Assembly (NCBI GenBank): GCA_016938875.1
Contig: JAFGTV010000053.1
Span: 186,001-250,000, forward strand
Source: Paracoccaceae bacterium
GTDB lineage: Bacteria; Pseudomonadota; Alphaproteobacteria; Rhodobacterales; Rhodobacteraceae
Length of the DNA stretch: 64,000 nucleotides
Direction: 5' to 3'
The translations under genes and the position numbers were made by a program. Shown here piece after piece: positions 1 through 64,000 of this stretch. Numbering within the stretch: the first letter of the stretch is position 1; every line of letters starts with the position of its first letter. The notes under the pieces are model-generated. The model did no database searches. It worked only from the letters and a program-made list of their open reading frames with translations, and had not been told where the DNA came from.

Positions 1-283
1 CGCGCCCCTGCGGACCCAGCAGGCGGGTCTGGGTCAGATCCCAGCGCGCCGTCAGGTCGTCCGAGGCCAGATAGGCGCCGCGCACCCCGATTGCCGCCAC
101 CGCCGCCACCGTGCCGACCCAGAAATTCGGATCACCCATGGCCAACAGCACGCCCATCGCGCCCAACGATCCCAGCGCGGCCAGGATCACGTGATCGCGG
201 ACATAGGTTGCGCGGGCGGCGTGAAAACTCTCGATCACGGTCTCGCCCAGGTTCAGGGGCGCGCGTGTTGCGGGCTCATACAT
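1..283 (-). CDS. Hypothetical two-helix membrane protein, C-terminus cut by window edge
   Basis: I do not recognise this protein. It starts at ATG 281-283, overlapping the pyrB stop by 8 nt (the overlap contains ATGTATGA), so it is translationally coupled to pyrB, and it stays open to the window edge (94 residues seen). Residues 32-50 and 54-72 form two hydrophobic, Gly/Ala-rich helices separated by a short G-D-P-N-F turn, then a polar stretch begins. This looks like a small inner-membrane protein. In related genomes a gene of this kind lies between pyrB and pyrC, so a pyrC gene may follow outside the window. The function is unknown, and the remainder of the protein is not visible. Confidence 0.7.
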
Positions 284-1235
284 AGGTGCCGTCCCCGGCC
301 GCGCGGGCCTCGCGCAGGTTGCGGGCCAGCAGCTCCATCGCGGCCATGCGCACCGCCACGCCCATTTCCACCTGTTCCTGGATCACGGACCGGTTGATGT
401 CATCGGCCAACGTGCCGTCGATCTCGACCCCGCGGTTCATCGGGCCGGGATGCATCACGATGGCGTCCTCTTTCGCATGGGCCAGCTTTTCGGCGTCCAG
501 CCCGAAGCGGTGGTAATACTCGCGCTCGGACGGGATGAAGCCGCCGTCCATCCGTTCCTTTTGCAAGCGCAGCATCATCACCACGTCGGCGCCTTCCAGC
601 CCCTCTTTCATGTCGCCGTAGACCTCGACCCCCAGATCGGCGGCGCGCGCCGGGATCAGCGTCGGCGGGCCGATCAGGCGCACCCGGTTTTCCATCTTGC
701 CCAGCAGCAGGATGTTCGAACGCGCCACGCGCGAATGCGCGATGTCGCCGCAGATCGCCACGGTCAGCCGCTGGATGCGCCCCTTGGCCCGGCGGATCGT
801 CAGCGCGTCCAGCAGCGCCTGGGTGGGATGTTCGTGGCGCCCGTCGCCAGCGTTCAGCACTGCGCAGTTCACCTTTTCCGCCAGCAGGTTCACCGCCCCC
901 GAATGGGGGTGGCGCACCACCAGCAGGTCGGGATGCATCGCGTTCAGCGTCAGCGCCGTGTCGATCAGGGTTTCGCCCTTTTTGATGCTGGACGCCTGCA
1001 TCGCCATGTTCATCACGTCCGCGCCCAGCCGTTTGCCGGCGATCTCGAAACTGGCCTGGGTGCGGGTCGAGTTTTCGAAGAACATGTTGATCTGGGTCAG
1101 CCCGGCCAGCACGTCGGATGTCTTGTGCGTGGCGCGATTCAGGGCGACATATTGCTCGGAGAGATCGAGGATGGTTCGAATGGCCTCTGGTTTCAGCGGC
1201 TCGATGCCCAACAGATGGCGCGCGCGAAATGACAT
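276..1235 (-). CDS. pyrB: Aspartate carbamoyltransferase catalytic subunit
   Basis: PyrB joins carbamoyl phosphate to L-aspartate, the committed step of pyrimidine synthesis in the cytosol. The 319-residue protein is of normal length. The carbamoyl-phosphate loop STRT is at residues 56-59, the K-K-G-E loop near 85-88, H-P-T-Q-A-L-L-D in the middle, and H-P-G-P-M-N-R-G near the C-terminus. A longer open frame runs upstream, but the start at 1235 (M-S-F-R-A-R) fits the family, whereas the extra 23 codons look non-coding. No regulatory PyrI is nearby. The gene overlaps the next, membrane-protein gene by 8 nt and diverges from the uracil-DNA glycosylase gene across 103 bp. Confidence 0.97.
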
Positions 1236-1338
1236 GGGGCCTCCGACCTGATCGACCCGCTTATAGAAAGCGTGGGACGACCCGGCAAGGGACGTGATGC
1301 CCATTGCCGCCGGGAACCGCGCGGCCTAGCCTTGGGTG

Positions 1339-2145
1339 ATGGAACACGACATGGACATGGACAGCGCGCTGGCGCTGCTGGATTGGCAGATCGAGATGGG
1401 CGCGACCGAGGCGATCGGGGACACGCCCGTGAATTGGTACGAGGTCGAGGCGGCGAAACCGCCCGTGCCGCCCCGTGCCGTGGCCGCCCCCCCGCCCATG
1501 CCCGCCACGCCCATGCCCGCCTCGACGCCTCCCGCCGAGGTCGATGCGGTCGCGCAGGCCCGTGCCGCAGCCGCGGCGGCCCAGGATCTGGCCGGGCTGC
1601 GCGCCGCAATGGCCGATTTCGATCTGTGCGAGATCAAGCGCGGCGCCAAGAACCTGGTCTTTGCCGATGGCACCCCCGCCGCCCGCGTCATGGTGATCGG
1701 CGAGGCGCCGGGCCGCGACGAGGATTTGCAGGGCAAACCCTTTGTCGGCAGGGCGGGGCAGTTCTTGGACCGGATGTTCGCCGCCATCGGCATGGCCCGC
1801 GACAGCGCGGATGCGCAAACCGCGCTTTACATCACCAATGTGCTGCCCTGGCGTCCGCCGCAAAACCGCGATCCCCAGCCTGACGAGGTGGCGATGATGC
1901 TGCCGTTTCTGGAACGCCATGTGGCGTTGGCCGCCCCCGAGGTGCTGGTGCTGATGGGCAACCATTCATGTGGCGCGCTGCTGGGGCGCAAGGGGATCAC
2001 CCGTCTGCGCGGCCATTGGGCCGAGGCGCTGGGGCGGCCGGTGCTGCCGATGTTCCACCCGGCCTATCTGTTGCGCAACCCCCATGCCAAGCGCGAGGCC
2101 TGGCATGATCTCTTGATGTTGCAGGCCAGGCTGAGGGGCGAGTGA
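1339..2145 (+). CDS. Uracil-DNA glycosylase, family 4-like, lacking most iron-sulfur cysteines
   Basis: This enzyme is predicted to remove uracil from DNA at the start of base-excision repair. Motif A reads G-E-A-P-G (residues 121-125), followed by a G-R-A-G-Q loop and a C-terminal H-P-A-Y-L-L-R (240-246). Residues 1-90 are an N-terminal extension with a Pro/Ala-rich linker (41-66). Classical family 4 enzymes bind a 4Fe-4S cluster through four cysteines. Here only C97 and C211 exist, and the usual K-C-R-P-P reads P-W-R-P-P, so a cluster is unlikely. The start is ATG 1339, directly after an in-frame GTG at 1336. moaB follows after 1 nt, so the two are probably co-transcribed. The substrate range may differ from that of classical family 4. 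Confidence 0.9.
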   Translation: MEHDMDMDSALALLDWQIEMGATEAIGDTPVNWYEVEAAKPPVPPRAVAAPPPMPATPMPASTPPAEVDAVAQARAAAAAAQDLAGLRAAMADFDLCEIKRGAKNLVFADGTPAARVMVIGEAPGRDEDLQGKPFVGRAGQFLDRMFAAIGMARDSADAQTALYITNVLPWRPPQNRDPQPDEVAMMLPFLERHVALAAPEVLVLMGNHSCGALLGRKGITRLRGHWAEALGRPVLPMFHPAYLLRNPHAKREAWHDLLMLQARLRGE

Positions 2146-2146
2146 G

Positions 2147-2689
2147 ATGGACAGGATCGACACGCAGAAAGAGTTTATCCCGGTGCGGATCGCGGTGCTG
2201 ACCGTGTCCGATACCCGCGTGCTGGCCGAGGACCGTTCGGGCCAGACGCTGGTTGATCGGATCGCGGCGGCGGGCCATGTGCTGGTCGCGCGTGCCATCG
2301 TGCCGGATGAACGCGCCCAAATCGCCGACCAATTGCGCGCCTGGTGCGCCGATCCCGAGATCGACGTGATCCTGTCCACCGGCGGCACCGGCCTGACCGG
2401 GCGCGATGTGACGGTCGAGGCGCACCGCGATGTCTATGAGAAAGAGATAGAGGCCTTTGCCACGGTCTTTACCATTGTTTCCATGGGTAAAATCGGCACC
2501 TCTGCGGTGCAGAGCAGGGCCACCGGCGGCGTGGCGCAGGGCACCTATCTGTTCGCGCTGCCCGGCAGTCCCGGCGCGTGCAAGGATGCCTGGGACGAAA
2601 TCCTGGTGCACCAGTTCGACTATCGCCACCGCCCGTGCAACTTTGTCGAGATTTTTCCCAGGCTTGACGAACACCGCCGACGGAAATAG
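2147..2689 (+). CDS. moaB: Molybdenum cofactor biosynthesis protein B (MoaB/MogA family)
   Basis: MoaB/MogA-type proteins adenylylate molybdopterin before molybdenum insertion. The 180-residue protein has the family hallmarks: T-V-S-D-T-R near the N-terminus (19-24), the T-G-G-T-G substrate loop (78-82) followed by G-R-D-V-T, and L-P-G-S-P-G-A (138-144). It begins 1 nt after the uracil-DNA glycosylase stop, so the two genes form a tight pair, although no metabolic link is obvious. The length suits MoaB better than the longer MoeA. Whether the protein is active or a structural MoaB without enzymatic function, as in E. coli, cannot be decided here. No other moa or moe gene lies in the window. 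Confidence 0.93.
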   Translation: MDRIDTQKEFIPVRIAVLTVSDTRVLAEDRSGQTLVDRIAAAGHVLVARAIVPDERAQIADQLRAWCADPEIDVILSTGGTGLTGRDVTVEAHRDVYEKEIEAFATVFTIVSMGKIGTSAVQSRATGGVAQGTYLFALPGSPGACKDAWDEILVHQFDYRHRPCNFVEIFPRLDEHRRRK

Positions 2690-2715
2690 CCGCCTTGGGC
2701 GTAACACACATGTGC

Positions 2716-2744
2716 TTGGACGCGGCGGCGCAGATCGCTATCTA
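2716..2744 (+). promoter_or_regulatory. Predicted sigma-70 promoter of the RND efflux operon
   Basis: TTGGAC (2716-2721) and TATCTA (2739-2744) are separated by exactly 17 bp and lie 46 bp before the adaptor start codon, in the 101 bp gap after moaB. This is a sequence match only. Confidence 0.55.
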
Positions 2745-2790
2745 AGCGGAATTGGCCAATGGATTTCCCGACGGGGAAGGATCAGGACAG

Positions 2791-4248
2791 ATGCGTTTTC
2801 TTCGCCGCAGCCTCGTGGGGCTGTTTCTTGTTGCCCTGACGGTGGGCCTGTTGGCCTTTGCCGGAAATTCCGTCGTGTCTGCGATCCAGGCCCGCTTGTC
2901 CCAGGAACCGATGCAGCGGCCCGCCCGTGAACGTGTGTTCGCGGTCAATGTGCTGACGCTGCAACCCCAGACGATCGCCCCGGTGCTGACCGCCTTTGGC
3001 GAGGTGCGTTCGCGCCGCACGCTGGAGGTGCGCGCCCGCGCCGGCGGCACGGTGGTCGCGCTGCACCCCGCCTTTGAGGAGGGGGGCCATGTGCAGCAGG
3101 GCGACTTGATCCTGCGGGTCGATCCCGTTGATGCGCAATCGGCACTGGATGTGGCGCGTGCCGACCTGGCCGAGGCCGAGGCCGATCAGCGTGACGCCGC
3201 CCGCACCCTGGATCTGGCGCGCGAGGAACTGGCCGCCACCGCGGAACAGGCCCGCCTGCGCCGCCAGGCCGTGAGCAGGCAGGAAAACCTGCGCAGCCGC
3301 GGCGTAGGCACCGATGCCGCCGTGGAAACCGCCGCGCTGGCCGCATCGGCGGCCGATCAGGCGGTGGTGTCGCGCCGCCAATCCGTTGCCCAGGCCGAGG
3401 CTGCGGTGGAAACCATGCGCACCAATCTGGACCGCGCGCGCATCGCCCTGGCCGAGGCCGAGCGCGCGTTGGCCGATACCGAGCTTTACGCCGCCTTCAG
3501 CGGCACGCTCAGCGATGTCAGCCTGGTCGAGGGCGGCTTGGTTTCGCCCAACGAACGGGTGGCCGATCTGATTGATGCCAGCGCGCTGGAGGTGTCGTTC
3601 CGGGTGTCGACCGCGCAATACAGTCACCTGCTGGACGCGGCGGGCACCCTGGGGGCGGCGCCGGTGACGGCGGTTCTGGATGTCTATGGCGCCGATCTGG
3701 TGGCGCGGGGCCGGATCAGCCGTGAAAGCGGCGCGGTGGCCGAGGGCCAGGTCGGGCGGCTGCTGTTTGCCGAGTTGCACGACACGGTCGGCTTTCGCCC
3801 CGGCGATTTCGTGACCGTCCGCGTTGATGAACCGGCCCTGACCGATGTCGCGCGCCTGCCTGCGGCCGCCGTGAATGCCGCCGGTGACGTGCTGGTTCTG
3901 GCCGCCGACGACCGGCTGGAGGCTGCGGCGGTCGAGATCCTGCGCCGCCAAGGCGATGATGTGATCGTGCGTGCGCCCGCCCTTTATGGGCGCGAGGTGG
4001 TGGCCGAACGCTCGCCGCTCTTGGGGGCGGGGATCAAGGTGCGCCCGCTGCGCCCCGATGCCGCCGTGGCCCCGGACGAACCCGAAATGGTGCAATTGAC
4101 GCCGGAACGGCGCGCCGCGCTGATCGCGTTTGTCGAGGGCAATCCGATGATGCCGAAAGAGGCCAAGGCCCGCGTCAAGGCGCAGCTGGAACAGGAGCAG
4201 GTGCCTGCCCGGATGGTCGAACGGATCGAAGGCCGGATGGGGGGCTAG
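2791..4248 (+). CDS. RND efflux system periplasmic adaptor subunit
   Basis: This is a membrane-fusion protein that bridges an RND pump to an outer-membrane channel. Residues 7-27 form an N-terminal membrane anchor or signal. The following V-R-A-R-A-G-G-T-V stretch is the lipoyl-like half-motif, and an Ala/Glu/Arg-rich coiled-coil hairpin occupies about residues 115-225, followed by beta-barrel sequence. The last ~50 residues are a charged, helical tail beyond the usual adaptor core. I chose ATG 2791 (preceded by AGGA) over an in-frame TTG at 2752 because it puts the hydrophobic anchor at the N-terminus. The pump gene starts 3 nt downstream. No TolC-type gene and no regulator are adjacent, so the substrate is unknown. 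Confidence 0.93.
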   Translation: MRFLRRSLVGLFLVALTVGLLAFAGNSVVSAIQARLSQEPMQRPARERVFAVNVLTLQPQTIAPVLTAFGEVRSRRTLEVRARAGGTVVALHPAFEEGGHVQQGDLILRVDPVDAQSALDVARADLAEAEADQRDAARTLDLAREELAATAEQARLRRQAVSRQENLRSRGVGTDAAVETAALAASAADQAVVSRRQSVAQAEAAVETMRTNLDRARIALAEAERALADTELYAAFSGTLSDVSLVEGGLVSPNERVADLIDASALEVSFRVSTAQYSHLLDAAGTLGAAPVTAVLDVYGADLVARGRISRESGAVAEGQVGRLLFAELHDTVGFRPGDFVTVRVDEPALTDVARLPAAAVNAAGDVLVLAADDRLEAAAVEILRRQGDDVIVRAPALYGREVVAERSPLLGAGIKVRPLRPDAAVAPDEPEMVQLTPERRAALIAFVEGNPMMPKEAKARVKAQLEQEQVPARMVERIEGRMGG

Positions 4249-4251
4249 GGC

Positions 4252-7200
4252 ATGGCGCACGGGGTCTCTGGCGCGGCGGGCGGCGTGCTGTCCTATTTCA
4301 CCCGCCACCGCACGGCGGCGAACCTGTTGCTGGTGATGCTGATCGCGCTGGGCCTGGCTGCGGTGCCGCGGATGCGCGCCCAGTTCTTTCCCGATATCGT
4401 GATCGACACGGTCAGCGTCTCCGTGGCCTGGGATGGCGCAGGGGCCGAGGACGTGGATGCCGGCATCGTGCAACTGCTGGAACCCGTGCTGCTGGCCGTC
4501 GAGGGGGTCGAAAGCAGCACGTCGCGCTCCTCTGAAGGGTCGGCCTCGATCAGTCTGGATTTTGAGCCGGGCTGGGATATGTCACGCGCCGCCGACGATG
4601 TGCAGGCCGCCGTCGATAGTGTCTCTACCCTGCCCGAAGATGCCGATGACCCAGAGGTTCGCCGCGGTGCCTGGCGTGACCGGGTGACCGACATCGTGAT
4701 CACCGGCCCGGTGGGGGTCGGCCAGTTGGGCCGCTTTGCGGATGAGCTGGTGGCCCGGCTCTTTGCCGAGGGGGTGACGCGGACCACGATCCAGGGCCTG
4801 GCGGCCCCCGAAACCGTGGTCGAGGTGCCCTCGTCCGCGCTGATCCGCAACGATGTCAGTATGGCCGAGATCGCCGAGGCCATCGCCGCCGAGGCGGATG
4901 CCGACCCCGCCGGTGACGTGTCGGGTGGCAATTCGCGGGTGCGCACCGGCGTTGAAAAGCGCGGCGCCGACCAGATTGCGGGGATCGCGCTGCGCTCGAA
5001 CCCGGACGGGTCCAAGTTGACGATCGGTGATGTCGCGACCATCCGGGTCGAGGGGGTGGACCGCGAACGGGCCTATTTCGTGGGGTCCGATCCGGCGATT
5101 TCGATCCGGGTGGACCGCTCTGACCGGGGCGACGCGATCGAGTTGCAGCACCGGGTCGAGGATGTGGTGGCGCAGGTGCAGACCACGCTGCCAGCCGATG
5201 TCTCGATGACGCTGATCCGCAGCCGGGCCGAGTATATCTCGGGGCGTTTGGACATCCTGCTGAACAACGGGTTGATGGGGCTGGGGCTGGTTCTGGTGCT
5301 GCTCTTTCTGTTCCTGAACGCGCGCACGGCGTTCTGGGTGGCGGCGGGGATCCCGGTGGCGATGCTGGCCACGATCGCGCTGATGTATGCCGCTGGTCTG
5401 ACGATCAACATGATTTCGCTCTTTGCGCTGATCATCACGCTGGGCATCGTGGTGGACGACGCCATCGTGGTGGGCGAGCATGCCGATTTCCGATCGCGCC
5501 ACCTGGGCGAGGGCCCGGTCGAGGCCGCCGAGAACGCCGCCCGCCGCATGGCCGCGCCGGTATTTTCCGCAACACTGACCACGGTGATCGCGTTTTTCGC
5601 GCTGGTGGTGATCGGCGGGCGGTTCGGCAACTTGATCTCGGACATTCCGTTCACGGTGATCGCGGTTTTGCTGGCCTCGCTGGTGGAATGCTTTTTGATC
5701 CTGCCCCATCACATGGCCCATGCGTTGACCCATTCGGCCAAGGATCACTGGTATGACCTGCCGTCGCGGGTGTTCAACCGGGGCTTTTCATGGTTTCGGC
5801 GGGTGATCTTTCGCCGCTTCATGGCGGGGGTGATCGTGGCGCGCTATCCGGTGATGGCGTTGGTGATCGTGCTGTTGTCCACGCAGATCGCATCGCTGAT
5901 CCGGGGCGATGTGCCCTGGCGGTTCTTTAACGCCCCCGAGCAAAGTTCGATCACCGGGAATTTCGCGATGCTGCCCGGCGCCACCCGTCAAGACACCGTG
6001 GCCATGATGCAAGAGATGCAGCGCGCCACCAAAGAGGTCGCCGCCCGCTACGAGGCCGAATATGGGGTGAACCCGGTGGACTACATGATCGCCGAGGTTG
6101 GCGGCAACGCCGGCCGCGGGCTGTCCGGGTCGGATGCCAAGGATCGCGATCTGCTGGGCTCTGTCGCGATCGAGCTGATCGATTCCGATGCGCGGCCCTA
6201 TTCGTCGTTCCAGTTCGTCGGCGAATTGCAGGACGCCGTGCGTCAGCACCCCAAGGTCGAAACCGTCAGTTTCCGCGGCGGTCGGTCCGGCCCCGGTGGG
6301 GACGCGCTGGACGTGCAGTTCTATGGCGCGCAGTCCGACACGCTCAAGGCCGCGGCCGAGGCGCTGAAAACCGAGCTGGCCCAGTATGGCGAGGTTTCGG
6401 CGGTCGAGGACAGCATGGCCTATGACAAGGAAGAGCTGATCCTGGACCTGACCCCCCAGGGCACCGCGTTGGGCTTTACCATCGACGGGCTGGGCCGGGT
6501 GCTGCGCCATCGCCTGAACGGGATCGAGGCGGCGACCTATCCCGATGGCCCCCGCTCTGCCGCGATCCGGGTCGAGCTGCCCGCGGGCGAGCTGACCGCC
6601 GATTTCCTGGAACGCACGTTGCTGCGCGCGCCCGGGGGTGATTTCCTGCCACTGGCCGATATCGTCACCGTCGAGCGGCGCACCGGTTTTTCCACCGTGC
6701 GGCGGGAAAACGGGCTGCGCGTGGTCTCGGTCACCGGCGACATATCCGAGGACGACCCGGCCCGCGCAGAAGAGATCATGACCGCCCTCAAAGAGGTCAT
6801 CCTGCCCCAGATCGAAAGTGACATGGGCGTCGCCTGGAAGATGTCGGGCCTGAGCGAGCAGGAAAACGAGTTCCTGGCCGATGCCAAGCTGGGCCTGATG
6901 CTGTGCCTTGTCGGGATCTACCTGGTGTTGGCCTGGATCTTTTCCAGCTGGTCGCGTCCGATGGTGGTGATGGCGATCATCCCTTTTGGCCTGATCGGTG
7001 TGATCTACGGACATCTGCACTGGGGCGTGCCGCTGTCGATGTTCACGGTGGTCGGGTTGCTGGGGATGACCGGGATCATCATCAACGACTCGATCGTGCT
7101 GGTCAGCACGGTGGATGAATATGCCGAAACCCGCGGTCTGGTGCCTGCGATCATCGACGCGGCCTCGGACCGCCTGCGGCCCGTGCTGCTGACGACGTTG

Positions 7201-7656
7201 ACGACGGTTCTGGGCCTGGCGCCGCTGCTGTTCGAATCCTCGCAACAGGCACAGTTTCTCAAGCCCACGGTGATCACGCTGGTCTATGGGCTGGGGTTCG
7301 GGGTGTTGCTGGTGCTGTTGGTCGTGCCCTCGCTCTTGGCGATGCAACAGGATGTCGGCCGCCAGGTTCGCGCCCTGCGCCACGCGATCAGGGTACCGCG
7401 CCGGGCGCGCGGGCTGGCGATGATCGCAGGCGGGGCTGCGCTGGGACTGGGCGTGCTTTTTGCCGGCACGCTGGGGGCTGTGATCGTGACCGGCAGTTTG
7501 CCGGGGATCTTTGCCGCGCTGATGCCTGCCCTGGCCAAGGCCCCGGCGATGCCGGCGGCGCTGGCGCTGTTCCTGGTGGGGGCGGCGGTAATGCTGCTGG
7601 CCGTCTATGGGGGGGCTGCGGCGATCCTGGGGCGGCGTTTGGCGCCGCGACCCTAA
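4252..7656 (+). CDS. RND efflux transporter permease subunit
   Basis: This is a proton-driven inner-membrane pump of the AcrB/HAE superfamily, 1134 residues. It shows TM1 near residues 22-40, a large periplasmic domain, and the TM4 proton-relay pair D402-D403 in G-I-V-V-D-D-A-I-V. A second periplasmic domain and TM7-TM12 follow (G-I-I-I-N-D-S-I-V is the pseudo-symmetric counterpart of TM4). After the conserved end of the fold the protein continues for about 100 residues with two or three extra hydrophobic segments rich in Ala and Gly, which ordinary AcrB lacks. It forms an operon with the adaptor 3 nt upstream. Substrates cannot be read from the sequence, and metal export is less likely because HME motifs are absent. 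Confidence 0.95.
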   Translation: MAHGVSGAAGGVLSYFTRHRTAANLLLVMLIALGLAAVPRMRAQFFPDIVIDTVSVSVAWDGAGAEDVDAGIVQLLEPVLLAVEGVESSTSRSSEGSASISLDFEPGWDMSRAADDVQAAVDSVSTLPEDADDPEVRRGAWRDRVTDIVITGPVGVGQLGRFADELVARLFAEGVTRTTIQGLAAPETVVEVPSSALIRNDVSMAEIAEAIAAEADADPAGDVSGGNSRVRTGVEKRGADQIAGIALRSNPDGSKLTIGDVATIRVEGVDRERAYFVGSDPAISIRVDRSDRGDAIELQHRVEDVVAQVQTTLPADVSMTLIRSRAEYISGRLDILLNNGLMGLGLVLVLLFLFLNARTAFWVAAGIPVAMLATIALMYAAGLTINMISLFALIITLGIVVDDAIVVGEHADFRSRHLGEGPVEAAENAARRMAAPVFSATLTTVIAFFALVVIGGRFGNLISDIPFTVIAVLLASLVECFLILPHHMAHALTHSAKDHWYDLPSRVFNRGFSWFRRVIFRRFMAGVIVARYPVMALVIVLLSTQIASLIRGDVPWRFFNAPEQSSITGNFAMLPGATRQDTVAMMQEMQRATKEVAARYEAEYGVNPVDYMIAEVGGNAGRGLSGSDAKDRDLLGSVAIELIDSDARPYSSFQFVGELQDAVRQHPKVETVSFRGGRSGPGGDALDVQFYGAQSDTLKAAAEALKTELAQYGEVSAVEDSMAYDKEELILDLTPQGTALGFTIDGLGRVLRHRLNGIEAATYPDGPRSAAIRVELPAGELTADFLERTLLRAPGGDFLPLADIVTVERRTGFSTVRRENGLRVVSVTGDISEDDPARAEEIMTALKEVILPQIESDMGVAWKMSGLSEQENEFLADAKLGLMLCLVGIYLVLAWIFSSWSRPMVVMAIIPFGLIGVIYGHLHWGVPLSMFTVVGLLGMTGIIINDSIVLVSTVDEYAETRGLVPAIIDAASDRLRPVLLTTLTTVLGLAPLLFESSQQAQFLKPTVITLVYGLGFGVLLVLLVVPSLLAMQQDVGRQVRALRHAIRVPRRARGLAMIAGGAALGLGVLFAGTLGAVIVTGSLPGIFAALMPALAKAPAMPAALALFLVGAAVMLLAVYGGAAAILGRRLAPRP

Positions 7657-7682
7657 GCGGCAGGGCGGGGCACCGCGCGCGC

Positions 7683-8498
7683 CTAGCGCCCGGTGCAGCC
7701 CGCGATATCGACCGACCGCTCGGTGCCCAGCAGGGTTATGCGCACCGACGACCGGTCCAACGCAAAGGGCGCGCCGCTGACCGGCACCAGGTCGGAACTG
7801 GCCACCAACTGGCCGTTCTGTCGCGACAGGTCCGCCTCGGACACCCAGACCGACGGGTCGGTCAATTCGAACACCGCCGCCTCTTGTCCGCCCAGGCTGG
7901 GCACGTCGATCACCGCGGTCAGCCGCAGCCCGTCGGCGAGGGGCGAAACCGTGCAGCGCACCTGGCCAACCCGCGCCGCGTGCGCGCTGAGCGGTTGCGC
8001 CTGAAGGGCCGCGCGGATCGGTTCGGCCTGCCCATCGGCGGACAGGTGCCCGCTCAGGCGCAGCTCCATGGGCATGCAGATATCATGACAAACGCCCAGC
8101 TCGACCCGGCCGCGCAACTCCATCGGCTGGTTCGCGTCGCGCGGGGTGACCTCGATCGGCAGGATCACCTCGTTCTCATAGCCGATGGTGCGCATCCCGT
8201 TGGACGAAAACACCTTGGGCGTGGGCCAGTGTACCTGCACCGACGCCGCGTTGTCGGACCCGTCCCAGTCGAACCGTGGCGGGATGCCCGCATCCCCCGG
8301 GGCGCGCCAATAGGTCTTCCATCCCGGCGCAAGACGCAGACGCAGCCCGGCCATGTAGGTGCCGGTCTCGGTCTGCCAGCCGGGCAGGATCTCGGCGCTG
8401 ACAAGGCCACCCTGCGGCCCGCCGGCGCTGGCCGGTTGGACCAGTCCAAGGACAAGAAGCGCCGTCGCGGCCGTGCGTTTGAGATGTGTCATCATCAT
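7683..8498 (-). CDS. Secreted DsbD N-terminal-domain protein (thiol-disulfide, periplasmic)
   Basis: The protein has an N-terminal signal peptide (cleavage after about A-S-A) and then one immunoglobulin-like DsbD-N domain. Its C-H-D-I-C motif matches the redox cysteine pair of nDsbD, which passes electrons to periplasmic thiol proteins. The membrane and thioredoxin-like parts of DsbD are missing, so an unlinked partner such as CcdA must supply electrons. A third cysteine lies four residues from the C-terminus. Three consecutive ATGs (8498, 8495, 8492) can start the signal peptide; the longer upstream frame is not signal-like. It diverges from yqgE across 103 bp. The domain assignment is firm, the partner is inference. 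Confidence 0.85.
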   Translation of the reverse strand: MMMTHLKRTAATALLVLGLVQPASAGGPQGGLVSAEILPGWQTETGTYMAGLRLRLAPGWKTYWRAPGDAGIPPRFDWDGSDNAASVQVHWPTPKVFSSNGMRTIGYENEVILPIEVTPRDANQPMELRGRVELGVCHDICMPMELRLSGHLSADGQAEPIRAALQAQPLSAHAARVGQVRCTVSPLADGLRLTAVIDVPSLGGQEAAVFELTDPSVWVSEADLSRQNGQLVASSDLVPVSGAPFALDRSSVRITLLGTERSVDIAGCTGR

Positions 8499-8601
8499 CC
8501 GGCGAACATAAGCACCCCCCGCCCATTGAGAAATCACATTCGGGCGAGACGGCGGTGAAAATTGTCCCACCCCGCCCTTGCGCCGGGGCGGGTGGGGGCA
8601 C

Positions 8602-9192
8602 ATGCTTGACCCTGGGGCAAACCCGGTGGGACAGATGCATCTAGGCGGTAAACTATTGATTGCGATGCCCGGCATGGGCGATCCGCGCTTTGACAAAAGC
8701 GTGGTGTTCCTGTGCGCCCATTCGGACGAGGGCGCGATGGGCCTGATCGTGAACAAGCCGATGAGCCAGCTCAGCTTTGCCGAACTGCTGGAGCAACTGG
8801 ATATCCCGCGTGATCCCCAAGCGCCTGATATCCGGGTGCATTTCGGCGGCCCCGTCGAACATGGGCGCGGTTTCGTGCTGCATTCGGGCGATTACGACGG
8901 GGGCAGCGATGCGACCCTGCGGGTCGACAGCCGGTTCGGCATGACCGCGACGCTGGACGTGTTGCAGGCGATCGCCAGCGGGAAGGGGCCGAAATCGGTG
9001 CTGTTGGCCCTGGGGTATGCGGGATGGGGGCCGGGCCAGCTGGAGGGTGAGATTGGCCAGAATGGCTGGCTGACCTGCGACGCGGACCCCGATCTGATCT
9101 TTACGGGGGCCGATGCCCGCAAATGGGAACGCGCGCTGGGCACGTTGGGAATCGATCCGCTGATGTTGTCCTCTGCCGCCGGGCGGGCCTGA
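8602..9192 (+). CDS. yqgE: YqgE/AlgH family protein
   Basis: This is a member of the conserved UPF0301 family, 196 residues from ATG 8602, with the family pattern [10 protein letters not shown] near the N-terminus, [11 protein letters not shown], a G-L-I-V-N-K-P segment and H-F-G-G-P-V. The molecular function is not established; AlgH was linked to alginate regulation in Pseudomonas. The start codon is uncertain: ATG 8602 follows a G-rich stretch suitable as a ribosome site, while ATG 8635 (M-H-L-G-G) would drop a short leader. It lies divergent from the DsbD-N domain gene, and the convergent tsaC-type gene ends 3 nt after it. Confidence 0.93.
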
Positions 9193-9195
9193 GGG

Positions 9196-10149
9196 TCAGG
9201 GGCGCGGCGCGGCGGCGCGGCGCAGCCGGTCGTTGATGGCGCGGCCCAGCCCGTGATCGGGGATCGGCGCCACCGCGATGGCCTGTCCCGGGGTCGCGCG
9301 CCCGTCCAATGCCCGCAGATAGTGGAACAGGTTGGCCGCGGCCTCGACCAGGTCGCCCGCCGGCGACAGGTTCAGCGCCGCCGCCGCGCATCCCGGACCA
9401 AAGCCCAGCCATAGCGCGCCCTCAGGCGGGTCCGCCGCGTTCAACATCACCTGCGCCCGCGGCGCGTAGTGCGAGGCGAGCTGACCGGGCGCGCTGGGCG
9501 TCGCGCCGGGCGCGTGGGCCCCCAGTTTGAACCCCAGGCATCCCTCGATCGCCTCGACCGGCAACCCGCCGGGGCGCAGCAGCACCGGCGCGGGATCAAA
9601 CCCGATGATCGTGGATTCCACCCCCACCGGGCAGGGTCCGCCGTCGACCACCGCCGCGATGACCCCGTTCAACCCGGCGATGACGTGATCGGCCCGCGTC
9701 GGGCTGATCGCGCCCGATGGGTTGGCCGAGGGTGCCGCGACCGGCCCGCCGAATGCCGCCAGCAGCCCGCGCGCCACCGGGTGATCGGGCACCCGCACCG
9801 CAACGCTGCTCAGCCCGGCGGTCACCAGCGGGGACAAACCGGCCCCTTCGCGCAGCGGCAACACCAGGGTCAGCGCGCCGGGCCAAAAGCTGTCGGCCAA
9901 CCGGTCTGCGGCGTCATCGAACACCGCGATCCGGCGCGCTGCCCCCAGGTCGGCCACATGTACGATCAGCGGGTTGAAGCTGGGCCGGTTCTTGGCCGCA
10001 AAGATGCCCGCCACGGCGCGGTCGTTGCAGGCATCCGCGCCCAGCCCGTAAACCGTCTCGGTCGGAAAGGCGACAAGGGCGCCGGTGCGCAACAGCGTCG
10101 CCGCGCGGTTCAGGCCCGCGGTATCGGGGATCAGGATTTCCGTATCCAA
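9196..10149 (-). CDS. L-threonylcarbamoyladenylate synthase (Sua5/YwlC type)
   Basis: This enzyme makes the activated intermediate for the universal tRNA modification t6A at position 37 of ANN-decoding tRNAs, from threonine, bicarbonate and ATP. Residues 24-38 (A-L-V-A-F-P-T-E-T-V-Y-G-L-G-A) and a P-S-A-N-P-S-G motif mark the YrdC fold. At 317 residues it also has the C-terminal Sua5 domain after a linker, so it is the long Sua5 type and not the short TsaC type. The start is TTG at 10149: no ATG gives the conserved N-terminus, and GGAGG (10155-10159 on the minus strand) sits 5 nt upstream. It diverges from the acyl-CoA dehydrogenase gene across 128 bp. Confidence 0.95.
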   Translation of the reverse strand: MDTEILIPDTAGLNRAATLLRTGALVAFPTETVYGLGADACNDRAVAGIFAAKNRPSFNPLIVHVADLGAARRIAVFDDAADRLADSFWPGALTLVLPLREGAGLSPLVTAGLSSVAVRVPDHPVARGLLAAFGGPVAAPSANPSGAISPTRADHVIAGLNGVIAAVVDGGPCPVGVESTIIGFDPAPVLLRPGGLPVEAIEGCLGFKLGAHAPGATPSAPGQLASHYAPRAQVMLNAADPPEGALWLGFGPGCAAAALNLSPAGDLVEAAANLFHYLRALDGRATPGQAIAVAPIPDHGLGRAINDRLRRAAAPRP

Positions 10150-10277
10150 GCGCGCCTCCGGTGACGTTGCGTTTGGCCTTGATAGGGCGGGGGGTTAGGA
10201 TACCCTCGGTCCAACGCATTGAGATCACATAAAGCTGCGCCGGTCCGGGGACAAGGCGCCCGCGAGGGGAGGAAACC

Positions 10278-11993
10278 ATGCCATACCGCGCACCCGTGGA
10301 CGAATTCAGGTTCATCTTTGATCATGTTGTCGGCCTGTCCCAGGTCACCCAGACCGACCGTTTCGCCGAGGCGACGCCCGATATGACGGCGGCGATCCTG
10401 ACCGAGGCGGGCAAGCTGTGCGAAACCGTCATGGCGCCGTTGCAGCGGGTGGGGGATCTGCATCCCGCGCGGCTGGAAAACGGGGTCGTGCGCAGCTCTC
10501 CGGGATTTGCCGAGGGGTATCGCGCGATTGCCGATGGGGGCTGGGTCGCGGTGGCCGCGCCGCCGGAACATGGTGGCATGGGCCTGCCGCAGACCCTGGC
10601 CATGGCGGTGTCCGAGATGATGTCGGGCGCCTGTCTGGCATTGCAGCTGAACCCGCTGTTGACCCAGGGCCAGATCGAGGCGTTGGAACATCACGCCAGT
10701 GACGAGATCAAGGCGCTGTATCTGCCCAAGCTGATTTCCGGGGAATGGTCCGGCACCATGAACCTGACCGAACCGCAGGCCGGGTCGGACGTGGGTGCGC
10801 TGCGCAGCACCGCCCGGCCCAATGGTGACGGCACCTACGCGATCACCGGGCAAAAGATCTATATCAGCTGGGCGGATGCCGAGTTTCTGGACAATGTCGT
10901 GCACTTGGTTCTGGCGCGCCTGCCCGACGCAGCGCCGGGCACCAAGGGGATCAGCCTGTTCCTGGTGCCGCGCAACATCCCGGATGCCGACGGCACCCCC
11001 GGCGTGGCCAACAGCCTGCGGGTGGTCAGCCTGGAGCATAAGATGGGCCTGCATGGCAGCCCGACGGCGGTGATGGAGTATGACGGCGCGACCGGCTGGA
11101 TGATCGGCGCGCCGAACAAGGGGATGGCCGCGATGTTCACCATGATGAACAACGCGCGGCTGGGCGTCGGCATTCAGGGCATCGGCGTGGCCGAGGGGGC
11201 CTATCAGCACGCGCTGGCCTATGCGCTGGATCGAACGCAGGGCCGCACCCCGGTGGGGGATGGCACCGGGGCCATCGTCGATCATGCCGATGTGCGCCGG
11301 ATGCTGGCCACCATGAAGGCCGAGGTGTTCGCGGCCCGTGCGATTGCGCTGTCCTGTGCGGTGGCCATCGACATGGGCACCGCCACCGCCGAGGCCGACT
11401 GGATCGCGCGCGCTGCCTTTCTGACCCCGATCGCCAAGGCCTATGGCACCGATATCGGGGTCGAAGTGGCCTCGATGGGGATGCAGGTGCATGGCGGCAT
11501 GGGATTCATCGAAGAGACTGGCGCGGCGCAGTTCTTGCGCGACGTGCGCGTCACCACGATCTACGAGGGCACCAACGGGATTCAGGCGATGGACCTGGTG
11601 GGCCGCAAGCTGATGGATGGCGGAGAGGCCGCCTGGCGCCTGCTGGAAGAGGTCGAACAAGGGGCCGAGGCCGCCCGCGCCTTGCTGCCGGATCTGGCCG
11701 GAGAGGTTTGGGCCGCCGCGGAATCCCTGCGCGAGACCACCGAATGGATGCTGACCCAAGAGGCGAACGAACGCTTTGCCGGGGCGGTGCCGTTCCTGCG
11801 CGCCTGGGCGCGGGTGCTGGGGGGGCATGCCCATCTGGCCGCCGCCCGGGCCGAGGGCGGGACGGGGCGCCGCACGGACCTGGCGCGGGTGTTCATCGCG
11901 CGGCTCTTGCCCGAACATGGCGCGCTGCTGGCCCAGGCGCGGGCCGGGGCGGCGGGGCTATACGCGTTGTCGCCCGACGATCTGGTCGCTTGA
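10278..11993 (+). CDS. Acyl-CoA dehydrogenase with C-terminal domain (DmdC-like)
   Basis: This FAD enzyme of 571 residues belongs to the extended acyl-CoA dehydrogenase branch that includes DmdC, the 3-methylmercaptopropionyl-CoA dehydrogenase of DMSP demethylation. The features are N-L-T-E-P-Q-A-G-S-D flavin/substrate contacts, the catalytic glutamate E430 in T-I-Y-E-G-T-N-G-I-Q, and the extra C-terminal domain of this branch. GGGGAGG just before ATG 10278 is a strong ribosome site. The downstream MBL hydrolase gene overlaps it by 1 nt (TGATG). DmdC sequences are often over-called and no dmdA, dmdB or dmdD lies here, so a general fatty acyl-CoA or MMPA-CoA substrate is equally possible. Electrons would go to ETF and ETF-QO. 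Confidence 0.88.
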   Translation: MPYRAPVDEFRFIFDHVVGLSQVTQTDRFAEATPDMTAAILTEAGKLCETVMAPLQRVGDLHPARLENGVVRSSPGFAEGYRAIADGGWVAVAAPPEHGGMGLPQTLAMAVSEMMSGACLALQLNPLLTQGQIEALEHHASDEIKALYLPKLISGEWSGTMNLTEPQAGSDVGALRSTARPNGDGTYAITGQKIYISWADAEFLDNVVHLVLARLPDAAPGTKGISLFLVPRNIPDADGTPGVANSLRVVSLEHKMGLHGSPTAVMEYDGATGWMIGAPNKGMAAMFTMMNNARLGVGIQGIGVAEGAYQHALAYALDRTQGRTPVGDGTGAIVDHADVRRMLATMKAEVFAARAIALSCAVAIDMGTATAEADWIARAAFLTPIAKAYGTDIGVEVASMGMQVHGGMGFIEETGAAQFLRDVRVTTIYEGTNGIQAMDLVGRKLMDGGEAAWRLLEEVEQGAEAARALLPDLAGEVWAAAESLRETTEWMLTQEANERFAGAVPFLRAWARVLGGHAHLAAARAEGGTGRRTDLARVFIARLLPEHGALLAQARAGAAGLYALSPDDLVA

Positions 11994-13042
11994 TGGACGC
12001 CAGCCGCGCGCCGATCCGCTATCCCTTTGCCGATCCGCCCACGCCCGAGGGGGCGGTTCAGATCGCGCCGGGTATCTTGTGGCTGCGCCTGCCGTTGCCG
12101 ATGGCGCTGGACCATGTGAATGTCTATGCGCTGGACGATGGCGATGGCTGGACGCTGGTCGATACCGGGATATCCAGCCGCCGCAGCCGCGCGATCTGGC
12201 AGGGGCTGCTGGCCGGTCCGCTGGGCGGGCGACCGGTCAACCGCGTATTCGTCACCCATCACCACCCCGATCACGTGGGACTGGCCGGATGGTTCCAGGC
12301 CGAGCACGGGGCAGAGCTGTGGACCACCCGCACGGCGTGGCTGTTCGCGCGGATGCTGCAACTGGATGAACAGGACCGCCCCGCGCCCGAGACCCTGGCC
12401 CATTGGCGCGGCGCGGGCATGGATCCCCAGCTGTTGCAGCAGCGCGCGGCGGAACGCCCCTTCAACTTTGCCGACACGGTGGCGCCGATGCCGCTGGGTT
12501 TTCAAAACCTGGCCGAGGGGGATGTGATCGCGGCAGGTGGGCGCGACTGGGACGTGCGGCTGGGCGACGGGCATGCGCCCGATCACCTCACGCTGTGGAG
12601 CAGGGACGACAACCTGGTGATCGGCGGGGATCAGTTGCTGCCGTCGATCTCGCCCAACCTGGGTGTCTATGCGACCGAACCGCTGAATGATCCGGTCGCG
12701 GGATGGCTGGAAAGCTGTGCGCGGCTGGCCACCCATGCGCGCGACGACCACTTGGTGCTGCCCGGGCACAAGCTGCCGTTTACCGGGTTGCCCATGCGGC
12801 TGGGCCAGTTGATCGACAACCACCACGGGGCCCTGGACCGTCTGATCGCGCATCTGGATCAGCCGCACACCGCCTGCGGGTGTTTCGGTGCGCTGTTCCG
12901 GCGAGAGATTGGCGCAGGCGAATACACCCTCGCCCTGGTCGAGGCCGTGGGCCATGTGAACCACCTTTATCTGACCGGCCGGGCCCGGCGCTGGCGTCGT
13001 GCCGATGGTGCGTGGCTGTTCCAGGCGGTGTCCGATCACTGA
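11993..13042 (+). CDS. MBL-fold metallo-hydrolase
   Basis: This is a metallo-beta-lactamase-fold hydrolase of 349 residues with the metal motif H-H-H-P-D-H-V-G at about residues 86-93, a second histidine in G-D-G-H-A-P-D-H, G-G-D-Q as the bridging aspartate, and L-P-G-H-K for the last histidine. A winged-helix-like C-terminal stretch (I-D-N-H-H-G onward) is shared with the lactamase/RNase-Z-like group near acyl-CoA genes. Start ATG 11993 overlaps the dehydrogenase stop by one nucleotide, so the two are co-translated. This suggests hydrolysis of a thioester or thiol-related product of the dehydrogenase pathway, but the substrate is not known. Confidence 0.9.
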   Translation: MDASRAPIRYPFADPPTPEGAVQIAPGILWLRLPLPMALDHVNVYALDDGDGWTLVDTGISSRRSRAIWQGLLAGPLGGRPVNRVFVTHHHPDHVGLAGWFQAEHGAELWTTRTAWLFARMLQLDEQDRPAPETLAHWRGAGMDPQLLQQRAAERPFNFADTVAPMPLGFQNLAEGDVIAAGGRDWDVRLGDGHAPDHLTLWSRDDNLVIGGDQLLPSISPNLGVYATEPLNDPVAGWLESCARLATHARDDHLVLPGHKLPFTGLPMRLGQLIDNHHGALDRLIAHLDQPHTACGCFGALFRREIGAGEYTLALVEAVGHVNHLYLTGRARRWRRADGAWLFQAVSDH

Positions 13043-13149
13043 GCGCGTGGCGCCCCCCGTGGCGGGCAAACCCGGTGCCGGTCTTGCCTTTGTCATGTTT
13101 CCCTGCACAGTAAGGGCTTGAGCTTACACAATGCGCCGGACCCAAGATC

Positions 13150-13776
13150 ATGCGTCGAATTCTGCTTGCCCTTTTGTTGCCCCTTTTGCTGATTGGTTGC
13201 GGGGCAAAGTCCGTCTGGGCCCCGGATGAGGCCGTCGCCCGCGCCGCCTATCGGCACAACGCGCCGCCCTCGATCACGCTGTTCACCATGGTGTCCAACC
13301 GGTCGGGCAGCGGGGCGCATTCGGCGCTGATGATCAATGCGGGTCAGCGGGTGATCTTTGATCCGGCGGGCAGTTGGTGGCACCGCCTCGCGCCGGAACG
13401 CAACGATGTCATCTACGGCATCACGCCGACCATGCTGAATTTCTTTATCGACTATCATGCGCGCGAGACATACCACGTCGTGATGCAGACCGTAGAGGTC
13501 AGCCCCGAGACAGCCCTGCGTGCCCAGCGCGTGGCCGAACAGTTCGGCGCGTCGCCCAAGGCATTCTGTGCCAGCTCAACCAGTGACGTGCTGCGCCAGG
13601 TGCCCGGGTTCGAAACGATCCCCAACACCATGAGTCCGAAAAAGATCATGCAGGCCTTTGGCCGCTTGCCCGGGGTGCGCACCGAAAAGATCTATGACGA
13701 CGACCCCGATGAGAACCTGGATATCTTGAAGGCGCAACAACGTGCCCGCGTGGCCGACCTGGTGACGGCAAACTAG
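13150..13776 (+). CDS. Lipoprotein, possible permuted NlpC/P60-like hydrolase
   Basis: The protein has a hydrophobic leader ending in the lipobox L-I-G-C with C17, so it should be an outer- or inner-membrane lipoprotein facing the periplasm. The body (191 residues) has G-A-H57-S-A-L-M-I, then I-F-D71-P, and later A-F-C140-A-S-S. A histidine before the cysteine is the order expected of circularly permuted NlpC/P60 (papain-like) enzymes such as YiiX, so a lipid- or peptide-hydrolase role is an inference I hold at moderate to low confidence. It is otherwise a conserved hypothetical. It ends with a 4 nt convergent overlap with azlD. Confidence 0.8.
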   Translation: MRRILLALLLPLLLIGCGAKSVWAPDEAVARAAYRHNAPPSITLFTMVSNRSGSGAHSALMINAGQRVIFDPAGSWWHRLAPERNDVIYGITPTMLNFFIDYHARETYHVVMQTVEVSPETALRAQRVAEQFGASPKAFCASSTSDVLRQVPGFETIPNTMSPKKIMQAFGRLPGVRTEKIYDDDPDENLDILKAQQRARVADLVTAN

Positions 13777-14102
13777 CCCAGCAGGTACAGCATCGCGTAA
13801 AGCGTTCCGGCCCCCGCGCCGATTGCCGCCAGCACGTTCTTGGTCCAATAGCCGATGCCCAGCGTCGCCGCCGCGGCCAGAACGCGCGGCAGATCGAAAC
13901 TGCCCCCCGTCGCCTGAGGCCAGACAACCATCGGCGCGACCAGCGCGGGCAACACCGCCACCGGCGTATAGCGCAGGTGACGCAGCACCCAGGGCGGCAT
14001 CTTGCGCTCGCCGATCATGCCCAGGAATGAAAACCGCACCAGAAAGGTGCCGATGCCCATCGCGACGATGATGAACCAGATCTCGGCGTTGCTTTGGGTC
14101 AT
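13773..14102 (-). CDS. azlD: Branched-chain amino acid exporter small subunit (AzlD)
   Basis: AzlD is the small membrane partner of AzlC in branched-chain amino acid (and possibly azaleucine) export. The 109-residue protein has about four hydrophobic segments, with the family pattern G-T-F-L-V-R-F-S-F near residue 20 and Y-T-P-V-A-V-L-P-A-L in the middle. ATG 14102 is chosen because it overlaps the azlC stop as ATGA, typical coupling for this pair; an upstream in-frame ATG at 14120 would lie inside azlC. Its 3-prime end meets the lipoprotein gene in a 4 nt convergent overlap. Confidence 0.93.
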   Translation of the reverse strand: MTQSNAEIWFIIVAMGIGTFLVRFSFLGMIGERKMPPWVLRHLRYTPVAVLPALVAPMVVWPQATGGSFDLPRVLAAAATLGIGYWTKNVLAAIGAGAGTLYAMLYLLG

Positions 14103-14806
14103 GTCCGCCGCTCCATCCACAGTTCGACCTGGGCGCCGACGATCATCGCCGCCAGCCCCGCGATCAAGACCCCGCCGCTATAGGGCACCCCGGCCAGAAC
14201 CAGCGCCAGCGTGACCGACACGCCCGCCGCGGCAACATGGGCCAGGGTGCGCAATGCAGGCGCGACAAGCGCCAGAAAGGTGATCGGAACGGCGAAATCC
14301 AGCGCGTATTCGGGCGGGATACCCTGCCCAGCCAGTGCGCCGACCAGGGTCATCACATACCACATCGGGCAGATCGGGGTGATCGCGCCAAAGATATAGG
14401 CCAGCCGCTCGGGCAGGGTCATCTCGGGACGGGCCTCGAACCGGGCATGGCCGATGGCATAGGTCTGATCGACCAGGAAATAGGCGATCAGCGCCCGTTT
14501 CCACAGCGGCGCGGCCCCCAGATACGGCGTGAGAGAGGCCGAATACATCGCCATGCGCAGGTTCACGGCAAGTGCGGTGACCAGCACGATCAGCGTCGGC
14601 GCATTCTCGGCCATCAGCTGTACGGCGGTGAACTGTGCCGCGCCGGCGATGACCAGCACCGAAAAGCCCATGACCTGGGTCAGGTTCAGTCCTGCCTCGG
14701 TCCCGACGACGCCGAACAGCAGGGCAAAGGGCACCACCACCAGCAGGAACGGTGCGGCATGGCGAAAGCCGGTCCAATAGGCGGATTTGAGGCTGGAGGC
14801 GGGCAT
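14099..14806 (-). CDS. azlC: Branched-chain amino acid exporter large subunit (AzlC)
   Basis: AzlC is the main membrane subunit of the AzlCD (LIV-E family) amino acid exporter. The protein has 235 residues and six or more membrane segments, with the signature G-F-S-V-L-V-I-A-G-A-A-Q-F near residues 48-60 and the N-L-R-M-A-M-Y-S-A-S-L stretch conserved in the family. It is co-transcribed with azlD through an ATGA overlap. The 110 bp upstream separates it from the divergent DUF429-like gene. No Lrp-type regulator is next to it, though one lies at 60.8 kb. Confidence 0.94.
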   Translation of the reverse strand: MPASSLKSAYWTGFRHAAPFLLVVVPFALLFGVVGTEAGLNLTQVMGFSVLVIAGAAQFTAVQLMAENAPTLIVLVTALAVNLRMAMYSASLTPYLGAAPLWKRALIAYFLVDQTYAIGHARFEARPEMTLPERLAYIFGAITPICPMWYVMTLVGALAGQGIPPEYALDFAVPITFLALVAPALRTLAHVAAAGVSVTLALVLAGVPYSGGVLIAGLAAMIVGAQVELWMERRT

Positions 14807-14916
14807 GGGGCGGCTCTACTGTGCGGATACAGGGCGGGGTAAGTCTTTGGCCAGGGCGATGCAATCGGAAATCGGGGGTGCGAGATGCGGATGGTCGGTC
14901 TGATCTGGCAGGCGTC

Positions 14917-15810
14917 ATGAGGCCCTTTGACACCGTGGTGATGGCCGATTGGTCGGCGCGCGCGACACCCTCGCCGGTGCGGCCCTCGGCGGATGCGATC
15001 TGGGTGGCGGTGGCGCGCGGCGGGGAAATCGACGTGCAGTATCACCGGACCCGCGCAGGCGCCGAGGCCGTGCTGAGCGCCCTGCTGGCGGCGGAATGTG
15101 CGGCGGGACGGCGGGTGCTGCTGGGGTTGGATTTCGCCTTTGGCTATCCAATGGGATTTGCCCGCGCGCTGACCGGTCAGGATCGGGCCCAGGCGGTCTG
15201 GGCCTGGCTGGCGGCGCATCTGCGCGACGGGCCGGACAATGGCAACAACCGCTTTGCGCTGGCCGACCGGATCAATGCGGGCTTTGACGGGGTGGGGCCG
15301 TTCTGGGGGCGGCCGGCCGGGCTGGCGCTGGCGCATTTGCCGGACCGGGGGCGGTTGCGCCACGGTCACGGTCTGCCCGAACGGCGCGCGGTCGAAGAGG
15401 CCGTGCCGCGCGCCCAGCCGGTGTGGAAGCTGTTTACCACCGGTGCCGTGGGATCGCAGGTGCTGGTGGGGGTGCCGATGCTGCACCGCCTGGCGGCGCG
15501 GTTCGGGCAGGCGCTGGCGGTTTGGCCCTTTGAGGGGTGGCAGGCACCGATCGTCCTGGCCGAAATCTATCCCGCGCTGCTGGACCCCGCGGTGCGCCGC
15601 GCGGGCGGGATCCGCGATGCCGCGCAGGTGCGGCTGATGGCGCGCGCGGTGCTGGCGATGCAGGGGGCCGGGCGGCTTGCCGATCTCTTTGCCACACCGG
15701 CCGATGATCCGCGGATCAACGAAGAGGGCTGGATTCTGGGCGCGCAGTGTGGCCCGACGCTGTGCGCACTGGTCAGCCCAGCATCCCGGTCACCCGACCC
15801 AGCAGCATGA
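14917..15810 (+). CDS. Conserved protein with RNase H-like (DUF429-type) fold features
   Basis: I do not know the function. The protein (297 residues from ATG 14917) opens with V-V-M-A-D11-W-S-A and has L-L-G-L-D72-F-A-F-G-Y-P. Two aspartates at the ends of beta strands are what DUF429-like RNase H-fold proteins show. Homologues in Rhodobacterales often carry the label molybdopterin guanine dinucleotide synthesis, for which I see no supporting motif (no P-loop or GTP-binding pattern). A longer in-frame start at 14821 exists but yields non-conserved sequence. Its last 38 bp overlap the end of the opposite-strand gene. Nuclease or phosphotransfer activity is possible but unproven. Confidence 0.75.
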   Translation: MRPFDTVVMADWSARATPSPVRPSADAIWVAVARGGEIDVQYHRTRAGAEAVLSALLAAECAAGRRVLLGLDFAFGYPMGFARALTGQDRAQAVWAWLAAHLRDGPDNGNNRFALADRINAGFDGVGPFWGRPAGLALAHLPDRGRLRHGHGLPERRAVEEAVPRAQPVWKLFTTGAVGSQVLVGVPMLHRLAARFGQALAVWPFEGWQAPIVLAEIYPALLDPAVRRAGGIRDAAQVRLMARAVLAMQGAGRLADLFATPADDPRINEEGWILGAQCGPTLCALVSPASRSPDPAA

Positions 15811-16801
15811 ACGCCCGCGAGGTGCGCGTTTCGGCCAGATCGGCCAGGTCCTGGTCGCTGGCGGTCTGCTCGAACTCGGCCAGCACACGATCGAACTGGC
15901 GCAGGAAATGGTGCGCTGCATCGCGAAAGATCGGATCCTGTTTCATCCGCCCGGCGGTCAGCGCCAGGCAGGACCGATCGCGCACCCCGCCCAGTGCGGC
16001 CACAGCGGGGCCGCGTTCGCCATGGGCGAATTTGCGCCAGACCTCGGGGCGGGCGCGGTCGGGGCGCAGGTCGTCCATGTAGATGCCATCCTGGCTAAGC
16101 AGGGTCAGCACATCCTGGGCCGAGCGCACCAGCTTGGCAGCGACGCGATCCTCAAGCGCGCGGCGCAGGGCGCGAAACCCCTCTCGGTCCTCGGCGGTCT
16201 CGGGGAAATTCAGCGCGCGGATGAATTCCTCGGTGTCCAGCGGTGGCAGCATCTCTTCGGCGGGGGTGCCCAGCGCCAGCGAGGGCTGATCGCTGTCCGC
16301 GCCCCTGGCGGTCACGGGCGCGGGCGGTGGGGCAACGGGCGCGGCACCGCCACGGTCGCGCCGGGTGGCAAAGGTGGCGATCACGCTCTCGGTCTGTTTC
16401 TGGGCCTGCGCGATCTCGTCCAGTTTCTGCTCGACCGAGGGGCGGATGCCCATTCCGGCGCTTTGCTGCTGTTGGATATAGGTATGGCGCATGGCGTCGA
16501 TCGCGGCCTGCAGGCGCGTGGATTCCTCGCGCATGATGCGCGCGCTTTTTGCGGCCGACGCCCCGACCCAGATCAGGGCGACCGGCATCACCACCGCCAA
16601 AAGCACCAGGATGAAGGTCAGCGGATCAAAGCTGAGTTGTGTCTCGCCGAACCGGGCAAAGGTGAAGAACGCCCCGGCCAGGGCCAACCAGACCAGGCTG
16701 AGCGCCAGCGCGACGATATCCGCCGTGGTCAGCCCGCCCTCGCGGCCAAGGGCGGAAAAAACCCCCAGCTCGAACGGCTTGTTCTTCTTTTCCTCCGCCA
16801 T
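15773..16801 (-). CDS. Conserved membrane protein with coiled coil, unknown function
   Basis: This protein is not assignable to a known function. It has 342 residues, a cytosolic N-terminus, two membrane helices (about 27-47 and 61-80), a probable coiled coil (about 85-140, rich in Q, A, E and R), a Pro/Ala-rich linker near 150-180, and a helical C-terminal domain of about 150 residues. The layout resembles a membrane-anchored structural or division-associated protein, but no catalytic motif is visible. It lies 25 bp upstream of greA's stop side on the same strand, so greA and this gene may share a transcript. The 3-prime end overlaps the DUF429-type gene by 38 bp. Confidence 0.75.
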   Translation of the reverse strand: MAEEKKNKPFELGVFSALGREGGLTTADIVALALSLVWLALAGAFFTFARFGETQLSFDPLTFILVLLAVVMPVALIWVGASAAKSARIMREESTRLQAAIDAMRHTYIQQQQSAGMGIRPSVEQKLDEIAQAQKQTESVIATFATRRDRGGAAPVAPPPAPVTARGADSDQPSLALGTPAEEMLPPLDTEEFIRALNFPETAEDREGFRALRRALEDRVAAKLVRSAQDVLTLLSQDGIYMDDLRPDRARPEVWRKFAHGERGPAVAALGGVRDRSCLALTAGRMKQDPIFRDAAHHFLRQFDRVLAEFEQTASDQDLADLAETRTSRAFMLLGRVTGMLG

Positions 16802-16826
16802 CCTGTCGGACCCCGCGCTTTCGGCT

Positions 16827-17297
16827 TTAGATATAGCGGACGTTCAGCACCTCGTAGCCGCGATCGCCACCGGGGGTGCGTACTTCGACGCTGTCGCCCT
16901 CTTCCTTGCCGATCAAGGCGCGGGCGAGGGGGGACTTGATGTTCAAAAGGCCCTTTTCAATATCGGCCTCGGCCTCACCGACGATCTGATAGGTTTTTTC
17001 CTCGTCGCTGTCCTCGTCGATCAGTTTGACGGTCGCGCCGAACTTGATCGCGCCGGACAGTTTCGCCGGGTCGATCACGTCGGCCCGCGACAGCAGGCTT
17101 TCCAGTTCCTTGATCCGCCCCTCGATGAAGCTCTGCTTTTCCCGGGCGGCGTGGTATTCGGCGTTCTCGGACAGATCGCCATGTTCGCGCGCCTCGGCGA
17201 TCGCCCGGATAACTGCGGGGCGTTCGACCGACTTCAGCTTTCTGAGCTCTTCATCAAGCGCGGCATGGCCCGCGCGGGTCATCGGTATCTTTTCCAT
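16827..17297 (-). CDS. greA: Transcription elongation factor GreA
   Basis: GreA enters the secondary channel of RNA polymerase and stimulates transcript cleavage in backtracked complexes. The 156 residues have the normal length: an N-terminal antiparallel coiled coil (about 10-75), with the acidic D-L-S-E-N-A-E-Y-H tip at about 43-51, and a C-terminal FKBP-like domain ending in [16 protein letters not shown] is the usual start, at 17297. It is followed on the same strand by a membrane protein of unknown function. Confidence 0.98.
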
Positions 17298-17492
17298 AGG
17301 TCTCTTCAGGGCAATTGCTTTTGGGGCAGACGCGGATTTTGGCCCGCCGCCATTGATCTTGGCATCTCACCTGACCCGAGAGCGGGAAAGATTGCAAGAG
17401 GGCATGCGCCGCCCGCGCATGGATCCGCCAAGGCCCCGCGCGGCCAAGTGTTGCGGCATGCCGCCGTGCAGCGAAATGATGTTGCGTTGCAA

Positions 17493-17520
17493 TTGACGCT
17501 GGGCGAGGGCCTGCGATAAC
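17493..17520 (+). promoter_or_regulatory. Predicted promoter of the ETF-QO gene
   Basis: TTGACG (17493-17498) and GATAAC (17515-17520) are spaced by 16 bp, in the 281 bp gap between greA and the ETF-QO gene, about 58 bp before its ATG. The rest of that gap shows no open frame that I would call a gene. Confidence 0.55.
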
Positions 17521-17578
17521 GGTTTGCAGAACTGATCTAGCGAGGGCGGCGCGCGGGCCGTTCGAGAAAGGAAAGCAC

Positions 17579-19231
17579 ATGGCCGAGATCGAACGGGAAT
17601 CGATGGAGTATGACGTCGTGATCGTGGGGGCCGGACCATCGGGCCTGTCGGCCGCGATCCGGCTCAAGGAACTCGATGCCGATCTGTCCGTCGTGGTGCT
17701 GGAAAAAGGGTCCGAGGTCGGCGCGCATATCCTGTCGGGCGCGGTGCTGGACCCGATCGGTCTGGACGCGCTGTTTCCCGACTGGAAAGAGCGCGGCGCG
17801 CCGGTCACGGTGCAGGTCAAGCGCGACAATTTCATCTTCCTGGGTCATGCGGGCAAGATGCGCTTTCCCAACTGGCTGATGCCGCCGCTGATGAGCAATC
17901 ACGGCAATTACATCGTCTCGATGGGCAACGTGTGCCGCTGGCTGGCCGAACAGGCAGAGGCGCTGGGTGTGGAAATCTTCCCCGGCATGGCTTGTTCCGA
18001 AATCGTCTGGGGCAAGGATGGCGAGGTCAAGGGCGTCGTCGCGGGTGAATTCGGGCGCAATGCCGATGGCACGCCGGGGCCGAATTTCGAACCGGGAATG
18101 GAGCTGCACGGCAAATACGTTTTCCTGGCCGAGGGCGTGCGCGGATCATTGTCCAAGCAGGTGATCGCGAAATACGGCCTGTCCGAGGGACGCGAGCCGC
18201 AGAAATTCGGCATCGGCATGAAAGAGGTCTGGGAGATCGACCCCGCCAAGCACCGCGAAGGCACCGTCACCCATACCATGGGCTGGCCGCTGGATGGCAA
18301 TGCAGGGGGCGGGTCGTTCATCTATCACGCCGAGAACAACCAGCTCTTCGTCGGGTTCGTGGTGCATCTGAATTATGAGAACCCGCACCTTTACCCCTAT
18401 ATGGAATTCCAGCGGTTCAAGCATCATCCGATCGTCGCCGACCTGCTGAAGGGCGGCAAGCGGGTGGCCTATGGCGCGCGGGCGATTTCCGAGGGCGGCT
18501 ATCAGTCGGTGCCGCAGGCGGCGTTCCCGGGGGGCGCGCTCTTGGGCTGTACGGCGGGGCTGGTGAACGTGCCGCGCATCAAGGGCAACCACAATGCCAT
18601 GATGTCGGGGATCGAGGCCGCCAAGGCCGCCGTCAAGGCGATCAAGGCGGGCCGCGCGGGCGATATCCTGGATGACTACGACGTGGCCCTGCATGCCGGC
18701 GAGATCGCCAAGGATCTCAAACGCGTGCGCAACGTGAAACCGCTGTGGTCCAAATATGGCACCGCGCTGGCAACGGCGCTGGGCGGGTTCGATATGTGGG
18801 TGGCCAACCTGACGGGCTGGAACCCGCTGGGCACCGTGTCCCACGGCCGCAACGATGCCCAGGCCACCGGAAAGGCCGCCGATTTCGCGCCGATCGACTA
18901 TCCCAAACCCGATGGCAAGATCAGTTTTGACCGGCTGACCAACGTGGCGTTTTCGTTCACCAACCACGAGGAAAGCCAACCCTGCCACCTGCGGCTGACC
19001 GACCCCGACATTCCGGTCAAGGTCAACCTGCCGATCTATGACGAACCCGCCCAGCGATACTGCCCGGCGGGCGTCTATGAGGTGGTCGAGGAAGAGGGCA
19101 AGGATCCGCGCTTTGTCATCAATTTTCAAAACTGCGTCCATTGCAAGACATGCGATATCAAGGATCCCAGCCAGAACATCACCTGGGTGACGCCCCAGGG
19201 CGGGGATGGGCCGAACTATCCAAACATGTAA
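17579..19231 (+). CDS. Electron transfer flavoprotein-ubiquinone oxidoreductase
   Basis: ETF-QO passes electrons from ETF, which is reduced by acyl-CoA and other dehydrogenases, to ubiquinone in the inner membrane. The 550 residues contain an N-terminal FAD site (V-G-A-G-P-S-G-L-S-A-A near residues 16-26) and a C-terminal ferredoxin-like domain with the 4Fe-4S ligands in R-Y-C-P-A-G and N-C-V-H-C-K-T-C-D-I-K. The W-V-T-P-Q-G-G-D-G-P-N-Y end is typical. The preceding GAAAGGAA is a good ribosome site. It is the respiratory exit for the acyl-CoA dehydrogenase at 10.3 kb. The ETF subunits are not in the window. Confidence 0.97.
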   Translation: MAEIERESMEYDVVIVGAGPSGLSAAIRLKELDADLSVVVLEKGSEVGAHILSGAVLDPIGLDALFPDWKERGAPVTVQVKRDNFIFLGHAGKMRFPNWLMPPLMSNHGNYIVSMGNVCRWLAEQAEALGVEIFPGMACSEIVWGKDGEVKGVVAGEFGRNADGTPGPNFEPGMELHGKYVFLAEGVRGSLSKQVIAKYGLSEGREPQKFGIGMKEVWEIDPAKHREGTVTHTMGWPLDGNAGGGSFIYHAENNQLFVGFVVHLNYENPHLYPYMEFQRFKHHPIVADLLKGGKRVAYGARAISEGGYQSVPQAAFPGGALLGCTAGLVNVPRIKGNHNAMMSGIEAAKAAVKAIKAGRAGDILDDYDVALHAGEIAKDLKRVRNVKPLWSKYGTALATALGGFDMWVANLTGWNPLGTVSHGRNDAQATGKAADFAPIDYPKPDGKISFDRLTNVAFSFTNHEESQPCHLRLTDPDIPVKVNLPIYDEPAQRYCPAGVYEVVEEEGKDPRFVINFQNCVHCKTCDIKDPSQNITWVTPQGGDGPNYPNM

Positions 19232-19325
19232 CTTCCGCGCGACGCGGGGGTGTTTCGCGGGCGGACACGGGTGCGCTGCATTGCCTTGGGCGCACCGGGG
19301 CTCTACCTTTCCCTGCAAATCAACC

Positions 19326-19329
19326 GGAG
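19326..19329 (+). promoter_or_regulatory. Ribosome binding site that fixes a TTG start
   Basis: GGAG lies 7 nt before TTG 19337. With this start the TPR protein begins directly with a signal peptide. No ATG or GTG in frame gives one. Confidence 0.6.
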
Positions 19330-19336
19330 TGTCCCA

Positions 19337-21043
19337 TTGGCTGCTTTTTCGCCGCGCCTTTCCGCCCTTGCCCTTGGTCTCGCCGCGCTGTGCCTCGCGG
19401 CCCCGCTCAAGGCGCAAGAGGGGCTTGCCGGGCCCTATCTGGCCGCGCGCCAGGCCAGCATGTTCAGCGATTACCGCACGGCGGCCGAATACTACGGCAT
19501 GGCCCTGGCCCGCGATCCATCGAACCCCATGCTGATGGAAAACGCGCTGGTGGCCTTTGTTGCCCTGGGCGAGATCGACAAGGCGGTGCCGATCGCCCGC
19601 CGGCTGGAAACCACCGGCATCCGCAGCCAGGTCGGTATCCTGGTGCTGACCGCCGAGCAGATGAAGCGCGGCGCCTATGATCAGTTGCTGGCCGATCTGG
19701 ATGCCGGGCGCAGCGCGGGGCCGCTGGTCGATGGGCTGATCCGGGCCTGGGCGCAGTTTGGCGCGGGCCGCATGTCCGAGGCGCTGGAGGCGTTCGATGC
19801 CTCGGCCAAGGCGACCGGGCTGCGCTCGTTCGGGTTGTATCACAAGGCGCTGGCCCTGGCGGCGGTGGGCGATTTCGAGGGGTCGGACGAGATATTCTCG
19901 GGCGATGCCGCCGGTCCGTTGCGCGCCACAAGGCGCGGTATCCTGGCCCATGCCGAGGTGCTGAGCCAACTGGAACGCAACCCCGCCGCGATCGAGTTGA
20001 TCGACGCGGCCTTCGGGAGGGAGGTCGATCCCGGCGTGGCCGATCTGCGTGCCCGTCTGGTCGCGGGCGAAACCCTGCCCTTTGACATGATCGAGAACGC
20101 CACCGAAGGCGCATCCGAGGTGTTTTATACCGTCGCGGGGGCGCTGAACGGCGACGCGATGGACAGCTATACGCTGGTCTATTCGCGTCTGGCGCAGTTC
20201 CTGGATCCGGCGAATTCCGACGCGGTTCTTTTGTCGGCCAGCCTGCTCGAGGCGCAGGACCGCTATGAGTTGGCGATCGAGACCTACGCCACCGTGCCGC
20301 CCGAGGATCCCGCCTTTTACGCCGCCGAACTGGGCCGGGCCGAGGCCCTGCGCCGCACCGGCGACGCGGATGGTGCGGTCGCGGTGCTGCGCGAGTTGGC
20401 GGCAGCCTTTCCCAAGGTTGCCATCATCCATGTGACGCTGGGCGACACGCTGCGCGGGATGGAAAGGTTCGACGAGGCGCGAAAGGCCTATGACCAGGCC
20501 ATCGCGCTGTTCGAGACGCCCGAGCGGGGGCAATGGATCGTCTATTACGCCCGCGGCATCACCCACGAGCGGTTGGAAGAGTGGCCCCAGGCCGAGGCCG
20601 ATTTCCGCACCGCGCTGGAACTGGAACCGGACCAGCCGCAGGTGCTGAACTATCTGGGCTATTCCTATGTCAAGATGCAGACCAACCTGGACGAGGCGCT
20701 GGCGATGATCGAACGTGCGGTCGCGGCGCGGCCCGGCGACGGATATATCACCGACAGTCTGGGCTGGGTGCTGTATCGCCTGGGCCGCTATCCCGAGGCT
20801 GTACCGCATATGGAACGCGCCGCCGCGCTGATGCCGGTCGATCCGATCGTCAACGATCACCTGGGCGATGTCTATTGGGCCGTGGGCCGCCGGGTCGAGG
20901 CGCGGTTCCAATGGCGCCGTGCGCTGTCCTTTGAGCCCGAGCAGGAAGAGGCCGACCGCATCCGGCGCAAGCTGGAGGTGGGTCTTGATGCCGTGCTCGA
21001 GGAAGAGGGCGCCGAGCCGTTGAGGCCCGCCAATGACGGTTGA
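19337..21043 (+). CDS. Secreted tetratricopeptide-repeat protein
   Basis: The protein has 568 residues from TTG 19337. Its N-terminus is a signal peptide (hydrophobic [13 protein letters not shown], cleavage near K-A-Q), then helix-turn-helix TPR units throughout. The clearest are near the C-terminus, for example [17 protein letters not shown] and [11 protein letters not shown] with the typical W/L/G/Y/A/P spacing. It is therefore a periplasmic protein-interaction scaffold. Homologues in Rhodobacterales are regularly placed before ispE, which here overlaps it by 11 bp, so the two are co-expressed. A role in cell-envelope assembly is conceivable, but no partner is visible. Confidence 0.88.
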
Positions 21044-21872
21044 GGCCTTTGCGCCGGCCAAGATCAACCTGACGCTGCATGTCACCGGGCAGCGGGCGGA
21101 TGGCTATCACCTGCTGGACAGCCTGGTGGTGTTTGCCGATGTGGGTGACCGGTTGTCCCTGGCCCCTGCCGACGACCTGACCCTGACCGTTACCGGCCCG
21201 CGGGCCGAGGGCGTTCCGACCGACGGGCGCAACCTGGTGCTGCGCGCCGCCGCGCTGTTCGGGGCAGGCCGAGGGGCGGCGATCACCTTGGATAAACACC
21301 TGCCCGCTGCGGCGGGGATCGGCGGGGGATCGTCCGATGCCGCCGCCGCCCTCAGGGGGCTGGCGGGGCTTTGGGGCGTCGCGTTGCCGGATGCCGACCG
21401 GGTGCTGACATTGGGTGCGGATGTGCCGGTATGTTTGGCCCCGCGCGCCCTGCGCATGCGCGGCGTCGGCGAAGAGATCACCGAGGGCCCGGATTTGCCG
21501 CCCATGGGTCTGGTGCTGGTCAATCCCGGGGTCGAGGTGCCCACGCCGGTCGTGTTCAAGGCCCTGACGCGCAAGGATAACCCGGCGATGCCGCATCCGC
21601 CCGGTTGGTCCACGGCCGCCGTGATGGCCCATTGGCTGACGGCGCAGCGCAACGACCTTGAGGGGCCGGCCCGCGCGGCCGCCCCGGTGATCGGCGATGT
21701 ACTGGACGCGATTTCCGCGACGCCGGGCTGCCTGTTGGCGCGGATGTCGGGGTCTGGGGCGACCTGTTTCGGGATTTATGACACAAGGGCCGAGGCAGAG
21801 ACCGCCGCCGCGGCGATCCGCACCACCGCCCCCACCTGGTGGGTCGAGGCCGCCGCGCCGTTTACCCTGTGA
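21033..21872 (+). CDS. ispE: 4-diphosphocytidyl-2-C-methyl-D-erythritol kinase
   Basis: IspE phosphorylates CDP-methylerythritol in the non-mevalonate (MEP) route to isopentenyl diphosphate. The 279 residues are a GHMP kinase: F-A-P-A-K-I-N-L at the N-terminus with the catalytic lysine K10, the ATP loop [15 protein letters not shown] at 91-105, and a C-terminal S-G-S-G-A-T-C-F-G. It is translationally coupled to the TPR gene through an 11 bp overlap. Its product feeds the long-chain polyprenyl synthase encoded just downstream on the opposite strand. Confidence 0.97.
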
Positions 21873-21972
21873 ACCGGACCGTCACCGGCGCGCGCAGATA
21901 ACCGCCGCGCGTGGGGCAGCGCCGGTCAGGGGAATGATCGGAAATCCAACCGGGGGCGGGGCGCGCGCGGGC

Positions 21973-22974
21973 CTAGTTCAGCCGCGCAACCACGTAATCG
22001 GCCAGGTCGTTCAGCATGTCGCGGATTTCATGCGCGGGCAGATGGGTCAGCGCCTCTTTGGCGCGCGCGGCCCAGGCCAAGGCCTCTGTCCGGGTGTCGG
22101 CGATCGCGCCGTGGCGGTCCATCAGCGCCAGCGCGTGTTCCAGATCGCCCTCGCGCTGATCGCCCTTTTCGATGGTCCGCTGCCAAAAGGCCCGTTCCTC
22201 GGCGTCGGCGCGGGCCACGGTCTTGATGATCGGCAGGGTCAGTTTGCGTTCGCGGAAATCGTCACCGATATTCTTGCCGGTGGATTTGGCATCACCGGCC
22301 ACGTCCAGCAGGTCGTCCACGATCTGAAAGCTGACGCCCAGCGCGTCGCCATAGGTGTAAAGCGCGCGCACCTGTTCCTCGGGCATATCCGCGATCACGC
22401 CGCCAACCTCTGTCGCGGCGGCAAAGAGCGCGGCGGTCTTGCCGCGCACCACCTTGAGATAGACATCCTCGGTCGTGGACAGATCGCGCGCGGCGGTCAG
22501 TTGCAAAACCTCGCCCTCGGCGATCACGGCAGCGGCGTTCGACAGGATGTCCAGAACCTGCAAATTGCCCGGCTCGACCATCAACTGGAACGAGCGCGCG
22601 AACAGGTAATCGCCCACCAGGACGCTGGACTTGTTGTCCCACAGCAGGTTCGCCGTGGGCCGCCCGCGCCGCTGGCCGCTTTCGTCCACCACGTCGTCAT
22701 GCAACAGCGTGGCGGTGTGGATGAATTCCACCGTGGCCGCCAGGTTGATGTGATAAGGCCCGTCATAGCCGCACATCCGCGCCGCCGCGATGGTCAGCAT
22801 CGGCCGCAGCCGTTTGCCCCCAGCACCCACCAGGTGGGCCGCCACCTCGTCGATGCGGGGCGCGTATTCAGAGGTCATGCGCGAGCGGATCAGCCCGTCG
22901 ACCGCCACCATCTCATTGGACAGCAGCGCGGCAAGGCGTTCATGCGGTTTTCGGATTGTGTCGTCCAGCCCCAT
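21973..22974 (-). CDS. Long-chain polyprenyl diphosphate synthase (ubiquinone side chain)
   Basis: This trans-isoprenyl synthase is most likely octa- or decaprenyl diphosphate synthase (IspB/DdsA type) for ubiquinone. The first aspartate-rich motif is D-D-V-V-D at residues 94-98 of the GTG-started frame, the second D-D-L-L-D at 221-225, with G-G-K-R-L-R-P for substrate binding. Residues just before the first motif are small (A-T-L-L-H), as in long-chain enzymes. The start is ATG 22974, with GAGG at good spacing; a GTG at 22977 is adjacent. Chain length cannot be read with certainty; Q10 is the usual quinone in this order. It diverges from the DUF2007 gene by 55 bp. Confidence 0.93.
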   Translation of the reverse strand: MGLDDTIRKPHERLAALLSNEMVAVDGLIRSRMTSEYAPRIDEVAAHLVGAGGKRLRPMLTIAAARMCGYDGPYHINLAATVEFIHTATLLHDDVVDESGQRRGRPTANLLWDNKSSVLVGDYLFARSFQLMVEPGNLQVLDILSNAAAVIAEGEVLQLTAARDLSTTEDVYLKVVRGKTAALFAAATEVGGVIADMPEEQVRALYTYGDALGVSFQIVDDLLDVAGDAKSTGKNIGDDFRERKLTLPIIKTVARADAEERAFWQRTIEKGDQREGDLEHALALMDRHGAIADTRTEALAWAARAKEALTHLPAHEIRDMLNDLADYVVARLN

Positions 22975-23029
22975 CACGGCCTCGTCAGGTTTCTCGACAA
23001 AGGGCGGCTTCTGCCCTTAAGTCGCTGTC

Positions 23030-23251
23030 ATGAAAGAACTCATACGCACCAATGACCCGACGCTTGTCGCCTATGTCTCGATGCTGCTTCAGGGCGAGGA
23101 GATAGCCTGCTTTCAGATGGATGTCCACATGAGCGTCCTTGAAGGATCAATAGGCGTTTTGCCGCGCCGAATCATGGTGGCGGACTGCGATCTGTTCCGC
23201 GCCCGCGCGGTGCTGCGCGACAACGACATCGCGCTGGAACCCGGGGCCTGA
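23030..23251 (+). CDS. DUF2007 domain small protein
   Basis: The whole 73-residue protein is one DUF2007 domain: a short alpha/beta unit that starts M-K-E-L-I-R-T-N-D-P and ends with the D-C-D-L-F-R-A-R-A-V-L-R-D stretch. The family has been labelled putative signal transducer, with structural similarity to small regulatory domains, but no function has been shown. It lies 5 bp before the tRNA-methylase-type gene on the same strand, so both are probably on one transcript, and divergent from the polyprenyl synthase. Confidence 0.9.
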   Translation: MKELIRTNDPTLVAYVSMLLQGEEIACFQMDVHMSVLEGSIGVLPRRIMVADCDLFRARAVLRDNDIALEPGA

Positions 23252-23256
23252 CTGTC

Positions 23257-24009
23257 ATGGAGGGGCTGACCTGCGATCAGTTCCTGGGCGGGCGTCTGGC
23301 GCTGTGGCAGCCGGGGGCGGGGTATCGCGCGGGGATCGACCCGGTGCTGCTGGCGGCCGCCGTGCCCGCCAGCCCCGGCCAGAGCGTGCTGGAACTGGGC
23401 TGCGGTGTGGGCACGGCCAGCCTGTGCCTGGGCGCGCGCGTTTCGGGGCTGCGCCTCAGCGGGCTTGAGCTGCAAGAGGACTATGCCGCGCTGGCCCGAC
23501 GCAACGCCGCCGAGAACGGGATCGCGATGCAGGTGCTGACCGGCGATCTGACCGATCCCCCTGCCGCGTTGCGGGCGCAAACCTTTGATCACGTTCTCGC
23601 GAACCCCCCCTATTTCCTGCGCGACCGGGGCACCACGGCCGACAATCCGGGCCGGGAAACCGCGCTGGGCGAGGCCACGCCCCTGGCCGCGTGGATCGAC
23701 ACCGCCACGCGACGGCTGGCCCCGCGGGGTTGGCTGACCGTGATCCAGCGGGCCGAAAGGTTGCCGGGTTTGCTGGCCACGCTGGACAGCCGCCTGGGCG
23801 GGGCCGAGGTGCTACCGCTGGCGCCGCGCACGGGCCGGGCGGCGAAACTGGTGATCGTGCGGGCGCGCAAGGGCGGGCGTGGGGCGTTCCGGCTGCTTGC
23901 CCCGCTGACGCTGCATGCGGGGGCACGGCATATGGCCGACGGCGACAGCTATACAGATATGCTCAGCGCGGTTCTGCGGCGGGGCGCCGCATTGCCCTGG
24001 GCCTGTTGA
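23257..24009 (+). CDS. tRNA1(Val) A37 N6-methyltransferase-like protein (TrmN6 family)
   Basis: This is a SAM-dependent methyltransferase of 250 residues. The SAM loop E-L-G-C-G-V-G is at 46-52 and the amino-methylase catalytic motif N-P-P-Y at 116-119, followed by a conserved hydrophobic F. N-P-P-Y enzymes methylate exocyclic amines, and the overall pattern (Q-P-x-x-G-Y-R-A-G-I-D near residue 20) fits the TrmN6/YfiC group that modifies A37 of tRNA-Val. DNA or ribosomal RNA as substrate cannot be ruled out from sequence. It lies 5 bp after the DUF2007 gene. Confidence 0.88.
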   Translation: MEGLTCDQFLGGRLALWQPGAGYRAGIDPVLLAAAVPASPGQSVLELGCGVGTASLCLGARVSGLRLSGLELQEDYAALARRNAAENGIAMQVLTGDLTDPPAALRAQTFDHVLANPPYFLRDRGTTADNPGRETALGEATPLAAWIDTATRRLAPRGWLTVIQRAERLPGLLATLDSRLGGAEVLPLAPRTGRAAKLVIVRARKGGRGAFRLLAPLTLHAGARHMADGDSYTDMLSAVLRRGAALPWAC

Positions 24010-24112
24010 CTTCACCGGTAAGTGCAAATTCTTCGATTTCAAGGACGTGACACGACTCACATTTCGTGGTGCACTTGTCATGTGACTGACACCAAGGAGA
24101 GGAATACTGGCC

Positions 24113-24280
24113 ATGAATCTGGGTTCGCATCTGCAGGAACTCCGCAAGAAACACCAAACTCTCTCGCAACAGGTTGAAGTGGCCCAACGAACCCCGGCCG
24201 CCGACACCGTTCAGATCGCCGAACTCAAGAAACAAAAGCTGCGCCTGAAAGAACAGATCGAACGTCTGTCTCAGGCCTGA
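24113..24280 (+). CDS. DUF465/YdcH-type small coiled-coil protein
   Basis: A 55-residue protein, M-N-L-G-S-H-L to R-L-S-Q-A, almost wholly alpha-helical and charged, with the two-helix hairpin and I-A-E-L-K-K-Q-K-L-R-L-K-E-Q-I pattern of the DUF465 (YdcH) family. AAGGAGAGG upstream is the likely ribosome site, at somewhat long spacing. The function of the family is unknown. The last 10 bp overlap the convergent DMT exporter gene. The 103 bp before it hold a 6 bp inverted repeat TCACAT...ATGTGA (24057-24062 and 24080-24085) of unclear meaning. Confidence 0.88.
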   Translation: MNLGSHLQELRKKHQTLSQQVEVAQRTPAADTVQIAELKKQKLRLKEQIERLSQA

Positions 24281-25143
24281 GAAGACCGCGCGCTGGCCCG
24301 CGCGGCCAGCGCCGCCCCCGCCGCGATCAGCCCCGCCGCGATGAAAAGCGTGGCTGATCCCGCGGCGATCCCGGTAACGACCAGAACCAGCGTGGACAAC
24401 AGCGGCGCGGCATAGCTGGCCACGCCCAGGATCTGGATGTCACCCCGTTTTACCCCGATATCCCAGACATAAAACGCCAGCCCTACGGGTCCGGCGCCCA
24501 GGGCCAAGACACTGGCCCAACCCATCGCACTGTCCGGCCAGACGGTCGGTTCCAGTGCCAGGTGCATCGGCAGCGACAGCGCGGCACTTGCCAGGCAAAA
24601 CACCGCCACGCTGCTGGTTGGCGTCGCACCCAACCGGCGCGACAGGACCGAATAGCCGGACCAGGTCAGTGCACAGAGCAGCGCCAACCCATAGCCGGGC
24701 AAGGCCGCCCCCTCAAACCCGCCGGACCCGCGCGTCACGATCAGCGCCGCGCCGCAAAAGGCCACCAGCGCGCCCAGGACATGACCCGACCGCAGCCGCT
24801 CACCCGGCAAAAGGCCGGAAAACAACACGATCAGCAGTGGCCAGAGATAGGCAATCAACCCCGCCTCGGCCGCGGGCGCCAGCCGCAGCGCCGAAAAATA
24901 AAGTGCGTGATAGCCCAGCAACCCCGCGGTGCCAAACGCATAGACGCGCAGCGGAACCGCCCGCAACGTGTGGCCCGTGCCGGTCGCGGCCACCCATATC
25001 AGCCCGATCGTACCGCCGATTCCAAAACAGATCGCGTTAAGTTGCAGCGGCGGAACGGGCGCCGTGCCGACGGTAAAAAGCGCCAGAAATGACCATAGCA
25101 GAATGGCCAGAAATCCGATCGCTGTGGCGCGCAGTCGTGTCAT
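24271..25143 (-). CDS. DMT-superfamily exporter, EamA/YddG-like
   Basis: This is a ten-helix inner-membrane transporter of the drug/metabolite superfamily, 290 residues, made of two EamA repeats (about 1-135 and 145-280). Motifs such as A-L-R-L-A-P-A-A-E-A-G-L-I-A-Y-L-W-P and the second-half G-P-V-G-L-A-F-Y-V-W-D match the aromatic amino acid exporter YddG branch more than RhaT or the drug exporters. The natural substrate is not certain. It has its own transcript, converging on the DUF465 gene with a 10 bp overlap and lying downstream of phaB on the same strand. Confidence 0.9.
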   Translation of the reverse strand: MTRLRATAIGFLAILLWSFLALFTVGTAPVPPLQLNAICFGIGGTIGLIWVAATGTGHTLRAVPLRVYAFGTAGLLGYHALYFSALRLAPAAEAGLIAYLWPLLIVLFSGLLPGERLRSGHVLGALVAFCGAALIVTRGSGGFEGAALPGYGLALLCALTWSGYSVLSRRLGATPTSSVAVFCLASAALSLPMHLALEPTVWPDSAMGWASVLALGAGPVGLAFYVWDIGVKRGDIQILGVASYAAPLLSTLVLVVTGIAAGSATLFIAAGLIAAGAALAARASARSSQA

Positions 25144-25238
25144 GGACCTGCAATATCCCCAACGCCATGCGCCGGCCAGAGCGTTTCGCGCGGCGGTGGG
25201 GTGGGGAAACCGGGCATTTTTGCCAGCAAGAAGCGGCA

Positions 25239-25259
25239 GGGCGCGCGCAATGCGCGCCC
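25239..25259 (-). terminator. GC-rich hairpin downstream of phaB
   Basis: GGGCGCGC and GCGCGCCC arms surround a 5 nt loop, 35 bp after the phaB stop. No T tract follows, so termination is only a guess. Confidence 0.35.
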
Positions 25260-25293
25260 GCGTTCGCGGTCTGGCCTTGGCCGTTCATCTGGA

Positions 25294-26016
25294 TCAGACG
25301 AAGAATTGCCCGCCATTGGCCGAGATCGTCGAACCGTTGAGGAATTCGGCATCGTCCGAGGCCAGGAAAGTCACGCAGCGCGCAATTTCCTCTGGTTCGC
25401 CCAGCCGTCCGGCCGGGATCTGGCCGATGATCGCGTCGCGCACCTTTTCGGGCACGGCCATGACCATTTCGGTGGCGATATAACCCGGGCAGATGGCGTT
25501 GGCGGTGATGCCGAACCGGGCGCCCTCTTGGGCCAGGGATTTCACGATGCCAAGGTCGCCGGCCTTGGAGGCGGCATAGTTCACCTGGGCGAACTGACCT
25601 TTCTGGCCGTTGATCGAGCTGATCACGATCACCCGGCCGAATTTGCGCTCGCGCATGCCGGGCCAGATCGGGTGGGTCATGTTGAACACGCCCGACAGGT
25701 TGGTGTCGATCACCTCGCGCCATTGGTCGGGCGTCATCTTGTGGAACGGGGCATCGCGGGTGATGCCGGCGTTGTTCACCAGCACGTCGATGGGGCCCAG
25801 ATCATCCTCGACCCGCTGGATGCCGGCCTTGCAGGCGTCATAGTCGGCGACCGACCATTTATAGGTGGGAATGCCGGTTTCCTGGGTGAATTGCGCCGCT
25901 GCCTCTTCGTTGCCGGCGAAATTGGCGGCCACGGTGTAACCTTCGGCTTTCAGGGCCTTGCTGATGGCGGCGCCGATGCCGCGGGTGCCGCCGGTGACGA
26001 GTGCAACTCTTGCCAT
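25294..26016 (-). CDS. phaB: Acetoacetyl-CoA reductase
   Basis: PhaB reduces acetoacetyl-CoA to (R)-3-hydroxybutyryl-CoA with NADPH, for polyhydroxybutyrate synthesis and for the ethylmalonyl-CoA pathway. The 240-residue SDR protein has the cofactor loop T-G-G-T-R-G-I-G (8-15), N-N-A-G (81-84), and the catalytic triad S134, Y147, K151. The C-terminal G-G-Q-F-F-V is typical for PhaB. It follows phaA in the same direction after 88 bp. No phaC synthase or phasin is present in the window, and hairpin 25239-25259 may end the operon. Confidence 0.97.
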   Translation of the reverse strand: MARVALVTGGTRGIGAAISKALKAEGYTVAANFAGNEEAAAQFTQETGIPTYKWSVADYDACKAGIQRVEDDLGPIDVLVNNAGITRDAPFHKMTPDQWREVIDTNLSGVFNMTHPIWPGMRERKFGRVIVISSINGQKGQFAQVNYAASKAGDLGIVKSLAQEGARFGITANAICPGYIATEMVMAVPEKVRDAIIGQIPAGRLGEPEEIARCVTFLASDDAEFLNGSTISANGGQFFV

Positions 26017-26104
26017 GATTCCTCCGGGAATGTGATTTCGTGTCGGTAATCCTGTTACGCAAGAAATGCCGGACGCGCAACAATATTGCGCGCCCGATTT
26101 TGGA

Positions 26105-27280
26105 TCAGGGGCGTTCCAGGCACATGGCGACGCCCATGCCGCCCCCGATGCACAGCGTGGCCAGGCCCTTTTTCGCGCCGCGGCGCTGCATCTCGAACAA
26201 AAGGGTGTTGAGGATGCGCGCGCCCGAGGCGCCGATCGGGTGGCCGATGGCGATGGCGCCGCCGTTGACGTTCACGATGGCCGGATCCCAGCCCATGTCC
26301 TTGTTCACCGCGCAGGCCTGGGCGGCAAAGGCCTCGTTGGCTTCGACCAGCTCCAGATCCTGGGGGGTCCAGCCGGCCTTTTGCAGGGCCTTGCGCGAGG
26401 CCTGGATCGGGCCCACGCCCATGATCGACGGGTCCAGCCCGGCGGTCGCGTAAGAGGCGATGCGCGCCAGCGGTTCCAGTCCGCGCTTTTCTGCCTCATC
26501 CGCACGCATCACCAGGACACCGGCGGCGCCGTCGTTCAGGCCGCTGGCATTGCCGGCGGTCACGCTGCCATCCTTGGTAAAGGCGGGGCGCAGTTTTTGC
26601 ATGGCCTCGATCGTGGCGCCGTGACGGATGTATTCATCCTGATCGACTACGGTTTCACCCTTGCGATGGGTAATGGTCACCGGGACGATCTCGTCGGCGA
26701 AACGGCCCGCCTTTTGGGCGGCCTCGGCCTTGTTCTGGCTCGCGACGGCGAATTCGTCCTGCTGCTCGCGGCTGATCTGCCACTGCTGGGCGACGTTCTC
26801 GGCGGTTTGGCCCATGTGATAGCCGTTGAAGGCATCCCAGAGGCCATCGCGGATCATCGAATCGATGAACTTCATATCGCCCATCTTGTGCCCCGCGCGC
26901 AGGTGCGCGACGTGGGGCGAGAGAGACATGTTTTCCTGGCCGCCGGCGGCCACGATGTCGGCATCGCCCAGGATCACGTGCTGGGCGGCCAGCGCGACCG
27001 CCCGCAGGCCAGAACCGCAGACCTGGTTGATCGACCAGGCGGACGATTCGATGGGCAGGCCGGCGTTGATATGGGCCTGGCGCGCAGGGTTCTGGCCCTG
27101 GCCTGCGGTCAGCACCTGGCCCAGGATGGTTTCCGACACCTCTGCCTTGTCGATGCCGGCGCGGGCGACCAGCGCCTCCAGCACGACGCGGCCCAGCTCA
27201 TGCGCCGGGACGGTTGCGAACGATCCGGTGAAACTGCCGACCGCTGTGCGCGCGGCTGAGACGATCACTGCGTTAGTCAT
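26105..27280 (-). CDS. phaA: Acetyl-CoA acetyltransferase (beta-ketothiolase)
   Basis: PhaA condenses two acetyl-CoA to acetoacetyl-CoA. The 391-residue protein has the nucleophile C88 in N-Q-V-C-G-S-G, the base pair H347 in G-H-P-I-G-A-S-G and C377 in L-C-I-G-G-G-M-G, exactly as expected of biosynthetic thiolases. Start ATG 27280 (M-T-N-A-V-I-V) is the family start; upstream frame sequence is not conserved. It lies upstream of phaB. Together with mcl1 at 41.5 kb these enzymes can serve acetyl-CoA assimilation through the ethylmalonyl-CoA pathway as well as PHB storage. Confidence 0.98.
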
Positions 27281-27386
27281 GGGTTGGTCCTTTTCCCCTC
27301 GGGTATGGTGTCGGGGCGGACTATAGGGGATGCGTTCGCGGAAAGGCACCCCTTGAGATAGGGGGCCTTTGCAACGCGGAGCGCAC

Positions 27387-28226
27387 TCAGGCGCGGCGTT
27401 TTTCGCGCCCCTCCCGCCAAGGGGGCACCAGCGAGGGCGCGCCGAAGGCATAGCCCTGCATGCAGTCGATTCCGGCGGCCGCCAGCCAGGCCGCATCCTG
27501 GGCGTTTTCCACGTTCTCGGCCACGCTGAACATGTCGAAATGCTGTGCGATCGAGATCAGTGCGGCGGTCAGAACCTGATTGTCGGGGTTGTCAGAGATG
27601 CCGCGAATGAACTGGCCGTCGATCTTGAGGATGTCGAAATAGAACTCTCGCAGATAGCGAAAGGCGGTATAGCCAGCACCGAAATCATCCAGCGCAAAGG
27701 CGATGCCGCGCGCCTGCAGATCCTTCATGAAGACGCTGACGATGTCGGGCATCACCATGGCCGAGCTCTCGGTGATTTCCAGGATCAGGCGTTCTGCAAT
27801 GGTGGGATCGCGCGCCAGCCCCCGGTTCAGCGTCCTGAGCCAGCGCGGGTACCCGATGGAACGGGCCGACATGTTGATGGCCAGCCGCAGGCCAGGGGCC
27901 TCTGCCAGGGCGATCAGGCCCATTTCCAGCGCCAGGCAGTCGATCTGGCGGCCCAGTTCGTTGGTTTCCACCACCTCGATGAAGTCGCGCGCGGGGATCA
28001 CCCGGCCGGACTGATCCAGCACCCGGATCAGTCCCTCGTAAAAGGCGACCTTGCCGTTTTCCATGCATTGCACGACGGGCTGAAAGGCCAGCATCACATC
28101 GTGCCGCGCCAGCGCGTGGCGCACCATGGTGATGGTGTCCCTGTCGCGTTGTGTGACCGCCGCCGACAGTGGGCTGTCCTGCCCGGGCTCGACGGCGCTT
28201 TTTGGATCAAACTTCCCGCTCGACAT
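27387..28226 (-). CDS. Stand-alone EAL-domain cyclic di-GMP phosphodiesterase
   Basis: The protein (279 residues) is predicted to hydrolyse cyclic di-GMP to pGpG. It is essentially one EAL domain with a ~40-residue polar leader and no sensor, GGDEF or membrane part. The signature reads E64-G-L rather than E-A-L, which many active enzymes share. The other metal and catalytic residues are in place: N118, E151, D180-D181 (D-D-F-G-A-G-Y), K201, E237 and Q257. Start ATG 28226 follows GGAGG. It lies 106 bp upstream of phaA on the same strand and diverges from tag; what controls it is not visible. Confidence 0.92.
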
Positions 28227-28357
28227 GGTTTCCCTCCGCTCCGACCACGTGCAAATTGGCGGGTGAGCCGTTAAGGGCGTATGAATGTTCGCATTTGGTT
28301 CCAATTTGCGATAAAGTTTCCCTGACCGGGTAACGGTATGTTGTGAAAGGGAATTAC

Positions 28358-28927
28358 ATGGAAGGCCGCTGCGGCTGGTGCGGAAGCGATCCAATTTATA
28401 TCGCCTATCATGATACCGAATGGGGTGTGCCCGAACGTGACAGTCGCGACTTGTTCGAGAAACTGATTCTCGACGGGTTTCAGGCCGGGCTCAGCTGGAT
28501 CACCATTCTGAAGAAGCGGCAGAATTTCCGCGCGGCCTTTGCCGGGTTCGCCCCCGAGGTCATCGCCGGGTGGGACGAGGTTCAGATCACCCGCCTGTTG
28601 GCCGATCCCGGTATCGTGCGCCATCGCGGCAAGATAGAGGCCACGATCGGCAACGCCCGCGCCTGGACCCGGATCGAGGCGCGCGAGGGATTTTCACAGT
28701 TCCTGTGGCGCCATGTCGAGGGGCGGCCGGTGCAGAACCGCTTTGCCACCCTGGCGGATGTGCCGACTGAAACCGCGCTGTCGCGGCAGATCTCGAAAGA
28801 GTTGCGCACGGCGGGGTTCCGGTTTTGCGGACCGACGATCACCTATGCGTTCATGCAGGCGGTGGGCATGGTCAACGACCACCTGGTCACCTGTCCTTCG
28901 CATGGGCGGGTGGCCGCACTGGCCTAG
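28358..28927 (+). CDS. tag: DNA-3-methyladenine glycosylase I
   Basis: Tag removes 3-methyladenine from alkylated DNA. The 189-residue protein has the zinc site near the N-terminus (C5, then Y-H-D-T-E-W-G) and C-terminus (H-L-V-T-C-P-S-H), the substrate-binding glutamate region F-E-K-L-I-L-D-G-F-Q-A-G-L-S-W, and normal length. Start ATG 28358 gives the typical M-x-x-R-C-x-W-C. It diverges from the EAL gene across 131 bp and overlaps the convergent CIA30 gene by 4 bp. Confidence 0.97.
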   Translation: MEGRCGWCGSDPIYIAYHDTEWGVPERDSRDLFEKLILDGFQAGLSWITILKKRQNFRAAFAGFAPEVIAGWDEVQITRLLADPGIVRHRGKIEATIGNARAWTRIEAREGFSQFLWRHVEGRPVQNRFATLADVPTETALSRQISKELRTAGFRFCGPTITYAFMQAVGMVNDHLVTCPSHGRVAALA

Positions 28928-29463
28928 TAGAAGCCCACGCCCGCAACCGACAGATCGGCGTGGTAATCGGCGCCATAGGCCGCGATGCCGACGCTGCGCA
29001 CGGTTTCGGGGCGCAGCCTCTGGCGCTGAAACCCGCCAGAGGGGCGGAAGGTGTCAAAGGGAATGCGGATCTCTTGCCAATCGGCCGTGGTGTCGAACGG
29101 GGCCTGGTAGAACTGCCAGGGCATCTTTACCCCGCTGGTGCGCAGATGGACGTAGTAGCGCGCCCCGTTGCCCCGCACCCGCAGCATGATGCCCGTCGCC
29201 CCGGCGGGCGGGATCATGTCGCGCCGGATTTGCAGAAATCCGCCGCGGTTGGCGGTGCTGACATCGCCGGTCAGGCGTAGGAACCCGGTGCCGTCCTCTT
29301 GGCCATAGGCCACACCGCCCTGGGAGACGCCGCCCATGACCCGGTCGCTGAGAAAGGACCACGCGCCGGCGGTCTGTTGGGTAATGGGGTGCATGCGATC
29401 CTCTGCCAAAGCCAGTGCCGGAAGGGCCAGCGCCAGGGCCAGCGCGGTCAATCCCGCCCTCAT
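28924..29463 (-). CDS. CIA30-family secreted protein
   Basis: This is a 179-residue protein with a signal peptide (residues 1-20, [12 protein letters not shown]) followed by one CIA30 domain, the galactose-binding-like fold of complex I intermediate-associated protein 30. Typical patterns are [15 protein letters not shown]-x-G and G-G-F-L-Q-I-R. The mitochondrial namesake helps complex I assembly. In bacteria with a signal peptide that role is doubtful, and carbohydrate binding is a fair alternative. The start ATG overlaps the tlpA-like stop codon, so the two are translationally coupled. Confidence 0.9.
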
Positions 29464-30020
29464 CAGTCGTTCATCAATGCGGCCAGGATCGCAAGGGCGC
29501 TGTCGCTGTTCCACTCGGCATCGCCTTGCATGCGCGCGACCTCTTGCCCCTGGGGGTTCAGGATCACCGTCACCGGCAGGCCCATGATGCCCATCCGCCG
29601 GGCCAGGGACGAATCCTGGTCGCGCCATCTGGGCAGTTGTGTGATCTGCAGCTCGGCAAACAGCCGGTCGATCGCGGCGGGCGCGTTACGCCCGGTGGCC
29701 ACGGTCACAACGGCGAAATCGCCGCCGCCCAGGGTTTTCTGCAACGCGTCGAGCGAGGGCATTTCGTGCCGGCAGGGCGGGCACCATGTGGCCCAGAAGT
29801 TCAGCACGACCCATTTGCCGCCATGTTCCGAAAGGCCCCGATCGTGGCCTTTTTCGTCGATCAGCACGGCCTCGGGGATGGGTTGGGCCTGGCTGTGAAA
29901 GTTCAGCTTTTTCATGCCGCCTTCGCGCAGGGCCTCCAGCGTGCCGGTATCGGCGGCAAGCGCCGTATTTGCACCCAGGGCAAGGGCCGTGTAGAGGACG
30001 ATCAACCTGAGAAACGACAT
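29463..30020 (-). CDS. TlpA-like thiol:disulfide oxidoreductase
   Basis: This is a periplasmic thioredoxin-fold protein of 185 residues with an N-terminal signal or anchor (residues 4-22), the redox motif W-C80-P-P-C83, and the cis-proline in M-G-L-P-V-T. TlpA/CcmG-like proteins reduce periplasmic thiols, for example during cytochrome c and copper-site maturation. The start at 30020 was chosen because it gives the signal sequence. It diverges from argH by 24 bp and is coupled to the CIA30 gene. The secreted DsbD-N protein at 7.7 kb is a conceivable but unlinked partner. Confidence 0.92.
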
Positions 30021-30044
30021 GCTTTTCCCTCCGAGGGCGGTGAC

Positions 30045-31436
30045 ATGACCAACGACAATTCCAACGCGATGTGGGGCGGGCGGTTCGCCGCGGGACCGGA
30101 CGCGATCATGGAGGCGATAAACGCCTCGATCGGGTTCGACAAGCGGCTGGCCGCACAGGACATCGCAGGCTCGCGCGCCCACGCCGCCATGTTGGCGAGC
30201 GTGGACATCCTTAGCGATACGGATGCACAGGCCATCCGGGAAGGGCTGCTCACGGTCTTGTCAGAGATCGAGGGCGGAAGTTTCACTTTTTCCACCGCGC
30301 TGGAAGACATCCACATGAATGTCGAGGCCCGGCTAAAGGAACTGATCGGTGAACCTGCGGGGCGGCTGCATACCGCGCGGTCGCGCAACGACCAGGTGGC
30401 GACCGATTTCAAGCTGTGGGTGCGCGACCAGATCGACGCCGCCATCCAGGGGATCGAGGCGCTGATTCGCGCCCTGCTGACCCAGGCAGAGGCGGGGGCC
30501 GATTGGGTCATGCCCGGCTTCACCCACCTGCAAACCGCGCAGCCCGTGACCTGGGGCCATCACATGATGGCCTATGTGGAAATGCTGGGCCGTGACCTGT
30601 CGCGCTTTGCCGATGCGCGGGCGCGGATGAACGAATGCCCCCTGGGGGCGGCGGCGCTGGCGGGCACGTCGTTTCCGATCGACCGGCAGATGACGGCGAC
30701 GGCGCTGGGCTTTGACCGTCCCGCCGCCAACAGCCTGGACGCGGTCAGCGACCGGGATTTCGCGCTGGAGTTTCTGGGCGCGGCCTCGATCTGTGCGCTG
30801 CACCTGAGCCGCTTTGCCGAAGAGTTGGTGATCTGGTCCTCGGCGCAGTTCCGGTTCGTGGCGCTGTCGGATCGGTTTTCGACCGGCTCGTCGATCATGC
30901 CGCAGAAAAAGAACCCCGACGCGGCGGAACTGATCCGGGCCAAGATCGGCCGCATCTTTGGCGCCAATGTCGCGCTGATGACGGTGATGAAGGGGCTGCC
31001 GCTGGCCTATTCCAAGGACATGCAAGAGGACAAGGAACAGGTCTTTGACGCCGCCGACACCCTGATGCTGGCGCTGGCCGCGATGGAGGGGATGGTGCGC
31101 GACATGTCCGCCAACCGTCCCGCGCTGGAACAGGCCGCCGCCAGCGGGTTTTCCACCGCCACCGATCTGGCCGACTGGCTGGTGCGGGCGCTGAACATGC
31201 CGTTCCGTCAGGCCCACCATGTCACCGGCACCCTGGTCGCCATGGCCGAGACCAAGGGCTGCGATCTGCCGGACCTCAGCCTTGCGGACATGCAATCGGT
31301 GCATGACGCGATCAACGCGGATGTCTTTGACGTGTTGGGGGTGCATAATTCGGTGGCGAGTCGCACCAGTTACGGCGGCACCGCGCCCGATCAGGTGCGC
31401 GCGCAAATCGCGCGCTGGCAGGAGAGGCTGGGATGA
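30045..31436 (+). CDS. argH: Argininosuccinate lyase
   Basis: ArgH splits argininosuccinate into arginine and fumarate in the last step of arginine synthesis. The 463 residues match the family: M-W-G-G-R-F at the N-terminus, T-A-R-S-R-N-D-Q near 110, and the fumarase-superfamily signature [12 protein letters not shown] at 281-292, which carries the catalytic serine. ATG 30045 is preceded by a GAGGG ribosome site. It heads a tightly overlapping run: small lipoprotein, DUF2834 protein, lysA and the DUF4175 protein. Confidence 0.98.
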
Positions 31437-31582
31437 AACGGATTGCAGGCGCGCTGGCCGCGGCACTGACACTGGCCGCATGCGGGGCCGATGGCGCACC
31501 CGAGCGGCCGGGGGATCCGGCCGCGCCGGGTCTTTCGGTGTCCGGCACGGTTGAGATTGGCATAAGCGGGGGAAGAGGCTGA
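31433..31582 (+). CDS. Small lipoprotein, 49 residues
   Basis: This short gene is linked by ATGA overlap to argH and by a 1 nt overlap to the DUF2834 gene. The product has a leader [14 protein letters not shown] followed by the lipobox A-A-C with C17, and a mature part of only 33 residues rich in Gly and Pro. A lipoprotein of this size between argH and lysA recurs in Rhodobacterales (from memory) and resembles the LptM/LPLAT-type small lipoproteins often found beside lysA in other proteobacteria. The function is unknown; coupling on both sides supports that it is translated. Confidence 0.75.
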
Positions 31583-31899
31583 TGTCGATGTTGCGCAGGA
31601 TCTACCTGGGGCTGGCGATCTGGGGCGCCATTCACCCGATGTATTATTTCACCAAGTGGCTGGCGGCCAACGACTGGAACTGGGGCGGCATGATCGACGC
31701 CTGGTATGTCAACGACAGTGCCACGGGCCTGACCTGGGATCTGACCATCGCCGCGATCACCCTGACGATCTGGATCGTCTCTGAAACCTGGGTGCGCAAG
31801 AACTGGCTGGCGCTGGTGGCGGTGCCGGCGACCTTTGGGATCGGGTTGTCCTGTGGTCTGCCGCTGTATCTGTTCCTGCGCTCGCGTCCGGTGCGCTGA
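31582..31899 (+). CDS. DUF2834 membrane protein
   Basis: A 105-residue integral membrane protein with three hydrophobic helices (about 5-25, 52-70, 76-98). W-G-A-I-H-P-M-Y-Y-F near the N-terminus and D-L-T-I-A-A-I-T-L are typical of DUF2834, whose function is not known. It overlaps the preceding small lipoprotein gene by 1 nt and ends directly before the lysA ATG, so the five genes from argH to the DUF4175 gene are likely one transcript. Confidence 0.88.
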   Translation: MSMLRRIYLGLAIWGAIHPMYYFTKWLAANDWNWGGMIDAWYVNDSATGLTWDLTIAAITLTIWIVSETWVRKNWLALVAVPATFGIGLSCGLPLYLFLRSRPVR

Positions 31900-33165
31900 A
31901 TGGATCATTTCCTGTATCGTGACGGCAATCTGCATGCCGAGGATGTCCCCCTGGCGCAGATCGCGGCCCAGGTCGGCACGCCCTTCTATTGCTATTGCGC
32001 GGCGACGCTGACGCGCCATTTCCGGCTGTTCGACGAGGCGCTTGCCGGGGTCGATCACCTGGTGTGCTATGCGATGAAGGCCAATTCGAACCTGGCCGTG
32101 CTGAAACTGATGGGCGATCTGGGTGCGGGGGTCGACGTGGTGTCGGGCGGCGAATACCGCAAGGCGCGCGCGGCGGGCATTCCCGGCGAGCGGATCGTGT
32201 TTTCCGGCGTCGGCAAGACCCGCGAGGAAATGCACCTGGCGCTGAGCGGGGGCATCCGCCAGTTCAACGTCGAATCCGAGCCCGAGATGGAGGCGCTGAA
32301 CGAAGTCGCCCTGTCGCTGGGCGTGGTCGCGCCGATCACCGTGCGGGTGAACCCCGACGTGGACGCCAAGACCCACGAAAAGATCGCCACCGGCAAGTCG
32401 GAAAACAAGTTCGGCATCCCGATCGCGCGGGCCCGCGCGGTCTATGCCCATGCCGCGACCCTCAGGGGGTTGGCGGTTGTCGGCATCGACGTGCATATCG
32501 GCAGCCAGCTGACCGAGCTTGCCCCGTTCGAGCAGGCCTATGCCAAGGTGGCCGAACTGACCCGCGCGCTGCGCGCCGATGGCCACACGATCACCCGGTT
32601 GGATCTGGGCGGCGGTCTGGGCATCCCCTATGAGCGCGCCAACACCGCGCCACCGCTGCCGGTGGAATACGGCCAAATGGTTCAGCGCACCCTGGGGGAT
32701 CTGGGCTGTGAGATCGAGATTGAACCGGGTCGCCTGATCGCGGGCAATGCCGGGGTGCTGGTCAGCCAGGTGATTTATGTGAAACAGGGTGAGGGCCGCG
32801 ATTTCCTGATCCTGGACGCCGCGATGAACGACCTGGTGCGCCCGGCGATGTATGGCGCGCATCACGATATCGTCCCGTTGGTGGAACCCGCGCCGGGGGT
32901 GGAACAGGTGCCCTATGACGTGGTCGGCCCGGTCTGCGAAAGCGGCGACACCTTTGCCAAGGCCCGCATGATGCCGCCCGTCGGGCCCGGGGATCTGGTC
33001 GCGTTCCGCTCTGCCGGGGCTTACGGCGCGGTGATGGCATCGGAATACAACACCCGCCCGCTGGTGCCCGAGGTTCTGGTCAGCGGGGATCACTTCGCTG
33101 TCATCCGCGCGCGCCCATCGTTTGACGAGATCATAAACCGCGATACCATCCCCGAGTGGCTTTAG
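31900..33165 (+). CDS. lysA: Diaminopimelate decarboxylase
   Basis: LysA decarboxylates meso-diaminopimelate to L-lysine using PLP. The 421-residue protein has the PLP lysine K60 in Y-A-M-K-A-N, the phosphate-binding G-G-G-L-G, E-P-G-R (about 274-277) and the C-terminal catalytic cysteine C346 in C-E-S-G-D from the neighbouring subunit. ATG 31900 directly follows the DUF2834 stop codon without spacing. The TIGR02302 gene follows after 37 bp. Confidence 0.98.
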   Translation: MDHFLYRDGNLHAEDVPLAQIAAQVGTPFYCYCAATLTRHFRLFDEALAGVDHLVCYAMKANSNLAVLKLMGDLGAGVDVVSGGEYRKARAAGIPGERIVFSGVGKTREEMHLALSGGIRQFNVESEPEMEALNEVALSLGVVAPITVRVNPDVDAKTHEKIATGKSENKFGIPIARARAVYAHAATLRGLAVVGIDVHIGSQLTELAPFEQAYAKVAELTRALRADGHTITRLDLGGGLGIPYERANTAPPLPVEYGQMVQRTLGDLGCEIEIEPGRLIAGNAGVLVSQVIYVKQGEGRDFLILDAAMNDLVRPAMYGAHHDIVPLVEPAPGVEQVPYDVVGPVCESGDTFAKARMMPPVGPGDLVAFRSAGAYGAVMASEYNTRPLVPEVLVSGDHFAVIRARPSFDEIINRDTIPEWL

Positions 33166-33202
33166 CCCGGCAGACCCGCCGGCCCCGCCTCGGGATGGGA
33201 GC

Positions 33203-35806
33203 ATGACCGACACCACGCAAAGCCCTCAGGCGGCCTTGGCCGCGCTGCGCTGGCCGCTGCGTCTGACGCGGGCGGGCATGGTTGCCGAACGCCTGACGCG
33301 GGCGTTCTGGCCGCTGGCCAGCCTGCTGTTGGCCGTTGCCGCCGCGCTGGCCTTTGGCGTGCACGAGGTGGTGCCGCGGGGCTGGGTGCTGGGCGGTCTC
33401 GGGGCGGCGGGCCTGGCGACCCTGGCGGCTGTGGGTCTGGGCGTGCGCGCCTTTCACTGGCCCACCCGGGCCGAGGCGCTGGATCGGCTGGATCGCACGT
33501 TGCCCGGCCGTCCGATCACGGCGCTGGCCGACAGCCAGGCGATCGGCGCGGGCGACGCGGCCTCGCGCGCGGTGTGGCAGGCCCATGTCGCGCGCATGGC
33601 CGACCGCGCCCGCAGCGCCCGCGCGGTGACGCCCGATCTGCGCGTGTCCGCGCGCGATCCTTACGCGCTGCGCTATGTGGCGCTGACGGGGTTCGTGATG
33701 GCGCTGGTCTTTGGCTCGTTCTGGCGGGTGGCGACGGTGGGCGACGTGGCCGCCAATGGCGCAGCCCTGGCCGCCGGTCCGGCCTGGGAGGGGTGGGTCG
33801 AGCCGCCCGCCTATACCGGTAAGCCCAGCCTTTATCTGAACGATATCCGGTCCGCGACGCTGACCGTGCCCCGGGGCAGCCGCCTGACACTGCGGCTATA
33901 CGGCGAGGTCGGTGCGCTGAACGTGCGAGAGACCGTTTCGGGCCGTGATGTGGCCAGCCCCGCGCCCGATGACGCCGACACCATGGCCCAGGCGCTGGAT
34001 ATCTTGCGGCCCGGAGAATTGGCCATCGAGGGCCCCGGCGGGCGCAGTTGGCAGATTGCCCTGACCCCCGACACCCCGCCCGAGATCGCCCTGGACGGCC
34101 CGCTTGAGGTCAAGGCAGATGGCGAAATGGCACAGCCCTTTGCCGCGCGGGATGACTACGGCGTGGTGTCCGGCCGGGCGACGATTTCGCTGGATATGGC
34201 GGCTGTGCCGCGTCGTTACGGGCTGGCGCGCGATCCCGACCCGCGCGAGGCGCTGGTGCTGGACCTGCCGATGACGATTACCGGCGACCGGCGATCCTTT
34301 GGCGAAACCCTGATCGAGAACCTGTCGACCCACCCTTGGGCCGGTCTGCCCGTGCGGATCGCGTTGAGCGCCGAGGATGCGCTGGGCCAGCAGGGCCGCT
34401 CGGACCCGGTGCAGATGATCCTGCCCGGGCGGCGCTTTTTCGACCCGCTGGCCAAGGCCATCGTCGAACAGCGCCGCGATCTGCTCTGGGCGCGGGACAA
34501 TGGCCGGCGCGTGGCGCAGGTGCTGCGCGCTGTCAGCTTTCAGCCCGACGAGGTGTTTCGCGATGAATCGGCCTACCTGCAACTGCGCGTCGCCATCCGC
34601 CGGCTGGAGGCGGCGCTGGAGGGCGACCTGACAGCCGTCCAGCAGGAGGAGATCGCCCAGGCGCTGTGGGATATCGCCCTGCTGATCGAGGAGGGCGACC
34701 TGTCGGATGCCGCCGAACGTCTGCGCCGCGCCCAGGAACGGCTGGCCGAGGCGATGAAGGACGGCGCCTCTGACGCCGAGATCGCCGATCTGATGCAGGA
34801 ATTGCGCGAGGCGATGCAGGACTATATGCGCCAACTGGCCCAGCAGCAGACCGAGGACGGCCAGCAGCAGGCCGAGAACCAGAATTCCCAGGAAATCACC
34901 GGCGATCAGTTGCAGGAGATGCTGGAGCGGCTGGAACAGCTGATGCAAGAGGGGCGCATGGCCGAGGCCCAGCAGTTGCTGGAGATGCTGCGCCAGATGA
35001 TGGAGAACATGCAGGTCACCCAGGGCGAGGGCGGCATGCAGACCCCCGGCCAGCAGGCGATGGAGGGGCTGTCAGAGGCGCTGCGCGATCAGCAAAGCCT
35101 GAATGACGAGGCGTTCCGCGACCTGCAGGAGCAGTTCAACCCCGGCCAGCAAGGCCAAGGCCAGCAAGGGCAAGGCCAGCAACAGGGCCAGCAAGACGGC
35201 CAAGGCCAACAGCCCGGTCAGCAACAGGGCCAGGGCCAACAACCCGGCCAACAGCCCGGCCAGGGCGAGGGGCAGCGCCCGGGGGCCGAGGGGCGTGGCG
35301 GCGACATGGGCCAAAGCCTGGCCGACCGCCAACGCGCCCTGCGCCGGGAGTTGGAGCGCCAGCAACAGGCGCTGCCCGGCCTGGGAAATGCCCCCACCGG
35401 CGAGGCGACGCGCGAGGCGCTGGATCGCGCCGGGCGTGCCATGGGCGAGGCCGAAGAGGCGCTGCGCCAGGATGATCTGGCCGGCGCGCTGGACAGCCAG
35501 GCCGAGGCGATGGAGGCCCTGCGCGAGGGGTTGCGCAACCTGGGCGAGGCGCTGGCCCAGAACCAGCGCAACCAGGGCCAGCAGGGCGAGGCCATGGGCC
35601 GGGCCGAGGCCGGGGACCGGCGCGATCCGCTGGGCCGCGATCGCGGCACCTCTGGGCGGGCCGGGACGGACGAGCAGGTGTTGCAGGGCGAGGATGTCTA
35701 TGGCCGCGCGCGCGAGTTGCTGGACGAGATCCGTCGCCGCTCGGGCGAGCAGGGCCGGCCAGAAATCGAACTGGAGTATTTGCGCCGGCTGCTGGACCGC
35801 TTTTAG
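33203..35806 (+). CDS. DUF4175 (TIGR02302) membrane protein
   Basis: A large protein of 867 residues and unknown function, typical of alphaproteobacteria and usually next to lysA. Membrane helices at about 36-54, 61-80 and 154-173 anchor it. A periplasmic beta-rich part follows, then long, Glu/Gln-rich helical segments (about 470-640) that look like coiled coil. Residues ~646-694 are a low-complexity Gln/Gly tract with Q-G-Q and G-Q-Q units. The last 170 residues return to charged helices. The architecture suggests a structural or scaffold role at the envelope. The length is normal for the family, though the Gln/Gly tract varies between species. Confidence 0.9.
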   Translation: MTDTTQSPQAALAALRWPLRLTRAGMVAERLTRAFWPLASLLLAVAAALAFGVHEVVPRGWVLGGLGAAGLATLAAVGLGVRAFHWPTRAEALDRLDRTLPGRPITALADSQAIGAGDAASRAVWQAHVARMADRARSARAVTPDLRVSARDPYALRYVALTGFVMALVFGSFWRVATVGDVAANGAALAAGPAWEGWVEPPAYTGKPSLYLNDIRSATLTVPRGSRLTLRLYGEVGALNVRETVSGRDVASPAPDDADTMAQALDILRPGELAIEGPGGRSWQIALTPDTPPEIALDGPLEVKADGEMAQPFAARDDYGVVSGRATISLDMAAVPRRYGLARDPDPREALVLDLPMTITGDRRSFGETLIENLSTHPWAGLPVRIALSAEDALGQQGRSDPVQMILPGRRFFDPLAKAIVEQRRDLLWARDNGRRVAQVLRAVSFQPDEVFRDESAYLQLRVAIRRLEAALEGDLTAVQQEEIAQALWDIALLIEEGDLSDAAERLRRAQERLAEAMKDGASDAEIADLMQELREAMQDYMRQLAQQQTEDGQQQAENQNSQEITGDQLQEMLERLEQLMQEGRMAEAQQLLEMLRQMMENMQVTQGEGGMQTPGQQAMEGLSEALRDQQSLNDEAFRDLQEQFNPGQQGQGQQGQGQQQGQQDGQGQQPGQQQGQGQQPGQQPGQGEGQRPGAEGRGGDMGQSLADRQRALRRELERQQQALPGLGNAPTGEATREALDRAGRAMGEAEEALRQDDLAGALDSQAEAMEALREGLRNLGEALAQNQRNQGQQGEAMGRAEAGDRRDPLGRDRGTSGRAGTDEQVLQGEDVYGRARELLDEIRRRSGEQGRPEIELEYLRRLLDRF
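35140..35284 (+). repeat. Imperfect tandem repeats encoding a Gln/Gly-rich tract
   Basis: Inside the DUF4175 gene, short units built on GGCCAGCAAGGC, CAACAGGGCCAG and similar codons repeat over about 145 bp and encode alternating Q-G-Q, Q-Q-P-G and G-Q-Q steps. Such a tract can change length by slippage. Confidence 0.75.
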
Positions 35807-35819
35807 GCGGTCGGCCGGA

Positions 35820-36605
35820 TCAGCCCGCGGCGTTGGTCAGGGCCCGGGTCATGCTGTTCAGCTTGTCCCCGAGGGCGGTGTTCAACCATTCGCGCCAGGC
35901 ATCGACCGCCGTGACATAGGCGGTCATGGCCGATCTCATCGCGGGGTGCAGAGCCGCGATCTGACCTGCATAGATGTAAATCCCGATGCCGATCGCGGCC
36001 ACCAGAACCACGATTGAAAAGCCTCGGCGAAATGCGCTGCGCGCCTGGGGATCCTCGTCGATGTCCGGCCCGATGATGATCCCGTCCCGGTCAGAACTGG
36101 CGCTGAGGGTCGAGTTGATTTCCTCGATATCGGGCAGCAAATCGCGGCGCGATCCGCTGGTCGCGCCAGTGTCGTCGTCGGCCTCGGTTTCTGCGTTGTC
36201 GGGGGCGGTCTCTATCCCGCGCAGGCGTGCCATACGCTCTTGCAGGGCCGAACGCGGCTCTGCGGCGTCCAGACCCAGATCCGGCTGATCCTCAAAGGTT
36301 TCGGTCGCGGTCTCTTGCTGGCGGGCGCGCTGTTCGCGGGCCGCTTCTTCGCGCAGCACGCTCAGCACAGACTCGTCCAGTTGACGGCGCTGGGCCTGTC
36401 CCTGTGATGGCTCGTCGGCGGGGGCCTTCTCGTCCTCGTCGTCGAGGGTCGGAATCAGGTCCTCTTCGGACTCTTCCTCGGCCTCTTGGGGCATCTGAAG
36501 CCAGGTATGGCCACAGTTGGAACATTGCACATCGCGCCCCTCTGCGGGGATGACGGCCGCATCCACCTCGTACTGGGCGTCGCAATTCGGGCAAATCAGT
36601 CGCAT
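35820..36605 (-). CDS. MJ0042 zinc-ribbon protein with membrane anchor
   Basis: The first 40 residues form an MJ0042-type zinc ribbon: C-P-N-C at 5-8 and C-S-N-C at 28-31 as the four ligands. A long acidic, Gln/Arg-containing disordered region follows (about 40-185). One membrane helix lies at about 200-220 (F-S-I-V-V-L-V-A-A-I-G-I-G-I-Y) and a ~40-residue periplasmic tail ends the protein. ATG 36605 starts directly before the ribbon. The protein is widespread in Rhodobacterales, divergent from ftsE as here. The role is unknown, and the adjacency to ftsEX hints at envelope or division but proves nothing. Confidence 0.9.
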   Translation of the reverse strand: MRLICPNCDAQYEVDAAVIPAEGRDVQCSNCGHTWLQMPQEAEEESEEDLIPTLDDEDEKAPADEPSQGQAQRRQLDESVLSVLREEAAREQRARQQETATETFEDQPDLGLDAAEPRSALQERMARLRGIETAPDNAETEADDDTGATSGSRRDLLPDIEEINSTLSASSDRDGIIIGPDIDEDPQARSAFRRGFSIVVLVAAIGIGIYIYAGQIAALHPAMRSAMTAYVTAVDAWREWLNTALGDKLNSMTRALTNAAG

Positions 36606-36710
36606 CTTGCACCATGCCACGGCCCGTTACCGGGCGCAGGCCCTGCCTGTTGTTTGACGCATGTTGTAGCAGGCTGTGCGAAATTTCAAAGCCTTTGCGA
36701 CTGCATTCGA

Positions 36711-36739
36711 TTGAAACCGTTGCGGGGCTGCGCGATACA
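36711..36739 (+). promoter_or_regulatory. Predicted sigma-70 promoter of ftsEX-plsC
   Basis: TTGAAA (36711-36716), 17 bp spacer, GATACA (36734-36739), 27 bp before the chosen ftsE start. It lies in the 161 bp divergent region with the zinc-ribbon gene. Confidence 0.55.
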
Positions 36740-36766
36740 GGGGCCTGACGGCAGGTGGAGCAGGAC

Positions 36767-37444
36767 GTGATCGAACTGGAAAACGTGTCCCACAGCTATG
36801 GCGGGGGGGAGTTGCTTTCGGGCATTTCGCTGCGCCTGGCGCCGGGGTCGTTCTATTTCCTGACCGGGCCCTCGGGGGCAGGCAAGACCACCTTTCTGAA
36901 GCTGTGCTATGCCGAGCTTTTGCCAAGCGCGGGGCATGTGCGGCTGTTCAACGCCGATCTGCGGGGCATGGACCGGGATACGGTCGCGCGCACCCGCCGG
37001 CGGATCGGGGTGGTGCATCAGGACTGCCAGTTCCTGGATCATTTGCCGCTGCGCGAGAACCTGTCGCTGCCGCTGCTGGCGGCCGGGCGTGACGCCCAGG
37101 CCGAGGCCGCGAACCTGCAAGAATTGCTGAACTGGGTCGGCCTGCGGGCCCAGGCCGAGGCCTTGCCGCCGCAATTGTCGGGGGGCGAACGTCAGCGTGC
37201 CGCCCTGGCCCGCGCGGTCATCATGGACCCTGACGTGATCCTGGCCGATGAACCCACCGGCAATGTCGACTGGGAAATGTCCCTGCGGATCCTTCAGTTG
37301 CTGGTAGAACTGAACCGGATGGGCAAGACGATCCTGATCGCCACCCATGACCTGAACCTGATCCGTGCCGCCAAGGCCCAGGTCGCCGCCCGGGTGCTGC
37401 GCATCAAGGACCGCCACCTGCATCTGGCGGGGGCGGACCTGTGA
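36767..37444 (+). CDS. ftsE: Cell division ATP-binding protein FtsE
   Basis: FtsE is the ABC ATPase that, with FtsX, controls septal peptidoglycan hydrolases. The protein has 225 residues with Walker A G-P-S-G-A-G-K-T at 34-41, the signature L-S-G-G-E-R-Q-R, Walker B V-I-L-A-D-E-P and the H-loop histidine in A-T-H-D. I take GTG 36767 (M-I-E-L-E-N-V) with GGAG 6 nt upstream; an in-frame GTG at 36755 would add four residues. It overlaps ftsX by 4 nt (GTGA). Confidence 0.96.
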   Translation: MIELENVSHSYGGGELLSGISLRLAPGSFYFLTGPSGAGKTTFLKLCYAELLPSAGHVRLFNADLRGMDRDTVARTRRRIGVVHQDCQFLDHLPLRENLSLPLLAAGRDAQAEAANLQELLNWVGLRAQAEALPPQLSGGERQRAALARAVIMDPDVILADEPTGNVDWEMSLRILQLLVELNRMGKTILIATHDLNLIRAAKAQVAARVLRIKDRHLHLAGADL

Positions 37445-38343
37445 GGGCGCTGACACGGATCGTGGCCGTTCTGGCGGCAGAGCCAGAGGCCAGCCGCGTT
37501 GTGCCGCCCACCGGGTTCACCGCACGGCTTACGATATTCAGTTCTGCGGCGATGGCGTTTCTGGCGGTGTTCGCGATGGCACTGTCGTTGGCCTCGGGGC
37601 GGTTGGCGGATCGCTGGGGCGATGCGTTGGCGCGCACGGCGACGGTGCGCATCTCTGCGCCCGAAGGGCAGATGGAGGCCCAGGCCGATGCGGTTCTGGC
37701 GGTGCTGCGCACCACGCCCGGGGTGGCCACCGCCCGGCTGATCCCGGATGACGAACAGCGCGCCCTGCTAGAGCCGTGGTTCGGCCCCGGCCTGCCGGTC
37801 GAGACCCTTCCGCTGCCGCGTCTGGTCGAGTTGACCGAGACCCCCGATGGCATGGACGCCGAGGCGTTGCGCCTGCGCCTGGCCGGCGAGGCGCCGGGGG
37901 CGGTGCTGGACGATCACACCCGCTGGCGCCGGCCGCTGGTGCGCGCGGCGGGGCGGCTGCGGATGCTGGGCTGGTTGTCGATCGGGCTGATCGGGGCGAC
38001 GATGGCGGCGATGATTACCCTGTCGGCCAATGCCGCGCTGGCGGCCAATGCACGGGTGATCAAGGTGCTGCGCCTGGTGGGGGCGCGCGACGTGTTCATC
38101 GCGCGCGCCTTTGTGCGCCGCTTTACCCGCCGCGCACTGGAGGGGGCCGCGATCGGCACCCTGGCGGGCATGGTGGCGGTCGCGCTGTTGCCGCGGGCGG
38201 ATACGGCGGGGGGCTTTCTGACCGGGCTGGGGTTTCAGGGCGCGGACTGGCTGTGGCCGCTGGTTCTGCCGCCGCTGGCCGCGGGCGTGGCGTTCTGGGC
38301 GACGCGGTGGGCGGCCCTGCGGGTTCTGAGGGGGATCACCTGA
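37441..38343 (+). CDS. ftsX: Cell division protein FtsX
   Basis: FtsX is the membrane partner of FtsE, 300 residues. The first membrane helix is at about 34-55 (I-F-S-S-A-A-M-A-F-L-A-V-F-A-M-A). A periplasmic loop of about 110 residues follows, then three more helices from about residue 178, with the conserved A-R-V-I-K-V-L-R-L-V-G-A-R-D motif that contacts FtsE. GTG 37441 starts within the ftsE stop (GTGA), so translation is coupled. The plsC-type gene follows with a 1 nt overlap. Confidence 0.95.
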   Translation: MRALTRIVAVLAAEPEASRVVPPTGFTARLTIFSSAAMAFLAVFAMALSLASGRLADRWGDALARTATVRISAPEGQMEAQADAVLAVLRTTPGVATARLIPDDEQRALLEPWFGPGLPVETLPLPRLVELTETPDGMDAEALRLRLAGEAPGAVLDDHTRWRRPLVRAAGRLRMLGWLSIGLIGATMAAMITLSANAALAANARVIKVLRLVGARDVFIARAFVRRFTRRALEGAAIGTLAGMVAVALLPRADTAGGFLTGLGFQGADWLWPLVLPPLAAGVAFWATRWAALRVLRGIT

Positions 38344-39077
38344 TGCGATATGCGTTCCAATACCTGCGCTCACTCGTGTTCGTGGGGCAGATGTATCTGG
38401 CGATGGTGGTTTTCGGGCTGGTCTATGCGCCGTTCGCGCTGATCTCTCGGGCCTGGGCGTATCGGGCGGTGCATCATTATTGCCACTACGTGCGCTGGAC
38501 CGCGCGCTGGATGGTCGGCCTGCGCTCCGAGGTGCGCGGCACGGTTCCCCAGGGCGAGGTTCTGGTCGCGGCCAAGCACCAGTCGTTTTTCGATATCATC
38601 ATCCTGGTCAGCGTCATTCCGAGACCGCGCTTTATCATGAAGAAATCCCTGACCAAGGCACCGATCCTGGGCTGGTATGCCAAGCGGCTGGGCTGTGTGC
38701 CGGTTGACCGGGGTAAGCGGGGCCAGGCGATCCAGCACATGGTGGCCCAGGTCGCCGCGGGCCGCGAAGAGCCGGGGCAATTGGTGATCTATCCCCAGGG
38801 CACCCGCGTCGCACCGGGGGTCAAGCAGCCCTTCAAGATCGGCACGGGGGTGCTGTACGGCCAGTTCGGCCATGACTGTGTGCCGGCCGCGACCAATGTG
38901 GGCGTGTTCTGGCCGCGCACCGGGATCTACCGCAAAAAGGGGTTGGCGGTGGTCGAGTTCCTGCCGACGATCCCGGCCGGTCAGCCGATCGAGAGCTTTA
39001 TGAAAGAGCTGCAAGAGGTGGTCGAGGGGGCCTCGGACCGGCTGATGGCCGATGCGGGGTTCGTGGCCCGGTCATAG
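38343..39077 (+). CDS. 1-acyl-sn-glycerol-3-phosphate acyltransferase (PlsC family)
   Basis: This is a lysophosphatidate acyltransferase of 244 residues for phospholipid synthesis at the inner membrane. Motif I is H79-Q-S-F-F-D84; motif III reads P-Q-G-T-R where most family members have P-E-G-T-R. A membrane segment lies at about 12-35. It overlaps ftsX by one nucleotide, an order that recurs in Rhodobacterales and ties phospholipid synthesis to the ftsEX transcript. Ornithine-lipid acyltransferase (OlsA-like) is an alternative assignment. Hairpin 39090-39112 may end the transcript. Confidence 0.92.
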   Translation: MRYAFQYLRSLVFVGQMYLAMVVFGLVYAPFALISRAWAYRAVHHYCHYVRWTARWMVGLRSEVRGTVPQGEVLVAAKHQSFFDIIILVSVIPRPRFIMKKSLTKAPILGWYAKRLGCVPVDRGKRGQAIQHMVAQVAAGREEPGQLVIYPQGTRVAPGVKQPFKIGTGVLYGQFGHDCVPAATNVGVFWPRTGIYRKKGLAVVEFLPTIPAGQPIESFMKELQEVVEGASDRLMADAGFVARS

Positions 39078-39089
39078 GGAGTGGCACGC

Positions 39090-39112
39090 CCCGGCTGATG
39101 GATCAGGCCGGG
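39090..39112. terminator. Hairpin between convergent plsC and accA
   Basis: CCCGGCTGAT pairs with ATCAGGCCGGG with one bulged base and a GG loop. It lies between two convergent genes and could end both, but there is no T tract. Confidence 0.35.
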
Positions 39113-39134
39113 ACGGTGTGATGTTGGGGGCGGA

Positions 39135-40094
39135 TCAGGCCGCCAGACCCTTGGACCCCATCGACAGGAACTTTTTGCGCCGATCGGCGATCAGTGCGGC
39201 GCCATCCTTGCCCGACAGATCGCCCAGCAGCGCCTTGAGCGCCTTGCCGACGGCGGCAATCGTGTCCTCGCGCCCGCGCTGGGCGCCGCCCATGGGTTCG
39301 GCGATGATCCGGTCGATCACGCCAAGCTTGAGCAGATCCTGCGCGGTCAGGCGCAGGGCCTCGGCGGCCTCGCGCATCTTTTCGGCGTCCTTCCACAGGA
39401 TACTGGCGCAGCCCTCGGGCGAAATCACCGAATAGACCGAATGTTCCAGCATCGCGACGCGGTTGGCGGTGGCAAAGGCGACGGCCCCGCCCGATCCGCC
39501 CTCGCCGATGATGACGCTGACCAGCGGCACACCGATTTGCAGGCATTTTTCAGTCGAGCGGGCGATCGCCTCGGACTGGCCGCGTTCCTCGGCGCCCTTG
39601 CCGGGATAGGCGCCGGGGGTGTCGACCAGGGTGATGACGGGCATGTTGAACCGCTCGGCGATGTCCATCAGGCGCACGGCCTTGCGATACCCCTCGGGGC
39701 GGGCCATGCCGAAATTGCGTTCCAGCCGGGTTTTCGTGTCGGACCCTTTTTCGTGACCGATCACCACCACGGGCTGGTCATTGAACCGGGCGATCCCACC
39801 CATCACCGCGTGGTCGTCGGCAAAGTTGCGGTCGCCGGCCAGGGGCGTGTATTCGGTGAACAGCGCCTCGATATAGTCCTTGCAGTGGGGCCGGTCGGGA
39901 TGGCGCGCCACCTGGCATTTGCGCCACGGCGTCAGGTTCTTGTAGAGATCGCGCAGCATGTCCGCGGCCTTGCGGTCCAGCGCGGCGGCCTCTTGTTCGA
40001 TATCCATCTCTTCATTGGCGCGGGCCATCGCGCGCAACTCTTCTGCCTTGCCTTCGATCTCGGCCAGGGGCTTTTCGAATTCGAGGTAGTTCAT
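39135..40094 (-). CDS. accA: Acetyl-CoA carboxylase carboxyltransferase subunit alpha
   Basis: AccA with AccD moves the carboxyl group from biotin to acetyl-CoA to give malonyl-CoA, the start of fatty-acid synthesis. The 319-residue protein has the typical N-terminal helical part (Y-L-E-F-E-K-P-L), then V-A-R-H-P-D-R-P, the crotonase-like core [13 protein letters not shown] and [10 protein letters not shown]. accB, accC and accD are not in the window. It is transcribed away from cysK, which lies upstream after 88 bp on the same strand. Confidence 0.98.
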
Positions 40095-40182
40095 GCAAGG
40101 GCTCCCGCAATCGTGTGGGGGTATATGACGCCGGTGGGCGGGTTTTGCAATATCGCAGGGCCCGGACCAACGGCCGCGCCGC

Positions 40183-41265
40183 CTAGCCGACCTGGTATCC
40201 GGGGGTCGAGGCCGCGATCGCGCGCTCCTCTTCGTCCATCTCTTCGGCCACCGTGGCGAAAAGAGGGGTCGAGAGATAGCGCTCTCCGGTGTCGGGCAGC
40301 ATGGCCAGGATCACCGATCCGGGCGCGGCCCGGTTGGCCAACTGGACGGCGATGGCGAAACTTGCCCCGCCCGAAATCCCGGTGAGGATTCCCTCTTTGG
40401 TGGCCAGTTCATGCGCCCATTTCATGCCATCGGCGCCGGTCACCGGGATCAGCTCGTCGTAGAACCCGCTGTCGATGGTTTCTTGCAGCACCAATGGAAT
40501 GAAATCCGGGGTCCAGCCCTGGATCGGGTGCGGGGCAAAGGCCGGGTGGCTTTCGTCGGCCTCGCCCCGGGCGTTGCGGGCCTGGGTGAGGCCGCTGGCG
40601 ATCAGCGGGGCGTCGGCGGGTTCGCTCAGGATGATCCGTGTTTCGGGCCGGTCTTGCCGCAACACGCGGGCGACCCCCGTGACGGTGCCGCCGGTGCCGT
40701 AGCCGGACACGAAATAGTCCAGCCGCTGGCCCGCGAAATCGGCAAGGATTTCACGCGCCGTGGTCGCTGCGTGGATGTCGGCATTGGCGCTTGTCTCGAA
40801 CTGGTGGGCCAGGAACCAGCCGTTCTTTTGCGCCAGTTCCTGTGCCTTGCGATACATGCCCATCGCCTTGTCTGCCTTGGGCGTCAGCACCACCTTGGCG
40901 CCCATCATCCGCATCAGCTTGCGCCGCTCGATGGAAAAGCTTTCGGCCATGGTGATGACCAGCGGATATCCCTTTTGCGCGCAGACCATCGCAAGGCCGA
41001 TGCCGGTGTTGCCGCTGGTCGCCTCGACCACCGTCTGGCCGGGTTTCAACGTGCCGTCGCGTTCGGCCTGTTCGATGATGTTGACGGCCAGGCGGTCCTT
41101 GACGGACGCGCCGGGATTAAATGCCTCTGCCTTGACGTAAAGCGTGACGTGATCCGGCCCCAGGTTGTTGATGCGGATCGCGGGCGTGTCGCCGATGGTG
41201 TCGAGCACGCTGTCGAACAGGCGCCCGCGCCCATGCGTCGTCCTGATGCTGCCGGTGTTGGTCAT
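40183..41265 (-). CDS. cysK: Cysteine synthase A
   Basis: CysK makes L-cysteine from O-acetylserine and sulfide with PLP. The 360-residue protein has the PLP lysine K56 in N-P-G-A-S-V-K-D-R and the asparagine-loop T-S-G-N-T-G-I-G, with G-G-T-V-T-G in the middle for the phosphate. It is about 30-40 residues longer than the E. coli enzyme, largely at the C-terminus, a form common in Rhodobacterales. ATG 41265 was chosen over an upstream in-frame start because M-T-N-T-G is followed by conserved sequence. Confidence 0.95.
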
Positions 41266-41374
41266 GTCGCGCCCCCTTGGTCTTTCGATTCCGGGTGGGA
41301 CCATAGCACATAAGTCATCGCGCGCAGCGGGCAGACCATAAAGGGGGGCGTGCACGGCGGGTCGGCGGCGAAAG

Positions 41375-41396
41375 GGCCCCCGTGCCGCCGGGGGCC
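41375..41396. terminator. Strong GC hairpin between cysK and mcl1
   Basis: GGCCCCCG (41375-41382) and CGGGGGCC (41389-41396) are perfect 8 bp arms around a 6 nt loop. On the minus strand only CCC then TTT follows, so it is a weak or auxiliary terminator behind the better one at 41403-41429. Confidence 0.45.
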
Positions 41397-41402
41397 TGGC
41401 CG

Positions 41403-41429
41403 AAAAAACGGGACCATGGGGCCCCGTTT
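41403..41429 (-). terminator. Rho-independent terminator of mcl1
   Basis: Read on the minus strand, AAACGGGGCC pairs with GGTCCCGTTT across a short loop with one mismatch and runs into six T residues, about 25 bp after the mcl1 stop. Confidence 0.7.
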
Positions 41430-41453
41430 CTCGTCTGGCGCGCTGGTGTGCGT

Positions 41454-42413
41454 CTAGTGGTCTGCGATCATCGCGGCCTGGCGCACGATCACCTCGGCCT
41501 GCTTGATCGAGGCGATGTCAACCAGCCGCCCCTTGTAAACGGTCGCCCCCGCGCCCTCGGCCTTGGCCTTTTCCATCGCGGCCAGGATCTCGCGCGCCTC
41601 GGCGACGGCCGCATCAGAGGGGGTAAAGACCTCGTTGGCCAGGGTCACCTGTTTGGGATGGATCGCCCATTTGCCGACCATGCCCAGCGTGGCGGACCGG
41701 AGGGCCTGTGCACGGAACCCTTCGTCATCCGAGAAATCGCCGAACGGGCCGTCCACGGGCAGAACCCCGTGCGTCCGGCAGGCCGCGACGATGGCGGTTT
41801 GCGCCCAGTGCCAGGGGTCGGACCAGTATTTCGCGCCCTCATGCGCCATGTAGTAATTTTCCTGGGTGCCGCCGATCCCGGTGGTCTGCATCCCCATCGA
41901 CGCGGCGAAATCCGCGGCGCCCAGGCTCATCGCCTGCAATCGGGGGCTGGCCGCGGCGATCTCTTCGACATGGGCGATGCCGGCGGCCGATTCGATGATC
42001 ACCTCAAAGGCGATGGGCTTGGTGCGCCCCCTGGCGCGTTCCACGGCGGTGACCAGGGCATCGACCGCATAGATATCGGCCGCGCAGCCGGCCTTGGGGA
42101 TCATGATCTGGTCCAGCCGGTCCGAGGCGTTTTCCAGCAGGGCCACCACATCCTGGTACCAATAGGGCGTGTCCAGCCCGTTGATCCGCACGCTGAGGTG
42201 TTTGTTGCCCCAGTCGATATCGCCGATCGCCTGAATGACGTTCTGGCGCGCGGTCGCCTTGTCATCGGGGGCGACGGAATCCTCTAGATCCAGGTTGATC
42301 ACGTCCGCCGCACTGGTCGCCATCTTTTCAAAGATCGCCGGGCGCGAGCCGGGGCCGAACAGCTGGCAACGGTTGGGGCGGGCAACGGGCGTGGGCTGAA
42401 TGCGGAAGGACAT
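41454..42413 (-). CDS. mcl1: L-malyl-CoA/beta-methylmalyl-CoA lyase
   Basis: Mcl1 cleaves beta-methylmalyl-CoA to glyoxylate and propionyl-CoA, and malyl-CoA to acetyl-CoA and glyoxylate, in the ethylmalonyl-CoA pathway. The 319 residues belong to the CitE-like aldolase family: N-L-D-L-E-D-S-V near 42 with metal and substrate acids, R-I-N-G-L-D-T-P-Y, P-K-A-G-C, and E-V-I-I-E-S-A-A-G with the metal-binding glutamate. ATG 42413 is the family start (M-S-F-R-I-Q). phaA and phaB at 25-27 kb supply the first steps of the same pathway. It is transcribed alone, away from dgcN, across a 318 bp region with dyads. Confidence 0.95.
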   Translation of the reverse strand: MSFRIQPTPVARPNRCQLFGPGSRPAIFEKMATSAADVINLDLEDSVAPDDKATARQNVIQAIGDIDWGNKHLSVRINGLDTPYWYQDVVALLENASDRLDQIMIPKAGCAADIYAVDALVTAVERARGRTKPIAFEVIIESAAGIAHVEEIAAASPRLQAMSLGAADFAASMGMQTTGIGGTQENYYMAHEGAKYWSDPWHWAQTAIVAACRTHGVLPVDGPFGDFSDDEGFRAQALRSATLGMVGKWAIHPKQVTLANEVFTPSDAAVAEAREILAAMEKAKAEGAGATVYKGRLVDIASIKQAEVIVRQAAMIADH

Positions 42414-42584
42414 GGGCGCGCCTTTCGGTAAGGATGTGTCGTTTGTGTCGCGGGATGTGATAGAATGTTGCGCACCCCTTCGCAAGGGGTTTCGCTGCGG
42501 CGCAGCGACGGGGCCGCAGCGGGCGTGGTCGATTGTGGCGTGCGAGCGGGCGCGAAGCGGTGGAATTACATCGCCTGCTTTTAC

Positions 42585-42596
42585 ATCGTGCACGAT
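42585..42596. promoter_or_regulatory. Candidate operator: 12 bp perfect palindrome
   Basis: ATCGTGCACGAT is fully self-complementary and lies 136 bp before the dgcN ATG and 172 bp before the mcl1 ATG. It is a plausible dimeric-repressor site. The binding protein is unknown and no regulator gene is adjacent. Confidence 0.4.
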
Positions 42597-42620
42597 TCTG
42601 CGTCAGAGATGCCCTCTTTG

Positions 42621-42637
42621 CGAACGATCTTCGTTCG
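42621..42637. promoter_or_regulatory. Candidate operator: CGAACGA-TCT-TCGTTCG dyad
   Basis: Seven-base arms match perfectly around a 3 bp centre, 95 bp upstream of dgcN. The geometry suits a helix-turn-helix dimer. The regulator is unknown. Confidence 0.45.
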
Positions 42638-42731
42638 GGATTGGGTGCCGCAGGCCAGTTCCGCAGGACATCCCCGCGCCGGATGATAGGGTCCGGCGCA
42701 GCCTGATTGCGCCAAACATGGGAATGCCGCG

Positions 42732-43733
42732 ATGATCGAGACCCCCTATCTTTTGTTCCTGGGCGATGCGCCCGATCCGCTGGCCGCCAAGGTGGCCCAG
42801 GGCATCAAGGACTGGCGCCCCGAGAACGCCATCGGCCAGTTCCGCATGGACGGTTGCAAGGCCGATCTGCGCCTGCCCGACATGACCCTGGCACAGGCCA
42901 AGGCGGCGGGCGCCAAGACCCTGGTGATCGGGGTGGCCAACCGTGGCGGGGTGATTTCCCAGGCCTGGAAAAAGGTGCTGGTGACCGCGCTGGAAGAGGG
43001 GTTCGACCTGGCCTCTGGCCTGCACAACCTGCTGATGGACGAACCCGACCTCGTCGCCGTGGCCGAGGCCTGCGGGCGCGCGCTGCACGATGTGCGGGTG
43101 CCCGAGGTCGATTACCCGATCGCCAACGGCGTGCCGCGCACCGGCAAACGCTGCCTGGCCGTCGGCACCGACTGTTCGGTCGGCAAGATGTATACCGCCC
43201 TGGCGATGGACCGCGAGATGCAGGCGCGCGGAATGAAATCCACCTTTCGCGCCACGGGGCAGACCGGGATCCTGATCACCGGCGACGGGGTGCCGCTGGA
43301 TGCGGTCGTGGCCGATTTCATGGCCGGTGCCGTGGAATGGCTGACGCCCGACAACGACCCCGACCATTGGGATCTGATCGAGGGGCAGGGCAGCCTGTTC
43401 CACGTCTCATATTCCGGGGTGACCATGGCGCTGATCCATGGCGGTGCGCCCGATGCGCTGATCCTGTCGCACGAACCCACCCGCACCCATATGCGTGGCC
43501 TGCCCGGATATGGCCTGCCGACGCTGGAGGCGCTGCGCGATCTGTCCCTGACCCTGGCGCAGGTGGCCAATCCCGCCTGCCGGGTCGTTGGCGTTTCGGT
43601 CAACACCGCCGCGTTGGATGACGACGCCGCGCTGGCCTGCCTGGCCGAGATCGAGGGGCGCATGGGCCTGCCGACGGTCGATCCGTTCCGCCAGGGCGCG
43701 GGACGGCTGGTCGACGCGCTGGCCAGCGTTTAG
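42732..43733 (+). CDS. dgcN: D-glutamate N-acetyltransferase DgcN (DUF1611)
   Basis: DgcN acetylates D-glutamate to N-acetyl-D-glutamate in the DgcN-DgcA route described in marine bacteria. The 333-residue DUF1611 protein has an N-terminal Rossmann-like part (L-L-F-L-G-D-A, then V-I-G-V-A-N-R-G-G at 65-73) and a P-loop-like G-T-D-C-S-V-G-K at 145-152 in the C-terminal domain. dgcA lies 9 bp downstream and a D-amino acid transaminase follows. This context supports D-amino acid breakdown rather than the vague NAD-dependent epimerase label often given to DUF1611. Assignment to D-glutamate is by family and context. Confidence 0.88.
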   Translation: MIETPYLLFLGDAPDPLAAKVAQGIKDWRPENAIGQFRMDGCKADLRLPDMTLAQAKAAGAKTLVIGVANRGGVISQAWKKVLVTALEEGFDLASGLHNLLMDEPDLVAVAEACGRALHDVRVPEVDYPIANGVPRTGKRCLAVGTDCSVGKMYTALAMDREMQARGMKSTFRATGQTGILITGDGVPLDAVVADFMAGAVEWLTPDNDPDHWDLIEGQGSLFHVSYSGVTMALIHGGAPDALILSHEPTRTHMRGLPGYGLPTLEALRDLSLTLAQVANPACRVVGVSVNTAALDDDAALACLAEIEGRMGLPTVDPFRQGAGRLVDALASV

Positions 43734-43742
43734 GCTGGTCCC

Positions 43743-44708
43743 ATGCAGATCACCGTCACCCCCGATACATTCCGCCTGGCGCAGGCCTTTACGATCTCGC
43801 GCGGCTCGCGCACCGAGGCGCGGGTGCTGACCGCCCGCGTCGAGGCCGAGACCGTCACCGGCTGGGGCGAATGCGTGCCCTATGCCCGTTACGGCGAAAC
43901 CCTCGACAGCGTCGCCGCCCAGATCGCTGGGCTGACCCTGCCGCTGGACCGCGAGGGCTTGCAACACGCCCTGCCCGCCGGGGCCGCGCGCAATGCCGTC
44001 GATTGCGCCCTGTGGGACTGGCAGGCCAAGCGCGCGGGCAAACGGGTCTGGGAACTGGCCGGGCTGCCCGCGCCGGGCCCTGAAATTACCGCCTATACCC
44101 TGTCGCTGGACACGCCCGAGGCGATGCGCGCCTCGGCGGCGCAGCACGCCCATCGCCCGCTGCTGAAGATCAAGCTGGGCACCGAGGCCGACATGCCCCG
44201 GCTGGAGGCCGTGCGCGCCGGTGCCCCCAAATCGCGCATCATCGTCGATGCGAACGAGGGCTGGAGCGCAGAGGTTTACGCCGAACTGGCCCCCCACTTG
44301 GTGCGTCTGGGGGTCGAGCTGGTCGAACAGCCCCTGCCCGCGGGCCAGGATGACATGCTGGCCGAGATTGCCCGCCCCCTGCCGGTCTGTGCCGACGAGT
44401 CCTGTCACGACCGTGCGTCGCTGCCGGGGCTGAAGGGCAAGTATGACCTGGTCAACATCAAGCTGGACAAGACCGGCGGCCTGACCGAGGCGCTGGCCCT
44501 GCGCGCGGCCGCCCTGGCACAAGGCTACGGCGTCATGGTCGGCTGCATGGTCGGGTCCAGCCTGGCGATGGCGCCTGCGGTTCTGTTGGCCCAGGGCGCG
44601 GCCGTGACGGACCTTGACGGGCCGCTTTTGTTGGCCGAAGACCGGCCCCACAAGCTGCACTATGACGCGGCCGGCGTATACCCGCCCGAGGCAAGCCTCT
44701 GGGGATGA
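43743..44708 (+). CDS. dgcA: N-acetyl-D-glutamate racemase DgcA (enolase superfamily)
   Basis: This is an enolase-superfamily epimerase of 321 residues. The acid/base lysines are K142 and K144 (K-I-K) and K240 (N-I-K-L), and the metal ligands D169 (V-D-A-N), E195 (V-E-Q-P) and D218 (A-D-E-S). This set is that of the dipeptide-epimerase branch. Next to dgcN it is best read as DgcA, which turns N-acetyl-D-glutamate into the L form for deacetylation to L-glutamate. L-Ala-D/L-Glu dipeptide epimerase (murein peptide recycling) is the alternative. The deacetylase is not in the window. Confidence 0.88.
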   Translation: MQITVTPDTFRLAQAFTISRGSRTEARVLTARVEAETVTGWGECVPYARYGETLDSVAAQIAGLTLPLDREGLQHALPAGAARNAVDCALWDWQAKRAGKRVWELAGLPAPGPEITAYTLSLDTPEAMRASAAQHAHRPLLKIKLGTEADMPRLEAVRAGAPKSRIIVDANEGWSAEVYAELAPHLVRLGVELVEQPLPAGQDDMLAEIARPLPVCADESCHDRASLPGLKGKYDLVNIKLDKTGGLTEALALRAAALAQGYGVMVGCMVGSSLAMAPAVLLAQGAAVTDLDGPLLLAEDRPHKLHYDAAGVYPPEASLWG

Positions 44709-44748
44709 CCCGCGCCCGAGGATCAAGATGAACGAGAGGATCGCCCAG

Positions 44749-45609
44749 ATGAGCCGGACAGTCTATGTGAACGGGGCCTACCTGCCCGAGGAAGAGGCCA
44801 AGGTTTCGATCTTTGATCGCGGATTTCTTTTCGCCGATGGCGTCTATGAAGTGACCAGTGTCATCGGCGGCCGGTTGTTGGACTTCCACGGCCATGCCCG
44901 TCGCCTGGAACGCTCGCTGGGCGAGTTGGACATGGCATCGCCCGTCACCATGGACGAGTTGCTGGGCATCCACCGTGAACTGGTCGCGCGCAACGCGGTG
45001 ACCGAGGGGATGGTGTATCTGCAAATTACCCGCGGTGCGCCCGGGGATCGCGATTTCGTCTTTCCCGATCCCGAAACGACGCCCTCGACCCTGGTGCTGT
45101 TCACCCAGTCCAAGGGGCTGATCGACAACAAGGCCGCCGAAACCGGGATGAAGGTTATCTCGATCGACGACATCCGCTGGGGGCGGCGCGACATCAAGAC
45201 GGTGCAGCTGCTCTATCCCTCGATGGGCAAGATGATGGCCAAGGCGGCCGGGGCCGATGACGCCTGGATGGTCGACGATGGCATGGTCACCGAGGGCACC
45301 TCGAACAACGCCTATATCGTCAAGGACGGCAAGATCATCACCCGCAACCTGGGCAGTGAAATCCTGCACGGGATCACCCGCGCCGCCGTGCTGAAATTCG
45401 CGCGCGAGGCCCAGATGGAGGTCGAGGAGCGCCCCTTTACCATCGAAGAGGCCAAGGCGGCGGAAGAGGCGTTCATCACCTCTGCCTCGGCCTTTGTGAT
45501 GCCGGTGGTGTCGATCGACGGGGTGTCGCTGGGGGATGGCGCGCCGGGCCCGGTCGCGCGGCGCCTGCGCGAGATCTATATCGACGAAAGCCTGAAATCC
45601 GCGCTCTAG
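44749..45609 (+). CDS. dat: D-amino acid aminotransferase
   Basis: This fold-IV PLP transaminase (286 residues) moves the amino group of D-alanine or other D-amino acids to 2-oxoglutarate, giving D-glutamate. The PLP lysine is K150 in R-D-I-K-T-V-Q-L-L, the pattern of D-alanine transaminases rather than of branched-chain ones. The N-terminus V-Y-V-N-G-x-Y-L-P is typical. ATG 44749 was chosen; ATG 44728, seven codons earlier, is also possible. Its product D-glutamate is the substrate of DgcN two genes upstream, so the three genes form a coherent path from D-amino acids to L-glutamate. Confidence 0.93.
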   Translation: MSRTVYVNGAYLPEEEAKVSIFDRGFLFADGVYEVTSVIGGRLLDFHGHARRLERSLGELDMASPVTMDELLGIHRELVARNAVTEGMVYLQITRGAPGDRDFVFPDPETTPSTLVLFTQSKGLIDNKAAETGMKVISIDDIRWGRRDIKTVQLLYPSMGKMMAKAAGADDAWMVDDGMVTEGTSNNAYIVKDGKIITRNLGSEILHGITRAAVLKFAREAQMEVEERPFTIEEAKAAEEAFITSASAFVMPVVSIDGVSLGDGAPGPVARRLREIYIDESLKSAL

Positions 45610-45613
45610 GGCG

Positions 45614-47275
45614 CTAGGCCGCCGCTTCACGATCCGCCAACAGGGCACGCGCCGCCCCCACATCGGGGGCCGTCTGCGCCTCGGCCGGCAGGCCGGCGGC
45701 GCGCAGCATCTCCATATGTTGGGGCCTTGGCCCGGCCAATGTCACCTGCATGCCCAGGCCCAGCGTCTTGCGGATAAAGCCTGTCAGGCTGTGCGCCCCG
45801 GTCATATCCAAAAGCGGCACATCGGCCAGATCCAGGATCAGGTGGCGGGGCCGCGCGGCAATCCGGTCCAGCACGTTTTCGATCACCGGGGCAGAGCCAA
45901 AGAAATAGGCCCCCGTCAGGCGCAGCACGACGGTCTGGCGGGTCTGGCCGCGATCCTCGGGGCGGGACTCGGTGTCGGTTTCGTCCATCATCGTGTCCAC
46001 ACCGCCCATCTGGGCCATGCGGTGCATGAACACCAGCGACCCCAGCGCCAGGCCGGTCACGATCGCCTCGGTCAGATCGCGCAGGACGGTCATGCCCAGT
46101 GTGGCCAGCAGCACCACGACCTCGGCGCGCGAGGTGCGCGCCAGCGTGACGATGGCCCGGATGTCGACCATGTGCAGTGCGACCGACACCAGCACCCCGG
46201 CCAGTGCGGCCAGCGGGATCGCACTGGCCAGGGGCGCCAGCAACAGCACCATCACCAACAGGGTCAGCGCGTGGATCATGCCCGCCACAGGGCCATGGGC
46301 GCCCGCGCGCACGTTGGTCGCGGTGCGCGCAATGGTGCCGGTCACGCAGAACCCGCCGAAACAGGCCGCGGCCATGTTCGCCACCCCCTGACCGACCAGT
46401 TCCGCGTTGGACCGGTGCCGACGCCCGGTCATCGAATCGGCCACCACCGCCGACAGCAGCGACTCGATCGCGCCCAGCAGGGTAAAGGCCATCGCGTCGG
46501 GCAGCACCGCGCGCACCTTGGCCAAGGTGAACGTGGGCAGCGCCGGGGTCGGCAACCCCGAGGCGATCCCGCCATAGGCGCTGCCGATGGTCGGTACCGG
46601 CAGTTTCAACAGCCACACCGTCAGACCCGCCAGCGCGATCGCCGCCAGCATGCCGGGAAACCGGGGCGCCACCCGGCGCAGCCCCAGGATCAGCCCGAAA
46701 CTGCCCAACCCCATCAACAAATCCAGGATCCCCAGCGTCGGCAGGGCGGACCACAGCGCGGGCAGTTTTTCCAACACCGGTCCGGGTTCCGGTCCGGCCA
46801 GCTCCAGCCCCAGAAACGGGCGCATCTGGCTGATCAGGATGATGACCCCGATCCCGGCGGTAAAGCCGACCGTGACAGGGTAGGGGATGTATTTCACGAA
46901 CCCGCCCAACCGCAGTGCCCCCGCCGCCATCAGCATCATGCCCGACAGGAACGTCGCCAGCGCCAGCCCGTCCAGCCCGTGGCGCTGCACGGTGGCCATC
47001 ACCAGGACGATGAAGGCGCCTGCCGGTCCACCGATCTGAAACCGGCTGCCGCCCAGCAGCGAAACCAGGAACCCGCCCACGATGGCGGTGATCAGCCCCC
47101 GATCCGGCGGCACCCCCGAGGCAATCGCGATCGCCAGCGACAGCGGCAGCGCCACCACCGCCACGGTCAGACCCGCGACCAGATCGGCGCGCAGGGCGCG
47201 CAGGCCATAGCCCTCTGCCATGACCGAGACGATCTTGGGCAGAAACTGGGTCGATGTAGGAACGGGCTGTTTCAT
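45614..47275 (-). CDS. SulP-family anion transporter with STAS domain
   Basis: This inner-membrane transporter has 553 residues: a SulP/SLC26 membrane core (about residues 20-410, 12-14 helices) with the conserved start Y-G-L-R-A-L-R-A-D-L-V-A-G-L and P-P-D-R-G-L, followed by a cytosolic STAS domain (about 440-545) with the D-L-A-D-V-P-L-L-D-M-T-G nucleotide-like loop. Substrates of this family include sulfate, bicarbonate and dicarboxylates; sequence alone does not decide. cysK is 4 kb away but not in the same operon. It converges on dat with a 4 bp gap. Confidence 0.93.
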   Translation of the reverse strand: MKQPVPTSTQFLPKIVSVMAEGYGLRALRADLVAGLTVAVVALPLSLAIAIASGVPPDRGLITAIVGGFLVSLLGGSRFQIGGPAGAFIVLVMATVQRHGLDGLALATFLSGMMLMAAGALRLGGFVKYIPYPVTVGFTAGIGVIILISQMRPFLGLELAGPEPGPVLEKLPALWSALPTLGILDLLMGLGSFGLILGLRRVAPRFPGMLAAIALAGLTVWLLKLPVPTIGSAYGGIASGLPTPALPTFTLAKVRAVLPDAMAFTLLGAIESLLSAVVADSMTGRRHRSNAELVGQGVANMAAACFGGFCVTGTIARTATNVRAGAHGPVAGMIHALTLLVMVLLLAPLASAIPLAALAGVLVSVALHMVDIRAIVTLARTSRAEVVVLLATLGMTVLRDLTEAIVTGLALGSLVFMHRMAQMGGVDTMMDETDTESRPEDRGQTRQTVVLRLTGAYFFGSAPVIENVLDRIAARPRHLILDLADVPLLDMTGAHSLTGFIRKTLGLGMQVTLAGPRPQHMEMLRAAGLPAEAQTAPDVGAARALLADREAAA

Positions 47276-47381
47276 GTCGCCCTTTGTGCCTCGCTGCCGC
47301 TGGCCGTGGGGGGGCCGGGCGGTCTGATCAAATAACTTCTACCCGGGGGATATGTCCCGGCGGTCCCGCGTCGCGCGGGCG

Positions 47382-47699
47382 TTACCCATCCCCGCCCCCC
47401 ACATTGCGGGCAAAGGCGTCCCGGAACGCGGCCTCTTTCTCGGGGTCGGCCGGGGTCTGGTTCTGGGCCTTCCAGTCGTCATAGGGCATGCCGTAGAACG
47501 CTGTGCGGGCGTCCTGCTTGGACATCTCGATACCACGCTCGGCGGCGGCCTCTTGCACCCAGCGGGACAGGCAGTTGCGGCAGAACCCGGCCAGGTTCAT
47601 CAGGTCGATGTTCTGCACATCGGGGCGGTCCTGCATCAGGTGCTGTTGCAGGCGACGAAAGGCGGCGGCCTCGATCTCGGTGCGGGTTTGCGCGTCCAT
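47382..47699 (-). CDS. DUF1244 protein
   Basis: The 105-residue protein consists of one DUF1244 domain. The family pattern R-R-L-x-x-H-L-x-x-x-x-D-V-Q-N-I-D-L-M-N-L-A-G-F-C-R-N-C-L is complete, with C40 and C43 as a C-x2-C pair that may bind metal. I know no function for the family; structures show a helical dimer. It lies 15 bp downstream of the N-formylglutamate amidohydrolase gene on the same strand, a frequent pairing in alphaproteobacteria. Confidence 0.93.
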   Translation of the reverse strand: MDAQTRTEIEAAAFRRLQQHLMQDRPDVQNIDLMNLAGFCRNCLSRWVQEAAAERGIEMSKQDARTAFYGMPYDDWKAQNQTPADPEKEAAFRDAFARNVGGGDG

Positions 47700-47714
47700 G
47701 TTTTGTGCTCCCTC

Positions 47715-48455
47715 TCAAAGTCCGGTTTCGGCCAAGACCTCTTGCAGGATCGGGGCCAGTCGGTCGGCCCAGGCGATCTGGTCCTGCGCCGTGGCGATCA
47801 CGTCGTTGCGCAGCTCGATCAACACGTTCGGACGGCCATGGGCGATTGCGTGCCGGTCCACCGCATCGCCGGGCAGGTGCCCGCCGTACGGCTCGTTCTC
47901 GCCCACGCACAGGTCGGGTTCCCGTCGCAGCCGGTCGATCAGCGGGCGCGCCAGCCGGTCGTCGGCGGCATGCAGGATGCCGATCTGCCAGGGCCGGTCG
48001 CCGCGTCCGTTCAGCCGGGGGGTGAAGCTGTGCATCGCGACCAGGACCGTATCGGCCCGCCGCGCGGCCAGTCGGGCCAGGGCCGCATGATAGGGGCGGT
48101 AAAAGGCTTCCAGCCGCCGTTCCACCTCGGCGTCATCGACGGCACGGTTGGCGGGGATCACGGTGCCATCGTAGAGCCGCATCACCAGCGTTGGGTCATC
48201 CTCGCCCCGGTTGGGGTCGATCACCAGGCGCGAAAAGTTCGATCGGATCAGAGGCGCATCCAGCCGTTCGGCAAGTCGCAGCGCAACCCCCGCAGCGCCC
48301 GGATCATAGGCAATGTGGCGCGCCATGTCGGCGGGGGGCAGGCCCAGGTCGCCGCCGTTGACGCTGGGCGGCACGGTGTTGGCGGCATGATCGCATGTCA
48401 CCAGCCAGCGCGCGCTGCGCCCTTCTTCGATCGTGTCGTAAGGCTGAAAGGTCAT
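47715..48455 (-). CDS. N-formylglutamate amidohydrolase family protein
   Basis: The 246-residue protein belongs to the N-formylglutamate amidohydrolase family (zinc hydrolases), which release formate and L-glutamate in histidine breakdown in some bacteria. Conserved points are T-C-D-H-A-A-N near 20, H-I-A-Y-D-x-G-A, S-R-L-V-I-D-P-N-R and a later A-M-H-S-F-T-P. No other hut gene is close, so the real substrate may be another N-acylated amino acid. Deacetylation of N-acetylglutamate would be of interest given dgcN-dgcA nearby, but this is speculation. GTG 48479 is an alternative start. Confidence 0.9.
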   Translation of the reverse strand: MTFQPYDTIEEGRSARWLVTCDHAANTVPPSVNGGDLGLPPADMARHIAYDPGAAGVALRLAERLDAPLIRSNFSRLVIDPNRGEDDPTLVMRLYDGTVIPANRAVDDAEVERRLEAFYRPYHAALARLAARRADTVLVAMHSFTPRLNGRGDRPWQIGILHAADDRLARPLIDRLRREPDLCVGENEPYGGHLPGDAVDRHAIAHGRPNVLIELRNDVIATAQDQIAWADRLAPILQEVLAETGL

Positions 48456-48512
48456 GGGGCTGTCATTTTCTTGGCTCACATCCCTTTACGGCAGGCGTGG
48501 CACCAGCGCCAG

Positions 48513-48541
48513 TTGTCAGCTTGTGGGGTTTCGTCTTAAAG
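48513..48541 (+). promoter_or_regulatory. Possible pyk promoter
   Basis: TTGTCA (48513-48518), 17 bp, TTAAAG (48536-48541). The -35 box is good and the -10 box weak. It lies about 50 bp before the pyk start. Confidence 0.4.
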
Positions 48542-48591
48542 AGGTGTCGGCGCGCGCCTTTCGCGCGGCCCAGGGCAATAGATGAGGCAGG

Positions 48592-50037
<1,446 letters not shown>

Positions 50038-50066
50038 TGGCGCAGTAGTCATTTTCGGGGGACGCC

Positions 50067-50291
50067 ATGCAGGCTGACCTGTTTTTGGTAATCGGGTGTT
50101 TCGTGGGTGTGCTGGCGGTGCCGGCGCTGCTCTCTGCCTTCTCCAGCGGAGAGCCACCCAGGGCCGCCGCGATCATGGTGCTGATCTCGGGTGGATTGGT
50201 CGCGCTTGCGGTGACGCAAAGTCCGCAGTCCTATACCATCGACCAGCTGCCCGATGTCTTTGCCCGGGTGGTCAACCGCTATATCAACTGA
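50067..50291 (+). CDS. Small membrane protein, unknown function
   Basis: A 74-residue protein with two hydrophobic helices (about 4-24 and 33-50) and a short polar C-terminus containing a Y-T-I-D-Q-L-P-D stretch. CGGGGGA before ATG 50067 can serve as ribosome site. I do not recognise a named domain. It sits between pyk and rpmI, 29 bp after pyk, in the same direction, and similar small proteins occur there in Rhodobacterales (from memory), which supports a real gene. Confidence 0.7.
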   Translation: MQADLFLVIGCFVGVLAVPALLSAFSSGEPPRAAAIMVLISGGLVALAVTQSPQSYTIDQLPDVFARVVNRYIN

Positions 50292-50301
50292 CGATTGGCC
50301 C

Positions 50302-50330
50302 TTGTCAGGGGCGCACGGGACGCATATACG
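50302..50330 (+). promoter_or_regulatory. Predicted sigma-70 promoter of rpmI-rplT
   Basis: TTGTCA (50302-50307), 17 bp spacer, TATACG (50325-50330), 76 bp before rpmI. Confidence 0.6.
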
Positions 50331-50406
50331 GCCCGTCTCAACCGCGTGACCGGCCCCAGTGGCATGCCGAGTCGCGCGTCAACCTCTCGCAAGACAGGAG
50401 ATGGAA

Positions 50407-50607
50407 ATGCCCAAGATGAAGACCAAGTCGAGCGCCAAGAAGCGCTTTAAGGTGACGGCGAAAGGCCGGGTCGTTGCAGGCCAGGCTGGCAAGCGCCACG
50501 GCATGATCAAGCGGACCACCAAGTTCATCCGTACTGCACGCGGCACGACCACGCTCTCGGCACCTGACGAGAAGCTGGCCAAGTCGTTCATGCCCTATTC
50601 GCGCTAA
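50407..50607 (+). CDS. rpmI: 50S ribosomal protein L35
   Basis: L35 is a small basic protein of the large ribosomal subunit. The 66 residues have the usual length and composition ([14 protein letters not shown] start, many Lys and Arg). An ATG frame opens further upstream, but ATG 50407 preceded by GGAG is the family start. rplT follows after 12 bp and they form the usual pair. infC, often upstream of this pair, is not present here. Confidence 0.98.
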
Positions 50608-50619
50608 GGAGCCTGATCC

Positions 50620-50982
50620 ATGTCCCGAGTCAAAGGTGGAACGACCACCCACGCCCGTCACAAGAAGGTCATCAAGGCAGCCAAGGGTTACTATGGCCGC
50701 CGCAGCAATGCCTTCCGCACCGCAACCCAGGCCGTCGACAAGGCCAACCAGTACGCGACCCGCGACCGCAAGAACCGCAAGCGCAACTTCCGCGCGCTGT
50801 GGATTCAGCGGATCAACGCCGCCGTCCGGTCCCATGACGAGGCGCTGACCTATTCGCGCTTTATCAACGGCCTGAACAGCGCCGGGATCGAGGTTGACCG
50901 CAAGGTTCTGGCCGATCTGGCCGTGAACGAGCCCGCGGCATTCGGTGCCATCGTCGAGAAAGCCAAGGCCGCGCTGGCGTAA
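50620..50982 (+). CDS. rplT: 50S ribosomal protein L20
   Basis: L20 binds 23S rRNA and is needed early in large-subunit assembly. The 120 residues have the typical basic N-terminal helix ([22 protein letters not shown]) and the globular C-terminal half. AAGGAG precedes the start. It is co-transcribed with rpmI and followed by a clear terminator at 51012-51041. Confidence 0.99.
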
Positions 50983-51011
50983 GCCGCGCCCGCCTGATCG
51001 GCACAGGTTTG

Positions 51012-51041
51012 CCCCCGTCCGGGATACCGGGCGGGGGTTTT
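51012..51041 (+). terminator. Rho-independent terminator of rpmI-rplT
   Basis: CCCCCGTCCGG (51012-51022) pairs with CCGGGCGGGGG (51027-51037) with one G-T wobble around a GATA loop, then TTTT. It lies 30 bp after the rplT stop. Confidence 0.85.
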
Positions 51042-51089
51042 CCTTTGCCCGCCCCCGATACCGCGGCAACCGCGGTGGCGCGGCTCCAT

Positions 51090-51117
51090 TTGCAATCCCG
51101 GGGGGCTGTGCTATCGA
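51090..51117 (+). promoter_or_regulatory. Predicted promoter of pheS
   Basis: TTGCAA (51090-51095), 16 bp, TATCGA (51112-51117), 34 bp before the pheS ATG. Confidence 0.5.
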
Positions 51118-51150
51118 CACCGCCGAACGCTAGCGAAGGGGGTCCACGCG

Positions 51151-52224
51151 ATGGACGATCTGAGGCAAAAATACCTGGGCGCGATTGCCGGGGCCGCGGA
51201 TGAGGCCGCCCTGGAAGAGCTGCGCGTACAGGCCGTCGGCAAAAAGGGTGAGATCAGCCTGAAGATGCGCGAACTGGGCAAGATGAGCCCGGAGGAGCGC
51301 CAGATCATGGGCCCCCGCCTGAACGCCCTCAAGGATGAGATCAATTCGGCGCTTTCGGCGCAAAAGGCCGCCCTTGGCGATGCCGCGCTGAATGAACGGC
51401 TGCGGGCCGAATGGCTGGACGTGACCCTGCCGGGGCGCCCGCGCCCGCGTGGCACCATTCACCCCGTCAGCCAGGTCACCGAAGAGGTCACAGCGATCTT
51501 TGCCGACATGGGCTTTGCCGTGGCCGAGGGGCCGCAAATCGAAAGCGACTGGTTCAATTTCGACGCGCTGAACATCCCGCCCGAACACCCCGCGCGGCAG
51601 GAACACGACACGTTCTTCATGTCCCGGGCCGAGGGCGACGACCGCCCGCCGCATGTGCTGCGCACCCATACCAGCCCGGTGCAGATCCGCGCGATGCAGG
51701 ACCAGGGCGCGCCGATCCGCGTGATCGCGCCGGGCCGGGTCTATCGCTGCGACTACGACCAGACCCACACGCCGATGTTCCACCAGGTCGAGGGGCTGGC
51801 GATCGACCGCGATATCTCCATGGCCAACCTGAAATGGGTGCTCGAGGAGTTCTGCCGCGCGTTCTTCGAGGTGGACAATGTCGAGCTGCGCTTTCGCGCC
51901 TCGCATTTCCCGTTCACCGAACCCTCGGCCGAGGTCGATATCCGCTGTTCCTGGGACGGCGGCGCGCTGAAGCTGGGCGAAGGCGACGACTGGATGGAAA
52001 TCCTGGGGTCCGGCATGGTCCACCCCAAGGTGCTGAAGGCTGGCGGGATCGACCCCGACCAGTGGCAGGGCTTTGCCTTCGGCATGGGGATCGACCGACT
52101 GGCGATGCTGAAATACGGCATCCCCGATTTGCGCGCGTTCTTCGACAGCGACCTGCGGTGGCTGCGGCATTACGGGTTCAGCGCGCTGGACATGCCGACC
52201 CTGCATGGGGGGTTATCTAGGTAG
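51151..52224 (+). CDS. pheS: Phenylalanine--tRNA ligase subunit alpha
   Basis: PheS is the catalytic subunit of the alpha2-beta2 phenylalanyl-tRNA synthetase. The 357 residues have the N-terminal coiled coil that contacts tRNA (about 1-90), motif 1 around H-P-V-S-Q-V-T-E-E, motif 2 with H-T-S-P-V-Q-I-R and G-R-V-Y-R, F-H-Q-V-E-G, and motif 3 [11 protein letters not shown]. pheT normally follows at once. Here the two are separated by 829 bp with an opposite-strand gene, so they may no longer share one transcript. Confidence 0.98.
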
Positions 52225-52244
52225 ACCCCCATTATCTGTCGCTT

Positions 52245-52781
52245 TCAGTGGAAGTCGAGCACCAGATCGGACCCAAACTCTAAACCGGCAACCCTGCAGG
52301 CGATCTTAAGCCGCTGAACCACCTGGGGTTCGGAAAGGTTCAGGTCAACATACCAGATGCCATCGACCTTTTCTGCATGACTCTCGGCTAGGTCAGGACT
52401 CTTCTTGTATAGATCTCTTGGATTCTTGGCGACTAGTCTCCTCCCCGGCGTCTCTTCTAAGGAAAGCCTCTCGAAGAAACCTGAGTCGCGAGCTTGAAGC
52501 GCTCGCAGGCAGGTCAGGTAAGCCGACCTCAGCGAACTCTCCTGAATTGGCTTCCCGAGAAGCGTGAAGTCATAGATGCCGGACGATCTACTCGACCGCT
52601 TTTTTGCGTCGCGCCTCGGCACATCTAATTGTTTAATGGTCATTTCTTGGCTTCCCGTGTTTGGGGGCGGTTGTTTCAAGCAGCGCTTGATTATGTCGTT
52701 CTCCGTTTCTTTGAAGCTCTTCCTCCGCGCTTCGATGAGTGCATTGGTTTCCGTATCGATCTCGATACTCTTAGTTTCCAT
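52245..52781 (-). CDS. SeqA-like DNA-binding protein (ribbon-helix-helix plus SeqA-type C-terminal domain)
   Basis: This 178-residue protein is not of the local type. Residues 4-36 (S-I-E-I-D, then two helices ending D-I-I-K-R-C-L-K) look like the SeqA oligomerisation domain. Residues 37-70 form a basic, polar linker. Residues 72-178 have L-R-A-L-Q-A-R-D near 92-99, R114-R115, and W143-Y-V-D-L-N148 followed by a long helix, in the order of the SeqA domain that binds hemimethylated GATC. E. coli SeqA has 181 residues. The likeness is from memory and no search was run. The codons AGG, AGA, CTA, TTA and ATA and lower GC (34/60 at 52441-52500, 30/60 at 52681-52740) point to transfer. ATG 52781 has AAGGAG 7 nt upstream. 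A DNA-binding role is likely, sequestration is inference. Confidence 0.65.
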   Translation of the reverse strand: METKSIEIDTETNALIEARRKSFKETENDIIKRCLKQPPPNTGSQEMTIKQLDVPRRDAKKRSSRSSGIYDFTLLGKPIQESSLRSAYLTCLRALQARDSGFFERLSLEETPGRRLVAKNPRDLYKKSPDLAESHAEKVDGIWYVDLNLSEPQVVQRLKIACRVAGLEFGSDLVLDFH

Positions 52782-52788
52782 GTCCCGA

Positions 52789-52794
52789 CTCCTT
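52789..52794 (-). promoter_or_regulatory. Ribosome binding site of the SeqA-like gene
   Basis: AAGGAG on the minus strand, 7 nt before ATG 52781. It decides between this start and an upstream frame that runs to 52904 through the hairpin repeat. Confidence 0.7.
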
Positions 52795-52844
52795 GCTTCC
52801 TTATTCCTTATAAGGAAGCTGCTTTCTAAGGGCAAGCAGCAAGC

Positions 52845-52909
52845 GTAGGGTGGGTGAAACCCACCGCCCGGCCAAAGACCCGGCAAAGGTGGGTTGTCAC
52901 CCACCCTAC
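52845..52909. repeat. REP-like compound hairpin repeat
   Basis: GTAGGGTGGGTG (52845-52856) and CACCCACCCTAC (52898-52909) are perfect 12 bp outer arms. Each arm can also fold alone: GGTGGGT-GAA-ACCCACC (52849-52865) and a similar partner near 52888-52905. Palindromic GTAGGGTGGG-type elements are frequent dispersed repeats in many proteobacteria. No transposase is inside, so this is not a complete insertion sequence. Confidence 0.75.
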
Positions 52910-53001
52910 ATATCCCGCCCGACCCGCCCCCCCCACGGGCCGGGCGCTGCCGGTCTTTCTCCGAACGGCGGGGTGGCCGCCCCCTTCCCCCCCGTCCCCC
53001 T

Positions 53002-53031
53002 TTGGGCTAGACACGCGCGCAACCCGATACC
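53002..53031 (+). promoter_or_regulatory. Possible separate promoter of pheT
   Basis: TTGGGC (53002-53007), 18 bp, GATACC (53026-53031), 22 bp before the pheT ATG. It is weak, but pheT would need its own promoter after the insert. The stretch 52910-53001 shows only C/G-rich sequence. Confidence 0.35.
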
Positions 53032-53053
53032 CCATGCACAGGCGTCCGTTCCG

Positions 53054-55453
53054 ATGAAATTCACCCTCTCCTGGCTGAAGGACCACCTCGACACCGAGGC
53101 GTCCCTCGATGACATCCTTTATGCGCTGACCGACCTGGGGCTGGAGGTCGAGGGGGTCGAGAACCCCGCGATGAAGCTGGCCGAGTTCACCATCGGCAAG
53201 GTGCTGAAGGCCGAGCAGCATCCCGATGCCGACCGTCTGCGGGTCTGCCAGGTCGCCACCGCGCAAGGCGAACAACAGATCATCTGCGGCGCGCCCAACG
53301 CGCGCGAGGGCATCACGGTCGTCGTCGCCTTGCCTGGCACCTATATTCCCGGCATCGACACGATCATCCAGGTCGGCAAGATCCGCGGGATCGAAAGCCA
53401 CGGCATGATGTGTTCGGAACGCGAGATGGAACTCAGCGACGAACATGACGGCATCATCGAACTGCCCAGCGGCGAGGTCGGTCAGAGCTTTGCCGACTGG
53501 CTGGCCGCAAACGAGCCTGCCAAGGTCGACCCGGTGATCGAGATCGCCATCACCCCCAACCGCCCCGACGCGCTGGGCATTCACGGCATCGCGCGCGATC
53601 TGGCGACGCGCGGTCTGGGCACGTTGAAACCCGTGGCGGCGGACCCGGTGGCGGGCACCTTCCCCTGTCCGATCCCCGTCACCATTGACCCCGAAACGCA
53701 GGCCCGCGCCTGTCCGGTCTTTTGTGGCCGTGTCATCAAGGGTGTGAAAAACGGCCCCAGCCCGGCGTGGTTGCAGGACCGGCTGCGCGCCATCGGGTTG
53801 CGGCCGATTTCGGCGCTGGTCGATATCACCAACTTCTTTACCTATGACATGAACCGCCCCTTGCACGTCTTTGACGCCGACAAGGTGCGGGGCGGTTTGC
53901 GGGTGCATGCGGCGGCGGGGGGCGAAACCTTCCTTGCGCTGGATGACAAGGAATATGTGATCGAACCCGGCATGACGGTGATTTCCGACGATACCGGCGT
54001 CGAGAGTCTGGCCGGGGTCATGGGCGGGCTGTCCACGGGCTGCACCGCCGAAACGGTCAATGTCTTTCTCGAGGCGGCCTATTTCGATCCGATCCGCACC
54101 GCGATGACGGGCCGCGCGCTCAAGATCAATTCCGACGCGCGCTATCGGTTCGAGCGCGGGATCGATCCCGAATGGACCCCCCACGGGATCGAGGCCGCGA
54201 CCCGGATGATCCTGGATCTGTGCGGCGGCACCCCGTCCGAGGTGGTCGTCGCGGGTCAGGTCCCCGATACCGCGCGGGCCTATCGGCTGGACACCGACCG
54301 GGTGCAATCGCTGGTCGGGATGGACATCCCCGCCGACACCCAGCGCGCCACTTTGACCGCGCTGGGCTTTCGGCTGGAGGGGGACATGGCCCATGTGCCG
54401 TCCTGGCGTCCCGATGTGTTGGGCGAGGCCGACCTGGTCGAAGAGGTCGCCCGCGTGGCGTCCCTGACCAAGCTGGTGGGCAAGCCGATGCGGCGCACAC
54501 ATGTCGGCGTGCCCACCGGCATCCTGACCCCCCTGCAACGGCGCGAGGCCGCCGCGCGGCGCACCTGTGCGGCGCTGGGCTATAACGAATGCGTCACCTA
54601 TTCCTTTGTCGATCAGGCCAGTGCGGCACTGTTCGGTGGCGGCGATGCGGCGGCGATGCTGGACAACCCGATCTCCAGCGAGATGAGCCATATGCGCCCC
54701 GACCTGCTGCCCGGCCTGCTGCAGGCCGCGGCGCGCAACCAGGCGCGCGGCTTCATGGACCTGGCGCTGTTCGAGGTGGGGCCGGCCTTTCACGGGGCGG
54801 AACCGGGCGAGCAGCACCTTCAGGTGGCGGGTCTATTGGTCGGGGCGGCGGCGCCGCGCGATCCCCACGGGTCGCGTCGCGGGGTCGATGTGTTCGACGC
54901 CAAGGCCGACGCCGAGGCCGTTCTGGCCGCCATCGGTGCGCCGGCCAAGGCGCAGATCCTGCGCGACGCGCCCGCATGGTGGCATCCGGGCCGCTCGGGC
55001 CGGATCTGCCTGGGCCCGAAAAAGGTGATGGCCGTGTTTGGCGAGCTGCACCCCAAGGTGCTGGCCGCGATGGATGTCAAAGGGCCCGCGATGGCCTTTA
55101 GCGTCTACCTGGAAGAGCCGCCCCTGCCGCGGCGCAAGTCCACCACGCGCCCGGCGCTGGCGACCAGCGATTTGCAGGCGGTGGAGCGCGATTTCGCCTT
55201 TGTGCTGGGCACCGAGGTCGAGGCGGTGAATGTCGTCAACGCGGCCCTTGGCGCCGACAAGGCGCTGATCGAAGAGGTCCGCGTATTCGATGAATTCATC
55301 GGCGGCGCGCTGGGCGAGGGAAAGAAATCCTTGGCCATCACGGTGCGGATTCAACCCCTCGACAAGACCCTGACCGAGGAAGAGATCGCCGCCGTCGCCG
55401 CCAAGATCGTCGCAAAGGTCACCAAGGCCACCGGCGCCGCCCTGCGCGGCTAA
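53054..55453 (+). CDS. pheT: Phenylalanine--tRNA ligase subunit beta
   Basis: PheT is the large editing and tRNA-binding subunit, 799 residues from ATG 53054 (M-K-F-T-L-S-W-L-K). The domains in order are the N-terminal B1 part, an EMAP-like tRNA-binding domain (about 40-155), the B3/B4 editing domain (about 210-395), B5 (about 400-475), the catalytic-like core, and the C-terminal anticodon-binding ferredoxin-fold domain (about 705-799). The length is normal and intact. A longer frame from 52850 reads through the hairpin repeat and is not used. The gene lies 829 bp after pheS instead of directly behind it. Confidence 0.98.
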   Translation: MKFTLSWLKDHLDTEASLDDILYALTDLGLEVEGVENPAMKLAEFTIGKVLKAEQHPDADRLRVCQVATAQGEQQIICGAPNAREGITVVVALPGTYIPGIDTIIQVGKIRGIESHGMMCSEREMELSDEHDGIIELPSGEVGQSFADWLAANEPAKVDPVIEIAITPNRPDALGIHGIARDLATRGLGTLKPVAADPVAGTFPCPIPVTIDPETQARACPVFCGRVIKGVKNGPSPAWLQDRLRAIGLRPISALVDITNFFTYDMNRPLHVFDADKVRGGLRVHAAAGGETFLALDDKEYVIEPGMTVISDDTGVESLAGVMGGLSTGCTAETVNVFLEAAYFDPIRTAMTGRALKINSDARYRFERGIDPEWTPHGIEAATRMILDLCGGTPSEVVVAGQVPDTARAYRLDTDRVQSLVGMDIPADTQRATLTALGFRLEGDMAHVPSWRPDVLGEADLVEEVARVASLTKLVGKPMRRTHVGVPTGILTPLQRREAAARRTCAALGYNECVTYSFVDQASAALFGGGDAAAMLDNPISSEMSHMRPDLLPGLLQAAARNQARGFMDLALFEVGPAFHGAEPGEQHLQVAGLLVGAAAPRDPHGSRRGVDVFDAKADAEAVLAAIGAPAKAQILRDAPAWWHPGRSGRICLGPKKVMAVFGELHPKVLAAMDVKGPAMAFSVYLEEPPLPRRKSTTRPALATSDLQAVERDFAFVLGTEVEAVNVVNAALGADKALIEEVRVFDEFIGGALGEGKKSLAITVRIQPLDKTLTEEEIAAVAAKIVAKVTKATGAALRG

Positions 55454-55514
55454 GGCTTGGCGGGACCGGGCCGGGACGGCATACTCTGCCCCGGCAGGAC
55501 GCAAGGGAGCGCGC

Positions 55515-56180
55515 ATGTTCGACACCCGCCAAGAGGCCGGGCAACGCCTGGCCGAAAAGATCGCCGAGGCCGCGCCGGAAAACCCGCTGGTGCTGGCACT
55601 GCCGCGTGGCGGGGTGCCGGTCGCGCTGCCCGTGGCACAGGCGCTGGGTGCGCCGCTGGACCTGGCGCTGGTGCGCAAGATCGGCATGCCCGGCAATCCC
55701 GAAGTGGCCGCCGGCGCGGTGGTCGACGGGGCCGCGCGCGAGGTGGTGTTCAATGACGAGATGCTGGCCTATGCCGGTCTGACCCAAGGCGATTTCGCCG
55801 GTGCCGTCGAGGAAAAATTGGCCGAGATCGCCACCCGCCGCGCCCGCTATCTGGGGGCCCGCGCGCCGCAGCGCATCGCCGGGCGCACCGTGATCGTGGT
55901 AGATGACGGGATCGCCACCGGCGCGACCGTGCGCGCGGTCCTGCAGGCCCTGCACAAGCGTGGCCCGATCGAGATATGGCTGGCCGTGCCCGTCGGCCCG
56001 CAAGAGGTCATCTGGCAAATGCGCGGCATGACCGACCGGCTGTTCTTTCTAGAGGCGCCGCGCGTGTTCCAGGCGGTGGGCGCGCATTACCGCCAGTTCG
56101 ATCAGGTCAGCGATGACGAGGTCGTGCGCCTGTTGCGCCATGCCTGGGAGGCCGAGGATAAAAGGGGGAAACGAACATGA
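55515..56180 (+). CDS. Phosphoribosyltransferase family protein
   Basis: The 221-residue protein has a type I phosphoribosyltransferase fold: L-P-R-G-G-V-P-V-A near 29-37 and the PRPP motif V-I-V-V-D-D-G-I-A-T-G-A-T at 126-138. The middle part (V-R-K-I-G-M-P-G-N-P-E) is typical of the ComF-unrelated PRTases often fused to dienelactone hydrolase-like domains. A known base substrate cannot be assigned. It overlaps ytoQ by 4 nt (ATGA), so both act together, perhaps in nucleotide or nucleobase turnover. Confidence 0.88.
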   Translation: MFDTRQEAGQRLAEKIAEAAPENPLVLALPRGGVPVALPVAQALGAPLDLALVRKIGMPGNPEVAAGAVVDGAAREVVFNDEMLAYAGLTQGDFAGAVEEKLAEIATRRARYLGARAPQRIAGRTVIVVDDGIATGATVRAVLQALHKRGPIEIWLAVPVGPQEVIWQMRGMTDRLFFLEAPRVFQAVGAHYRQFDQVSDDEVVRLLRHAWEAEDKRGKRT

Positions 56181-56626
56181 CGCTAAGGGTTTATCTGTCG
56201 GGCGAAATCCACACCGATTGGCGCGAGCAGATCGTCGAGGGGGCCCGCGGGCTGGATGTCAGCTTTGACAGCCCGGTGACCGATCACGCGGCCAGTGACG
56301 ATTGCGGCGTGGCGATCCTGGGGGCCGAGGACAACAAGTTCTGGCACGACCACAAGGGGGCCATGGTCAACGCGATTCGCACCCGCAAGGGGATCGCCGA
56401 TGCCGATGTCGTGGTGGTGCGCTTTGGCGAGAAATACAAGCAGTGGAACGCGGCCTTTGACGCGGGCTATGCCGCTGCGCTGGGCAAATCGCTGATCGTG
56501 CTGCACGGGCCGGACCATGCGCACGCGCTCAAGGAGGTGGACGCCGCCGCCCTGGCCGTGGCCGAGGAACCCGCGCAGGTGGTGCAGATCCTGCGCTATG
56601 TTCTGACCGGGCAATTGCCGGGCTGA
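56177..56626 (+). CDS. ytoQ: YtoQ family protein
   Basis: The 149-residue protein starts L-R-V-Y-L-S-G-E-I-H-T-D-W, with I-L-G-A-E-D-N-K-F-W-H-D in the middle and A-F-D-A-G-Y-A-A-A-L-G-K near the C-terminus. The family is uncharacterised. The opening Y-L-S-G and the G-Y-A-x-A-L-G-K pattern resemble nucleoside 2-deoxyribosyltransferases, so a sugar-base bond reaction is a reasonable guess. It is coupled to the phosphoribosyltransferase gene by ATGA, which fits such a role. Confidence 0.9.
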   Translation: MTLRVYLSGEIHTDWREQIVEGARGLDVSFDSPVTDHAASDDCGVAILGAEDNKFWHDHKGAMVNAIRTRKGIADADVVVVRFGEKYKQWNAAFDAGYAAALGKSLIVLHGPDHAHALKEVDAAALAVAEEPAQVVQILRYVLTGQLPG

Positions 56627-56675
56627 GGCGTTTTGGACCCTGCTGCGCCGTGCGCGCCGGGCTAGGCTGCGGGGC

Positions 56676-58280
56676 ATGGAATTTGATTACATCATCATCG
56701 GTGGCGGCGCGTCGGGCTGTGTCCTGGCCGCCCGGCTGAGCGAGGATGCCGCCGCGACCGTTTGCCTGATCGAGGCGGGCGGCGGGGGTGATGACATCTT
56801 TATCCGCGCGCCGGGTCTGATCCCGGCGATGATCTCGGGGCGGCCACGGATCAACAACTATGCCTATCACACCGTGCCCCAGCCGGGGCTGAACGGACGG
56901 CGCGGGTTTCAGCCGCGCGGGCGGGCCCTGGGCGGATCCAGCGCGATCAACGCGATGCTGTATGTCCGGGGGCATCCGCGCGACTATGACGAATGGGCCG
57001 AACTGGGCGCCGAGGGCTGGGCGTGGGACGATGTGCGCCCCTGGTTCCTGGCGCTGGAGGGCAACCAGCGCGGCGGCGACGACTGGCATGGCGGCGCGGG
57101 CCCCTTGCAGGTCAGCGCGCAAAGCGCGCCGCGCCGCATCTCGCGCGCCTTCGTGCAGGCCTGTGGCCAGGTGCAGATCGCGCCCAACGACGATTTCAAC
57201 GGCCCGGTGCAGGACGGTGCCGGCCTGTTCCAGGTCAAGCAGTTCCGCGATGGCCCGCGCAAGGGCGAGCGGTGTTCGGCGGCCGCCGCCTTCCTGTTCC
57301 CGGCGTTGGGGCGGCCCAACCTGACGGTGCTGACCCGCACCCGTGCCCAGCGTCTGGTGATCGAGGACGGGCGCGCCGTGGGGGTGCAGTTGCGCAACCG
57401 CCGGATCATGGCCCGACGCGAGGTTGTGCTGGCCGGCGGGGTGTTCAACACGCCCCAACTGTTGCTGCTGTCGGGCATCGGTCCCGAGGAGGAGTTGCGC
57501 GCCCATGGCATTGCCCCGGTGCGGGTGCTGCCGGGGGTGGGCGCAAACCTGCAGGATCATCTGGATTACACGATTTCCCACAAATCCCTGCGCCGCGACC
57601 TGGTGGGACTGAACCCGCGCGGATTGGCCCGCCTGGGCCGCGCGGCGTGGCGCTGGCGCAAGACGGGCACGGGGATGTTCGCCACCCCCTATGCCGAGGC
57701 GGGGGCCTTTGTGCGCTCGCGCCCCGGGCTGGACCGGCCCGATCTGCAACTGCATTTCGTGATCGGCATCGTCGATGACCACATGCGCCGCCTGCACCTG
57801 GCCGATGGCTATAGCTGTCATGTCTGTGCCCTGCGCCCCGAAAGCCGGGGCCGCGTCGGGCTGAACAGCGCCGATCCGGCGGACCCGCCGCGCATTGATC
57901 CGGGGTTCCTGTCCGCACCCGGGGATCTGGCCACCCTGATGCGCGGCGCCCGGATCACGGAGCAGGTTCTAGAGGCCGAGGCCCTGGCCCCCTGGCGCGG
58001 TGCGCGGCTTTATCCCCATGACGGTAGCGACGCGGCCCTGGCGGCCGACATCCGCGCCCGGGCCGATACGATCTATCACCCGGTGGGCACGTGCCGGATG
58101 GGGCGCGACGAGATGGCGGTGGTCGACCCGCAGTTGCGGGTGCGTGGCATCGCGGGGCTGCGTGTCGCGGATGCATCGGTCATGCCGCGGGTGATCGGCG
58201 GCAATACCGGTGCGCCTGCGATGATGATCGGGGCGCGGGCGGCGGCGATGATGGCCGATGCTGCGCGGACCGGCGTCTAG
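56676..58280 (+). CDS. GMC family FAD oxidoreductase (choline/alcohol dehydrogenase-like)
   Basis: This is a 534-residue flavoprotein of the glucose-methanol-choline family. The FAD site I-I-I-G-G-G-A-S-G-C is at 6-15, G-G-S-S-A-I-N-A at about 87-94, and the C-terminal H-P-V-G-T-C-R-M-G carries the catalytic histidine, with N-T-G-A-P at the second active-site position. It resembles AlkJ-like alcohol dehydrogenases as much as choline dehydrogenase BetA. No bet genes lie nearby, so a general alcohol substrate is likely. It ends with a 4 bp convergent overlap with the GST gene. Confidence 0.9.
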   Translation: MEFDYIIIGGGASGCVLAARLSEDAAATVCLIEAGGGGDDIFIRAPGLIPAMISGRPRINNYAYHTVPQPGLNGRRGFQPRGRALGGSSAINAMLYVRGHPRDYDEWAELGAEGWAWDDVRPWFLALEGNQRGGDDWHGGAGPLQVSAQSAPRRISRAFVQACGQVQIAPNDDFNGPVQDGAGLFQVKQFRDGPRKGERCSAAAAFLFPALGRPNLTVLTRTRAQRLVIEDGRAVGVQLRNRRIMARREVVLAGGVFNTPQLLLLSGIGPEEELRAHGIAPVRVLPGVGANLQDHLDYTISHKSLRRDLVGLNPRGLARLGRAAWRWRKTGTGMFATPYAEAGAFVRSRPGLDRPDLQLHFVIGIVDDHMRRLHLADGYSCHVCALRPESRGRVGLNSADPADPPRIDPGFLSAPGDLATLMRGARITEQVLEAEALAPWRGARLYPHDGSDAALAADIRARADTIYHPVGTCRMGRDEMAVVDPQLRVRGIAGLRVADASVMPRVIGGNTGAPAMMIGARAAAMMADAARTGV

Positions 58281-58978
58281 TCTCGCGGCGGCTGGACCAG
58301 CCCGCGCTGCACCGCGTCACGGCCCAGGAAACGGTCCAGATAGGCGGGCAGGTTGGCATAGCTGTCCCAGCCCACCACCTCGCGCGCCTGGTATCCCACC
58401 AACAGCGTGCGCAGCCACGGCGCCACGGCGATATCGGCGATGGAATAGTCATCGCACAGCCACGTACGCCCCTCCAGCCGGGCGTCCAGCACGGCCAGCA
58501 GGCGCTTTGCCTCGGTGACATAGCGGGTGCGCGGGATCGGGTCGGTCACGTCCTTGCCGCCGAATTTCACGAAAAACCCCATCTGCCCGAACATCGGCCC
58601 GATGCCGCCCATCTGGAACATCAGCCATTGCAGCACCTCGAACCGCGCGCGCGGTTCGGTGGGCAGCAACTGGCCGGTCTTTTCGGCAAGGTAGATCAGG
58701 ATTGCGCCGCTTTCGAACAGGCCGATGGGCGCGCCGCCGGGCCCGTCGGGGTCGATGATCGCGGGGATCTTTCCATTGGGGTTGAGCGAGGCAAAGGCCG
58801 GGGTGAACGTCTCATCCTTGTTGATGTCGACCTTGTGGGCGTCATAGGGCAGGCCGGTTTCCTCCAGCATGATCGACACCTTGACCCCGTTGGGCGTCGG
58901 AAACGAGTAAAGCTGGATCGCCCGAGGATTGACCGGCGGCCAGTGGTCGGTGATCGGAAAGTCGGACAGTGCGGTCAT
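58277..58978 (-). CDS. Glutathione S-transferase (YfcG/Ure2-like)
   Basis: The 233-residue protein has an N-terminal thioredoxin-fold domain (I-Q-L-Y-S-F-P-T-P-N-G-V-K, with N-G-x-K instead of a tyrosine nucleophile), the cis-proline region K-I-P-A-I, and E-S-G-A-I-L-I-Y-L for glutathione binding. An all-helical C-terminal domain follows. This pattern is that of YfcG-type enzymes with disulfide-bond reductase activity. It stands alone, transcribed away from mscL. Confidence 0.92.
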   Translation of the reverse strand: MTALSDFPITDHWPPVNPRAIQLYSFPTPNGVKVSIMLEETGLPYDAHKVDINKDETFTPAFASLNPNGKIPAIIDPDGPGGAPIGLFESGAILIYLAEKTGQLLPTEPRARFEVLQWLMFQMGGIGPMFGQMGFFVKFGGKDVTDPIPRTRYVTEAKRLLAVLDARLEGRTWLCDDYSIADIAVAPWLRTLLVGYQAREVVGWDSYANLPAYLDRFLGRDAVQRGLVQPPRD

Positions 58979-59122
58979 GGCGCCCTCATCTTCGGCAGGT
59001 TGCGGCTGTTTTCATGGCTGGCGCAAGAAATTGCAAGATGACCCAGGCCGGGCCGTGCTAGCATGATGCGGCCCTCTGTCGGGCGTCGTTTCAAATGTTG
59101 GACCAATTGTGTGGGGTTACGC

Positions 59123-59518
59123 ATGCTCAAAGAATTTCGCGATTTCATTGCCAAGGGTAATGTCATGGACATGGCGGTCGGCATCATCATCGGTGCGGCC
59201 TTTACCGCGATCGTGACATCCTTGGTCGACGACCTGATCAACCCGATCATCGGGCTGTTCCTGGGCGGTGTCGATTTTTCCGGCATGGGCTTTCGCATCG
59301 GCGAGGGCGAGAACGCCGGGGTGTTCGCCTATGGCAATTTCATTACCGCGCTGATCAATTTCCTGATCGTGGCCTGGGTTGTTTTCGTGCTGGTCAAGAT
59401 GGTCAACCGGGTGAAAAACGCCGCCATGCCCCCGAAACCCAAGGTCGAGGCGCCCGCCGGCCCCACCCAGGAAGAACTGCTGATGGAAATCCGCGATGCG
59501 CTGAGGGCGCGGGGCTGA
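59123..59518 (+). CDS. mscL: Large-conductance mechanosensitive channel
   Basis: MscL opens under membrane tension and releases solutes during hypo-osmotic shock. The 131 residues match the family: [25 protein letters not shown] (N-terminal helix and pore helix TM1), a periplasmic loop, TM2 (about 69-92) and a C-terminal helix rich in charged residues. ATG 59123 is the family start. A perfect GC hairpin (59531-59555) follows. Confidence 0.97.
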
Positions 59519-59530
59519 TCCAGCGTGACG

Positions 59531-59555
59531 GGCGCCCGCCGGTTGGGCGGGCGCC
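59531..59555. terminator. Bidirectional GC hairpin between mscL and ald
   Basis: GGCGCCCGCC and GGCGGGCGCC, perfect 10 bp arms around GGTTG, between two convergent genes. No T tract follows on either side. Confidence 0.5.
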
Positions 59556-59561
59556 GTATGT

Positions 59562-60680
59562 TCAGACCTTGAGCGCGAGGTGCGGGGACAGAACGTCGAT
59601 CCCCTGGGCGCGTCCGACCGCGTAATAGGTCAGGTGCCCGGCATGGGTGTTCAGCCCCTCCAGCAGGTGGGGATCGTCCTCGCAGGCCTGGCGCCATCCC
59701 TTGTCGGCCAGCGCCAGCATGTAGGGCATTGTGGCATTGCCCAGCGCGATCGTGGCGGTGCGCGCCACGGCACCGGGCATGTTGGCCACGCAGTAGTGGA
59801 TGATGCCGTCCACCTCGAAAATCGGATCCTGGTGGGTGGTGGCGTGCGAGGTCTCGAAGCAGCCGCCCTGGTCAATCGCCACATCGACCAGCACAGCGCC
59901 CTGTTTCATGCGCGCCAGGTCCGCCCGGCGCACCAGTTTTGGCGCCTCGGCGCCGGGGATCAGCACCGCGCCCACCACCATGTCGGCGCGTTCCAGCAGT
60001 TCGGCCAGCGCCCCGCCCGATGAATAGCGCGTCTTGAACCGCCCGCCGAACACGTCATCGAGATAGCGCAGCCGGGGCAAGGACCGGTCCAGCACGGTGA
60101 CATCGGCGCCCATCCCGGCGGCGATCCGGGCCGCATGGGTGCCCACGACACCGCCGCCGATCACCACGACCTCGGCCGGGCCGACGCCGGGCACGCCGCC
60201 CATCAGGGTGCCGCGCCCGCCATTGGCCTTTTGCAGCGCCCAGGCACCCATCTGCGGGGCCAGGCGGCCGGCCACCTCGGACATCGGCGCCAGCAGCGGC
60301 AGGCCCCCTTGGGGGTCGGTCACGGTTTCATAGGCGATGGCGGTCACACCGCTGTTCAGCAGGTCGCGGGTCTGGGCGGGATCGGGGGCGAGGTGCAGAT
60401 AGGTGAACAGCACCTGGTCGGCGCGCAGTTGGGCGCGTTCCGCCGCCTGGGGTTCCTTGACCTTGACGACCATTTCGGCGTTGGCAAAGATCTCTGCCGC
60501 GCTATCGACCAGGACCGCCCCGGCCTCGGTGTAATCGGCATCGGCAAAGCCCGCGCCCAGTCCCGCGCCGGTCTGGATCATCACCTGATGCCCGTGTGCC
60601 ACGGCCTCGCGCACGGCATTGGGGGCCAGGCCGACCCGGAATTCCTGGGGTTTGATTTCTGTCGGACAGCCGATGCGCAT
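59562..60680 (-). CDS. ald: Alanine dehydrogenase
   Basis: Ald converts L-alanine and NAD+ to pyruvate, ammonia and NADH, in either direction. The 372 residues have M-R-I-G-C-P-T-E-I-K at the N-terminus, K-V-K-E-P near 73-77, and the NAD loop V-V-I-G-G-G-V-V-G-T-H-A-A at about 170-182. H-L-A-P-D is the substrate histidine region. It is divergent from an Lrp/AsnC-type gene across 141 bp, the common ald-aldR arrangement, so alanine-responsive control is likely. Confidence 0.97.
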   Translation of the reverse strand: MRIGCPTEIKPQEFRVGLAPNAVREAVAHGHQVMIQTGAGLGAGFADADYTEAGAVLVDSAAEIFANAEMVVKVKEPQAAERAQLRADQVLFTYLHLAPDPAQTRDLLNSGVTAIAYETVTDPQGGLPLLAPMSEVAGRLAPQMGAWALQKANGGRGTLMGGVPGVGPAEVVVIGGGVVGTHAARIAAGMGADVTVLDRSLPRLRYLDDVFGGRFKTRYSSGGALAELLERADMVVGAVLIPGAEAPKLVRRADLARMKQGAVLVDVAIDQGGCFETSHATTHQDPIFEVDGIIHYCVANMPGAVARTATIALGNATMPYMLALADKGWRQACEDDPHLLEGLNTHAGHLTYYAVGRAQGIDVLSPHLALKV

Positions 60681-60821
60681 GGGGTTCCCTCCCGAAAACA
60701 ATCTAAGGACAGGATGCCGCAGGCCGGTGCGAATTGCATGCGTATTGGGGCCCTTGTGCCCGTGCGATATTGGTGGAATCGTGCGCGAAAGTGGAAATAT
60801 GTCGAAGGAATCCGCAGGCTC
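60681..60821. promoter_or_regulatory. Divergent ald/lrp promoter region
   Basis: This 141 bp region between ald and the Lrp-type gene holds an imperfect dyad around GCATGC (60731-60747). Lrp-type regulators usually bind such regions to control both genes. No clear promoter boxes are visible. Confidence 0.4.
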
Positions 60822-61280
60822 ATGGAAATTGACGACACGGACCGGCGTATTCTGGGGGTTCTTCAGAAACAGGGGCGCATCTCGAACGCCGATCTGAGCG
60901 AGCGGGTGAACCTCTCGGCCTCGGCCTGTCATCGTCGGGTGCACCGGCTGGAGGCGTCCGGGGTGATCCGCGACTATGTCGCACTGCTCAACCCGCGCAA
61001 GCTGGGCCGCCAGACCACGGTCTTTGTCGAGATCACCCTGTCGGGGCAGGCCGATGAGACGCTGGAGGCGTTCGAGCGCGCGGTGGCCCGGATCCCGGAT
61101 GTTCTGGAATGCCACCTGATGGCGGGCACCGCCGATTACCTGCTGAAGGTGGTGGCCGAGGACAGCGAGGATTTCGCCCGCATCCACCGCCAATACCTGA
61201 CCCGCCTGCCGGGGGTGGCGCAGATGCAGTCGTCTTTCGCGCTGAGAACGGTGTTCAAGACCACTGCCCTGCCGCTATAG
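60822..61280 (+). CDS. Lrp/AsnC family regulator, probably of ald
   Basis: The 152-residue protein has an N-terminal winged helix-turn-helix (D-D-T-D-R-R-I-L, then S-N-A-D-L-S-E-R-V-N-L-S-A-S-A-C-H-R-R-V-H-R-L) and a C-terminal RAM ligand-binding domain (about 65-150). By position it is the likely activator or repressor of the divergent alanine dehydrogenase gene, as AldR in other proteobacteria. ATG 60822 is the normal family start. The effector is presumably L-alanine; this is not shown by sequence. Confidence 0.94.
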   Translation: MEIDDTDRRILGVLQKQGRISNADLSERVNLSASACHRRVHRLEASGVIRDYVALLNPRKLGRQTTVFVEITLSGQADETLEAFERAVARIPDVLECHLMAGTADYLLKVVAEDSEDFARIHRQYLTRLPGVAQMQSSFALRTVFKTTALPL

Positions 61281-61291
61281 GGAACGCAGAC

Positions 61292-61957
61292 ATGACGGAG
61301 GGTGCCATGGGCGAAGAACGGGAAAAACGCGCGGCGATCGTGGCCGCCTGTCTGCGGATCAACACGGTGGGGCTGAACCAGGGCACCTCGGGCAATATCA
61401 GCGTGCGCCACGGCGACGGCATCCTGATCACCCCCAGCTCGATCCCCTATGAGCAAATGGTGCCTGCCGATATCGTCTTCATGGAGATGGACGGCACCCC
61501 CCATGGTGCGCGCAAGCCGTCGTCGGAATGGCGCTTTCACCTGGATATCCTGCGCGCCCGGCCAGAGTTGAACGCGGTGGTGCACGCCCACGCGCCCTAT
61601 TGCACGACCCTGGCGATCATGCACATGGAGATCCCTGCGGTGCATTACATGGTGGCCGCGGCGGGCGGGGCGAATATCCGCTGTGCGCCCTATGCGACCT
61701 TTGGCACCCAGGAATTGTCGGATCATATCATCGAGGCGTTGCAGGGGCGCAAGGCCTGCCTGATGGCCCATCACGGCATGCTGGCCGCCGAGGACAGCCT
61801 GGACAAGGCGATGTGGCTGGCCGTCGAGGTCGAGGCCCTGGCCCGGCAGTATCATGGCGCGCTGTTGCTGGGTGATCCGCCCCTGCTGGATGATGCGCAA
61901 CTGGCCGAGGCCGTGGCGCAGTTCACCGCCGGGTATGGTCAGGCGGATAAGGGGTAG
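61292..61957 (+). CDS. Class II aldolase/adducin family protein (fuculose-phosphate aldolase-like)
   Basis: This is a zinc-dependent aldolase-type protein, 221 residues from ATG 61292. N-Q-G-T-S-G-N-I-S is the phosphate-binding loop (29-37), E79 the catalytic acid in S-S-E-W, and H98, H100 (H-A-H) and H160 the zinc ligands. This is the complete FucA/AraD set. ATG 61307 (M-G-E-E-R) preceded by GGAGG is an equally good start. It lies 11 bp after the lrp-type gene. Candidate substrates are fuculose or ribulose phosphates; no sugar kinase or isomerase is adjacent. Confidence 0.92.
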   Translation: MTEGAMGEEREKRAAIVAACLRINTVGLNQGTSGNISVRHGDGILITPSSIPYEQMVPADIVFMEMDGTPHGARKPSSEWRFHLDILRARPELNAVVHAHAPYCTTLAIMHMEIPAVHYMVAAAGGANIRCAPYATFGTQELSDHIIEALQGRKACLMAHHGMLAAEDSLDKAMWLAVEVEALARQYHGALLLGDPPLLDDAQLAEAVAQFTAGYGQADKG

Positions 61958-62023
61958 GGGCCGGATCGGACGGTGGGCCAGCGGCGCCCGTCCCATCGCC
62001 CCGGCCGCGATCACGACCCGCTG

Positions 62024-62056
62024 AAAACAACAAACCCCCGGGCAATGCCGCGGGGG
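62024..62056 (-). terminator. Rho-independent terminator of rpsU
   Basis: On the minus strand CCCCCGCGGCA pairs with TGCCCGGGGG (one bulge), followed by TTTGTTGTTTT. It starts 44 bp after the rpsU stop. The same stem could also slow plus-strand transcripts from the aldolase gene. Confidence 0.75.
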
Positions 62057-62099
62057 TCGTCGCACTGGGGCACGGGGCCCCGGTTCGCTTGTCGATGCC

Positions 62100-62306
62100 T
62101 CAGAGCATACCTTCGCGCTGGGCCTTCTTGCGCGCCAGCTTGCGGGCACGGCGGATGGCCTCGGCCTTCTCGCGCGCCTTCTTCTCAGAGGGTTTCTCGA
62201 AATGCTGCTTGAGCTTCATCTCGCGAAACACGCCCTCACGCTGAAGTTTCTTTTTCAGCGCGCGGAGCGCCTGATCGACGTTGTTGTCGCGAACACTTAC
62301 CTGCAT
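62100..62306 (-). CDS. rpsU: 30S ribosomal protein S21
   Basis: S21 is a small basic protein needed for translation initiation on the 30S subunit. The 68 residues have the family pattern [20 protein letters not shown] and a Lys/Arg/Ala-rich helical C-terminus. It is transcribed alone, divergent from COQ9, with a promoter at 62358-62386 and a terminator at 62024-62056. Confidence 0.98.
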
Positions 62307-62357
62307 GTGGTTTTCACCACCTTCCTAGTTAGAGTTTCCATAAAAGCAGGAGGTGGC

Positions 62358-62386
62358 CATATAGCAAAGGCGGTTTAACTTGTCTA
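62358..62386 (-). promoter_or_regulatory. Predicted rpsU promoter
   Basis: Minus strand: TAGACA (62381-62386), 17 bp, TATATG (62358-62363). A second overlapping option upstream has consensus TTGACA (62397-62402) with 17 bp to GTTAAA (62374-62379). Either lies 50-70 bp before rpsU. Confidence 0.5.
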
Positions 62387-62417
62387 TAGAGTGAGCTGTC
62401 AAAAGGAGGCCCCCGAA

Positions 62418-63128
62418 ATGACCGACACGCCCAACGGAATGGACCAGATCAAGGACGATCTGCTGGATGCGGCGCTGATGCATGTGCCCTTTGACGGGTG
62501 GAGCGAGACCGCGTTTCGCGCGGCCATCGCCGATTCGGGAATTGACGCGGCCCTGGCGCGCGCCGCCTGCCCGCGCGGGGCGGCGGATCTGGCGGTTGCC
62601 TATCACCTGCGCGGGGACGACGAGATGGTGCGCCGGTTACAGGCCACCGACCTGTCGGCGCTGCGGTTTCGCGACCGGATCGCCACCGCCGTGCGCTATC
62701 GCCTGGAGGCCGTCGAGGACAAAGAGGCGGTGCGCCGGGGGGCGGCGCTGTTCGCCCTGCCGCAATATGCCGGGGATGGCTCGAAGTTGGTGTGGGGCAC
62801 GGCGGACCGGATATGGACCGCGCTGGGCGACCATTCCGACGATGTGAACTGGTATACCAAGCGTGCCTCGCTGTCGGCGGTCTATGCCGCGACGGTGCTG
62901 TATTGGCTGGGCGATGAAAGCCCCGACAGTGCCGCGACATGGGCGTTCCTGGATCGCCGGATCGAGGGGGTGATGCGTGTCGAAAAGGCCAAGGCACAGG
63001 TGCGCGGCAACCGTCTGCTCAAGCCGCTGCTGATGGGCCCCGATTGGGTCGGCCGCCAGATCCGCCCGCCCCACAGCCGCAAGGCGTTTCGTATGCCCGG
63101 CGTGCTGCGGCCGCGCAACGCCGAGTGA
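62418..63128 (+). CDS. COQ9-family protein (ubiquinone biosynthesis)
   Basis: COQ9 is a lipid-binding helper of the hydroxylase COQ7 in ubiquinone synthesis. The 236-residue protein has the TetR-like helical fold of the family, with L-L-D-A-A-L-M-H-V-P-F-D-G-W near the N-terminus and D-D-V-N-W-Y-T-K-R-A-S-L-S-A-V-Y in the middle, the most conserved part. ATG 62418 has AAGGAGG 8 nt upstream. It precedes a quinone oxidoreductase-like gene by 2 bp, so both are likely on one transcript. Confidence 0.95.
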   Translation: MTDTPNGMDQIKDDLLDAALMHVPFDGWSETAFRAAIADSGIDAALARAACPRGAADLAVAYHLRGDDEMVRRLQATDLSALRFRDRIATAVRYRLEAVEDKEAVRRGAALFALPQYAGDGSKLVWGTADRIWTALGDHSDDVNWYTKRASLSAVYAATVLYWLGDESPDSAATWAFLDRRIEGVMRVEKAKAQVRGNRLLKPLLMGPDWVGRQIRPPHSRKAFRMPGVLRPRNAE

Positions 63129-63130
63129 TC

Positions 63131-64000
63131 ATGACACTGCCCGACACCATGCGCGCGGTCGAGATTTCCGAACCGGGTGGGCCCGATGTCCTGCGCCTGT
63201 GCGCGCGGCCCGTGCCGCGGCCGGGGCCGGGCCAAATCCTGATCCGGCTGGCCTATGCCGGCGTGAACCGGCCCGACGCGCTGCAACGTGCCGGGCAATA
63301 CGCGCCGCCCGCCGGGGCCTGTGACCTGCCGGGGCTGGAGGGTGCCGGAGAGGTCGTTGCGCTGGGCGAGGGGGTCAGCGGCCTGGCGCCGGGCGATCTG
63401 GTTTGTGCGCTGTTGCCGGGCGGGGGCTATGCCGATTACGCGGTGACGCCCGCCGCCCATGCCCTGCCGATCCCGGCGGGGATGGATTTGAAACAGGCCG
63501 CCTGCCTGCCAGAGACGTTTTTCACCGTGTGGTCCAATGTCTTTATGCGGGGCGGTCTGCGCGCGGGCGAGCGGTTCCTGGTGCATGGCGGGTCGTCCGG
63601 CATCGGCACGACGGCGATCCAACTGGCCCATGTGCTGGGCGCGCGGGTCTTTGCCACGGCGGGCAGTGCGGAAAAATGCGCCGCCTGCGTGGCGCTGGGG
63701 GCAGAACGCGCGATCAACTATCGCGACGAGGATTTCGTCGGGGTCCTGCGCGCCGAGGGGGGCGCGAACCTGATCCTCGACATGGTGGGGGGCGAGTATC
63801 TGCCGCGCAACGTCAAGGCGCTGGCCGATGACGGGCGCCTGGTGCAGATCGCGTTCCTGCAGGGGCCCAAGGTGGCGCTGAACTTTGCCCAGGTGATGAT
63901 GCGACGGCTGACGATCACCGGGTCCACCCTGCGCCCGCAATCGGACCTGGCCAAGGCCCGCATCGCCGATGCGTTACGCGCCGATGTCTGGCCGCTGATC
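63131..64000 (+). CDS. NAD(P)H-quinone oxidoreductase-like protein, C-terminus cut by window edge
   Basis: This is a medium-chain dehydrogenase/reductase of the zinc-free QOR type (PIG3-like). ATG 63131 is 2 bp after the COQ9-gene stop. The first 290 residues are visible: M-R-A-V-E-I-S-E-P-G-G-P at the N-terminus, N-R-P-D-A-L-Q-R with the substrate-side residues, and the NADPH loop H-G-G-S-S-G-I-G-T-T-A near 154-164. The structural-zinc cysteines are missing, as is usual for QOR. The last ~35-40 residues would lie beyond the window. Confidence 0.9.
   Translation, partial: MTLPDTMRAVEISEPGGPDVLRLCARPVPRPGPGQILIRLAYAGVNRPDALQRAGQYAPPAGACDLPGLEGAGEVVALGEGVSGLAPGDLVCALLPGGGYADYAVTPAAHALPIPAGMDLKQAACLPETFFTVWSNVFMRGGLRAGERFLVHGGSSGIGTTAIQLAHVLGARVFATAGSAEKCAACVALGAERAINYRDEDFVGVLRAEGGANLILDMVGGEYLPRNVKALADDGRLVQIAFLQGPKVALNFAQVMMRRLTITGSTLRPQSDLAKARIADALRADVWPLI

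Follow-up and report, generated by a model that had tools for sequence, protein, structure and literature searches.

The gene P0001, at positions 52,245 to 52,781 of the window (the whole 64,000-nucleotide stretch of DNA that was analysed), encodes a distant homologue of SeqA, in which both domains are homologous to those of SeqA. Judged by its sequence, P0001 is best read as a SeqA-superfamily reader of adenine-methylated DNA that is carried as accessory cargo and is probably used for incoming DNA, not for the timing of host replication. SeqA itself is a Dam-bound replication regulator, which serves E. coli as a sensor of newly copied DNA. A review, in its part on this subject, describes the alphaproteobacteria as being without a SeqA homologue (PMC6090056).

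The gene and its surroundings

The gene, its domains and the elements upstream of it are as follows:

52245..52781, minus strand: SeqA-superfamily gene P0001, 178 residues and stop (translation; relative L071; profile and fold matches)
52668..52772, minus strand: N-terminal SeqA_N-like domain, residues 4–38 (hhalign, NCBIfam, PDB sequence match)
52251..52574, minus strand: predicted C-terminal SeqA-like DNA-binding domain, residues 70–177
52440..52442, minus strand: codon of R114, aligned with the GATC-contacting R118 of SeqA (merged alignment; contact list as excerpted from PMC6225831)
52338..52340, minus strand: codon of N148, aligned with the GATC-contacting N150 of SeqA (merged alignment; same contact list, PMC6225831)
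52332..52334, minus strand: codon of S150, aligned with N152 of SeqA, a contact residue that is lost (merged alignment)
52789..52794, minus strand: ribosome-binding site AAGGAG, 7 bases 5' of the P0001 ATG (sequence)
52795..52819, no strand: 10-bp perfect inverted repeat, immediately upstream of the ribosome-binding site (repeat listing)

The minus-strand reading frame, with its stop codon and AAGGAG motif, confirms the 178-residue protein of the preliminary description, to which the strand is added here. P0001 has a relative in the two-domain protein L071 of a Defluviicoccus MAG, 43% identical to it across residues 2–177, and we therefore consider it a real protein. The neighbours of L071 differ from those of P0001 and are, by eye, an HTH gene directly upstream and genes resembling xanthine dehydrogenase to either side. 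P0001 lies between pheS and pheT, both named by eye from the window's list of open reading frames, and none of the neighbouring genes in that list was recognised as a defence gene. The inverted repeat at 52,795–52,819, which was also listed as terminator-like on the plus strand, may be an operator-like element or a stem-loop. A second, 18-nt inverted repeat (GTAGGGTGGGTGAAACCC / GGTTGTCACCCACCCTAC, window positions 52,845–52,909) is situated between P0001 and pheT and is possibly the edge of a mobile element; its 21-base pattern occurred at two places in the genome, allowing at most two mismatches, and at none in the control.

P0001 is probably accessory cargo at a variable site

The suggestion that the gene was carried horizontally is likely to be right, given its GC content of 52%, compared to 65% for pheS, 67% for pheT and 67% for the window, and given that it was matched in one of 16 genomes of the genus, namely the window's own. 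We followed the region downstream of pheS in 13 of the 15 other genus genomes (the contigs of G006 and G008 end near pheS), with genes called by open-reading-frame heuristics. In three of these 13 genomes, pheT had the orientation of pheS and lay 415, 1006 and 1200 bases past it, with other sequence in between; in four, a pheT match was found about 3.4 kb away in the opposite direction (for L117, from position alone); and in six, none was seen within the approximately 20 kb fetched. The single occurrence within the genus, the low GC content and the variable site are consistent with P0001 being accessory cargo. Among loci L107–L119, the stretch past pheS varied between genomes; in L107, for example, a DUF4760 gene is present there as low-GC cargo.

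Both domains of P0001 are related to SeqA

Taken as a single sequence, P0001 offers weak evidence of its likeness to SeqA. The NCBIfam SeqA model matched residues 4–61 with E=0.054 and 13.5 bits, compared to a curated score of 185 bits for this model (NF008389), and the next match was an unrelated cystathionine beta-lyase family (E 0.1). Scans of the single protein with Pfam gave no match, and so no SeqA_N match of its own, as did scans with PHROGs and PADLOC, while its sole PDB sequence match was the SeqA N-domain 1xrx (E=0.82). Residues 6–36 were identical to residues 4–34 of K-12 SeqA at 12 of 31 positions, one more than had previously been counted by eye. None of 100,000 shuffles of this segment attained 12 identities (maximum 11); among the open reading frames of the fetched loci, no 31-mer besides the copies of P0001 did so, and one unrelated-looking 31-mer reached 11, so that the identity count is not decisive by itself.

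Profile comparisons gave a clearer signal for the N-terminal domain. A profile of the N-domains of P0001 and L071 matched SeqA-N in hhalign with 97.0% and a score of 44.7 (100 column shuffles gave at most 13.9), which places a SeqA_N-type domain at the N-terminus. When the SeqA-N profile was run against 4,661 open reading frames of the fetched loci, it matched proteins combining SeqA_N with a RAMA domain (see below), L105, P0001 (E=0.039) and, later, L003 and L071, with the unrelated-looking L105 (E 0.0016) ranking above P0001. The predicted structure of P0001 contains two N-terminal helices, as in ribbon-helix-helix proteins. That such a protein resembles SeqA by mere chance, as the weak single-sequence scores and the small distance between the SeqA and cystathionine beta-lyase matches in NCBIfam could suggest, is already contradicted, and we assign this explanation a vanishingly small probability.

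For the C-terminal domain, a family profile of 31 rows (30 distinct proteins, with L001 as a second copy of P0001) matched the 28 classical SeqA rows with 96.7% and a score of 59.4 over 87 columns, as compared to 11.7 for the reversed profile and at most 17.3 for 100 column shuffles; this profile and the first structure alignment included L068, which had been found by the Pfam SeqA profile, so neither was fully independent of SeqA. L068 was absent from the nuclease alignment A6. All of the 25 matches listed for the SeqA-C profile among the same 4,661 open reading frames, a background from which the classical SeqA loci L041–L067 and L069 were excluded, belonged to the family, some loci appearing under two or three identifiers. 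P0001 itself was absent among these 25, and its C-domain is therefore linked to SeqA via its relatives and its fold. The C-terminal domain is predicted to have the SeqA fold of the superfamily; the best Foldseek match of P0001 had an E of 0.0042, with none attaining 0.001, and no other family was listed for this domain in the second PDB comparison.

Hence the two-domain homology put forward in the preliminary description is supported by profile–profile comparisons of both domains and by the predicted fold of the C-terminal one: a SeqA profile match was obtained, the predicted C-terminal fold is that of SeqA, and no other family gave a better match within the libraries searched.

DNA-contact residues are partly kept

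According to the sections of PMC6225831 that we draw on, SeqA contacts GATC through R116, T117, R118, N150 and N152, and T18, I21 and A25 are instrumental for its oligomerisation. In the merged alignment, the five contact positions correspond to P112, G113, R114, N148 and S150 of P0001, such that the equivalents of R118 and N150 are the only ones kept and the full contact set of classical SeqA is not present. The R-R loop and the W-Y-V-x-x-N strand pointed out earlier were found as R114-R115 and W143-Y-V-D-L-N148. The T117 position is variable within SeqA too. Among the 30 family rows, counted without L001, R116 was kept in 22, R118 and N150 in 27 each, and N152 in one, the last position being S in 21; L071 keeps the R116 equivalent, whereas P0001 does not. 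The oligomerisation residues T18, I21 and A25 of classical SeqA are replaced by R20, F23 and E27.

The conserved fold and the equivalents of R118 and N150 argue for DNA binding, and we consider it very probable that P0001 binds DNA. With the contacts partly kept, the site that is read may differ from GATC; moreover, given P112, G113 and S150, and S at the N152 position in so many family rows, P0001 may neither read GATC nor need methylation.

P0001 falls outside the classical SeqA clade

The length, domain order and N-terminal motif of P0001 are similar to those of E. coli SeqA, and a Dam-linked SeqA system in a new host had been considered on first inspection. However, a tree of 57 C-domains split the 28 classical SeqA rows from 29 family rows at 100/100 and joined P0001 and L071 as sisters (98/91); its bootstrap was not fully settled, some rows had long branches, and L026 (short) and L001 were omitted. 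P0001 is thus separate from gammaproteobacterial SeqA, its NCBIfam score lies far below the cut-off, and a search for dam in the host draft genome (G000; 70 contigs, 95% complete), as the preliminary description had called for, yielded no match to PF02086 or PF05869. The transfer of a classical SeqA into the host was rejected on the tree separation. A Dam-linked SeqA taken over from a gammaproteobacterium, perhaps along with a dam gene, is accordingly contradicted and strikes us as extremely improbable. In comparison with SeqA of E. coli and V. cholerae (PF17206 and PF03925; PDB 1LRR, 3FMT, 1IU3 and 3SK7), P0001 differs at the R116, T117 and N152 equivalents and at the oligomerisation residues, belongs to a separate clade, and is a patchily distributed accessory gene of a host in whose draft genome no Dam was detected.

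The host genome contained a single PF01555 methylase, which carries a RAMA domain and which we take to be CcrM-like. P0001 could be imagined to recognise hemimethylated GANTC, the mark set by CcrM of the host itself, with a SeqA-like role in the alphaproteobacterial cell cycle, and the review cited above, in the part concerned, leaves room for an unknown protein in such a sequestration role (PMC6090056). Conservation would be expected of a cell-cycle reader, though, and P0001 is a low-GC gene seen in one of 16 genus genomes, with a domain that is also found far beyond the alphaproteobacteria; we regard this explanation as improbable. With regard to other carriers of the family, 15 of the 17 with genome handles were tested, of which three matched PF02086 and none PF05869; PF02086 also matched Caulobacter among the controls and so does not equate to Dam.

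Relatives occur in several phyla and include nuclease fusions

We searched for relatives in overlapping sets of genomes that included the window's own. The single protein gave a match in 4 of 101 genomes (in G076 by the N-domain only), the search of the class in 5 of 385, one of which was later not borne out, and the search of the taxonomic family in 13 of 394. Named MAGs contributed 14 loci with relatives, a plasmid contributed one relative (E=0.6) that was afterwards backed by the family profile, and one of the 28 genomes that matched the Pfam SeqA profile contributed another (L068, E=0.006; the same protein as L078). A match in G340 (E 0.002) was dropped, as neither its open reading frame nor the family profile bore it out. 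Collection scans with the single protein and with alignment A1 confirmed no relative. The viral scan with alignment A5 likewise confirmed none, phage records gave no match and the best fold match in BFVD, at E 0.33, was not credible, leaving a phage origin without support here. In all, the C-domain family was present in MAGs of several phyla, far outside the alphaproteobacteria.

Fusions of the SeqA-like C-domain with HSDR_N, a predicted HsdR-type nuclease domain of the PD-(D/E)XK type, made up nine of the 30 rows of the family and came from MAGs of several phyla:

L027/L074, L028, L072, L073, L076, L077, L079–L081: HSDR_N and SeqA-C fusions

These proteins share the C-terminal domain with P0001, while at the N-terminus the nuclease replaces the SeqA_N-like domain. 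No DNA methylase was recognised near the fusions by eye in the first 130 residues of each neighbouring open reading frame, and it is possible that they are methylation-dependent restriction enzymes. The logic proposed for the fusions, a reader joined to a nuclease, is that described, in the sections of PMC11037411 used here, for m6A-dependent type IV restriction enzymes, whose reader is a winged helix instead of the SeqA fold. The fusion proteins L073 and L076 are very close to each other, and since their contigs are labelled Maribacter and Deltaproteobacteria, one MAG label may be wrong.

A further 11 of the 30 rows belonged to a three-gene cassette of an HTH/XRE regulator, a DUF4258-like gene and the SeqA-like gene. 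P0001 is not part of such a cassette: neither partner profile matched any window open reading frame of at least 60 aa at E<=0.001. In L031, L035, L037 and L038 the cassette lay within a gene-transfer-agent-like tail cluster, in L031 and L038 on the strand opposite to the tail genes. On a plasmid of Methylibium petroleiphilum PM1, the gene MPE_RS20160 (L005:7752-8303), with a SeqA-like C-domain and a Pfam SeqA match of its own at E 0.19, directly precedes the phosphorothioate genes sspB, sspC and sspD.

Three small proteins from the same class as P0001 combine a SeqA_N-like domain with RAMA:

L004:1489-1923, L104:308-751, L106:1489-1929: small SeqA_N-like and RAMA proteins

Their N-domain is near that of P0001 and L071 (hhalign 98.8%), and their C-terminal domain is RAMA, which is also present on the host methylase (weak in L106, E 0.031); they are candidate readers of GANTC methylation. 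At E<=0.01, PF17206 matched four of 289 class genomes, one of them at the unrelated-looking L105.

Reading of modified DNA is favoured by the nuclease fusions and by the ssp neighbour. We judge it about as likely as not that binding by P0001 depends on adenine methylation. P0001 could instead be a SeqA-fold protein blind to methylation, which would bind some motif (e.g. the palindrome ahead of its own start) and act as an autorepressor or as a local bridger of DNA. The perfect inverted repeat abutting its ribosome-binding site, the ribbon-helix-helix-like pair of N-terminal helices, the loss of R116 and N152 and the lack of PF02086 and PF05869 matches in the host would be in line with this; yet R118 and N150 are each kept across several phyla, and a domain placed on nucleases that have no recognised methylase beside them suits a sensor of modified DNA better, making methylation blindness rather unlikely.

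Discussion

We favour the explanation that P0001 is a SeqA-fold reader of m6A DNA with a role towards foreign DNA, and as a whole we give this explanation an even chance of being correct. P0001 would have been acquired as cargo at the variable pheS-pheT site. Its N-terminal strand-helix-helix domain would assemble it into dimers or higher oligomers; the C-terminal SeqA fold, with R114 and N148, would engage a duplex with N6-methyladenine in a GATC-like site, the preferred form probably being hemimethylated. In a host without Dam, methylated DNA would be foreign, whether phage, plasmid, conjugated or borne by gene transfer agents, and derived from Dam-positive donors; such incoming DNA would become hemimethylated when the new host first replicates it. 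P0001 would then most likely mark, bridge or silence this DNA, or control an accessory gene in response to the signal. The specific proposal that P0001 targets non-self DNA is put forward as tentative.

Largely at the level of titles and abstracts, we found no report of the family or of the nuclease fusion in the open-access literature; the term 'SeqA' is absent from the main text of PMC11037411, PMC10853773 and PMC12839542 and appears in PMC3973325 only within the reference list. The host is probably an alphaproteobacterium, to judge from its CcrM-like gene, its relatives and the eight best-listed of 214 plasmid records with similarity to a stretch of the window, all eight alphaproteobacterial. 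Provided that this is so, P0001 and its relatives revise the statement, as made in the relevant part of PMC6090056, that alphaproteobacteria have no SeqA homologue. That the DNA-reading fold of SeqA occurs on nucleases, and in hosts where no Dam was detected, points to a broader family of proteins that read methylation, whose sensing domain may detect DNA methylation in general, beyond a replication timer alone. The family provides definite proteins for testing and may bear on the origin of SeqA. Conceivably, though we hold this with some doubt, the SeqA C-domain is a transferable module that reads the state of adenine methylation and tells foreign DNA from self outside Dam hosts. It would be coupled in P0001 to an N-domain that oligomerises and in other bacteria to HsdR-type nucleases or to small accessory cassettes, of which some lie in gene-transfer-agent-like clusters. 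If this were true, the HsdR-type fusions would be restriction enzymes of a new class that depend on m6A or hemi-m6A, and gammaproteobacterial SeqA would represent a single domesticated offshoot of a broader family linked to defence.
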